Below, in pieces: positions 1 to 43,151 of a DNA stretch of 43,151 nt. Source of the DNA: Micrococcales bacterium (GTDB taxonomy: Bacteria > Actinomycetota > Actinomycetes > Actinomycetales > Microbacteriaceae); NCBI GenBank assembly GCA_947489135.1, contig CANLCU010000004.1:1-43151 (forward strand), given 5' to 3'. Under the pieces are notes generated by a model. That model did not search any database. It was not told where the DNA came from and saw nothing but the letters and a program-made list of their open reading frames with translations. Both the position numbers and the translations under genes were made by a program. Position 1 is the first letter of the stretch, and each line of letters starts with the position of its first letter.

Positions 1-288
1 GTCAAAGAGAATGCCAGAAGAGCAGCTCTAAACGCACCTATTCAAGGAACTGCGGCTGACATCATGAAAACAGCCATGATCAACGTAGACAGAGCATTGG
101 TAAATGCCAAGGTAAAGAGCCGAATCCTGCTTCAGGTGCACGATGAATTGGTTATCGAAGTTGCTAACGGTGAACTTGAAAAGGTCCAGGAATTGGTTAT
201 CAAGGGCATGAACGAGGCAGCGCAACTGGCAGTTCCACTAGAGGTAAGCGTAGGAGTTGGCAGAAGCTGGGATGAGGCAGCTCACTAA
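1..288 (+). CDS. polA: DNA polymerase I, C-terminal end (partial)
   Basis: Open from the first base in frame 1, so the gene begins upstream of the window. The 95 visible residues are the end of the family A polymerase palm: an NAPIQGTAADIMK segment (residues 11-23 of the fragment), then QVHDELVIEV with the catalytic HDE motif C, then the conserved C-terminal GxxWDEAH-like tail. The enzyme fills gaps and removes primers during replication and repair, and finishes excision repair, which fits the uvr genes downstream. The stop codon TAA shares one base with the ATG of the HPr gene (TAATG), so the two are probably co-translated. Whether the N-terminal exonuclease domains are present cannot be judged here. 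Confidence 0.95.
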   Translation, partial: VKENARRAALNAPIQGTAADIMKTAMINVDRALVNAKVKSRILLQVHDELVIEVANGELEKVQELVIKGMNEAAQLAVPLEVSVGVGRSWDEAAH

Positions 289-554
289 TGGCTAAGCAGA
301 CCTGTGTTGTTGGCCCTGCTGTCGGTCTACATGCCCGGCCAGCCGCGGATTTCGTACGAGTGGCCTCGCTTAGTAACCACAGTGTGACTGTCACCAACCG
401 ATTAGGCAAGAAAGCCCAGGGGAGTAGCATTCTGGCTATTTTGAGTCTTGGAGCTAAACATGGGGAGCAGCTCACAATTGAGGTTGTAGGTCCTGATGAG
501 GACAAAGTCCTTGAGGCTCTAATCCGCGTTGTATCGGGCGAAAAGACCGTATAG
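288..554 (+). CDS. ptsH: HPr phosphocarrier protein of the PTS
   Basis: An 88-residue protein of the normal HPr length. HPr accepts phosphate from Enzyme I on a histidine and passes it to sugar-specific EIIA proteins in the cytoplasm. The phosphorylation site is seen as GLHARPAA with His15 in its canonical place. The regulatory serine region is GSSILAILSLG, with serines at 46 and 47. The start overlaps the polA stop by one base. No Enzyme I or EII gene is nearby, so its partners must lie elsewhere. Its position between polA and rpsA, rather than beside ptsI, is the odd point. A regulatory (Crh-like) role is possible, but His15 argues for a working phosphocarrier. Confidence 0.9.
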   Translation: MAKQTCVVGPAVGLHARPAADFVRVASLSNHSVTVTNRLGKKAQGSSILAILSLGAKHGEQLTIEVVGPDEDKVLEALIRVVSGEKTV

Positions 555-584
555 ACTTTCCAAAGGTCTGAATTTAGGCCTAAA
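553..584. other. Hairpin and 12-bp palindrome after ptsH
   Basis: A 17-base inverted repeat (553-569, seven-pair stem, three-base loop, one G-T pair) overlaps the ptsH stop codon. It is followed at 573-584 by a perfect palindrome, TTTAGGCCTAAA. There is no U-run after the hairpin, so it is a weak terminator candidate at best. The rest of the 126-base gap before rpsA must hold the rpsA promoter, but I see only weak candidates, such as TAAGAT at 660-665. Confidence 0.35.
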
Positions 585-680
585 CAAACCCAGTCCAAGT
601 TCAATTGCTGTGAGTTGCTACGCCCGTAGTTTTCAAATGGTAATTGGCCCGAGTAAAAATAAGATCGAGACAACCTCTCT

Positions 681-2153
681 ATGACAAGTAGCACCAACAA
701 AGCTCCTAAGCAGGTAGCAGTAAACGACATCGGTTCAGCAGAAGAACTTCTAGCAGAAATCGAAAAAACCCTAAAATCTTTCAACGACGGCGATCTAATC
801 GCGGGTATTGTTGTCAAGATTGACCGCGACGAGGTTCTACTCGACGTAGGTTACAAGACCGAAGGTGTTATCCCTTCACGTGAACTATCAATCAGACATG
901 ATGCAGCTCCAGGCGACATTGTTTCTGTTGGTGATTCAATCGAGGCACTTGTTCTTCAGAAAGAAGACAAAGAAGGCCGACTCATTCTTTCCAAGAAGCG
1001 TGCTCAGTACGAGCGTGCGTGGGGCGATGTTGAGAAGATCAAAGAAACTGATGGCGTCGTTACCGGTTTGGTAATCGAAGTTGTCAAGGGTGGTCTAATC
1101 GTTGACATCGGTCTTCGTGGATTCCTTCCAGCTTCTCTAATCGAACTTCGTCGCGTTCGCGATCTAACTCCTTACCTTGGTCAAAATGTTGACGCAAAGA
1201 TTCTGGAACTAGACAAGAACCGCAATAACGTTGTTCTTTCTCGCAGAGCTCTTCTAGAAGAGTCTCAGTCTGCTAACCGCAGCACATTCCTAGCAGATCT
1301 TGCTAAGGGACAGATTCGTACAGGTGTTGTTTCATCTATCGTAAACTTCGGTGCATTCATTGACCTTGGTGGTGTTGACGGTCTAGTTCACGTAAGCGAG
1401 CTTTCATGGAAGCACATCGAGCACGCTAGCGAAGTTGTTGAGATCGGTCAGGAAGTTACTGTTGAGGTTCTAGAAGTTGACCAGGACAGAGAGCGTGTTT
1501 CACTTTCTCTTAAGGCAACTCAAGAAGACCCATGGCAGGTATTTGCTAGATCACACGCAATCGGTCAGTACGCACCAGGTAAGGTCACCAAGATCGTTCC
1601 ATTCGGTGCATTCGTTCGCGTTGCAGATGGTATCGAAGGCCTAGTTCACATCAGTGAGCTTTCAGCTAAGCACATCGATCTTGCAAGCCAGGTTGTAACA
1701 GTTAACCAAGACGTATTCGTCAAGGTTATTGACATCGACCTAGAGCGTCGTCGTATCTCGCTATCTCTAAAGCAGGCTACTGAAGAAGTTAACCCAGAGG
1801 GTACTGACTTCAACCCAGCTCTTTATGGATTGGCTACCGACTTTGATGACCAGGGTAACTACAAATACCCAGAAGGTTTCGACTCAGCTACCAGCGAGTG
1901 GAAGCCAGGCTTCGAAGACGCTAAGGCTAAGTGGGAGAAGGAATACGCTGAAGCTAACGCACGCTGGGAAGAGCACAAGAAGCAGGTTAAGGCAGCTAAC
2001 GAGCTTGCAGCAACCCTTCCTGATGCAAAGCCAGAAGTACAGGCAAGCACAACCACTTCATCTTCATCTGAAGGAGCAACAGCATCAGAAGGAACTCTTT
2101 CTGAGGACGAGGCTCTATCGGCACTGCGCGACAAGCTAAACAGCGCAGAATAA
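681..2153 (+). CDS. rpsA: 30S ribosomal protein S1
   Basis: A 490-residue protein with four S1 RNA-binding domains, roughly residues 38-106, 123-190, 208-277 and 295-364. Each shows the GxVxxIxxFGAFVxxxxxxGLVHxSELS pattern or a variant. This is the four-domain actinobacterial form, not the six-domain enterobacterial one. It helps mRNAs bind the 30S subunit. After residue 370 comes a long tail with a tyrosine- and glycine-rich NPALYGLATDFDDQGNYKYP segment and an acidic, Ser/Thr-rich end. The start fits the conserved KQVAVNDIGSAEELL region just after it. No strong Shine-Dalgarno is visible. A clear terminator follows at 2168-2203. Confidence 0.97.
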   Translation: MTSSTNKAPKQVAVNDIGSAEELLAEIEKTLKSFNDGDLIAGIVVKIDRDEVLLDVGYKTEGVIPSRELSIRHDAAPGDIVSVGDSIEALVLQKEDKEGRLILSKKRAQYERAWGDVEKIKETDGVVTGLVIEVVKGGLIVDIGLRGFLPASLIELRRVRDLTPYLGQNVDAKILELDKNRNNVVLSRRALLEESQSANRSTFLADLAKGQIRTGVVSSIVNFGAFIDLGGVDGLVHVSELSWKHIEHASEVVEIGQEVTVEVLEVDQDRERVSLSLKATQEDPWQVFARSHAIGQYAPGKVTKIVPFGAFVRVADGIEGLVHISELSAKHIDLASQVVTVNQDVFVKVIDIDLERRRISLSLKQATEEVNPEGTDFNPALYGLATDFDDQGNYKYPEGFDSATSEWKPGFEDAKAKWEKEYAEANARWEEHKKQVKAANELAATLPDAKPEVQASTTTSSSSEGATASEGTLSEDEALSALRDKLNSAE

Positions 2154-2167
2154 ATAGCAGTACTTTA

Positions 2168-2203
2168 GACGGGTTGGGCTAAGGCTCAACCCGTCTTTGC
2201 TTT
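2168..2203 (+). terminator. Rho-independent terminator after rpsA
   Basis: A 12-pair stem (2168-2179 with 2184-2195, one G-T pair) closes a TAAG loop and is followed by TTTGCTTT. It lies 14 bases after the rpsA stop and just before the coaE promoter. It is the clearest one-directional intrinsic terminator in the window. Confidence 0.85.
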
Positions 2204-2213
2204 AACGACAAGT

Positions 2214-2219
2214 TAGGCT
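2214..2219 (+). promoter_or_regulatory. -10 box for a likely leaderless coaE mRNA
   Basis: TAGGCT matches the TANNNT -10 pattern and ends six bases before the coaE ATG, so transcription would begin at or next to the start codon. No ribosome binding site precedes the ATG. No convincing -35 box was found. Confidence 0.5.
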
Positions 2220-2225
2220 TAGAAC

Positions 2226-2828
2226 ATGTTTTTGATTGGGCTCACCGGTGGCATCGCAGCAGGCAAGACAACTGTTGCTGCCCATTGGGTGTCTCTAGGC
2301 GGTATCGAGATTGACGCTGACAAGCTTGCTAGAGAGGTTGTTGAACCAGGGACTAGAGGTTTAGAGCAAATCAAACAGGTATTCGGATCTTCAGTCTTGA
2401 ACGCTGATGGTTCTCTTGATCGCCAAAAACTTGGAGAGTTAGTCTTCAATAACCCTGAGATGCGTCTTGCGCTTGAGGGGATAGTTCACCCATTGGTAAG
2501 ACAACGAGCAAGTGAATTGCTAGCGGAACTTTCAGAAGACAGCATGGTTATCTACACCGTTCCACTGCTGGTTGAAGCTAATGTCTCGCTTCCGTTTGAC
2601 GTGATTGTGAGTGTCGAAGCACCTGAAGCAGACAGAGTTAAGCGATTGGCTTCAAGTAGGGGAATGAGCACTGATCAGGCTATGGCTCGCATAAGGTCAC
2701 AAGCATCTGCCATTGAAAGAGCTGCAGCTGCTGATTACATCCTGAACTCAAACCAACCTTTAACTTCCTTGCTTGCAGACGCAAGTGCTCTATGGAACAA
2801 GTTCCAGATAATGAGTCAGGCTAAGTAG
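2226..2828 (+). CDS. coaE: Dephospho-CoA kinase
   Basis: A 200-residue cytoplasmic kinase for the last step of coenzyme A synthesis, phosphorylating dephospho-CoA on the ribose 3'-hydroxyl. The P-loop GGIAAGKTT is at residues 8-16, followed by the family's [14 protein letters not shown] segment and a lid region with Arg residues near 160-170. Length is typical; some actinobacterial relatives carry an extra C-terminal domain that is absent here. The ATG lies directly after a -10-like TAGGCT, suggesting a leaderless message. The stop TAG shares one base with the GTG start of uvrB (TAGTG), so uvrB is probably translated by re-initiation. Confidence 0.95.
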
Positions 2829-4891
2829 TGAAGGGTCCAACAAGAACCTTCGCTCCCTTTGAAGTCATCAGCGATTACAAGCCATCCGGTGATCAACCAA
2901 CAGCTATAGCTGAGTTGACTGACCGAATCAACAACGGTGAAAAGGATGTCGTTCTTCTAGGTGCTACAGGTACTGGTAAGTCTGCAACAACAGCTTGGTT
3001 GATTGAGAAGCTTCAGAGGCCAACTCTGGTTCTAGCACACAACAAAACCTTGGCTGCTCAGTTAGTGAATGAGTTTAGAGAGCTGCTTCCAAACAACGCT
3101 GTTGAGTATTTTGTTAGCTACTACGACTACTACCAACCTGAGGCCTACGTTCCTCAAACAGACACTTTCATTGAGAAAGACTCTTCAATCAACGAAGAAG
3201 TAGAGAGACTCCGTTACTCCGCAACAATGAGCTTGTTGTCACGCCGCGATGTAGTTGTGGTCTCTACTGTGTCTTGTATCTATGGTCTTGGTGCCCCTAG
3301 CGAGTATTTAGACATGTCTATGCCACTACACAAGGGACAGACAATAGATAGAGATGAGCTCATTCGAGAGTTCGTCACTATGCAGTATCAGAGAAATGAC
3401 TACGACTTCTCGAGAGGTAACTTTCGAGTCAAGGGTGACACTATCGAGATCATCCCTGTTTATGACGAACTAGCTATCAGATTAGAACTCTTTGGCGATG
3501 AGATTGAAAACATCTATCAACTTCATCCTCTCACTGGAGAAATTGTTCGGGCGATGGACACAATCTCCGTCTATCCTGCTAGCTACTATGTGACATCAGC
3601 TGATCGCATGGGACCTGCTCTTGAAGCCATCGAAGAAGAGATGGCAGCACGAGTAAAGGAGTTTGAGATTCAAGGAAAGCTCCTAGAGGCTCAAAGAATC
3701 AAGATGCGAACTACTTTCGATCTTGAAATGATTAGAGAGCTAGGTTTCTGCAGCGGAATTGAAAACTATTCAAGACACTTAGACGGGCGTGAGCCAGGTT
3801 CCGCACCATCCTGTCTACTTGACTACTTTCCAGAAGATTTCCTAACTGTCATTGATGAATCCCATGTTACTGTGCCTCAAATCGGAGCTATGTATGAAGG
3901 TGACTCTTCCAGAAAGAGAACTCTTGTCGAGCACGGTTTTAGGTTGCCATCAGCTATGGATAACAGACCACTCAAATGGCCTGAGTTCCAAGAAAGAGTC
4001 GGCCAGACCGTTTACCTATCAGCTACTCCAGGAAAGTATGAACTCGGGGTTGCCGACGGAGCTGTAGAACAGATCATTCGACCAACCGGACTTGTTGATC
4101 CACAGATCGTCATCAAGCCTTCTAAGGGCCAGATTGATGACCTTCTGGAAGAGATTCGAATCAGGTCCGCCAAGGACGAGCGTGTATTGGTTACAACACT
4201 AACTAAGAAGATGTCTGAAGAATTGACTGAGTTCCTTACAGAAGCAGGAGTCAGGGTCCGTTACTTACACAGTGACGTTGACACCCTTAGAAGAGTTGAA
4301 CTCTTGAGAGAACTTCGCAGTGGTGTCTATGACGTACTGGTTGGAATCAACTTGTTGAGGGAAGGTCTAGATCTTCCAGAAGTATCGCTAGTGAGCATCC
4401 TTGATGCGGACAAAGAAGGATTCCTGAGATCCACTACCTCACTTATTCAAACCATTGGTCGAGCTGCACGAAACGTCAGTGGTGAAGTACACATGTATGC
4501 GGACAGAGTGACTGACTCAATGGCTAGAGCCATCGACGAAACTAACCGCAGAAGAGAGAAACAGGTTGCCTACAACCTCGCTCATGGAGTTGACCCACAA
4601 CCACTTCGTAAGAAGATTGCTGACATAACCGACAGCATCCTGCGCGAAGAACAAGACACAGCAGAACTACTTGAGAAGTCAAAGGGTAAGAAGGCTGGAA
4701 ACAAGGGCGTGACACCTTTGAAGGCTAGACCTAACCAGAACGCTAGTTATGACGAGTTATTGGATTTGGTTGTGGATCTTGACCACCAGATGAAATCAGC
4801 AGCCGCTGAACTGAAGTTTGAGCTGGCTGCGAGACTTCGCGATGAAATAAGCGAACTCAAGTACACCCTCAGGCAGATAGATAAGGTTTAG
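2828..4891 (+). CDS. uvrB: Excinuclease ABC subunit B
   Basis: A 687-residue helicase-like subunit that verifies DNA damage and recruits UvrC in nucleotide excision repair. Walker A GATGTGKS is at 45-52. The beta-hairpin region that clamps DNA begins with [12 protein letters not shown] at 98-109. [17 protein letters not shown] marks the helicase II-like region, and [27 protein letters not shown] and a C-terminal UVR motif (last 40 residues, for UvrC contact) follow. The GTG start overlaps the coaE stop by one base. The next gene, uvrA, begins 26 bases later, apparently with its own promoter. Full length with no missing motif. Confidence 0.98.
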
Positions 4892-4905
4892 TTCTAACTG
4901 GGGGT

Positions 4906-4911
4906 TAAACT
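4906..4911 (+). promoter_or_regulatory. -10 box for a likely leaderless uvrA mRNA
   Basis: TAAACT ends six bases before the uvrA ATG, the same spacing as at coaE. No Shine-Dalgarno lies in the six bases between. This would give uvrA a promoter separate from the coaE-uvrB message. Confidence 0.45.
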
Positions 4912-4917
4912 GGTCAA

Positions 4918-7779
4918 ATGCCGCACATAAGCCTGCCTACCAAAGACAAACTAGTCATTAAAGGTGCCAGGGTTCACAACCTAAAGAACCTGAACCTTGA
5001 GATTCCAAAAAATGCCATGGTTGTCTTCACAGGCCTAAGTGGTTCAGGTAAATCTTCTTTAGCTTTCGACACAATCTTTGCTGAGGGACAACGTCGCTAC
5101 GTCGAATCACTTAGTGCTTACGCAAGACAGTTCCTCGGTCAGGTTGATAGACCGGATGTTGACTTCATTGAGGGACTGAGCCCAGCTGTGTCTATTGACC
5201 AGAAGTCAACCAACCGTAACCCTCGATCCACTGTTGGAACAATCACAGAGATTCACGATTACCTAAGACTTCTATGGGCTCGTATTGGTGTGCCACATTG
5301 TGCTGAGTGTGGCGAGAAGATTACGAAGCAAACAGCTCAGCAAATTGTTGACCAGATCATGCAGATCAAGACTGGTACCAAATATCAGATTCTTGCTCAG
5401 GTTGTTGATCAGAAGAAGGGCGAGTTCTCTGATCTGTTTAGAGAACTTCTAAGCCAGGGATTCGCTCGCGCTGTTGTTGACGGGGAAGTGATCCAACTCT
5501 CCGATGCAAAGCCTCTACGAAAGACCTATAAACACGACATTTCTGTTGTCATCGACCGTCTTGTTGCCAAGGATGACATCACGCAGCGTTTGACCGACTC
5601 TGTCGAAACTGCTCTAAAGGTAGCTAGTGGAAGACTGACTATCGATTTCGTTGATGTAAAAGGTGATGGCAAGTACAGAAACTTTAGCGAGAAGATGTCC
5701 TGCCCGAATGAACACACCCTAGCTCTTACTGAGATTGAGCCAAGAACCTTTTCTTTCAACGCTCCATTCGGAGCATGTCCTAAGTGTTCTGGTCTCGGAA
5801 TAAAGATGGCCGTTGATAAGGAACTAATCATTGGTGATGTTTCAGAGTCAATCAACGGTGGAGTTATCAGACCTTGGTCAACCCAGGGAAAAGGTTTATT
5901 CACTTATTACACAAGATTGCTAACTGGCCTTGCCAAAGATCTTGACTTCTCCCTGAACACAGCTTGGAAAGATCTCCCAGAGGAAGTCCAAGACGCTGTC
6001 CTTTATGGAAACAACTTCGAAGTTCAGATGAAGTGGAAGAACAAGTACGGTAGAGAACTCAAATACACAACAGGGTTCGAAGGCGCACTGAACTACATTG
6101 AACGCAAATATCTTGAAGCAGATAATGACTGGGCACGTGGCAGGTGGTCAGAGTACCTAAGAGAGACTCCATGTCCAGACTGTAACGGCGCAAGACTTCG
6201 CCCTGAAGTACTTGCCGTTAAAGTTGCCAACACTTCCATCGCTGATGTCTGTTTCATGAGCCTAGGTGAATCGTTCAATTTCTTTGACAAGCTGAAGCTC
6301 GATAAGCGTGATGAAAAGATCGCTGCTCAGGTACTTAGAGAGATTCGTTCAAGACTGGATTTCTTGATAGCAGTTGGTTTGGATTACTTGTCTCTTGAAC
6401 GTGCAGCAGCAACTCTCTCAGGTGGTGAAGCTCAAAGAATTCGACTAGCTACGCAGATTGGTGCCGGTCTTACTGGAGTTCTCTATGTGCTGGATGAACC
6501 AAGCATTGGTCTTCACCAAAGAGACAACATGAGACTTATCGAAACCCTTCTCAAGCTAAGAGATTTAGGTAACACCCTGATTGTCGTTGAACACGATGAG
6601 GACACAATCAAGGCCGCTGACTGGCTAGTCGACATTGGTCCAGGGGCTGGTGTCAACGGCGGTGAAGTTGTTCACAGCGGAAGCTACAAAGCCATTCTTA
6701 CAAACAAGGAATCAATCACCGGAGCATTCTTGAGTGGTCGTGAATCCATCGAATTGCCAAAGAAGAGACGAGTCATCGATAAAGATCGTCAAATCAAGGT
6801 TGTTGGAGCGAGAGAAAACAACCTAAAGAACATCGATGTCACCTTCCCGCTAGGGACTTTTACGTCAGTTACAGGTGTGAGTGGTTCAGGTAAGTCTTCG
6901 CTGGTCAATGACGTTTTGTACGAGGTGCTAGCAAACAAGCTCAATGGTTCTAAAGGTGTTGCTGGAAAACACACCAGAGTTGAAGGATTAGATCAACTAG
7001 ACAAGGTTGTCCACGTAGATCAGAACCCAATCGGTAGAACTCCTAGATCTAACCCAGCAACATACACAGGAGTGTTTGACCACATCCGTAAGTTGTTTGC
7101 TGACACTCAGGAATCTAAGGCCAGGGGATACCAGCAAGGTAGATTCTCGTTCAACGTGAAGGGTGGACGCTGCGAGGCTTGTAGTGGTGATGGAACTCTA
7201 AAGATTGAAATGAACTTCCTGCCAGATGTATACGTTTCTTGCGAAGTCTGTCATGGAGCTCGATACAACAGAGAAACGCTTCAGGTGAAGTACAAAGGCA
7301 AATCCATTGCTGAAGTTCTAGAGATGCCAATCTCTGAAGGAGCCGAATTCTTCAAAACAATTACTTCAATCTCAAGATACTTAGACACCCTGGTTGATGT
7401 TGGTCTGGGTTATGTTCGCCTAGGTCAGAGTGCTACAACTCTTTCCGGTGGTGAAGCGCAGCGTGTGAAACTCGCTACTGAACTGCAGAAGAGATCATAC
7501 GGAAGAAGCATCTATGTTCTCGACGAGCCAACCACTGGTCTTCACTTCGAGGATGTAAGAAAACTTCTGTTAGTTCTAAATGGACTAGTAGATAAGGGGA
7601 ATACAGTCATAGTGATTGAACACAACCTTGATGTAATCAAGAGCTCTGACTGGGTTGTAGATATCGGCCCAGAGGGTGGCTCACGCGGTGGTGAAGTTGT
7701 TGCAGTTGGAACACCTGAGCAAATAGCGAAGGTAGCTAAATCACATACAGGTAAGTTCCTCAAGGAAATACTTAGCTAG
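4918..7779 (+). CDS. uvrA: Excinuclease ABC subunit A
   Basis: A 953-residue damage sensor with two ABC ATPase modules. The first Walker [10 protein letters not shown], is at 39-47; its signature [16 protein letters not shown] and Walker [14 protein letters not shown] come in the middle of the protein. The second module has [24 protein letters not shown] and [13 protein letters not shown]. Zinc-binding pairs CAEC, CPKC and CPDC, and the CEAC/CEVC pairs of the second module, are all present. As a dimer it loads UvrB at lesions. The ATG follows a TANNNT box with no room for a ribosome binding site. uvrC starts two bases after the stop. Confidence 0.98.
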
Positions 7780-7781
7780 AA

Positions 7782-9638
7782 ATGGCAAACGATCTCAGCT
7801 TTAGACCAAAGAGTTCGGAGATACCCACTGACCCAGGTGTTTATCGATTCTTGGATGAGAATGGTCGCGTTCTCTATGTTGGTAAAGCAAAGAATCTAAG
7901 AGCCAGACTTACTTCCTACTTCGCTCCTCTGAACACCTTGCAAGAGAAGACCAGAAGAATGGTTCTTACCGCAAGAGATGTGAACTGGACCATTGTAAAG
8001 ACAGAGTTCGAAGCACTTCAGCTTGAGTTCACCTGGATCAAAGAGTTCAATCCTCCCTTCAACGTTCGCTTCAAGGACGACAAGTCCTACCCGTACCTCG
8101 CTATCACCATGACAGATAAGTTTCCTCGGGTCTTCATCACTCGTAATAGGGAAATCAAGGGTGCCAAGTACTTCGGCCCTTACACAAAGACTTGGGCTAT
8201 CAGGGACACTCTCGACAGCCTTTTGAAGGTGTATCCGATTCGCTCTTGTTCTGCAGGGGTTTTCAATACTGCGAAATCAACTAACAGACCTTGTCTGTTA
8301 GCAGACATAGGTAAGTGTGCCGCTCCATGTGTAGGCCGAGTGACTCCAGAGAAGCACAAAGATCTAGCAAAAGGTTTTTCAGACTTCTTGCAAAGCGGAG
8401 ATGAATCTCATGTCGAATCACTAAGAGCGAGGATGCTAACTGCATCTGACGAAAGTAATTTCGAGCTTGCTGCAAAGCTAAGAGACAACATCATTGCCTT
8501 AGACACAGTCCTTGAAAAAAGCACCGTTGTCTTTACAGACCAAACTGATGCTGATCTATTTGGCATCGCTGATGACGAACTTGCAGCGGCTGTAAGCCTG
8601 TTCAGAGTTCGAGGCGGACGTATACGCGGTGTGATGGGGTGGGTTGTTGACAAAGAGCTAGAGCGAGATCAATCTGAACTAGTTGAGTATCTCTTGCAGA
8701 ACGTTTATGGCAAGGATGCAACTTTCGCGAGTGATGTTCCTAAAGAAGTTTTAGTTCCTGTTCTTCCTGCTGACTCCGAAGCTTTAGGTATGTGGCTTTC
8801 AGGAATTAGAGGAGCTAAAGTTGACCTTCGCATTCCACAGCGAGGCGACAAGAGAGCACTTGCTGAAACTGCTCTTACTAATGCCAAGCACGCTCTCGGT
8901 CTATACAAGCTAAGAAGAACTGCTGACTTCACAGCTAGATCGGAAGCTCTTGCAGAAATTCAAAAGGCTCTGAATCTAGAAACAGCACCGCTTCGAATCG
9001 AATGTTTCGACGTTTCGCATCTTGGTGGAACTGGAATCGTTGCATCAATGGTCGTCTTCGAAGATGGTTTGTCAAAGAAGAGTCAGTACCGGAAGTTCAA
9101 CATCGAAACATCAAGTGATGACACAGAGTCGATCTATCAAACACTGACCAGGAGGTTGAAGTATCTGGCTGATGGAGTTGAGGACAATGACAACAAGTTC
9201 AGCTATAGACCTGGGTTGCTAATTGTCGATGGTGGACAACCTCAAGTCAATGCCGCAGCTAAAGCTCTAGCTGACACTGGTATAAACGACATTGCTGTGA
9301 TTGGTTTAGCTAAGCGTCTAGAAGAGATCTGGCTACCAAACAACCCATTCCCAGTCATCCTGCCAAGAGGATCTGAAGCCTTATTCCTCCTTCAAAGAAT
9401 TAGAGATGAAGCGCACCGGTTTGCCATCACCGCCCAGCGAGCTCAAAGGAAATCGAGCATTGCCACGGAGCTTGGCTCTATTGAAGGTCTAGGAGATAAG
9501 AGGGTCTCAGCCCTGCTCAGAAGGTTCGGCTCGGCTAAACGCCTGAAGCTAGCAAGTGTAGAAGAAATAGCCGAGGTGGCTGGCATAGGGCCTGTATTGG
9601 CAGCGTTAATCGCTGAGCGGTTGCAGGACAAGGATTAG
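7782..9638 (+). CDS. uvrC: Excinuclease ABC subunit C
   Basis: A 618-residue nuclease making both cuts around a lesion. The N-terminal GIY-YIG domain shows GVYRF (19-23) and LYVGKAK (31-37). A cysteine-bearing segment ([21 protein letters not shown]) follows, then a UVR motif near 205-240 for UvrB contact. The RNase H-like nuclease domain shows [10 protein letters not shown] and [14 protein letters not shown]. Tandem helix-hairpin-helix motifs close the protein ([19 protein letters not shown]). It begins two bases after uvrA, so the two are very likely one operon. Having uvrB, uvrA and uvrC adjacent completes the excision pathway in one place. Confidence 0.97.
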
Positions 9639-9718
9639 TAGCCCACAGCTATTTTCCAATATGGAAGTCGGGCGTGTCGCAAATTGGTTAGAGTTATGTC
9701 TAAGCAGTCGAAAGGCCC
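9639..9718 (+). promoter_or_regulatory. uvrC-rapZ gap with possible promoter
   Basis: The 80-base gap holds a small inverted repeat, TTCCA-ATA-TGGAA (9654-9666), and a TANNNT box, TAGAGT, at 9689-9694, about 25 bases before the rapZ ATG. An AAAGG three bases before the ATG could be a tightly spaced ribosome binding site. None of these is strong. Confidence 0.3.
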
Positions 9719-10597
9719 ATGTTGAACAGTTCTAAGTCATACGAGTTACTGGTGGTAACTGGCATGTCAGGCGCGGGACGTTCAACAGTTGCCAATGCTC
9801 TGGAAGACATGGACTGGTACGTAGTCGACAATCTTCCGCCACAAATGCTCAAACCAATGGCTGAGTTATTTGCTTCGGCAGACAAAGAGCTTCCTAGATT
9901 AGCTGTGGTAATCGATGCACGTGGTGGTGGTTTCTTCGAAGACCTTTCTGGCTACATCACAGACATGCAGAGTGGCAACATCGAGGTGCAAGTACTTTTC
10001 TTAGAGGCTAATGACGCAACTCTAGTCAAGAGGTTTGAACAAGTTCGTAGACCTCATCCACTTCAAGGTGATGGCACAATATCAGACGGCATTGCCTCTG
10101 AGCGATCACGACTGCTGCCGCTTCGTGAGCAAGCAGATTTGATTATTGATAGTAGCGACCTAAACATTTATCAGTTGGGTGCCAAGATTGCTGAGAACTT
10201 CTCTGTTGGTCAAAGCAACGAATTGAAACTTATGATCCAGAGTTTCGGTTTCAAGTATGGAGCTCCAAGCGACGCTGATTTGATAGCTGATATGAGATTC
10301 ATTCCGAACCCTTACTGGAACGAAGAGCTAAGACCATTCAACGGCGAAGACAAACAAGTTTCTGATTATGTTCTAAATCAAGAAGGTGCTGAGGAATTTA
10401 TCAGCAACTATGTTGCTTCTCTTAAACCAGTTCTCGAAGGTTTTCAAAGAGAGAACCGCAGAAGAGTTTCAATAGGTATTGGTTGCACAGGTGGAAAGCA
10501 TCGTTCTGTTGCTACTGCCATTGAATTAGCAAAGCGACTTTCAGCCTTAGAAGGCATTGAAGTAAGCATTAAGCATAGAGACCTAGGGAAAGAGTAG
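9719..10597 (+). CDS. rapZ: RapZ-family nucleotide-binding protein
   Basis: A 292-residue protein. The P-loop GMSGAGRS (15-22) is followed by [10 protein letters not shown], and the C-terminal half carries [13 protein letters not shown], the hallmark of the family. In E. coli RapZ is an RNase adapter controlling GlmS through small RNAs. In Gram-positive bacteria the homologue (YvcJ) precedes whiA and its role is less clear, though it binds nucleotides and affects cell-wall metabolism and competence. Here too whiA follows after two bases. The chosen ATG is the only plausible start: the in-frame upstream GTG at 9674 runs into a stop. Confidence 0.93.
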
Positions 10598-10599
10598 TC

Positions 10600-11571
10600 A
10601 TGGCTTTAACAGCTGAACTTAAAGATGAACTCGCAAGAGTTGAAGTAACTAAGAGCACTGTACGTGCGGCAGAGCTTGCGACAATTCTTCGTTTTTGTGG
10701 TGGTCTACATCTTGTTGCAGGCAGGATTGTTGTCGAGGTTGAAGTTGATACCGCACAACTTGCTCGAAGAGTAAGTAAAGATCTACACGAGGTCTATGGT
10801 GTTGACAGCGAGTTGGCTGTTATCTCAGCCGGTGGAATTAGGAAGACCGCTCATTACCGAATCAAGGTAACTGAGAATGCAGAGATTCTTGCTCGTCAGA
10901 CTGGACTAATTGATACTAAGAACCGTCCAGTAAGAGGTCTTCCTGCTGCTCTTGTTTCTGGAAGCAAAGCAGATGCAGAAGCCGTGTGGCGAGGAGCAAT
11001 TCTCGCTCACGGTTCACTCACTGATCCAGGAAGATCTGCAACTCTAGAGATTACCGCCCCTGGTAATGAAGCGGCTATGGCACTAGTTGGTATCGCTAGA
11101 AGACTGGATGTCTTTGCAAAGGTTCGAGAAGCTCGTGGCGTCTATCGAGTTGTAGTTCGAGAAGGCGATGCAATTGTCGAAATCCTCAAGCACGTTGGAG
11201 CTCACGGTGTGGTTCTAAAGTATGAAGAACTTCGTGTGAGGCGAGAAGTTCGGGGCAAACAGAACAGACTTGCAAACTTCGATAACGCTAACCTCATGAG
11301 ATCAGCTCAGGCGGCTGTTGCTGCTGGCCAAAGAGTGAAGCGTGCAATGGAGATTCTTGGCGATGACATTCCAGAGCACTTGAAGGTAGCAGGGGAACTG
11401 CGTCTAAATAACCGCGATGCCAGCCTGGATGATTTAGGAAGACTAGCTGTACCACCTTTAACTAAAGATGCCATCGCTGGACGCATCCGTCGTTTATTGG
11501 CTTTAGCGGATAAAGTTGCAGCAGAGCAGGGTATTCCAAACACTGAACTTGAATCACAAGAGAACGACTAA
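10600..11571 (+). CDS. whiA: WhiA DNA-binding regulator
   Basis: A 323-residue WhiA (DUF199) protein. Its N-terminal half resembles a LAGLIDADG homing-endonuclease fold without nuclease residues ([40 protein letters not shown]). The C-terminal half has a helix-turn-helix (around [17 protein letters not shown] and [16 protein letters not shown]). In Streptomyces it activates sporulation-division genes with WhiB; in non-sporulating actinobacteria it is thought to help control cell division. It starts two bases after rapZ, with a GGGAAAGAG ribosome binding site inside the end of rapZ. It is full length and well conserved. Confidence 0.96.
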
Positions 11572-11584
11572 TTAGGAGCAAATC

Positions 11585-12208
11585 ATGAGCAAATACGTAT
11601 TGCCAGACCTCAGCTACGATTACGGAGCTCTAGAGCCAAACATCTCTGGAAAGATCATGGAATTGCACCATGATAAGCATCACTTGGCTTATGTAAATGG
11701 TGCTAACTCAGCTCTAGACGCTCTAGCTGAAGCTAGAGACAAGAACGATTTGACCATGGTTAACAAGTTCCAGAAGGATCTTGCTTTCAACCTTGCAGGT
11801 CACGTCAATCACACTGTTTTCTGGAAGAACATGTCTCCTGAAGGTGGCGACAAGCCAACAGGCGAGCTAGCAGCGGCTATTGACGAGTATTTCGGCTCTT
11901 TTGACGCCTTTAGAGCCCACTTCACAGCCAGTGCACTAGGAATTCAGGGTTCTGGCTGGTCGATCCTGGTCTGGGACATCTTGGGTCAGAAACTTATCAT
12001 CGAACAGCTTTATGACCACCAGGGCAACCTTTCAGTGGGATCAATCCCGCTATTGATGCTCGATATGTGGGAGCACGCATTCTATTTGGACTATCAGAAC
12101 GTGAAGCCTGAGTATGTGAAAGCCTTCTGGAACATCGTAAATTGGACTGATGTTCAGGCTCGCTTCCTAGAGGCTAGCAAGAACACCTCAACTCTTCTGC
12201 TACCCTAA
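11585..12208 (+). CDS. sodA: Superoxide dismutase (Mn/Fe family)
   Basis: A 207-residue enzyme converting superoxide to hydrogen peroxide and oxygen. The N-terminal helical hairpin has [10 protein letters not shown] (28-37), which carries one metal ligand and the gateway Tyr. [11 protein letters not shown] gives the second ligand, and [11 protein letters not shown] the Asp and His ligands. The Gln in GIQGSGW resembles manganese enzymes, but metal choice cannot be fixed by eye. A good AGGAG ribosome binding site lies seven bases before the ATG. There is no signal peptide, so it acts in the cytoplasm. It sits 13 bases after whiA and may be partly read from that message. Confidence 0.96.
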
Positions 12209-12290
12209 AAGCAAGGTATCCCACCCGACGTTGAGTGGTTAGAAGCCAAAACAAACCCTCAAAATGCATCGTAAGCGGTGCCTGAAATAA

Positions 12291-13310
<1,020 letters not shown>

Positions 13311-13318
13311 TTCAATAG

Positions 13319-14521
13319 ATGCGCACACTAGCTGACCTTCCAGATCTAAAGTCAAAGCGGGTAATTGTCCGCTGCGATCTCAATGTCCCACTAGATGGTT
13401 CAAGAATCACAGACGATGGGCGTATCATCGCTTCTCTTCCCACCTTGAACTATCTTCTAGGCCTTGGTGCCAAGGTAATCGTTATTAGTCACCTTGGCAG
13501 ACCTGATGGAGCTCCAGTTAGCAAGTATTCATTGGAACCTGTGGCAAATCGTTTGGGAGAACTCCTAGATGCCTCCGTTACTTTCAGTTCAACAACTGTG
13601 GGAGAAGAAGCAGCTGAGAAAGTATCCAACCTTGAAGATGGTCAGGTACTAGTTCTTGAGAACCTAAGATTCAATCCAGGTGAGACAGCGAAGGATGAGG
13701 CCGAGCGTCTTGTCTTTGCTAAAGAGCTTGCCAGCTTTGGGGATTATTTTGTAAGTGATGGCTTCGGCGTTGTTCATCGCAAGCAGGCATCCGTGTATGA
13801 ACTTCCTGGGTTACTTACTAGTTCTGCTGGTTTCCTCATTCAAAAGGAACTGGAAGTTCTTACTAGGTTGACTCAAACACCGGAACGTCCTTACGCAGTG
13901 GTTCTCGGTGGTTCAAAAGTTTCAGACAAGCTTGGTGTGATTGATCACCTTCTGCCTCACGTCAATCAGTTGCTAATTGGTGGAGGAATGGTGTTCACAT
14001 TCTTGGCAGCCTTAGGACACAAAGTTGGTTCAAGTCTTCTCGAAGTAGATCAAATTGAGACTGTCCGTGGTTATCTAAAGCGTGCCGAAGAACTCGGTGT
14101 TGAAGTTGTATTACCAACAGACATAGTTGTTGCTAGCAAATTTGGAGCAGACGCCGAGGTTTTAATCACCAAAGCATCTGAGATTGAAGAAACACCTTTC
14201 GGTGCTTCGGGTCTGGGTTTGGACATCGGTCCAGAAAGTGCTCTTGCGTTCGCTGAGGTTATTCGTTCAGCAAAAACTGTTTTCTGGAATGGGCCAATGG
14301 GTGTTTTTGAAATTGATGCCTTTGCTAACGGAACGAAGCAAGTTGCGCAGGCGCTTAGCGATGTTGATGGATTGTCTGTTGTCGGTGGAGGCGATTCTGC
14401 TGCAGCTGTTCGTATTCTTGGGTTCGAAGACTCTGCTTTCTCACACATCTCAACCGGTGGTGGGGCTAGCCTAGAATTCCTAGAGGGTAAAACAATGCCA
14501 GGATTAGAGGTTTTGAAGTGA
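13319..14521 (+). CDS. pgk: Phosphoglycerate kinase
   Basis: A 400-residue enzyme transferring phosphate from 1,3-bisphosphoglycerate to ADP. RCDLNVPLD (19-27) and SHLGRPDG hold substrate-binding residues. ENLRFNPGETAKDE and VLGGSKVSDKLGVIDHL mark the hinge and nucleotide sites, and FWNGPMGVFE and GGGDSAAAV the C-terminal domain. The usual DAFGTAHR motif is seen as DGFGVVHRKQAS, a mild variant. It begins eight bases after gap. The last four bases, GTGA, are shared with the GTG start of tpiA, so the two are translationally coupled. Confidence 0.97.
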   Translation: MRTLADLPDLKSKRVIVRCDLNVPLDGSRITDDGRIIASLPTLNYLLGLGAKVIVISHLGRPDGAPVSKYSLEPVANRLGELLDASVTFSSTTVGEEAAEKVSNLEDGQVLVLENLRFNPGETAKDEAERLVFAKELASFGDYFVSDGFGVVHRKQASVYELPGLLTSSAGFLIQKELEVLTRLTQTPERPYAVVLGGSKVSDKLGVIDHLLPHVNQLLIGGGMVFTFLAALGHKVGSSLLEVDQIETVRGYLKRAEELGVEVVLPTDIVVASKFGADAEVLITKASEIEETPFGASGLGLDIGPESALAFAEVIRSAKTVFWNGPMGVFEIDAFANGTKQVAQALSDVDGLSVVGGGDSAAAVRILGFEDSAFSHISTGGGASLEFLEGKTMPGLEVLK

Positions 14522-15306
14522 GTGTAGAAAGAGTTCCATTCATCGCAGGTAACTGGAAGATGAACCTGGATCACCAGCAAGCGATAGCTCTTGTACAGAA
14601 ATTGTCCTGGACTCTAGCCGATGCAAACCACGACTACACCAAGACAGAGGTTGCTGTATTCCCTCCGTTTACCGATCTTCGCACTGTGCAGACACTCATC
14701 AGCGCTGAAAAGTATTCAATCTCTCTTGGTGCACAAGATCTAAGTCAGCACGATTCAGGTGCTTACACAGGTGACATATCAGGTGCTTTCCTAAATAAGC
14801 TTGATGTTCAGTACGTACTGATTGGACACAGCGAGCGCAGAAGTTACCACCACGAGGATGACACTGTTGTTCAAGCAAAGGTCGCTGCAGCCTTCAAACA
14901 TGGCTTGGTACCAGTAATTTGCGTTGGTGAGACTCTAGAAGAGCTAGAAGCAGAAGGTCAGAGTTCTGTCCCAGTTCGACAGATCTTGGCTGCTCTATCG
15001 GGTCACGCGAAAGTAGGCGAGTTCATTGTCGCCTACGAGCCTGTTTGGGCTATTGGAACTGGTCAGGTTGCTACTCCTGAACAGGCTGCAGCTGTTGCAG
15101 GCAAGATTAGAGAGGCTATTGAAGGTCTTCTAGGCCCAGAAGTAGCCCAGAGCACCAGAATCCTTTATGGCGGCTCAGTAAAGGCTGCAAACGTGGCCGG
15201 ATTCCTTAGAAGTCCTGAAGTTGACGGGGTTTTGGTGGGTGGAGCTAGCCTGGATGTTGACGAGTTCTCAGGCATATCTCGCTTCCTAAAGCACCTAACC
15301 TTATAA
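14518..15306 (+). CDS. tpiA: Triosephosphate isomerase
   Basis: A 262-residue TIM-barrel enzyme interconverting dihydroxyacetone phosphate and glyceraldehyde 3-phosphate. Catalytic residues are visible: Lys14 in AGNWKMN, His104 in IGHSERR and Glu174 in AYEPVWAIGTG. The phosphate-binding loop YGGSVKAANV and GVLVGGASL close the barrel. The GTG start lies in the GTGA overlap with pgk, and the conserved PFIAGNWKMN begins only seven residues later, supporting that start. It is the third gene of the gap-pgk-tpiA operon. Confidence 0.97.
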   Translation: MSVERVPFIAGNWKMNLDHQQAIALVQKLSWTLADANHDYTKTEVAVFPPFTDLRTVQTLISAEKYSISLGAQDLSQHDSGAYTGDISGAFLNKLDVQYVLIGHSERRSYHHEDDTVVQAKVAAAFKHGLVPVICVGETLEELEAEGQSSVPVRQILAALSGHAKVGEFIVAYEPVWAIGTGQVATPEQAAAVAGKIREAIEGLLGPEVAQSTRILYGGSVKAANVAGFLRSPEVDGVLVGGASLDVDEFSGISRFLKHLTL

Positions 15307-15313
15307 TTTACAA

Positions 15314-15332
15314 GGGAGATTACCATTCTCCC
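15314..15332 (+). other. Hairpin between tpiA and secG
   Basis: A six-pair G+C-rich stem, GGGAGA with TCTCCC, encloses a seven-base loop. No T-run follows, so it is more likely an mRNA processing or stability element than a full terminator. It separates the glycolytic genes from secG. Confidence 0.4.
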
Positions 15333-15352
15333 GGAAACGAAAGAACAGACAA

Positions 15353-15601
15353 ATGACCGGAATCATCATCGCTTTGAACATCCTTCTAGGTGTTACTAGC
15401 TTGCTACTTACTCTCCTCATCCTTCTTCACAAGGGACGTGGTGGAGGTCTAAGCGACATGTTCGGTGGTGGAATCAACAACACAATGGGTTCATCAGGTG
15501 TTGCTGAGCGTAACTTGAACCGAATCACCGTCATTCTTGGTCTTGTTTGGGTTGTAACAGTAATCATTCTTGGCCTAGCGTCAACTTATTCTTGGGTATA
15601 G
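15353..15601 (+). CDS. secG: Preprotein translocase subunit SecG
   Basis: An 82-residue membrane protein with two hydrophobic helices (about residues 3-25 and 53-76) joined by a glycine-rich loop, HKGRGGGLSDMFGGG. This is the standard SecG layout. It helps SecYE and SecA move proteins across the membrane. A GAAAG lies about ten bases before the ATG. rbpA starts three bases after its stop. A tpiA-secG arrangement is widespread in Gram-positive bacteria. Confidence 0.95.
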   Translation: MTGIIIALNILLGVTSLLLTLLILLHKGRGGGLSDMFGGGINNTMGSSGVAERNLNRITVILGLVWVVTVIILGLASTYSWV

Positions 15602-15604
15602 CTT

Positions 15605-16012
15605 ATGAGTGGTAATACAGCAGCGATCAGAGGTTCTCGTGTTGGAGCTGGCCCAATGGGTGAGCAGGACAATGGTTTCCAAGCAGAACGTGTAACTATC
15701 AGTTACTACTGTTGCAACAACCACAGCTTCTCATCATCATTCGCATCAAGCGTAGAAACTTCAGAACTTCCAGTTGAACAGGACTGCCCACACTGTGGTC
15801 TTCCTGCCGGACAAGACAAAGACAACCCACCGCAGATTGCAAAGCACGAGCCATACAAGACTCACCTTGCTTACGTGAAGGAAAGAAGAACAGCACAAGA
15901 AGCTAAGGATCTTCTTGACGAAGCTGTGGCTTTAGTTAGAGAGCGTCGCGTTCGTCTTCTAGCAGAAGCAAAAGCGGAAGCTAAGAAAGCAGCAAAGACC
16001 AAAAAGTCTTAG
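15605..16012 (+). CDS. rbpA: RNA polymerase-binding protein RbpA
   Basis: A 135-residue actinobacterial transcription factor that binds the primary sigma factor and RNA polymerase and stabilises the open complex. The family start MSGNTAAIRGSRVGAGPMGE is followed by a core with cysteines in YYCCNNH and DCPHCGLPAG, and then the sigma-interaction region EPYKTHLAYVKERR. The C-terminal tail (last 20 residues, lysine- and alanine-rich) is longer than in Streptomyces. RbpA places the genome firmly in the actinobacteria. The stop at 16010-16012 directly abuts the stop of pgl on the other strand. Confidence 0.97.
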   Translation: MSGNTAAIRGSRVGAGPMGEQDNGFQAERVTISYYCCNNHSFSSSFASSVETSELPVEQDCPHCGLPAGQDKDNPPQIAKHEPYKTHLAYVKERRTAQEAKDLLDEAVALVRERRVRLLAEAKAEAKKAAKTKKS

Positions 16013-16747
16013 TTAGCAGCTCCAGAAAGCAGCACCTGCTGCTTCATCAATAATCCACAAAGTTTGATCTTTAGCTTCAACCTTTGCTCCCGGCAGATCA
16101 CATTCTGGATTCTTGTGAACCGACTCAACTACCTCAGCTTTATCAATACCTGCAACAACAAAAATGATCTTTTCCGAACGATTAATCAGATCCAGGGAGA
16201 AACTTAGTCTCTCAGATGGTGGCTTAGGGGAGTTATCTACCGCGACTACTAAATCTCCATCGTGATTCATTCCTGGAAATAGTGAGGCCACGTGTCCATC
16301 AGGACCCATGCCAAGAATAGTGAGATCCATAGCTGGCTCACTATCGCCAAAGACTGTCTTCATGTGCGCAGAGAACACTCTTCGTGCAGTCTCGAGTTCT
16401 AATCCATCATCAGATGAAGGAAATGGGTGAATCTTTTCTGATTCTGCTCCGAGCACATTCGGCATGGCAGTCTTTGCCTGAATAAAGTTTCGATCTTTTG
16501 AGTTAGTCTCTACGAATCTTTCATCACCCCACCAGAAATGCACTTTAGAGACGTCTAGATTTTGCTCTGCAATAGCCTTGCCGAGAACTTCCAGGGTCAA
16601 AATTCCGACGGTTCCACCGGTTAGTGCGATGTGAACTGAATTTTTCTTCTTCTCTAGAACGTTCTTTATGGTTTCAATGATCTCAAAAGAAGCTTGCTGA
16701 GCAACATCTATTGCGTTAGTCGCTTTGTGTACTTCAACTGATTTCAT
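16013..16747 (-). CDS. pgl: 6-phosphogluconolactonase
   Basis: A 244-residue DevB-type lactonase that hydrolyses 6-phosphogluconolactone, the second step of the oxidative pentose-phosphate path. The sugar-phosphate isomerase-like motifs GGTVGI, FWWGDERFV and GMGPDGHVASLFPG are present, and its length is normal. It is the last gene of the tkt-tal-pgi-zwf-opcA-pgl operon, 29 bases after opcA. Its stop codon touches that of rbpA with no gap, so transcripts from both sides must overlap or end inside coding sequence. Confidence 0.95.
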   Translation of the reverse strand: MKSVEVHKATNAIDVAQQASFEIIETIKNVLEKKKNSVHIALTGGTVGILTLEVLGKAIAEQNLDVSKVHFWWGDERFVETNSKDRNFIQAKTAMPNVLGAESEKIHPFPSSDDGLELETARRVFSAHMKTVFGDSEPAMDLTILGMGPDGHVASLFPGMNHDGDLVVAVDNSPKPPSERLSFSLDLINRSEKIIFVVAGIDKAEVVESVHKNPECDLPGAKVEAKDQTLWIIDEAAGAAFWSC

Positions 16748-16776
16748 GATTGATACCTTCTATACCCTTGAAGCTT

Positions 16777-17700
16777 CTATTTCTTGAATCCAGCAAGGAT
16801 TAGGGCACCGAAGGCATCATCGCTATCTAGGCGACGCAGGTCTTCAATCAAGCAATCTCTTAGAGATCTGCGAGGTAGATTGATGTCTCTTGTCGGCTGT
16901 GAAGGTTGGAAGAGAGTTGCTACATCAGGAGAATTTCGAACAATTTCCATCTCACCAGATTCGCGCTCAAGTTTTACACCCTTGATGCCAGAAACAGCTT
17001 TACCGCGATCAGTTCTAACTAGTTCAACTTCAACACCAAGTTTCTGACCAAGCCATGAAGCTAGTAGGTCAGTACTTGGAGAGTCGACAGCTCCCGTGAC
17101 AATTACTTTTGTAATCGGGTCATAAGGAGGCTGGTCAAGGATTGCTGCAAGCTGAGCTCGCCAAAGTGTCAGTCGGGTCCAAGCAAAGTCGCTGTCGCCA
17201 GGTTCATAGTTGTTGGCAAGTGAAACTAACCACGCGTGCGGGTCTTTTTGACTAGCCGCATCTGTAATTCTTCGTTGAGCGATACGACCGATTGCAGAGG
17301 TTGATGGCTTGATAGGTGCTTCACCAGGCCACCAGGCAACTACAGGAGCGTCTGGAAGAAGCAATCCTGTAACAAGACTCTCTGGATCGCTAGCAGCTTC
17401 GCCATAGGCTCTCAGCACAACAACTTCAGAAGCACCAGCATCGCCACCAACACGAATTTCGGCATCAAGTCTTGGTTCTGCACTGCTTTGTGTGTCCTCA
17501 TCGGCCAACACGATGATTCGACATGGGTGAGCACGTGAAGCTTCATTCGCTGCAAGAATTGCTTCTTCGATACCAGCGAATTTTGTCTGAACTAGGAGTG
17601 TGAGCACTCTTCCTAGGGCGACAGCGCCACCTTCTTCACGGATAGTGACTAGTTCCCTAGAGATAAGTGAAGTGGTTGTGTTTTCTAGATTCTTAATCAC
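16777..17700 (-). CDS. opcA: Glucose-6-phosphate dehydrogenase assembly protein OpcA
   Basis: A 307-residue OpcA-family protein, found in actinobacteria and cyanobacteria next to zwf and needed for active or redox-controlled glucose-6-phosphate dehydrogenase. An in-frame TTG at 17712 is possible, but the GTG at 17700 is preferred. It forms a GTGA overlap with the zwf stop, and it gives an N-terminus MIKNLENTTT close to the MIxxLxxTTT start common in the family. VVLRAYGEA, LLPDAPVVAWWPG and the central DPHAWLVSLANNYEPGDSDFAWTR region (in two pieces) mark the family. No catalytic motif is recognised. Confidence 0.92.
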   Translation of the reverse strand: MIKNLENTTTSLISRELVTIREEGGAVALGRVLTLLVQTKFAGIEEAILAANEASRAHPCRIIVLADEDTQSSAEPRLDAEIRVGGDAGASEVVVLRAYGEAASDPESLVTGLLLPDAPVVAWWPGEAPIKPSTSAIGRIAQRRITDAASQKDPHAWLVSLANNYEPGDSDFAWTRLTLWRAQLAAILDQPPYDPITKVIVTGAVDSPSTDLLASWLGQKLGVEVELVRTDRGKAVSGIKGVKLERESGEMEIVRNSPDVATLFQPSQPTRDINLPRRSLRDCLIEDLRRLDSDDAFGALILAGFKK

Positions 17701-19238
17701 GGACGTCTCCAAGCTCTGCCGTCAGCAGCCATCATTTTGTCTGCAGAATCAGGTCCCCAGGTACCAGGGCGATAAGGTTCTGGTTTGCCATTCTTCGCCC
17801 AGTATTCTTCGATTGGATCAAGAATTATCCAAGAGAGCTCTACTTCTTCATGTCTAGGGAATAGCGGTGGGTCTCCAAGAAGAACATCGAGGATAAGTCG
17901 CTCATAAGCTTCTGGGCTAGCTTCGGTAAATGCATGTCCATAGCCAAAGTCCATGGTTACATCTCTAACCTGCATGCCAACGCCAGGAACCTTAGAACCA
18001 AATCTGATTGTTACACCTTCATCCGGCTGGACTCGAATAACTAAAGCATTCTGTCCAAGAGCAGATGTTTGACTCTCGCCGAAAATCTGCTGCGGAGCAC
18101 GCTTGAAAACAATTGCAATTTCAGTCACTCTTCTGCCTAAACGCTTACCAGCACGCAGATAGAAAGGAACACCAGCCCAGCGTCGAGTATTTATGTCCAA
18201 TCGCATCGCAGCGAAGGTTTCTGTCACGGAGTCTGGATTCATACCTTCTTCATCAAGGAAACCAGTTACTTTCTCGCCACCTTGCCACCCACCAACGTAC
18301 TGACCACGTGATGTGTGTTTTCCTAGATCATCAGGAAGCCGAACAGCTGATAGAACTTTCTCTTTCTCTGCACGCAGGTCTGCCGCGTCAAATGACACAG
18401 GCTCTTCCATCGCGGTTAGAGCAAGTAGTTGTAGCAAGTGGTTTTGAATGACGTCTCTTGCTGCGCCGATGCCGTCGTAATAACCTGCTCTACCGCCAAC
18501 ACCAATGTCTTCAGCCATTGTGATCTGTACGTGATCGATGTAGTTGTTGTTCCAGAGAGGCTCGTAAAGCTGGTTAGCAAATCTAAGAGCCAGAATGTTT
18601 TGAACAGTTTCTTTTCCTAGGTAGTGGTCAATTCTAAAGATTGAGTCTGCTGGGAATACTGATTCGACAACTTCATTGAGTTCACGAGCAGATTGAAGAT
18701 CGTGGCCAAATGGCTTCTCAATGACAACTCTTCTGAACTGATCAGGTTTAGGGTCTGCTAGTCCAGAACGGGAGAGTTGCTGAGTTACCAATGGGAATGC
18801 CTTTGGGGGAATACTTAGGTAAAAAGCGTGGTTACCGTTTGTTCCCCGTTCAGCATCAAGTGTCTCGATTGTCTCTCGCAGCTTGTCGAAAGCCGCGTCA
18901 TCACCGAATTCCCCTGAAACAAATCGAATGCCACGGGAGAGCTGCTCCCAAATCTCTTCACTCCATGGAGTTCTTGCATACTCCTTAACTGCCTCTTTAA
19001 CTACAAGTCCGAAATCCTGGTCTTCCCAGTCTCGTCTAGCGAAACCAACAAGCGAGAATCCAGGTGGAAGCAAACCGCGGTTAGCTAGGTCGTATACGGC
19101 AGGCATAAGCTTCTTGCGGCTTAGGTCACCAGTTACACCAAAGATGATTAGGCCAGAAGGTCCAGCAATACGATTGAGTCTTCGATCTAGCGGGTCTCTA
19201 AGTGGGTTAACACCAGGACCTAACTTCACTTCACTCAT
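17697..19238 (-). CDS. zwf: Glucose-6-phosphate 1-dehydrogenase
   Basis: A 513-residue enzyme oxidising glucose 6-phosphate to the lactone and producing NADPH, the entry to the oxidative pentose-phosphate path. The nucleotide-binding motif GVTGDLS is at 34-40, followed by RKKLMPAVYDL. The substrate motif RIDHYLGKE contains the catalytic histidine, and VIEKPFG and the RWAGVPFYLRAGKRL region are also present. Its stop overlaps the opcA start by four bases, fitting a requirement for both proteins together. It starts 14 bases after pgi. Confidence 0.97.
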   Translation of the reverse strand: MSEVKLGPGVNPLRDPLDRRLNRIAGPSGLIIFGVTGDLSRKKLMPAVYDLANRGLLPPGFSLVGFARRDWEDQDFGLVVKEAVKEYARTPWSEEIWEQLSRGIRFVSGEFGDDAAFDKLRETIETLDAERGTNGNHAFYLSIPPKAFPLVTQQLSRSGLADPKPDQFRRVVIEKPFGHDLQSARELNEVVESVFPADSIFRIDHYLGKETVQNILALRFANQLYEPLWNNNYIDHVQITMAEDIGVGGRAGYYDGIGAARDVIQNHLLQLLALTAMEEPVSFDAADLRAEKEKVLSAVRLPDDLGKHTSRGQYVGGWQGGEKVTGFLDEEGMNPDSVTETFAAMRLDINTRRWAGVPFYLRAGKRLGRRVTEIAIVFKRAPQQIFGESQTSALGQNALVIRVQPDEGVTIRFGSKVPGVGMQVRDVTMDFGYGHAFTEASPEAYERLILDVLLGDPPLFPRHEEVELSWIILDPIEEYWAKNGKPEPYRPGTWGPDSADKMMAADGRAWRRP

Positions 19239-19252
19239 TGAGTTGTATCTCC

Positions 19253-20848
19253 TTAGCCGATTGCTCGCAAAATAGTATTGAAATCTTCAACAGGGTTATT
19301 CAATGTCAGTGTCAGAACTGGTCTACCCAAATCTGCTAGAACTTTTGCATCACCCGCAGCTTGAGAAGCAATGAGTTCACCGAAGGTAAAATCTCTACCT
19401 GGAACCTGAACATCTTCATTTGTCTTAGCGACTAACTGAAGGAACACACCCAGGCGTGGTCCACCTTTGTGGTACTGACCGGTTGAATGAAGGAATCGTG
19501 GAGCCCACCCAAATGTAGTTGGGCGATCTGCAACAGAAGACAAAGCATCTCTAAGTGCTTCAGCACTGACCGGAGCAGTTCTATCCATGTATGCATGAAC
19601 TGAAATGTAGCCATCTGATGCAAGTTCTGAAAGAAGCTTCACTAGCGCTGTTGGAACTCCGGTGATGCCATCTAGGTCTAGGGCATGAGCACTAACTTCG
19701 ATTGACTCAAAGGTGAATTGGCTTGCAGTAGCTGCAGATCTTTGCTCTAGCATTCCACGAGCGGCAATCTTCGCTGATTCAACATCAGGCTGATCAAAAG
19801 GATTAATTCCAATCAATCTGCTTGCTACAGCGGTTGCGAATTCCCACAACAGGAATTGGGCACCTAGGGGAGCGGCAATACTCACCCCATCGTCCAGAAC
19901 TGAATGGTCGGTAGCGGAGATCTTCACAAGTAACATGTCATTTAGGTCCGCGAAAGTCTCGTAGCTGGAAGCTTGCAGAACGACAGGTAGAACTCCCTTT
20001 GATAGTTTCCCAGTTGATTCTGCTACCAACTGTTCAATCCAATCTCCGAAACCAGGTAGAGAGGAGTCAGCAACGAGACCAATCTTGTCCCTTAGTTCTT
20101 TGCCGTTAGATGATCTTGCAAGAGCAGCACCAAGAACTAATCCTGGGTTAGATGAATCATCATTGCTAAGCGATGCTGCTGCTTCTTGTGCCTGATTAAG
20201 AATCTCTTGAATGTCGACACCGGCTAGCCCAGAAGGAACCAATCCGAAAGCTGTTAGAGCCGAATAACGTCCACCTACCGTTGGATCTGCATTGAATACT
20301 TTGTAGCCATCTGCTTTCGCAGCAGCCTCCATAGGTGAACCAGGATCTGTGACAATAACGATTCGTTCTGTTTTCTCAATGCCTGCAGCAGTGAATGACT
20401 CTTCAAAGATTCTCTTCTGCGAGTCAGTCTCGACAGTTGAACCTGATTTAGACGAGACAACAATTGCAGTTCGTGCAATGTCTTTGCTCACGACTGAACG
20501 AACTTGGTCCGGGGATGTTGAATCTAGAACAACTAATTCAACGCCGTACTTGTTGGTGATTACCTCTGGAGCAAGAGATGAGCCACCCATGCCACACAAT
20601 ACAAAACGATTGATGCCTTGTGCTCTGAAGGAATCTCTTAGAGCCATGATTTCAGAAACTAGGTATTGCGAATCAGTTGCAGATGTGACCCAGCCAAGAC
20701 GGATTGATGATTCAGCTTCCGCGTCTTTACCCCACAGAGTGAAATCCTTGGCTGCAATTCTGCTTGCTACTTTGTCTGCTACCAATGTTTCTAAAGTTGA
20801 TTCAACTGCTTTGGCTGCTGAACCGAAGACTCTAACGCTTGTTGACAT
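19253..20848 (-). CDS. pgi: Glucose-6-phosphate isomerase
   Basis: A 531-residue actinobacterial-type phosphoglucose isomerase. SIS-fold motifs are seen: LCGMGGSSLAPEV near the substrate phosphate site, VVSSKSGSTVET, and VTDPGSPMEAAA. The C-terminal half has ESTGKLSKGVLPVV and FLHSTGQYHKGGPRLG. It links glycolysis to the pentose-phosphate genes on either side, allowing fructose 6-phosphate from tkt and tal to cycle back to zwf. The start codon shares one base with the tal stop (TAATG). Confidence 0.93.
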   Translation of the reverse strand: MSTSVRVFGSAAKAVESTLETLVADKVASRIAAKDFTLWGKDAEAESSIRLGWVTSATDSQYLVSEIMALRDSFRAQGINRFVLCGMGGSSLAPEVITNKYGVELVVLDSTSPDQVRSVVSKDIARTAIVVSSKSGSTVETDSQKRIFEESFTAAGIEKTERIVIVTDPGSPMEAAAKADGYKVFNADPTVGGRYSALTAFGLVPSGLAGVDIQEILNQAQEAAASLSNDDSSNPGLVLGAALARSSNGKELRDKIGLVADSSLPGFGDWIEQLVAESTGKLSKGVLPVVLQASSYETFADLNDMLLVKISATDHSVLDDGVSIAAPLGAQFLLWEFATAVASRLIGINPFDQPDVESAKIAARGMLEQRSAATASQFTFESIEVSAHALDLDGITGVPTALVKLLSELASDGYISVHAYMDRTAPVSAEALRDALSSVADRPTTFGWAPRFLHSTGQYHKGGPRLGVFLQLVAKTNEDVQVPGRDFTFGELIASQAAGDAKVLADLGRPVLTLTLNNPVEDFNTILRAIG

Positions 20849-21954
20849 TACTTAGATGCCTTTAGTGCTGCGTCAACAGATTCGACTAGTTCATTCCAAG
20901 AAACAATGAACTTATCTACACCCTCAATTTCAAGAAGCTCAGTTACATCATCGTAAGAAACTCCCATGGCCTCAATTGCGTAAAGGACAGACTTCGCCTC
21001 GGCGTACTTTCCAACAATGCTGTTTGCCGGAACAATTCCATGATCAAAAACAGCTTCCATAGTTTTCTCAGGCATGGTGTTCACCAGCTCTGGAGCGATC
21101 AACTCAGTTACGTAAAGAGTGTCACTAAGTGCTGGATCTTTTACTCCAGTAGATGCCATAAGAGGTCGTTGCTTGTTTGCTCCGGCTGCTGAAAGAGTGC
21201 TCCAGTCATTCTTTGCGAATTCAAGCTCGAACACTTCGTACGCAAGTCTCGCGTTAGCAAGAGCAGCCTTACTTTTCATAGCTGTTGCATCACTAGTACC
21301 GATAGCAGTCAGACGCTTGTCTATCTCTGTGTCAACACGAGACACGAAGAATGATGCAACAGAGTGAATCTTTGAAAGATCCTTGCCGGCAGCGTGAGCT
21401 AAAGCAATACCAGCTTTGTATGCCTCAATTACTTCACGGTAACGCTGAAGAGAGAAGATCAGGGTTACGTTTACGCTAATGCCATTCGAAATGACTTCAG
21501 TAATTGCTGCTAGCCCTGCTTTCGTGGCTGGAATCTTAATCATTACGTTCTCGCGGTTCACCTTCGCGAATAGTTCCTTTGCCTGAGCAACAGTACCTGC
21601 GGTGTCGTTAGCTAGACCTGGCTCTACTTCAATAGAAACTCTGCCATCAAAGCCGTGGCTCTTTGCATAAACTCCAGCGAACACATCACAAGCATCTGCA
21701 ACATCTTTAGTAGTGATTTCGAAGATCGCTTCAGACGCTGTTGCTCCAGCCTTAGCTAGTTCAGCAACCTGAGCCTCATAGCCTTCACCTTTACCAATTG
21801 ACTGAGCGAAGATTGTTGGGTTTGTTGTAACACCAACAACATTTCTTGAGTCGATAAGTTCTGCAAGAGCACCAGATGCGATACGTGTTCTCGATAGATC
21901 GTCAAGCCAAATGCTTACGCCGTTGGCTGCTACCTGTGCTAGTGGACTGGTCAT
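20848..21954 (-). CDS. tal: Transaldolase
   Basis: A 368-residue transaldolase of the longer actinobacterial type. The Schiff-base lysine is in [28 protein letters not shown] near the N-terminus and [12 protein letters not shown] are the other family signatures. It exchanges three-carbon units between sugar phosphates in the non-oxidative pentose-phosphate path. The ATG is preceded by AGGAG about seven bases upstream on this strand. It overlaps pgi by one base and follows tkt by 19 bases. Confidence 0.95.
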
Positions 21955-21973
21955 TGTTAGTTCTCCTGTTTAG

Positions 21974-24064
21974 TTAGTTGCTAAGCGATTTGTGAGCAGC
22001 TGCAATTACAGCGTCAGTGGTCATACCGAATTCTCTGAATAGGGTCTTGTAGTCAGCAGATGCTCCAAAGTGTTCGATAGAGACACTCTCACCTGAACGG
22101 CCGACATACTTGCTCCAGCCAAGTGAAAGGCCAGCCTCAACAGAAACTCTTGCCTCTACAGATGATGGAAGAACTGATTCTTTATATTCAGCTGACTGCT
22201 CGTCGAACCATTCAACACAAGGCGCTGAGACAACTCTGGTCTTGACTCCTTCTGCTTCTAGCTTCTCTCTTGCTTCAACAGCAAGCTGAACTTCTGATCC
22301 AGTTGCGATCAGAATTAGTTCTGGTTTCGAGTTGGAAGCATCGATAAGTGTGTACGCACCTTTTGAGGTGTTCTCAGCTGATGCAAATACAGCTCCAGTA
22401 GCATCAGCTTCACCGCGCTTGAAGACTGGGATGTTCTGTCTAGTTAGAGCAATACCCGCTGGGTTTTCTCTGCGTTCAAGAATTGTCTTCCAAGAGTAAG
22501 CAACTTCGTTGGCGTCACCTGGACGAACAATGTCTAGGCCTGGAATAGCTCTAAGTGTTGCAAGCTGTTCAACTGGCTGATGTGTAGGGCCATCTTCACC
22601 CAGAGCGACGCTGTCATGCGTCCACACAAAGATTGAAGGCACCTTCATAAGAGCTGCTAAACGAACTGCAGGTCTCATGTAGTCGCTAAAGATCAAGAAG
22701 GTTCCACCGAATGCACGTGTGTTACCGTGCAAAACAATGCCGTTCAAAATCGCACCCATCGCGTGCTCACGAATACCGAAGTGAAGAACACGACCGTAAG
22801 GGTTACCAGTCCACTCATGTGTTGACCATTCAGCAGGTACGAAAGATTTCGCACCTTCGATTGTGGTGTTGTTTGACTCTGCAAGGTCAGCTGATCCACC
22901 CCAAAGTTCTGGCATAACTGCAGCGATTGCGTTTATAACTTTTCCGCTTGCTGAACGAGTAGAGATGTCTGTTCCACCTTCGAAAACTGGGAGAGCAGAT
23001 GCAAGTTCTTTCGGAGTCTGGCCTGACTGAACTCTGTCGTACAGCTTCTTCTTCTCAGGATTCGCAGATGCCCATGCATCAAACTTTGCTTGCCATGATG
23101 AGCGTGCACTAGCAGCACGAGCAGCGGCATTTGATCTTGTGTGTTCGATTACTTCTGGAAGTACTTCAAAAGTTTTCTCAGGATCAAAACCTAGAGCACT
23201 CTTTAGTCCGGCAAGTTCTTCGGCACCAAGTGCTGAACCGTGGATCTTTCCAGTGTTCTGCTTTTTAGGTGAAGGCCAACCGATGATGGTGCGGAGAGTG
23301 ATTAGAGAAGGCTTAGTTGTTTCTGCTTTCGCTGCTTCAATCGCAGCATAAAGTTCAGCAATGTCTTCTTTGTAGTTGCCTGTTTTCTTCCAGTCAACAG
23401 TTTGTGTGTGCCAACCATAAGACTGATATCTCTGCGTTAGGTCTTCGGTGAAAGCAATGTTGGTGTCATCTTCAATTGAAATCTGGTTGGAGTCGTAGAT
23501 CACTACAAGGTTTCCAAGTTGTTGGTGGCCAGCTAGGGATGCAGCTTCGCTAGTAACACCTTCTTGCATGTCTCCGTCACCTGCGATGACATAAACAAAG
23601 TGATCAAAGGCAGATTCACCCTTTGGTGTTTCAGGATCAAAGAGTCCACGCTCGAATCTTGCAGCGTATGCAAAACCCGTAGCTGAAGCTAAACCTTGTC
23701 CTAGTGGACCAGTTGTGATTTCAACACCTTTAGTGTGTCCGTACTCTGGGTGACCAGGAGTTGCCGAACCCCATGTTCTAAGGGATTTAATGTCATCTAG
23801 TTCAAGCCCGTAGCCTGATAGATAAAGCTGATTGTAAATAGTTAGTGAAGAGTGACCAACACTCAAAATGAATCTGTCTCTACCAGTCCACTTCTCATCT
23901 GCTGGATCGTGTGTCATTACCTTCTGGAATAGAAGATAAGCAACTGGAGCAAGGGAAATTGCGGTACCAGGATGTCCGTTTCCTACTTTTTCAACTGCAT
24001 CCGCAGCTAGAACACGGGCGGTATCAACTGACTTTGAATCGATGTTGTCCCAGATTAGTGACAC
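21974..24064 (-). CDS. tkt: Transketolase
   Basis: A 696-residue thiamine-diphosphate enzyme and first gene of the pentose-phosphate operon. NGHPGTAISLAPV near the N-terminus, the ThDP motif GDGDMQEGVTSEAASLAGH, the DSNQISIEDDT segment and, in the central domain, FGIREHAMGAI and THDSVALGEDGPTHQP are all present. The start is GTG with a GAAAGAGAG ribosome binding site just upstream. It is divergent from ctaB across 179 bases. Full length, all signature motifs intact. Confidence 0.97.
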   Translation of the reverse strand: MSLIWDNIDSKSVDTARVLAADAVEKVGNGHPGTAISLAPVAYLLFQKVMTHDPADEKWTGRDRFILSVGHSSLTIYNQLYLSGYGLELDDIKSLRTWGSATPGHPEYGHTKGVEITTGPLGQGLASATGFAYAARFERGLFDPETPKGESAFDHFVYVIAGDGDMQEGVTSEAASLAGHQQLGNLVVIYDSNQISIEDDTNIAFTEDLTQRYQSYGWHTQTVDWKKTGNYKEDIAELYAAIEAAKAETTKPSLITLRTIIGWPSPKKQNTGKIHGSALGAEELAGLKSALGFDPEKTFEVLPEVIEHTRSNAAARAASARSSWQAKFDAWASANPEKKKLYDRVQSGQTPKELASALPVFEGGTDISTRSASGKVINAIAAVMPELWGGSADLAESNNTTIEGAKSFVPAEWSTHEWTGNPYGRVLHFGIREHAMGAILNGIVLHGNTRAFGGTFLIFSDYMRPAVRLAALMKVPSIFVWTHDSVALGEDGPTHQPVEQLATLRAIPGLDIVRPGDANEVAYSWKTILERRENPAGIALTRQNIPVFKRGEADATGAVFASAENTSKGAYTLIDASNSKPELILIATGSEVQLAVEAREKLEAEGVKTRVVSAPCVEWFDEQSAEYKESVLPSSVEARVSVEAGLSLGWSKYVGRSGESVSIEHFGASADYKTLFREFGMTTDAVIAAAHKSLSN

Positions 24065-24102
24065 AGCAATCTCTCTTTCGTTTCTGTATGAAATCTCTTC
24101 TT

Positions 24103-24121
24103 CGGCAACCTTGCCGTTTTT
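24103..24121. other. Inverted repeat in the tkt leader
   Basis: CGGCAA and TTGCCG form a perfect arm pair around CC (24103-24116). On the plus strand they are followed by five Ts. In the tkt direction they lie about 40 bases before the GTG start, within the likely 5' untranslated region. They could be an mRNA leader hairpin, or a terminator stopping antisense transcription into the ctaB side. Confidence 0.4.
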
Positions 24122-24230
24122 AGCAACTAAACCCCGAAATTCAGAGATAACAGGCTTGTTTTAGTGCCTTTGAAGTCTATACCCGCGACGCATTTGATTA
24201 CGGATATGTAACGGAAGAGTCTGTTTCGCT

Positions 24231-24236
24231 TAGACT
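24231..24236 (+). promoter_or_regulatory. -10 box for a likely leaderless ctaB mRNA
   Basis: TAGACT ends seven bases before the ctaB ATG and no Shine-Dalgarno lies between. It is the same arrangement as at coaE and uvrA. Confidence 0.5.
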
Positions 24237-24243
24237 AGAGCCA

Positions 24244-25179
24244 ATGACATCCACGGAAACCCTAATCCCATCAGCTCCAAAAGAATCCATTTCTTTTGGT
24301 CGCAAGGCTGCTGCTTATCTGGCACTAACCAAGCCAAGGGTTATCGAATTGCTTCTGATCACAACTGTTCCAGTCATGATTCTGGCTCAGCAGGGCATAC
24401 CTAACCTTTGGCTAGTTCTAGCCACATTGGTGGGTGGGGCTCTAAGTGCTGGTTCAGCGAATGCCTTCAACTGCATCATTGACACCGACATAGACAAAAT
24501 CATGGGTAGAACCCAAAAGAGGCCCTTGGTTACAGGGGAACTAAACAAACCTGAGGCTCAGATCTTTGCCTTCGCCATAGGTATTCTTTCGGTTTTGTGG
24601 CTAGGACTGCTGGTGAACTGGCTAAGCGCTGCTTTGGCTCTAGCAGCCCAGCTTTTCTACATCTTCATCTACACACTGCTACTCAAGAGAAGAACCTCCC
24701 AGAACATCGTTTGGGGTGGAGCAGCTGGTGCTATGCCCGTCCTAATCGGTTTTAGCTCAGTTACGGGCACAGTTACCTGGTCAGCAGCTGTCCTGTTCCT
24801 GATGATTTTCCTATGGACCCCTCCTCATTACTGGCCTCTGTCCATCAAATACCTAGCTGACTACAAGGCTGCCGGGGTGCCAATGCTGCCAGTCGTGGCT
24901 GATCCGAAGAAGGTGGCTAGCCAGATTGTCATCTACAGCTACGCAATGGTTGCTTCAACCCTGCTTTTGATACCTGTCCACCCAATGGGGCTTGTTTACT
25001 CTGCAACGGCTTTAATTGGGGGAGTTTGGTTCATTGTTGAGGCCCATTTGCTTCAACACAAGACTAAAGCTGGCGAAGTCAAGAATCCTATGAAGCTCTT
25101 CCACTTCTCTATCACATATTTGACCGTATTGTTCATAGCAATCGGCGTAGATCCGCTGGTTTTTGTTCCAGTTATCTAA
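24244..25179 (+). CDS. ctaB: Protoheme IX farnesyltransferase (heme O synthase)
   Basis: A 311-residue integral membrane prenyltransferase that adds a farnesyl group to heme B for heme-copper oxidases. The UbiA-family motif NxxxDxxxD is at residues 76-84, followed by [12 protein letters not shown]. About nine hydrophobic segments are evident, and WTPPHYWPL is conserved in CyoE/CtaB. The first 20 residues are polar. The message may be leaderless. Its stop lies one base from the stop of the convergent photolyase gene. The next enzyme, heme A synthase, is encoded at 26539-27420. Confidence 0.97.
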
Positions 25180-25180
25180 T

Positions 25181-26542
25181 CTAGAGGTTCTTAAGTTCCT
25201 CTAAACGAGCCAGAGATTCATTACGTTCTGTGTTGTGATCAACAATCTGAGCTGGATATCCACCTGAGTAACCATCAAAGACTTCCCAAGGTTCATGAGC
25301 TGAAGAGCCCTCTAAGTGCCTTAGTTCAGGGACGTACTTACGCACATAATCGCCATTTGGGTCAAACTTGAGGCCCTGGAGGATTGGATTGAAGATTCGG
25401 TAGTAGGGTGAGGCATCCGTGCCGCAACCAGCAGTCCACTGCCAACCATGAGAGTTAGATGCAGGATCAAAGTCACTCAAATACTTTTCAAAGTGGTCAG
25501 CGCCTAATGTCCACTCCAAGTGGAGGTCTTTGACGAGGAAAGAAGCCACAATCATACGAACGCGGTTATGCATCCAGCCTTCAGCCAGCAACTGACGCAT
25601 ACCGGCATCGACCATTGGAAAGCCTGTTTCACCTTTGCACCAAGCGACAAATTTTGCATCGGCAGCTGAGCCAGAGTCATAACGAAGCTTCTTGAACCTT
25701 GGCTCATAGTAGTCGTCAATGGTATGAGGGTAGTGATAGAGCACATCCGCGTAGAACTCGCGCCAGGCTATTTCCTTGCGGAAGACTTCATGAGCCGGAG
25801 AATCGCCAAGTTCTGCCAACAGGGTTCTAGGGTGGATCTCGCCATGGGCTAGCGCATGAGAAAGATGCGATGTTCCGCTTAGATCCGCCCTATTTCGCTG
25901 TTGGTCATAGTCATCTAGTGCCCTGTCTTTGAATCTCTCAAAAGTTCTAAGGCCGAAAGCTTCACCCGCAATTACCTTGATAGGAGAGCTCTTGGTAGGG
26001 ACTGGAATCTCTGTATTCTGCTTGATTTTCAACCATTTCAAGTCCTTTGTAAGACTCTTTGGAACTACGTCGGCTAGGTTCACCCAGGCCTTATAAAACG
26101 GGGTGTAGACACGATAATTAGTGCCATCTGGCTTTCTGACTGTGCCAGGTCTCACAGCGTAAGCTGACCCAACCAAACGCAAAGAGATCCCTTTAGATTC
26201 AAGGAAGTTAGCAACAAAATCTTGTTCTTTTATGCCTTTAGGTTCGAATGATTCTGTTGCAAATACCAGCTTTGACTCTATTTCTAGGCAAGAAGGGAGT
26301 AATGCTTCAGCGAATGCCTCAATTGAGCCTGATTCGATGATATGAAGAGCGTTCCCCATGTCTTGACTTAGGGACCTGAGGCCCTCAGAGAGGCTATGCT
26401 GCCTTATTCCCTCAAGGCTCAAGTAATCTGCCTTATCAAGCATGTAGATACCTGCAACACCGCCTGGCTCGGAGAAAGCCGCGACTAATGCTTCATTGTC
26501 TTGAAGCCTTAGATCTCGCCGAAACCAGAAGATAGAACTCAT
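25181..26542 (-). CDS. phr: Deoxyribodipyrimidine photo-lyase (CPD, class I)
   Basis: A 453-residue flavoprotein that uses blue light to split pyrimidine dimers. The N-terminal Rossmann domain begins WFRRDLRLQDNEAL. The FAD-binding C-terminal half shows EIAWREFYADVL, WMHNRVRMIVASFLVKDL, and GWQWTAGCGTDASPYYRIFNP, which carries tryptophans of the electron-transfer chain. The ATG forms an ATGA overlap with the ctaA stop, so the gene is coupled to heme A synthesis. The family also includes cryptochromes, but the motifs and length look like a repair enzyme. The second chromophore cannot be told. Confidence 0.94.
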   Translation of the reverse strand: MSSIFWFRRDLRLQDNEALVAAFSEPGGVAGIYMLDKADYLSLEGIRQHSLSEGLRSLSQDMGNALHIIESGSIEAFAEALLPSCLEIESKLVFATESFEPKGIKEQDFVANFLESKGISLRLVGSAYAVRPGTVRKPDGTNYRVYTPFYKAWVNLADVVPKSLTKDLKWLKIKQNTEIPVPTKSSPIKVIAGEAFGLRTFERFKDRALDDYDQQRNRADLSGTSHLSHALAHGEIHPRTLLAELGDSPAHEVFRKEIAWREFYADVLYHYPHTIDDYYEPRFKKLRYDSGSAADAKFVAWCKGETGFPMVDAGMRQLLAEGWMHNRVRMIVASFLVKDLHLEWTLGADHFEKYLSDFDPASNSHGWQWTAGCGTDASPYYRIFNPILQGLKFDPNGDYVRKYVPELRHLEGSSAHEPWEVFDGYSGGYPAQIVDHNTERNESLARLEELKNL

Positions 26543-27420
26543 TTGATACCTGTCGCTGCTTTATTCAAGAGGGCTTGGTATGTGGTCATGCTGGCTAGAA
26601 CCGATGCTCCGAGCATGTGCAGGGCTACGAGCACCTCAGGCAGCCCAGTCCAAGTTTGAATCAAACCTAAAAGAGCTTGAGAACTTATGACAGCCACAAA
26701 CGCTAACGAGTACTTAGCGGAAGCTAAGCCAGTGAGTCGGATCCTAAGGAACGAGTGCAGTACAGCTAGAAACAGCAGAAGATAGGCAGGGTAGGAGTGA
26801 TAGTGAGACCAAAGTTCTGAATCTAAGCCGTTTCTAGGGGTTTCAGCGTCTCCAGCATGTGGACCAGAACCAGTAAGAACTACTCCGATAGTGATCACAA
26901 CTATCGCAGTTGGAACAATAGTCAGAGAAATCATCGAGAGAAACTTGCTCGGCTCTAGTCTTCTGCGTCCTTTGGCATACCAAACCAAGAAGGTGGCAAT
27001 TGAGATCAGCACCATAGATACGAGGAAATGAGCTCCGACAATCCAGGAGTTCAAGCCAGTGAGAACGGTTATTCCACCAAGAACGGCTTGAGCGATAATT
27101 CCAAGACCAAGTCCGAGAGAAGTCCAGAACAATCCCTTGCGATGACCCTTCTTGAGTCTCATTACCGTGATGAACATAGCTAGAGAGATGAACAGAAGTA
27201 GGAAGGTTAGCAATCTATTTCCGAATTCAATCACTCCATGAATTCCTTGTTCAGGAACGTTGACAATCGAACCAGGTTCGCATTCAGGCCATGTAGGACA
27301 GCCAAGACCTGAACCGGTAAGCCGAACAGCACCACCGGTGACAACAATAAGAATCTGACTGATAACAGAAAGCCAAGCATAAAGTCGAATTCTCTGACTG
27401 CCAAACAATCTGTCGATCAA
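26539..27420 (-). CDS. ctaA: Heme A synthase (COX15/CtaA)
   Basis: A 293-residue membrane protein with about eight helices that oxidises a methyl group of heme O to make heme A. The extracellular loop cysteine pair is at 41 and 47 (GSGLGCPTWPECEPG). Candidate heme-ligand histidines include His61 (IHGVIEFGNR) and those in GAHFL, HYHSYPAY and ALHMLG. The start is TTG, with GAAAGAG about seven bases before it. phr follows with an ATGA overlap. With ctaB and surf1 it indicates an aa3-type oxidase whose subunit genes lie outside the window. Confidence 0.94.
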   Translation of the reverse strand: MIDRLFGSQRIRLYAWLSVISQILIVVTGGAVRLTGSGLGCPTWPECEPGSIVNVPEQGIHGVIEFGNRLLTFLLLFISLAMFITVMRLKKGHRKGLFWTSLGLGLGIIAQAVLGGITVLTGLNSWIVGAHFLVSMVLISIATFLVWYAKGRRRLEPSKFLSMISLTIVPTAIVVITIGVVLTGSGPHAGDAETPRNGLDSELWSHYHSYPAYLLLFLAVLHSFLRIRLTGLASAKYSLAFVAVISSQALLGLIQTWTGLPEVLVALHMLGASVLASMTTYQALLNKAATGIK

Positions 27421-27587
27421 GACATGCTCTTTCTATTACGTGGCTGGGGTTACGCTTTAGGTAACGTTTGGATAAACTTAGACTAGTCCCGAAACCATAA
27501 AAGAGTCTGAGAAGTCTGGGTCTTTCACCTAAACATCTTTTACATGTTGCAAACTTGTTCCTCAACACCTTTCAGAAAGAGGCCGCA
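27421..27587. promoter_or_regulatory. Divergent control region of ctaA and sufB
   Basis: This 167-base gap serves ctaA leftward and the SUF operon rightward. Candidate sufB promoter: TTACGC at 27450-27455, a 17-base spacer and TAAACT at 27473-27478. TAGACT at 27479-27484 is a second -10 candidate. The inverted repeat GTTAC (27449-27453) and GTAAC (27461-27465) overlaps this promoter and could be an operator. No sufR-like repressor gene precedes sufB. Confidence 0.35.
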
Positions 27588-29006
27588 ATGCCAGAGTCCG
27601 CCATTGAACGTCCAGAGCTAGACAGCCTTGGGATTTACGAGTTCGGTTGGTCTGACACTGACGCCGCTGGTCAAAGCGCTAGAAGAGGAATCAACACTGA
27701 AGTAGTTTCAGACATTTCTAACCTCAAATCAGAGCCACAGTGGATGCTGGACATGCGACTCAAAGGTTTCTCATACTTCCAGAAGAAGCCAATGCCTACC
27801 TGGGGCTCAGACCTAAGTGGTATCGACTTTGACAACATCAAGTACTTCGTTCGTTCAACAGAAAAGCAAGCTGGTACTTGGGAAGAACTTCCAGAAGAAA
27901 TCAAGAACACTTACGAGAAGCTTGGTATTCCAGAAGCTGAGCGTCAGAGACTTGTAGCCGGTGTCGCAGCTCAGTATGAATCTGAAGTTGTTTACCACCA
28001 GATCAATGAAGAACTAGAACGTCAAGGCGTTATCTTCATGGACACTGACACTGCATTGAAAGAGCACCCTGAGATTTTCCAAGAGTACTTCGGAACAGTT
28101 ATTCCAGCAGGGGATAACAAGTTCGCTGCCCTTAACACTGCAGTTTGGTCCGGCGGATCATTTGTATACGTTCCAAAGGGTGTGCGAGTAGAGATTCCAC
28201 TTCAGGCATACTTCCGTATTAACACTGAGAACATGGGTCAGTTCGAGAGAACATTGATTATTGCTGACGAAGGTTCATACGTTCACTACATCGAAGGATG
28301 TACAGCTCCTATCTACAAGAGCGATTCATTGCACTCAGCTGTAGTTGAGATCATTGTGAAGAAGAACGCACGCGTTCGCTACACAACTATTCAGAACTGG
28401 TCAAACAACGTCTACAACCTTGTAACCAAGAGAGCTGTAGCTCACGAAGGTGCAACCATGGAATGGATTGATGGAAACATTGGTTCAAAGGTGACCATGA
28501 AGTACCCTGCAGTAATTCTTGCTGGTGAACATGCAAGAGGCGAAACTCTTTCAGTTGCTTTCGCTGGTGAAGGTCAGCATCAAGACGCTGGAGCAAAGAT
28601 GATTCATCTTGCCCCTTACACATCTTCATCAATTGTTTCTAAGTCAATTGCTCGAGCTGGTGGAAGAACTTCTTACCGCGGTGAGATCAGAGTTAACCCT
28701 GGAGCTCATCATTCAGCTAACACGGTCCGTTGTGATGCTCTATTGATTGACACAATTTCTAGAAGCGATACTTACCCAGCAGTTGACGTTCGTGAGGACG
28801 ATGTTTCTATGGGTCACGAAGCAACTGTTTCAAGAGTGAGCGATGAGCAGCTCTTCTACTTGCAATCAAGAGGTTTAGCTGAAGATGAAGCTATGGCAAT
28901 GATTGTTCGAGGTTTTATTGAACCTATTTCAAAAGAACTTCCTATGGAATATGCGTTGGAGTTAAACAAGCTCATTGAAATGCAAATGGAAGGCGCAGTC
29001 GGTTAA
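27588..29006 (+). CDS. sufB: Fe-S cluster scaffold subunit SufB
   Basis: A 472-residue SUF scaffold protein. A longer reading frame opens at a TTG at 27555, but the ATG at 27588 is preferred: it has GAAAGAGG six bases upstream and gives the usual actinobacterial length. The beta-helix core shows [34 protein letters not shown] (with a conserved Cys), [18 protein letters not shown], and the C-terminal [21 protein letters not shown]. The protein works with SufC and SufD to assemble iron-sulfur clusters. Its stop overlaps the sufD ATG by one base (TAATG). Confidence 0.97.
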
Positions 29007-30175
29007 TGTCAGATTCACAAAAACCGGCACAGCACGGTCTTGCAGAGCATACGCACGGCTCTTTCGTTCCTCTTCAAATCAGAAGTGATCGTCCGCGTTC
29101 TAAGTCAGTTTCAGACTTTGAAGCAGTTTCTCCACTGCAGGATCTATGGCGCTATCTACAACCAGAACAGCTAAAAGGTTTGGATGCTGACGTTCTAGGC
29201 GAATATGAATCGGAGGTTTCTTTCGGCGCTGCTGATGGTGTGAATGTTTCTTGGATTGAAAGCACTGACCCTCGTGTTGGTACCATCGGTGTCCCTGAGG
29301 ACAAAGTAGCTGCAGCTGCATACACCAACGCAAGTAAAACTTTGCTTGTTGAGATTGCAGACAATGCGGAGCTTTCTGAACCATTCGTTGTCAACATCAC
29401 AGGATCTGGTTCACAAGCTTCAGCACTTCACGTTCTAGTAATTGCAAAGAAGTTCAGTAATGCAACTCTCGTTTTCGAACACGCAGGACACGGAGTCCTT
29501 GCCGAGATCATTGAGATTGATGTTCAGGATGAAGCAAAGCTGAATCTAGTTTCTGTTCAGAATTGGGATAAAGGTTCTGCCCATGTTTCTGCGCACTTCG
29601 CAAAGCTTGGAAGAAACTCTTACCTCAAGCACTCAGTAGCTTCATTTGGCGGAGATCTAATCCGAATTACTCCAGTCACTACCTTCACTGGTCCTGGTGC
29701 TGAAGTTGAAATGAACGGTGTTTACTTCGCTGATGCTGGTCAACACATTGAAAACAGACCGTTCGTAGATCACGCTGCTCCTAACTGCAAGTCAAGAGTT
29801 ACATACAAGGGTGCTCTTCAAGGAAACAAGGCTCACACAGTATGGATTGGTGATGTTCTAATTCGTGTTGTTGCTGAAGGTACTGACACTTACGAGCTGA
29901 ACAGAAACCTTCTTCTAACCGATGGAGCGAGAGCTGATTCAGTTCCTAACCTTGAGATTGAAACCGGTGAGATTGAAGGAGCAGGGCACGCAAGTGCATC
30001 AGGAAGATTTGATGATGAACAACTGTTCTACTTACAGGCCAGAGGTATCTCTGTGGATGAAGCTAGAAGACTTGTAGTTCTTGGCTTCTTGGTTGACATA
30101 CTGCAGCGAACAGCGGTTGATGAACTTGTTGAGCGTCTAACAAAAGTCTTAGAAGAGAAACTAGGGAGCAAATAA
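29006..30175 (+). CDS. sufD: Fe-S cluster assembly subunit SufD
   Basis: A 389-residue SufB/SufD-family protein pairing with SufB in the SufBC2D complex. Family features are the central beta-helix (SVQNWDKGSAHVS, LKHSVASFGGDLIRITP), VNFE-like repeats, HIENRPFVDHAAPNCKSR and the C-terminal [15 protein letters not shown]. The N-terminus is variable and polar. It overlaps sufB and the Rieske gene by one base each, so stoichiometric translation of the three is likely. Confidence 0.96.
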   Translation: MSDSQKPAQHGLAEHTHGSFVPLQIRSDRPRSKSVSDFEAVSPLQDLWRYLQPEQLKGLDADVLGEYESEVSFGAADGVNVSWIESTDPRVGTIGVPEDKVAAAAYTNASKTLLVEIADNAELSEPFVVNITGSGSQASALHVLVIAKKFSNATLVFEHAGHGVLAEIIEIDVQDEAKLNLVSVQNWDKGSAHVSAHFAKLGRNSYLKHSVASFGGDLIRITPVTTFTGPGAEVEMNGVYFADAGQHIENRPFVDHAAPNCKSRVTYKGALQGNKAHTVWIGDVLIRVVAEGTDTYELNRNLLLTDGARADSVPNLEIETGEIEGAGHASASGRFDDEQLFYLQARGISVDEARRLVVLGFLVDILQRTAVDELVERLTKVLEEKLGSK

Positions 30176-30489
30176 TGGCAATTCGAATCTGTGGCGTTGA
30201 TGACATCAAGCCAGGTAGAGCGCTTCGCGTAAAGATTGGTGATCACCCGATTGCAATTGTTAAGAGCCCTAATGGAGAGTTCCACGCATTAGATGACAAG
30301 TGTTCTCATGGAGAGATTTCTCTAAGTGAAGGTTTCGTAGACAACGAAACAATCGAATGCTGGGCACACGGAGCAAAGTTCTCTCTTGAAACAGGAGCTC
30401 CGCTAACTCTTCCAGCTTTCGAACCAGTTGGAGTTTATGAAGTACTAGTCGAAAACGGCGAAGTTTTTATCGAATACGAACAGGCTTAG
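30175..30489 (+). CDS. Rieske-type ferredoxin in the SUF operon
   Basis: A 104-residue Rieske [2Fe-2S] protein. The two ligand motifs are CSH (C-x-H) and CWAH (C-x-x-H), 16 residues apart, within LDDKCSHGEISLSEG and ECWAHGAKFSLETG. The rest fits small soluble Rieske ferredoxins of non-heme iron oxygenases. It is placed between sufD and sufC, as in many Micrococcales, so it probably serves electron transfer in cluster assembly rather than a degradative oxygenase; none is encoded nearby. This role is inferred from position only. Confidence 0.88.
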   Translation: MAIRICGVDDIKPGRALRVKIGDHPIAIVKSPNGEFHALDDKCSHGEISLSEGFVDNETIECWAHGAKFSLETGAPLTLPAFEPVGVYEVLVENGEVFIEYEQA

Positions 30490-30503
30490 GTCAAAAGGAA
30501 ATC

Positions 30504-31256
30504 ATGGCAACTTTAGAAGTAAAGAACTTACACGTAAGTGTTGAGACAGATCAGGGCACTAAGGAAATCCTTAAGGGTGTTGACATAGTCATCAATAGCG
30601 GAGAGATTCACGCTGTAATGGGTCCTAACGGTTCAGGCAAGTCAACTCTTGCTTACTCAATCGCAGGTCACCCAAAGTACACAGTTACAAAAGGTGAGAT
30701 TCTTCTTGACGGAGAAAACGTTCTAGAGATGAGCGTTGACGAAAGAGCTAAGGCTGGATTGTTCCTAGCTATGCAGTATCCAGTTGAGATTCCTGGAGTT
30801 TCAGTATCTAACTTCCTAAGAACTGCTAAGACAGCTGTCACTGGTGAAGCACCTGCACTTAGAACATGGATTAAGGATGTTCGCGAGGCGATGGGAAACC
30901 TAAAGATTGATTCAACATTCTCGGAGAGAAATGTGAACGAAGGTTTCTCTGGTGGAGAAAAGAAGCGTCACGAAATCTTGCAGCTAGAGCTACTAAAGCC
31001 TCGCTTCGCAATCCTTGATGAGACAGACTCAGGCCTTGACGTCGATGCTTTAAAGATTGTTTCGGAAGGTGTTAACAGAGCACACAAGGACAACGACTTA
31101 GGTGTCTTGATGATCACTCACTACACAAGAATCTTGAAGTACATCAAGCCTGACTTCGTGCACGTATTCGTTGATGGCAAGGTAGCAGAGCAAGGTGGAG
31201 CAGAGCTCGCTGACCAGCTTGAAGCTGAAGGTTACGACCGTTACGTAAAGGCGTAA
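30504..31256 (+). CDS. sufC: Fe-S cluster assembly ATPase SufC
   Basis: A 250-residue ABC-type ATPase driving the SufBC2D scaffold. Walker A GPNGSGKST is at 40-48. The signature is the SufC form, NEGFSGGEKKRHEILQL. Walker B AILDETDSGLDVDAL and the switch His in VLMITHYTRIL follow. A clear AAAGGA ribosome binding site lies five bases before the ATG. In many actinobacteria sufS and sufU come next, but here the following gene is sufT, four bases on. Confidence 0.97.
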   Translation: MATLEVKNLHVSVETDQGTKEILKGVDIVINSGEIHAVMGPNGSGKSTLAYSIAGHPKYTVTKGEILLDGENVLEMSVDERAKAGLFLAMQYPVEIPGVSVSNFLRTAKTAVTGEAPALRTWIKDVREAMGNLKIDSTFSERNVNEGFSGGEKKRHEILQLELLKPRFAILDETDSGLDVDALKIVSEGVNRAHKDNDLGVLMITHYTRILKYIKPDFVHVFVDGKVAEQGGAELADQLEAEGYDRYVKA

Positions 31257-31260
31257 AAAC

Positions 31261-31590
31261 TTGACTGAATTAGATCTAACCCCTGAAAAGTACGACCAAG
31301 TACTTGAAGCAATCAAGGAAGTAATAGATCCTGAGATTGGTGTCAACATTGTTGACCTTGGATTGATCTATGACCTAAAGAAGTCAGAAGATGATTCACT
31401 TCTTATTCACATGACACTCACATCAGCAGGATGTCCTTTGACAGATGTTATTGAAGAGCAAATGGGTATGGCCCTAGACGGTGTTGTTGAAGCTTTCAGA
31501 ATCAACTGGGTATGGATGCCACCCTGGGGACCAGAGTTAATTACTGATGACGGTAAAGAACAAATGCGTGCGATTGGTTTCGCGATCTAG
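31261..31590 (+). CDS. sufT: MIP18/SufT-type metal-sulfur cluster assembly factor
   Basis: A 109-residue DUF59 protein. EAIKEVIDPEIGVNIVDLGLIYDL is the domain hallmark (in two parts, residues 16-39), and TSAGCPLTDVIEEQM carries the conserved cysteine. Members help mature Fe-S proteins and close SUF operons in actinobacteria. The start is TTG, four bases after sufC, with an AAAGG inside the end of sufC. The C-terminal RINWVWMPPWGPELIT is typical. Its stop codon directly abuts the stop of bioY on the other strand. Confidence 0.9.
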   Translation: MTELDLTPEKYDQVLEAIKEVIDPEIGVNIVDLGLIYDLKKSEDDSLLIHMTLTSAGCPLTDVIEEQMGMALDGVVEAFRINWVWMPPWGPELITDDGKEQMRAIGFAI

Positions 31591-32175
31591 TTACTTCTTA
31601 ATTGATTTAACTAGTGCCCATGCTGATGGGAGAAGAGCTCCAGCAATAACAGCCTTGACAGCATCCCAGATAAAGAATGGTGACATTGCAACTGTGGCTG
31701 CGATCAAATCTGATGAGAACGCGACCATAGCCAGAACTGGAATACCAATAGCGTAAATGGCAATCGATCCCAGAACATAGCTTGCAGCCATCTTTAGTAC
31801 GTTTGAGCTCCACTTAAGTTCAGCCATGCGACCAATAAGTGCTGCTGCGAAGATAAAACCAATAATGAATCCGCCTCTAGCGCTGAATAGAACCGATAGT
31901 CCGCTGTTACCTTCAGCAAATACTGGAGCTCCTAGAACACCAACAAGAGCGTAAACACCCATTGTGATGGCTCCACGTGCTGCTCCGTAAGTTGCACCAA
32001 TCAAGAGAACTGCAAGAGTCTGAAGGGTGAAAGGAACTGGGAGAGCAGGAATAGAAACCTGAGCCGCTAGAGCGGTGATCAAGACACCAGCTGAAACTAG
32101 AGCGACATCTGAGACTCTTGAACGAGAGATGACGGTATCGATGAAGGTTAGGTTCCTGGTTTGTGCAATGCTCAC
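31591..32175 (-). CDS. bioY: BioY-type biotin transporter substrate-binding subunit
   Basis: A BioY S-component of about 194 residues with some six membrane helices. The family motif is seen in LPVPFTLQTLAVLLIGATYG (first part) and GVYALVGVLGAPVFAEG; the C-terminal half has FFIWDAVKAVIAG. It binds biotin for uptake, alone or with an ECF energy-coupling module. The frame is open further upstream to 32232, but the GTG at 32175 has AAAGG seven bases before it, so I prefer it over the ATG at 32190. TACAAT near 32203-32208 is a -10 candidate. No bioM/bioN genes are adjacent. Confidence 0.88.
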   Translation of the reverse strand: MSIAQTRNLTFIDTVISRSRVSDVALVSAGVLITALAAQVSIPALPVPFTLQTLAVLLIGATYGAARGAITMGVYALVGVLGAPVFAEGNSGLSVLFSARGGFIIGFIFAAALIGRMAELKWSSNVLKMAASYVLGSIAIYAIGIPVLAMVAFSSDLIAATVAMSPFFIWDAVKAVIAGALLPSAWALVKSIKK

Positions 32176-32274
32176 TTGGTGGCCTTTCATGCCTGAGGGT
32201 TTTCTTAATTGTAGGGTAGTACATGAAGCCAAATTTGGTTTCCATTCAAATCAACCACCAATTGGAGTTCCGTC

Positions 32275-33873
32275 ATGATTAACGTGCGTGAACTTGAGAT
32301 AACCATTGGTGCAAGAGTGTTGATGTCTGGGGTAAATTTCCAAGTATCTAAAGGCGACAAAGTTGGGCTTGTAGGTCGCAATGGCGCAGGAAAAACCACT
32401 TTGACCAAGGTAATAGCTGGAGACTTCCAACCAAGTAATGGCATTGTAGAGCGTATTGGGGAAATCGGTTACCTTCCCCAAGACCCTAGAACTGGTGACC
32501 TTGAAGAATTAGCCAGCGATCGAATCCTCAACGCTAGAGGCCTAGGCACAATCTTGAAGAAGCTGGAAGCTGCTAGAGAGCAGATGGGTTCAGTTGACGA
32601 GGCTGTCTATGACAAGGCTATGGAGCGATACGAGAGACTTGAGAATGAGTTCCAAGCTAATGGCGGTTACGCAGCGGAAGCTGAAGCTGCAGCTATTGCA
32701 AGCAACCTTGGGCTAAAGCCAAACGTACTTAGCCAACCTATTGGAACGCTTTCAGGTGGACAGCGCAGAAGAATTGAGTTAGCTCGAATCCTTTTCTCTG
32801 ACGCTACAACAATGATTCTTGATGAGCCAACTAACCACTTAGATGCTGACAGCATTATCTGGTTAAGGGAATTCCTAAAGAGTTACCAGGGTGGACTGAT
32901 TGTTATCAGCCACGACATCGACATCGTTGAAGAAACAGTTAACAGGGTTTTCTATCTTGATGCCAACCGCGGGGTCATCGATATCTACAACATGGGATGG
33001 CGAGCATACCTAAAGCAACGTGAGGCCGATGAAGAACGTCGCAAGCGTGATCGCGCGATTGCGGAAAAGAAGGCTTCTGTACTGCAACTACAAGCTGCAA
33101 AGTTTGGAGCGAAAGCATCTAAGGCATCTGCAGCTCATCAGATGAACAAGAGAGCTGAGAAGTTACTTAGTTCACTCGATGATGTTCGTGAGAGAGACCG
33201 CGTTGCTAACATTCGATTCCCTGACCCTCAGGCATGCGGTAAGACACCGTTGTTCGGACACAACCTAAGCAAGAGCTATGGGTCTCTTGAAATATTTACA
33301 GCGGTTGATTTAGCAATTGACCGAGGTTCACGTGTAGTAATTATCGGCTTGAACGGTGCAGGAAAAACCACATTGCTTCGCATTCTTGGAGCTGTTGAAG
33401 ATCCTGATACTGGACAGATCGACGCAGGTCATGGACTAAAGATTGGCTACTACGCTCAGGAGCACGAAACTCTTGACGTAACTAAGACCGTTCTTCAGAA
33501 CATGCAGAATTCAGCACCTGAACTAAATGACACTGACGCAAGGAAAGTCTTGGGTTCATTCCTTTTCTCTGGCGATGATGTAGACAAACCAGCAGCGGTA
33601 CTAAGTGGTGGCGAGAAGACTCGATTAGCCCTAGCCGCTCTAGTTGTATCCAGAGCCAATGTATTGCTGCTTGACGAGCCTACGAACAACCTTGATCCTG
33701 CTAGCCGTGAGGAAATACTCAAGGCTCTTGCCTCCTTCACAGGGGCTGTAGTGCTTGTTTCTCACGATGTTGGTGCCGTAGACGCCCTGAATCCTGAGCG
33801 TGTACTTGTCATGCCTGACGGGCAGGAAGACCTTTGGAATGATGGCTACCGCGACTTGATAGTGCTGTCTTAA
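32275..33873 (+). CDS. ABC-F family ATPase (translation factor type)
   Basis: A 532-residue soluble protein with two ABC domains and no membrane segments. The first has Walker A GRNGAGKTT (34-42), signature LSGGQRRRIELAR and Walker B ILDEPTNHLD. The second has GLNGAGKTT, LSGGEKTRLALAAL and LLLDEPTNNLD. The linker between the domains (about residues 240-310) is charged and helical, as in ribosome-binding ABC-F proteins that rescue or tune stalled ribosomes. Some relatives give antibiotic resistance, but this form is a core actinobacterial gene and a housekeeping role is more likely. TTGGAG precedes the ATG by seven bases. Confidence 0.93.
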   Translation: MINVRELEITIGARVLMSGVNFQVSKGDKVGLVGRNGAGKTTLTKVIAGDFQPSNGIVERIGEIGYLPQDPRTGDLEELASDRILNARGLGTILKKLEAAREQMGSVDEAVYDKAMERYERLENEFQANGGYAAEAEAAAIASNLGLKPNVLSQPIGTLSGGQRRRIELARILFSDATTMILDEPTNHLDADSIIWLREFLKSYQGGLIVISHDIDIVEETVNRVFYLDANRGVIDIYNMGWRAYLKQREADEERRKRDRAIAEKKASVLQLQAAKFGAKASKASAAHQMNKRAEKLLSSLDDVRERDRVANIRFPDPQACGKTPLFGHNLSKSYGSLEIFTAVDLAIDRGSRVVIIGLNGAGKTTLLRILGAVEDPDTGQIDAGHGLKIGYYAQEHETLDVTKTVLQNMQNSAPELNDTDARKVLGSFLFSGDDVDKPAAVLSGGEKTRLALAALVVSRANVLLLDEPTNNLDPASREEILKALASFTGAVVLVSHDVGAVDALNPERVLVMPDGQEDLWNDGYRDLIVLS

Positions 33874-33916
33874 ACAGCATTTCTACCTTTCCCCAATAGT
33901 GTTTTCATAGATAACT

Positions 33917-33924
33917 GGAAAGGA
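33917..33924 (+). promoter_or_regulatory. Ribosome binding site fixing the TTG start of the rhodopsin gene
   Basis: GGAAAGGA ends eight bases before the TTG at 33933. The next in-frame ATG (residue 12) lies inside the first membrane helix and has no such site, so the TTG is the likely start. A -10 candidate TAGTGT at 33897-33902 lacks a clear -35 box. Confidence 0.7.
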
Positions 33925-33932
33925 TCAGACAC

Positions 33933-34640
33933 TTGAATCTAATAACTCTCACTCAGGCTATTTTCATGCTCGGCTTTGTCTCAATGGCAGCTGGAACTCT
34001 ATACTTCGTGCTTGAAAGAACAGAATTAAAACCTGAGCACAAGTCAACAGCTACATATGCTGCTCTTATTACTTTCATCGCAGCTATCTTGTATTGGCAG
34101 ATGAAGGATGTTGTTTCATTCCCAGGTCTTACAGACGTTGCAGCAATCGAATCGACGATGCCACTTAGATACATCGACTGGATTCTTACAACACCACTTC
34201 TACTTCTTGAGTTTGGAATCATCGCATCTCTTGCTGGTGCGCCAAAGGGAACTACCTATCGTCTGGTGCTCGCTGACTTGGTCATGATCATCACAGGCTA
34301 CTTTGGTGAAGTTGGTCAACCTGGAAACATCGGGAACTATGTCAACTTCATTATTTCTTCACTTGCTTGGGCTTGGATTGCTTACACAATCTGGAACATC
34401 AGACCAACTAAGGGTTCAGCAGCAATGAAGAAATCTATCGAGACGATGAAGAAGTTCGTAATCATCGGTTGGGCAATCTATCCAATTGGAACTGCAACAC
34501 AAGAGTTCCTAGAGATCTCTGGAACAGAAGCTCAAACCATTGAACTTGCAGTCTGTGTAGCTGCAATCATCTACGTGTTTGCCGATGTCATCAACAAGGT
34601 TGGATTCGGAATCGTTGCACTTCGAGCAGTTAAGAAGTAA
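33933..34640 (+). CDS. Microbial rhodopsin, probable light-driven proton pump
   Basis: A 235-residue seven-helix type I rhodopsin. The retinal Schiff-base lysine is Lys222 (ADVINKVGFG), with counterion Asp218 four residues before it. Helix C RYIDWILTTPLLLLEF gives the proton-pump triad Asp82, Thr86, Glu93, and Leu90 at the tuning position suggests green absorption. GYFGEVG carries Glu126. There is no His in helix B where proteorhodopsin and xanthorhodopsin have one: Leu53 or Gln56 lies there by eye. Phe139 fills the place of the carotenoid-fenestration glycine, so an antenna seems unlikely. No signal peptide. Retinal-synthesis genes are not in the window. The stop is three bases from that of surf1. 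Confidence 0.93.
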   Translation: MNLITLTQAIFMLGFVSMAAGTLYFVLERTELKPEHKSTATYAALITFIAAILYWQMKDVVSFPGLTDVAAIESTMPLRYIDWILTTPLLLLEFGIIASLAGAPKGTTYRLVLADLVMIITGYFGEVGQPGNIGNYVNFIISSLAWAWIAYTIWNIRPTKGSAAMKKSIETMKKFVIIGWAIYPIGTATQEFLEISGTEAQTIELAVCVAAIIYVFADVINKVGFGIVALRAVKK

Positions 34641-34643
34641 TTC

Positions 34644-35441
34644 TTAATCTAGAAGTTTGTCTTCAATCTCAGCATCTTTATCTCGGTTGAGGATTCTAAG
34701 TTTCCTTGGTGGTAGCCCAGCTTTTCTTCGACGCTCTTGAGAAAGAGTCCATAGGACTGCACCAATTGCCATCAACCCAAACAGAATCCACTGCAATGCA
34801 TAACTTAGATGATTACCTTCACTCAAGATTGGCTTCGGAATCTGCTGTCCCGTTGGAAGACTAGGGGATTCTGATATCAATCTGCCGTAGGCCTGAATGT
34901 AGACATCGCCTCCGAGAGTGGAACTAATCTCAGCAAGATAAAGACTTGAGAGTTGACCCTCAGGAGCTGTTCTATCAAGATCTGGTTCCGATGGACGCAA
35001 TCTGAGTTGCAGCGTTCTTACTTCCTCATTCACTTGAGGAACATCATCGGGAGTATCCGATGAACTACCAGTTGGAAGCCAACCTCGTTCAACCCAGATG
35101 ACAGAACCCTCGTTTGTCCTGAAAGCAACCAGTTGCAAGAATCCTGGATAGGCGTTCAAAGGACGGTTTCTTACTAGATAGCTTTGGTCAGGAAGATACT
35201 CACCTTTAACCGAAACTGATCGGAACTCAAAGGTGTCTCGCCAAGAATCATCTGGTCTAAGTACCTCGATTAGTTCTTTGGACTCTTCGTTGTAGTTGGC
35301 CTCAATCAGGTTGTTCTTCGCTACTACTTCAGCTTGCCTGTCGAACTGCCATTGGGATAAGAACCAGCAGGCAACTGTGAAGGACACAACGAGAAGTGCC
35401 CAACTTAACCAGTTTCTCTTTGGGCTACTTGTTGTCTTCAT
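34644..35441 (-). CDS. SURF1-family cytochrome oxidase assembly protein
   Basis: A membrane protein of about 265 residues with one helix near each end (WLSWALLVVSFTVACWFLSQW and ALQWILFGLMAIGAVLWTL), the SURF1 layout. The core shows FEFRSVSVKGEYLPDQSYLVRNRP (in two parts) and WVERGWLPTG, family hallmarks. It helps insert heme A into the oxidase, fitting ctaA and ctaB. The frame is open to 35531, but the ATG at 35441 is preferred: AAAGAG lies five bases upstream and the conserved first helix follows at once. This start overlaps the end of the DUF3099 gene by 17 bases. Confidence 0.9.
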   Translation of the reverse strand: MKTTSSPKRNWLSWALLVVSFTVACWFLSQWQFDRQAEVVAKNNLIEANYNEESKELIEVLRPDDSWRDTFEFRSVSVKGEYLPDQSYLVRNRPLNAYPGFLQLVAFRTNEGSVIWVERGWLPTGSSSDTPDDVPQVNEEVRTLQLRLRPSEPDLDRTAPEGQLSSLYLAEISSTLGGDVYIQAYGRLISESPSLPTGQQIPKPILSEGNHLSYALQWILFGLMAIGAVLWTLSQERRRKAGLPPRKLRILNRDKDAEIEDKLLD

Positions 35442-35739
35442 TCTTACTCTTTGCAGCCTTGAACGAATCGGCAGAAATACTGATTGTTGGAGCTTCTGCA
35501 GACTTTCTAGATGAATTGGAGGAGTTTGCACCTTGGGCGTTAGCTATGACAACAGCGAAATATGGAAGGAATATGGCTCCAGAGGCGAATAGCACTGTAA
35601 GCCAACCTAGCGGCACGATAACCGCTAAAACCACGCAGATAACTCTGATAATCATGGCTACGGTGTACTTTATGAAGCGAGATCTACGCTCTTCTTCAGG
35701 CGAAACCTCCAGAGAAGTTACCGACTGAGCTTTAGACAA
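35425..35739 (-). CDS. DUF3099 small membrane protein
   Basis: A 104-residue protein of unknown function recognised as DUF3099 by TSLEVSPEEERRSRFIKYTVAM near the N-terminus (in two parts). Two hydrophobic helices occupy about residues 27-48 and 50-70; a polar, Ser/Lys-rich tail follows, probably cytoplasmic. The start is TTG with an AGGA about nine bases upstream. Actinobacterial genomes often carry it near surf1 and fabG, as here. It overlaps the surf1 start, so the two are likely one transcript. No function can be assigned. Confidence 0.85.
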   Translation of the reverse strand: MSKAQSVTSLEVSPEEERRSRFIKYTVAMIIRVICVVLAVIVPLGWLTVLFASGAIFLPYFAVVIANAQGANSSNSSRKSAEAPTISISADSFKAAKSKNEDNK

Positions 35740-35744
35740 TTTTT

Positions 35745-35757
35745 AGGTTCCTAACCT
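35745..35757. other. Inverted repeat upstream of the DUF3099 gene
   Basis: AGGTT-CCT-AACCT, five-base arms around three bases, lies just before the TTG start and includes its AGGA ribosome binding site. It could mask that site in the mRNA or be a protein site. The rest of the 100-base gap to fabG contains TATAGACT (about 35777-35784), a possible -10 region. Confidence 0.3.
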
Positions 35758-35803
35758 CGAGCACTCTGAACAAAGCCAGATATAGACTTGTGGTGCTCAC
35801 TAG

Positions 35804-36550
<747 letters not shown>

Positions 36551-36619
36551 GCCTATTTCAAGGAACATGCTGGCAGAATTAGACAGTCAAGATAAACCAA
36601 TCAGAAAGATCGACAAATC

Positions 36620-37387
36620 ATGGGAATTCTAGAAGGCAAGAAACTTCTTATCACCGGAGTGCTAACTGAGGCATCTATTGCTTTCACAGTTGCTCGTATA
36701 GCTCAAGAACAAGGTGCCGACATCGTTCTTTCTTCCTATGGTCGAATGATGGCTATCACAGAGAAGATCGCTCTAAGACTTCCAAAGCCATGTGCAGTTA
36801 TTGAACTTGATGCCACTAATGATGAAGATCTAGCTGCTCTTCCTTCAAGAGTTTTAGAACATCTTCCACATCTAGATGGAATTGTTCACGCTATCGCTTT
36901 CGCACCGGGCACAGCTCTAGGTGGAAACTTCCTAGAAACAGAGTGGCCAGATGTAGCAACAGCTGTTCAAGTCTCTGCTTATTCTTTGAAGTCGATCACC
37001 ATGGCTGCAAAACCAATTCTTAGAGATGGTGCATCAGTAGCGGGGTTAACATTCGATGCTTCTGTTTCATGGCCGGTATACGACTGGATGGGTGTTGCTA
37101 AAGCTGCATTCGAATCAACTTCTCGTTACCTAGCTCGCTACCTAGGAAAAGACAACATCAGAGTGAACCTAATCTCAGCTGGTCCTCTTCGCACGCCAGC
37201 AGGTAAGAGTATTCCTGGATTCTCAAGCATGGAAGACATTTGGGTTGATCGTGCACCACTGCACTGGGAGCTAGCAGACACTGAACCAGCAGCGAGAGGA
37301 ATTGTTGCTCTACTAAGTGATTGGTTCCCGAAGACAACTGGTGAAATCATTCACGTCGACGGTGGACTACATTCAACTGGTCACTAA
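36620..37387 (+). CDS. fabI: Enoyl-ACP reductase, InhA/FabI type
   Basis: A 255-residue NADH-dependent enzyme for the last step of the fatty acid elongation cycle. The SDR-like nucleotide loop is GVLTEASIAFTVA (13-25). The catalytic pair is Tyr154 and Lys161 in YDWMGVAK, matching Tyr158 and Lys165 of InhA. The place of InhA Ser94 appears to be Ala91 (VHAIAF). The C-terminal GEIIHVDGGLHSTGH is typical. It follows fabG and should be co-transcribed. The stop overlaps the stop of convergent serB by four bases. Confidence 0.94.
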   Translation: MGILEGKKLLITGVLTEASIAFTVARIAQEQGADIVLSSYGRMMAITEKIALRLPKPCAVIELDATNDEDLAALPSRVLEHLPHLDGIVHAIAFAPGTALGGNFLETEWPDVATAVQVSAYSLKSITMAAKPILRDGASVAGLTFDASVSWPVYDWMGVAKAAFESTSRYLARYLGKDNIRVNLISAGPLRTPAGKSIPGFSSMEDIWVDRAPLHWELADTEPAARGIVALLSDWFPKTTGEIIHVDGGLHSTGH

Positions 37388-38025
37388 AGACCAATTAGGG
37401 CAATAGCGTCACTCAGGTCTCCAGAGTCAAGAATCAAATCAGCCGCTGCTCTTACTCTCGGCTTCGCATTAAAGCCAATACTTAATCCGGCAACAGCCAT
37501 CATGTCTAAATCGTTAGCACCGTCGCCGATTGCGACTGTGTTCTCGATATCAATTCCTGAAGCTTTAGCCCACTCAATTAGTGCAGTAGCTTTAGCAGGT
37601 TTATCAATGATGGTTCCAATAACTTCACCGGTGAGAATTCCATCGATCACTTCCAGCTGATTTGCTCTGGAGAAATCTAGATTCATGCTCTTGGCAATTG
37701 GATCCAGAAGCTGAGAGAAGCCACCCGATACCGCTCCAACTTTTCCGCCTGCTGCATGCACTGCTGCGATGAGTTCCTTTGCACCTTTTGTTGGTGTGCA
37801 TTTAGCAAGTGTCTCTTGGATAACACTCTCAGGCAGTCCTTTTAGATAGCTCACCCTGGCCTTGAGACTGGCAGCAAAATCAAGTTCGCCAGACATCGCA
37901 CGTTCTGTTACAGCCTCAACCTCTTGCCTTTTTCCAGCACAGTCAGCTAGAAGCTCGATGACTTCCTGCTCAATGAGCGTTGAGTCAACGTCGAGCACGA
38001 CTAGAAGGCGAGGGCTTTGGTTCAT
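37384..38025 (-). CDS. serB: Phosphoserine phosphatase
   Basis: A HAD-superfamily phosphatase of about 213 residues for the last step of serine synthesis. Motif I is VLDVDSTLIEQEVIELLA with the nucleophilic Asp. Motif II is the Ser in GAVSGGFSQLLDPIA, and motif III AIGDGANDLDMM, with a Lys upstream. The frame is open to an ATG at 38094, but the ATG at 38025 is preferred because AAGG lies eight bases before it and DVDSTL then follows at the expected distance. The longer form would leave only 29 bases to the divergent ABC gene. The ACT domain of some SerB proteins is absent. Confidence 0.9.
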   Translation of the reverse strand: MNQSPRLLVVLDVDSTLIEQEVIELLADCAGKRQEVEAVTERAMSGELDFAASLKARVSYLKGLPESVIQETLAKCTPTKGAKELIAAVHAAGGKVGAVSGGFSQLLDPIAKSMNLDFSRANQLEVIDGILTGEVIGTIIDKPAKATALIEWAKASGIDIENTVAIGDGANDLDMMAVAGLSIGFNAKPRVRAAADLILDSGDLSDAIALIGL

Positions 38026-38105
38026 AAAGAAAACCTTATTGCCTATTTCACGAGCGACTCGCTGAAGCGGTAACTGTGTGTCACACAACCTCATACATTT
38101 TCCAT

Positions 38106-38115
38106 AGCCTAGGCT
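38106..38115. promoter_or_regulatory. Palindromic bidirectional -10 element
   Basis: AGCCTAGGCT is a perfect palindrome, so TAGGCT, the same -10 box seen before coaE, is read on both strands. On the plus strand it ends eight bases before the ABC ATPase ATG (38124). On the minus strand it points into serB. One site could start both divergent messages, the plus one nearly leaderless. Confidence 0.45.
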
Positions 38116-38123
38116 GAAATCCT

Positions 38124-38906
38124 ATGAATGAAGTGCTGTCTTTCAACAACGTATCGGTGATGCGATCAGATAAAACCATCTTGAGCGATATCACCTGGAC
38201 GGTTAAGGACAATGAACGCTGGGTCATAGTTGGCCCTAATGGTGCCGGTAAAACTACTCTCCTGAAGATAGCGGCTGCTCAAATGCAACCAAGCTCAGGA
38301 TCAGCATCTGTCCTAGGCGAGGCGCTAGGGGAGATCAACGTCTTTGACCTTAGAACTCGTATTGGATTTGCATCAACTGCTATAGCTAGTCGTATTCCAA
38401 ATTCAGAAACTGTCCTAGACGCAGTCATGACAGCTTCATACGCCGTTACGGGACGTTTCAAAGAGAAATATGAAGATGTTGATGAACGCAGAGCCAGACG
38501 AGTCCTTACTGAATGGCATCTCAGTGAATATGCTGATCGACCATTTGGAACACTAAGCGATGGGGAACGTAAAAGAGTTCAAATCGCAAGAGCAGTTATG
38601 CCTGACCCTGAACTGCTTCTCTTAGATGAGCCTGTGGCGAGCTTAGACATTGGTTCTAGAGAAGCTACTATCAAGATTTTGAGCGGGTATGCCTCTCATC
38701 CAGCAGCTCCAGCAATCATTATGGTCACGCACCACCTAGAAGAGATCCCAGCTGGCTTTACTCACGCCTTGGTCCTAAACCAGGGGAGAATCATCGCCAG
38801 TGGCCCTATAAACCACACTCTGACCACTGAAAAGCTAAGCGAAGCCTATGGTTTGCCTCTAGAAGTTGCCTTCCAATCAGGAAGATTTGCAGTTAGAGCC
38901 AAATAA
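38124..38906 (+). CDS. Lone ABC-type ATPase
   Basis: A 260-residue single-domain ABC ATPase. Walker A GPNGAGKTT is at 37-45, the signature is LSDGE (144-148) with Asp replacing the second Gly, Walker B LLLLDEP is at 164-170, and the switch His is in VTHHLEEIP. No permease gene adjoins, so it may serve an unlinked transporter or act as a soluble ATPase of the type conserved across actinobacteria. The substrate cannot be told. The start follows a TANNNT box with no ribosome binding site, suggesting a leaderless mRNA. Confidence 0.87.
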   Translation: MNEVLSFNNVSVMRSDKTILSDITWTVKDNERWVIVGPNGAGKTTLLKIAAAQMQPSSGSASVLGEALGEINVFDLRTRIGFASTAIASRIPNSETVLDAVMTASYAVTGRFKEKYEDVDERRARRVLTEWHLSEYADRPFGTLSDGERKRVQIARAVMPDPELLLLDEPVASLDIGSREATIKILSGYASHPAAPAIIMVTHHLEEIPAGFTHALVLNQGRIIASGPINHTLTTEKLSEAYGLPLEVAFQSGRFAVRAK

Positions 38907-38930
38907 CTACTGGCGAACCTTACCTGTTTT

Positions 38931-38960
38931 GGTATAGTCTTTACAGAGTGCTTAGAGCAC
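38931..38960 (+). promoter_or_regulatory. Extended -10 promoter and small inverted repeat before rpmE2
   Basis: TGG followed by TATAGT (TATAGT at 38933-38938) is a good extended -10 element. GTGCT-TAG-AGCAC (38948-38960) lies just after the expected transcription start. It could be a leader hairpin or an operator. No typical Zur box was recognised. Confidence 0.5.
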
Positions 38961-38990
38961 AACATCCCTTTGAATTGAAAGAGTTTTCTC

Positions 38991-39248
38991 ATGAAGGCTG
39001 ACATCCACCCAAAGTACGAGACCGTAGTATTCCGTGATCTAGCATCAGGAGTATCTTTCCTTACTCGCTCAACCGTTACTAGCAACAAGACCATTGAGTG
39101 GGAAGACGGAAACTCTTACCCTGTATTCGACGTTGAAATCTCTTCAGAGTCTCACCCGTTCTACACAGGTAAGCAGAGAATCATGGACTCAGCTGGTCGC
39201 GTTGAGAAGTTCAACGAGCGATACAGGAACTTCGGTACTCAGAACTAG
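38991..39248 (+). CDS. rpmE2: 50S ribosomal protein L31 type B
   Basis: An 85-residue L31 with the type B start [16 protein letters not shown] and the long [31 protein letters not shown] segment. It contains no cysteine at all, so it lacks the zinc ribbon of type A L31. Such C-minus paralogues replace the zinc form during zinc shortage in many bacteria, often under Zur. Whether a zinc-binding copy exists elsewhere cannot be seen. GAAAGAG lies about 12 bases before the ATG. A strong bidirectional terminator follows. Confidence 0.96.
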
Positions 39249-39262
39249 TTTCTGAACCTAAG

Positions 39263-39295
39263 AAAATGGACCTCAATTGAGGTCCATTTTTCATT
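39263..39295. terminator. Bidirectional terminator, 28-bp perfect palindrome
   Basis: Positions 39263-39290 form a perfect inverted repeat with no mismatch, starting AAAATGGACC. A-runs and T-runs at the two ends give a stem followed by U residues in either direction. It sits between convergent rpmE2 and the exonuclease gene and should stop transcription from both. It is the only convergent junction in the window with such a structure. Confidence 0.88.
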
Positions 39296-40029
39296 TAAGC
39301 TAGCTTCTTTACCGGCCAACCGAAAACGGGCTTGTAGTCCGGCACATCCTGTTGACGCCACTTCGCGTAACTTGCTTCAATCTCATCTGCCCATTTAGCC
39401 TGCTCGTCATGCAAGATCTGAGCTGAAGCAGGGAATGCTACGACAGGCTTCTCCATCGCAGAGAAGAATCTGAGCATTGCAAGTCCTACGTGCCCAGCTG
39501 CAACTGCGTCGTCTTTAGCAGTGTGAGCGGCGAGAAGTTCAACTTGATAACGCTCTGCAGCAGAAACCAGATTTCGCTTACCTTTGCGGTATTTATCAAT
39601 TGTCTTGTCGATAACCAGAGGATCGATAACTAAACCGAATTCGAGTGGGTTCACTCCATTACGAATCGCCTCGTAGTGAAGGATGGTGAAGTCGTAGGCA
39701 GCGTTGTATGCAAGCACTGGGATTCCTTCAGCGAAGCAAGCATTAATTGCGTCTACAATCTGCGGGACTCCTTGAGAAGAAGGCATAGCTTCAGCCACGT
39801 CTTTATCGTAAAAACCATGTACCTTGCTGGCTACTTCTGGAATAGGAATACCAGGGTTGATTACCCAGTCGAATCCACCGGGGATAATCTCTCCATCCGA
39901 AGTCATTCTGTGCAGGGCCGCAGTGACAATTCTGTCTTGAGCAAGGTTAAGCCCAGTAGTTTCTGTATCAAAAACTGCGATGGTGTCTAACCAGTTGGGT
40001 AATTTCAATTTATTAGTCGCTTCATTCAC
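39295..40029 (-). CDS. DnaQ-like 3'-5' exonuclease (DEDDh)
   Basis: About 244 residues. The Exo I motif is FDTETTG, Exo II is AYNAAYDFTIL, and Exo III is HTAKDDAVA with His and Asp, so all four acidic residues and the DEDDh histidine are present. Such proteins act as proofreading subunits or as free nucleases; actinobacterial relatives are often annotated as 3'-5' exonuclease without proven role. The frame opens with GTG at 40035, but the GTG at 40029 is preferred because TAGTCT (40036-40041, minus strand) lies six bases before it, as at other likely leaderless genes here. No Shine-Dalgarno is seen for either. Confidence 0.9.
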   Translation of the reverse strand: MNEATNKLKLPNWLDTIAVFDTETTGLNLAQDRIVTAALHRMTSDGEIIPGGFDWVINPGIPIPEVASKVHGFYDKDVAEAMPSSQGVPQIVDAINACFAEGIPVLAYNAAYDFTILHYEAIRNGVNPLEFGLVIDPLVIDKTIDKYRKGKRNLVSAAERYQVELLAAHTAKDDAVAAGHVGLAMLRFFSAMEKPVVAFPASAQILHDEQAKWADEIEASYAKWRQQDVPDYKPVFGWPVKKLA

Positions 40030-40035
40030 ACACAC

Positions 40036-40041
40036 AGACTA
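40036..40041 (-). promoter_or_regulatory. -10 box for a likely leaderless exonuclease mRNA
   Basis: On the minus strand TAGTCT fits TANNNT and ends six bases before the GTG at 40029. This spacing is what favours that start over the GTG at 40035. Confidence 0.4.
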
Positions 40042-40116
40042 CTTGGAGCAACGGACATTGCCTCGTAGGGCCTGCTGGTCGTTGTTTGGATAGAATTAGG
40101 GGAGGAAATTGGGCAT

Positions 40117-40122
40117 GGGAGG
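40117..40122 (+). promoter_or_regulatory. Strong ribosome binding site fixing the hydrolase start
   Basis: GGGAGG lies five bases before the ATG at 40128. The open frame reaches back to 40086, but the residues in between are not conserved-looking and that ATG has no such site. TAGAAT at 40091-40096 is a possible -10 box. Confidence 0.8.
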
Positions 40123-40127
40123 TGCAA

Positions 40128-41018
40128 ATGAAATCTTCCGCTGAACTTACCGCAGAAGCACGGGATAGAGCCGTAGCTAAGTCCGTATCGATTGATGGCG
40201 TGAACACCAACTACTGGCTTTATCCAGCGACCACTGGGAACACCAATTATGCTGAGACTCTGGTTCTGGTTCACGGTTATAGGGGAGATCACCACGGACT
40301 AGAGGCATTTGCTGGCGGCCTAACCAACTACAACGTGATTGCTCCTGACCTGCCTGGTTTTGGTACCTCTGACCCAATGAAGGTAGAACACTCCCTGGAG
40401 TCCTATTCAGTTTGGTTCAAAGCATTCCTAGACAAACTCGAACTAAAGAGTCCTTTTGTGGTCGGTCACTCTTTCGGAACTTTAGTTGTGAGCTCAACAG
40501 AGGCCAAACTAGGTCTGTTCTCAAAGATTGTTCTCGTGAATCCCGTAGCTGGCGGAAAAGTCGTAGGTATTTCAAAGGTGCTTCTTGAGTTTGTGAAGTT
40601 CTACTACTGGTTGGCTCACATCGTTCCGGAGTATGTAGGCAACAAGATGACCAAGACGTATCTCTTGGTTGACTCGATGTCTGCATACACAACCAAGTCA
40701 AAAGACAAAGCACTTCGCAAATGGATCAAGCAGCAGCACCGCAGTCACTTCAACAGCTTCGCTAACTCTCAAGTTGTTTGGGAAGCCTATTTAGCGGCAA
40801 CTGACAACGTTGTGATCCCATTTGTTAAAGAGATTCACAAACCAGTTCTACTGATTGCCGCTGAACTTGACGAAATAACACCCGTATCTGCCGTTTATGA
40901 TTTTGCCAAGACCATGGATAACGCAAGTGTTCACGAGATTAAAGGCTGTGGACATCTAGTTCACTATGAGGCAGCTTCAGAAGCTATTGAAGTCATGAAC
41001 GAATTCTTTTCAAAGTAG
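40128..41018 (+). CDS. Alpha/beta hydrolase
   Basis: A 296-residue alpha/beta-hydrolase-fold protein. The oxyanion region is LVLVHGYRGDHHG (46-58). The nucleophile Ser115 is in VVGHSFGTLV. The acid lies in LIAAELDEITPV and the catalytic His in KGCGHLVHYE near the C-terminus. A cap of about 90 residues, including a tryptophan- and tyrosine-rich helix, lies between. There is no signal peptide, so it is cytoplasmic. Substrate cannot be assigned: esterase, lipase or haloalkane-type activities are all possible. A glycosyltransferase gene starts eight bases after its stop, so the two are probably an operon. Confidence 0.88.
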   Translation: MKSSAELTAEARDRAVAKSVSIDGVNTNYWLYPATTGNTNYAETLVLVHGYRGDHHGLEAFAGGLTNYNVIAPDLPGFGTSDPMKVEHSLESYSVWFKAFLDKLELKSPFVVGHSFGTLVVSSTEAKLGLFSKIVLVNPVAGGKVVGISKVLLEFVKFYYWLAHIVPEYVGNKMTKTYLLVDSMSAYTTKSKDKALRKWIKQQHRSHFNSFANSQVVWEAYLAATDNVVIPFVKEIHKPVLLIAAELDEITPVSAVYDFAKTMDNASVHEIKGCGHLVHYEAASEAIEVMNEFFSK

Positions 41019-41026
41019 TTATCAAG

Positions 41027-42100
41027 ATGCAGACACTTCACTTTGATGCGAGATTCATTAGAACCGATAGGCACGACGGCATAAGCCGATTTAGTGCTGA
41101 GTTGGCGAAAGCCTTGGCTAGCAAAATTCGAGTTGTCGCAATCATTCATGATTTGAGACAACTGGAGTCCTTACCTGTAGGTATTGAGTACGTTGTCTTG
41201 AACAATCCACAATCTCCAGTTGAGTTCTTCATAGCTCGCAAACTCAACCGACTGGGTGCAACCCACGTGTTTTCACCAATGCAATTGATGGGCAGTGTGG
41301 GTAGAAAGTACAAACTGATACTTACTCTGCACGACTTGATCTATTACCGCCACCGCAAACCTCCTCAAGATTTGAATCTGTTGGTTCGAATCATCTGGCG
41401 TCTCTACCACCTCAGTTACCAGCCACAGAGATGGCTTCTTACTAGAGCCGACGCAGTCGCCACTGTTTCTAGAACTTCGAAGATTCTGATGGAGCAGCAT
41501 CACCTCACTCGTAAACCAATAGCTATTGTCTATAACGCGCCAGAAAAAGTCGGTCAGATTCAAGCCAGGTCAATGGCTTCTACTAAGAACTTGATCTACA
41601 TCGGTTCTTTCATGCCTTACAAAAACGTTGAGACCCTTATCAAAGGTGCAGGTTTAGCGCCTGAATTCACTTTGCATCTGCTGAGCAAAATCTCAGAACA
41701 ACGAAAGACATCGCTGCAAAAGCTGGCAGACCTAAACGGCGCAAATGTTGTTTTCCACAACGGTGTGACCGATACGGAGTACCGAGAACTTCTAGTCTCA
41801 GCTTTTGCATTAGTTTCAGCTAGCAAGGATGAGGGATTCGGAATACCTCTGGTTGAGGCAATGCAACTAGGTACACCAGTTGTTGTATCTGAACTTGAGA
41901 TATTTAAGGAAGTAGCTGACTCGGCAGGTACCTACTTTGATATTGATAGCCCTGAAAGATTTGCCAATGCACTCAATTCTCTAGAAGATGAGATTCGATG
42001 GAAAAAGAAGTCAGCTTTGTCAGTAAAGCAAGCAAACGAGTTTGATTGGGATAAATCCGCTGACGCTCTACTAAAACAATTCGAGGATCTAGATTCCTAA
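41027..42100 (+). CDS. Glycosyltransferase family 4 protein
   Basis: A 357-residue GT-B glycosyltransferase. The N-terminal domain has DARFIRTDRHDGISRFSAEL (first part), where a glycine-containing loop binds acceptor, and LTLHDLIYYRHR. The C-terminal domain begins YIGSFMPYKNVETLIKG and contains KDEGFGIPLVEAMQLGTPVVVS, the nucleotide-sugar site with its Glu pair. Such mannosyl- or glucosyl-transferases build cell-envelope glycolipids or polysaccharides; the exact sugar and acceptor are unknown. No membrane helix is evident. The last 12 bases overlap the end of the convergent phosphatase gene. Confidence 0.9.
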   Translation: MQTLHFDARFIRTDRHDGISRFSAELAKALASKIRVVAIIHDLRQLESLPVGIEYVVLNNPQSPVEFFIARKLNRLGATHVFSPMQLMGSVGRKYKLILTLHDLIYYRHRKPPQDLNLLVRIIWRLYHLSYQPQRWLLTRADAVATVSRTSKILMEQHHLTRKPIAIVYNAPEKVGQIQARSMASTKNLIYIGSFMPYKNVETLIKGAGLAPEFTLHLLSKISEQRKTSLQKLADLNGANVVFHNGVTDTEYRELLVSAFALVSASKDEGFGIPLVEAMQLGTPVVVSELEIFKEVADSAGTYFDIDSPERFANALNSLEDEIRWKKKSALSVKQANEFDWDKSADALLKQFEDLDS

Positions 42101-42667
42101 GGACTCCGGTCTGTAATCAGTAATGGTCCAGGTACCATCGGCGTGCATAAATCTACTCAGGGATGCATTGCTTAGACGTTCGCCTTCACGAGGCAATTCA
42201 CCGTTAGTAACGATGTTCAGAACCTTACGGATGAAGGCTCCATGGGAAACCGCCAGTACTCTCTTGCCTGAATACTCGTTGGCGATTAGGTCAAGTAGTT
42301 GAACTGTTCTTGTTCGAAGATCCTCTAGAGACTCTAAACCTTCGATGACTTGATGACTTTCATAGAGTTTTCGCCATGAGGCGTGATCTAATCCTTCTGC
42401 TACTCCGAATGACCTTTCAATCAGCTCCGGCACCACAACAACATTCATACCTAACTCGTGTGCAACTATGTCCGCTGTGTCTTTTGCTCTAGATAGGGGA
42501 GAGGCGAGGATTACATCCCAGTCTTCACGATTCAATGATGACGCAGCAAGACGAGCCTGAGTACGTCCAGTGTCATTCAAAGGAATGTCTGTGGAACCTT
42601 GGAGTCTGAGATCGATGTTCCAATCCGTTTGACCATGTCTGAGTAGTCCAAGAATTGTTTCAGTCAA
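42089..42667 (-). CDS. Histidine phosphatase family protein
   Basis: A 192-residue phosphoglycerate-mutase-like phosphatase. The catalytic motif LLRHGQTDWN has Arg10 and the phospho-acceptor His11. GSTDIPLNDTGRTQA, ASPLSRAKDTADIV and the second histidine in AVSHGAFIRKVL complete the active site. It probably hydrolyses a small phosphate ester, such as a phosphosugar or an alpha-ribazole-like substrate; the true target is unknown. The start is TTG at 42667, inside the last codons of the sirtuin gene (eight-base overlap), so expression is likely coupled. No better start is available. Confidence 0.87.
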   Translation of the reverse strand: MTETILGLLRHGQTDWNIDLRLQGSTDIPLNDTGRTQARLAASSLNREDWDVILASPLSRAKDTADIVAHELGMNVVVVPELIERSFGVAEGLDHASWRKLYESHQVIEGLESLEDLRTRTVQLLDLIANEYSGKRVLAVSHGAFIRKVLNIVTNGELPREGERLSNASLSRFMHADGTWTITDYRPESLGI

Positions 42668-43151
42668 CTAAGAGCCTTTCTAAAGCCAATGAAGTGTTCG
42701 CCTCGATTTTTGCGTTAGCTAGATGATCGGCACGTGTAGGACCTAAGTTGACAACGACTATAGGTTTCTGAGTCTTTGATGCCTGCTTGGCGAATCGATA
42801 CCCTGAGTTAACTGTTAGCGATGTTCCTGCCACCAAGAGAATATCTGAATCCTCTAGGAGATTCAGAGCTAGTTCAACTCGAGCACTTGGAACTGATTCA
42901 CCAAAGAAGACCACATCTGGCTTATAAACACCATTGCATTTAGCGCAACTTGGAACGAGGAAGTTCTCTGTTCCTTCAATCTCGGCATCGCCATCAGGCG
43001 TGAATTCAACTGAGACGTCTTTTGTGATGTCAGGATTCAATTCCTTGAGGAAACTATCCATTTCAATTCTCGCGATGGAGTCGTTGCAACCCATGCAAAC
43101 AACTCGATCTAGACGACCATGCAGATCAACCACAGACTTACTGCCAGCTTC
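42660..43151 (-). CDS. NAD-dependent protein deacylase, sirtuin family (partial)
   Basis: The frame is open to the window edge, so the N-terminus, including the NAD-binding Rossmann start, is missing. The 163 visible residues begin EAGSKSVVDLHGRLDRVVC, which matches the sirtuin segment around the catalytic His. Zinc ligands are CMGC and, later, CAKC. VVFFGESVPSARVELALN, LLVAGTSLTVNSGYRFAKQA and VVVNLGPTRADHLA are NAD-site motifs of Sir2. The enzyme removes acyl groups from lysines using NAD. A GTG at 43133 could be misread as the start. It is followed by the overlapping histidine phosphatase gene. Confidence 0.93.
   Translation of the reverse strand, partial: EAGSKSVVDLHGRLDRVVCMGCNDSIARIEMDSFLKELNPDITKDVSVEFTPDGDAEIEGTENFLVPSCAKCNGVYKPDVVFFGESVPSARVELALNLLEDSDILLVAGTSLTVNSGYRFAKQASKTQKPIVVVNLGPTRADHLANAKIEANTSLALERLLVD

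Follow-up and report, generated by a model that had tools for sequence, protein, structure and literature searches.

The rhodopsin clade considered here was in print in 2018 as the 'Exiguobacterium subcluster', with the bacteriorhodopsin C3B54_11643 of Pontimonas salivibrio (PMC6106888). In 2025, West et al. reported for four named species of Rhodoluna the co-occurrence of 'AcR' and 'ESR Type-1' rhodopsins (PMC12422013), and 'ESR Type-1', the second rhodopsin of those Rhodoluna, is the type of the clade member studied here. When produced in E. coli, the P. salivibrio DTE rhodopsin WP_104913209.1, which is most likely the single clade gene of genome G510 (L092), showed absorption at 538 nm (PMC7979833). 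The transport assays of that study covered four proteins with shifts of at least 20 nm; the shift of the P. salivibrio protein was +18. The excerpts of the open-licence literature contained no other measurement on clade members, no transport assay of any of them, and no description of the missing helix B His or of the Glu donor of the clade.

Among solved structures the best match of the protein was ESR, the rhodopsin of Exiguobacterium sibiricum (PDB 4hyj), with 166 bits, followed by a match of 105 bits. In ESR His57 is paired with Asp85, and the proton donor is a Lys, for which carboxyl residues can substitute functionally (K96D and K96E; PMC8387761). The H57M replacement raised the pKa of the ESR acceptor to 6.3, the mutant absorbing at 565 nm at pH 5 and at 517 nm at pH 8.5 (PMC10743670). 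Gloeobacter rhodopsin H87M, a monomer with a pKa of ~3.7, retains M formation and proton movement (PMC6656774). Bacteriorhodopsin resembles the window protein in having a lone Asp acceptor (Asp85, with a reported pKa of ~2.7), the place of the His being occupied by Met (PMC6656774). It differs in belonging to another branch, in its Asp donor and in its Glu194-Glu204 release pair (PMC12002130), candidate release residues being at other places in the window protein.

The gene and its phylogenetic position

The window, i.e. the whole stretch of 43,151 nucleotides analysed, belongs to a genome of 1.09 Mb (79% complete) from a freshwater actinobacterium, whose genus is most likely Rhodoluna. The rhodopsin gene lies where the initial annotation had placed it, at 33933-34640 on the forward strand, and encodes 235 amino acids between a TTG start and a TAA stop codon; the relatives L031, L033 and L008 have ATG at the equivalent codon. 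A profile search matched the protein to PF01036 (Bac_rhodopsin) with an E-value of 8.2e-42 and 143.6 bits (cut-off 24.6). This match and the retinal-binding Lys222 in helix G identify it as a type 1 (microbial) rhodopsin, the only Bac_rhodopsin match of the genome. A heliorhodopsin gene cut by a contig end was also seen there (G000:C62:1-456). The rhodopsin gene is under purifying selection: dN/dS was ~0.07, ~0.08, ~0.09 and ~0.11 in comparisons with L031, L033, L008 and L003, respectively, at dS values (1.2-1.6) that are near saturation.

Phylogeny was inferred from 61 sequences, 35 of the clade and 26 other rhodopsins. Eight near-duplicates (L078, L084, L086, L087, L091, L094, L100 and L102) were left out of the tree and of the key-site table. 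The window protein fell into a clade with a support of 98/91 and outside the ordinary actinorhodopsins, which nested in the xanthorhodopsin-Gloeobacter group (group support 100/100). Forcing the clade and the actinorhodopsins together cost 105 log units and was rejected by the AU test (p-AU 2.0e-5). The separation from classical actinorhodopsin proposed in the initial annotation was thus borne out; that annotation mentioned neither the affinity to ESR nor the earlier publication of the clade. Against the window protein, actinorhodopsins of the same genus scored 43-70 bits, whereas clade members scored 306-445 bits. On these scores and the AU test, actinorhodopsin identity was rejected. The Rhodoluna actinorhodopsin RlActR shares with the window protein the host genus, the DTE motif and the green type, but it keeps the His, has Gly at the fenestration site and Ala before the retinal Lys, and identity between actinorhodopsins and the window protein is ~27-33%. 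The actinorhodopsin of G006, a genome of the same genus, is identical to PDB 9hfk over 264/264 residues; we infer that this entry comes from R. lacicola. The identity with 9hfk and the pair of rhodopsin types published for Rhodoluna are the grounds on which the genus was assigned.

A group uniting the clade with ESR was absent from the best tree and was not rejected by the AU test (p 0.43; with L034 and L036 added, 0.48). Because L035, L036, 9r22 and 9jov sit on long branches, the deepest part of the tree is uncertain. ESR and the window protein are alike in the length of the BC segment, in Thr87 following Thr86, and in Asn before the retinal Lys. Unlike the window protein, ESR has the His57-Asp85 pair, the Lys donor, Tyr at site 187, Arg-Glu at 210-211 and a shorter stretch between helices F and G. 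A viral origin was considered and set aside, as one scan of viral_contigs returned no relative.

Residues of the proton path

The key-site alignment confirmed the reading of Asp82-Thr86-Glu93, Leu90 and Lys222, and added Arg79 and Asp218. The protein thus has the DTE motif and the Arg, Asp and Lys of a proteorhodopsin-type proton pump. The codons, all on the forward strand, are at 34176-34178 for the counterion and presumed proton acceptor Asp82, at 34188-34190 for Thr86, at 34200-34202 for the green-tuning residue Leu90, at 34209-34211 for the presumed donor Glu93, and at 34596-34598 for Lys222, the site of retinal attachment. Asp82 and Lys222 are invariant in all rows. Leu90, which we take to be homologous to proteorhodopsin residue 105, is Leu in 43/43 clade rows.

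Clade residues were counted in 43 aligned intact members; L106, whose gene is in two pieces, was excluded. Arg79, Asp82, Thr86, Asp218 and Lys222 are kept in all 43. Site 93 is Glu in 42 members and thus lacks the Lys donor typical of the ESR group, which is present in ESR, L034, L035 and L036. The one exception, L083 (genome G780), has Ser in place of the donor Glu and would be a natural pump that either has no donor or uses another one.

The only His of the window protein is His36, in agreement with the absence of a helix B His noted in the initial annotation, which had offered Leu53 or Gln56 as the equivalent of proteorhodopsin His75. Helix B aligns without gaps to that of ESR (AAILYWQMKD in the window protein, AAIHYYFMKD in ESR), and this alignment puts Leu53 (codon 34089-34091, forward strand) opposite the ESR His and rules out Gln56. 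At this site the proteorhodopsins, ESR and actinorhodopsins have His. In line with the initial annotation, actinorhodopsins retain the residue, which was found in 10/10 of their rows; it is H62 of RlActR (PMC11790970). This actinorhodopsin trait, a His beside the acceptor Asp, is absent from all clade members compared (Met 28, Leu 12, Phe 3; His 0/43), whereas the 26 other rhodopsins have His in 20, Ala in four and Asn in two cases. His was lost at least twice on the tree. Loss of His alone is not unique to the clade, since the bacteriorhodopsin-like rows and two Lys-donor rows also lack it. The latter are the relatives L034:4992-5678 and L036:4962-5717, which have Asn at the site, so that the Lys donor and the His do not always occur together.

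At the xanthorhodopsin fenestration site the assignment of Phe139 (codon 34347-34349, forward strand) was correct. This column is Gly in xanthorhodopsin, in Gloeobacter rhodopsin and in 10/10 actinorhodopsin rows, and Phe (42) or Met (1) in the 43 clade rows. As far as the sequence goes, the fenestration Gly of the carotenoid-binding xanthorhodopsin type is therefore missing, as had been stated. The missing fenestration is not special to the window protein, because ESR has Tyr and 9r22 has Phe at the same site.

The initial annotation had described two loops as longer than in green proteorhodopsin; in the present comparison the proteorhodopsin 9jov served as stand-in for the latter. Between site 53 and Arg79, across the BC loop, there are 26 steps, seven more than in 9jov (19); the length is, however, not unusual, its counterparts in ESR and in the actinorhodopsin L010 measuring 25 and 27 steps. 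From Glu126 to Ser142 there are 16 steps, against 14 in 9jov and 20 in ESR. The stretch from site 187 to site 222, connecting helices F and G and passed over in the initial annotation, is long relative to ESR: 35 steps in the window protein, 27 in ESR, 29 in 9jov, 33 in xanthorhodopsin and 32 in L010.

Thirteen columns (12, 42, 53, 75, 156, 187, 188, 190, 191, 210, 211, 215 and 235) set the clade apart from the other rows, and with the usual topology ten of them presumably lie in the extracellular half. Site 187 in helix F (Thr187, codon 34491-34493, forward strand) is Thr in 42 clade members and Val in one, and aromatic in 26/26 others (Tyr 14, Phe 8, Trp 4); the aromatic residue changed at least once on the tree. 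Counting from Trp180 of bacteriorhodopsin, we take Thr187 to correspond to Trp189, a position that would put it beside the retinal ring. The measured Pontimonas protein is atypical of the clade at two sites, having Val at 187 and Phe at 214; its His site is occupied by Met.

At the extracellular end of helix F the clade has a polar pair, Gln190-Glu191 in the window protein (codons 34500-34505, forward strand). Site 190 is Gln in 33 and Glu in 10 clade members, site 191 Glu in 29 and Gln in 14, and neither residue occurs at 190 or 191 in the 26 other rhodopsins. In helix G, Ala210-Ala211 (codons 34560-34565, forward strand) is conserved in 43/43 clade rows. Site 211 of the others is Glu (12), Gln (5), Asn (5), Val (3) or Gly (1), and the pair at 210-211 is Arg-Glu in most actinorhodopsins as well as in ESR, L034 and L036. 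The Arg of the exit path is bonded, in the proteorhodopsin MAR, by a Glu that lies eleven positions ahead of the retinal Lys (PMC12002130). By counting, the position of this Glu is Ala211 in the window protein, and Gln190-Glu191 may have taken over part of its task.

Distribution, genomic site and retinal supply

The window type was found in 12 of 67 genomes of the genus, that of the window included, with scores of 306-500 bits. Nine of the 12 also have an actinorhodopsin (43-59 bits), and heliorhodopsin exceeded the cut-off in nine. Of the window type and actinorhodopsin, only the former was seen in G000, G026 and G022, genomes that are 70-82% complete. In a sample of the family, 35/398 genomes, from 7/85 genera, gave a match at E<=1e-20. 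In the phylum sample (396 genomes, cut-off 1e-15) the other matches had at most 71.8 bits, and in the order sample (cut-off 1e-25) 1/396 genomes matched, namely the window's own; since both samples cover few aquatic genera, absence of the clade elsewhere does not follow. In G857 the rhodopsin gene (L106) is split into two parts that lie in different reading frames, and this genome has two heliorhodopsin matches.

Upstream of the rhodopsin gene lies, at 32275-33873 on the forward strand, the gene of an ATPase with two ABC_tran matches and one ABC_tran_Xtn match, which we call a putative ABC-F-type ATPase. Downstream, at 34644-35531 on the reverse strand, a SURF1 family protein is encoded (PF02104, 5.2e-31). 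The gene has the same two neighbours in 10 of the 11 other window-type Rhodoluna genomes; in the remaining one, G071, the contig ends at the rhodopsin gene and the SURF1 side alone is visible. Ten Rhodoluna genomes without the rhodopsin gene were queried, and in nine of them the ATPase and SURF1 genes directly adjoin each other; in the other, G012, SURF1 had no match. These fixed neighbours indicate that a single locus either acquired or lost the rhodopsin gene. Beside the empty site, the SURF1 frames of L125 (G003) and L128 (G001) carry one and three in-frame stops, respectively.

Neither PF15461 nor PF03055 had a match in the 12 window-type Rhodoluna genomes, several of which are incomplete, while a phytoene synthase family member was detected in ten, two of them partial. 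PF15461 is present in G062, of the same genus, and in the Pontimonas genome G510. Window-type Rhodoluna probably take up retinal, in line with the case made by West et al. for the majority of Luna-1 (PMC12422013).

Proposed function

We think it likely that the protein is an outward light-driven proton pump from an ESR-related clade of Microbacteriaceae, with a lone Asp acceptor. Light would isomerise the retinal on Lys222, and the Schiff base proton would pass to Asp82, acting without a helix B His like Asp85 of bacteriorhodopsin. Glu93 on the cytoplasmic side would reprotonate the Schiff base and be refilled from the cell. The proton would leave past Arg79 by a rebuilt outward path, helix G having lost its Glu, which the Gln/Glu pair of helix F probably replaces. 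Pumping, its direction, the role of this pair and any effect of pH are what we infer from the residues. Pumping is favoured by the conservation of the full set of pump residues in the clade, by purifying selection, by the folding of a clade member with retinal in E. coli, and by the carboxyl donors that work in ESR, and the Gloeobacter H87M mutant makes pumping without the His plausible. Among the ORFs adjoining the gene we saw none resembling a transducer gene; this and the ATPase and SURF1 neighbours also count for a pump. On the other side, the ESR H57M mutant suggests that such a protein might pump poorly at mildly acidic pH, and the atypical residues at 187 and 214 weaken the argument drawn from the measured member.

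The same mutant lends some weight to a pump that is off at neutral and acidic pH, Asp82 having a high pKa without the His, and useful in alkaline, bloom-time water only. The 538 nm of the Pontimonas protein falls between the two absorption values of ESR H57M; the low pKa values of Gloeobacter H87M and of Asp85 in bacteriorhodopsin argue against this version, which we regard as possible but not likely. ESR H57M and Gloeobacter H87M, both of which lack the other changes of the clade, disagree on the direction of the pKa shift; a single pKa prediction from the loss of His was dropped for that reason, and the altered pH dependence suggested in the initial annotation is no more than a possibility.

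Somewhat doubtful, too, is a more specific form of the pump, in which the whole outward half would have been rebuilt on the bacteriorhodopsin plan, combining a lone Asp acceptor that has Met, Leu or Phe at the place of His with a new release site at Gln/Glu 190-191 replacing the helix G Glu. If this were true, proton release would be early, and acidic water, which brings His-Asp pumps to a halt, would not end the pumping.

That the protein is a light sensor and not a pump appears improbable. Cho et al. cite a report of an Exiguobacterium rhodopsin as a weak pump and sensor (PMC6106888), in three of the 12 window-type genomes the rhodopsin is the sole pump seen, and the heliorhodopsins of nine point to light sensing in the genus. 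The donor Glu, for which a sensor has no need, is kept in 42/43 clade members. No transducer was seen beside the gene, and in P. salivibrio, too, Cho et al. detected no transducer (PMC6106888). A decaying gene kept by chance is hardly credible: decay does occur in the family, as the split gene of G857 shows, but the low dN/dS against four relatives, the intact gene in 34/35 matching genomes of the family sample and the retention of every pump residue speak against it. Nor, although actinorhodopsins are widespread in the genus and the host is an actinobacterium, is a common actinorhodopsin in which a few residues deviate at all plausible, given the scores within the genus, the AU test under the model used, and the actinorhodopsin present elsewhere in nine of the 12 genomes.

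The clade itself was known from the work of 2018 and 2025; the open-licence literature covered here yielded no prior mention of its missing His. If the protein is the lone-Asp proton pump that we favour, the clade, without a His usually called conserved in bacterial pumps, is a natural test of the role of this residue. One published study even suggests that an ancestral pump might have functioned as a His-less monomer, though it considered the idea risky. A whole natural clade, found in seven or more genera of a single family and with one protein that E. coli has been shown to produce, makes it possible to test the acceptor pKa, the oligomeric state, the stability and the moment of proton release. 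Since nine of the 12 window-type Rhodoluna genomes also encode a His-bearing actinorhodopsin, the two designs occur side by side in one cell.
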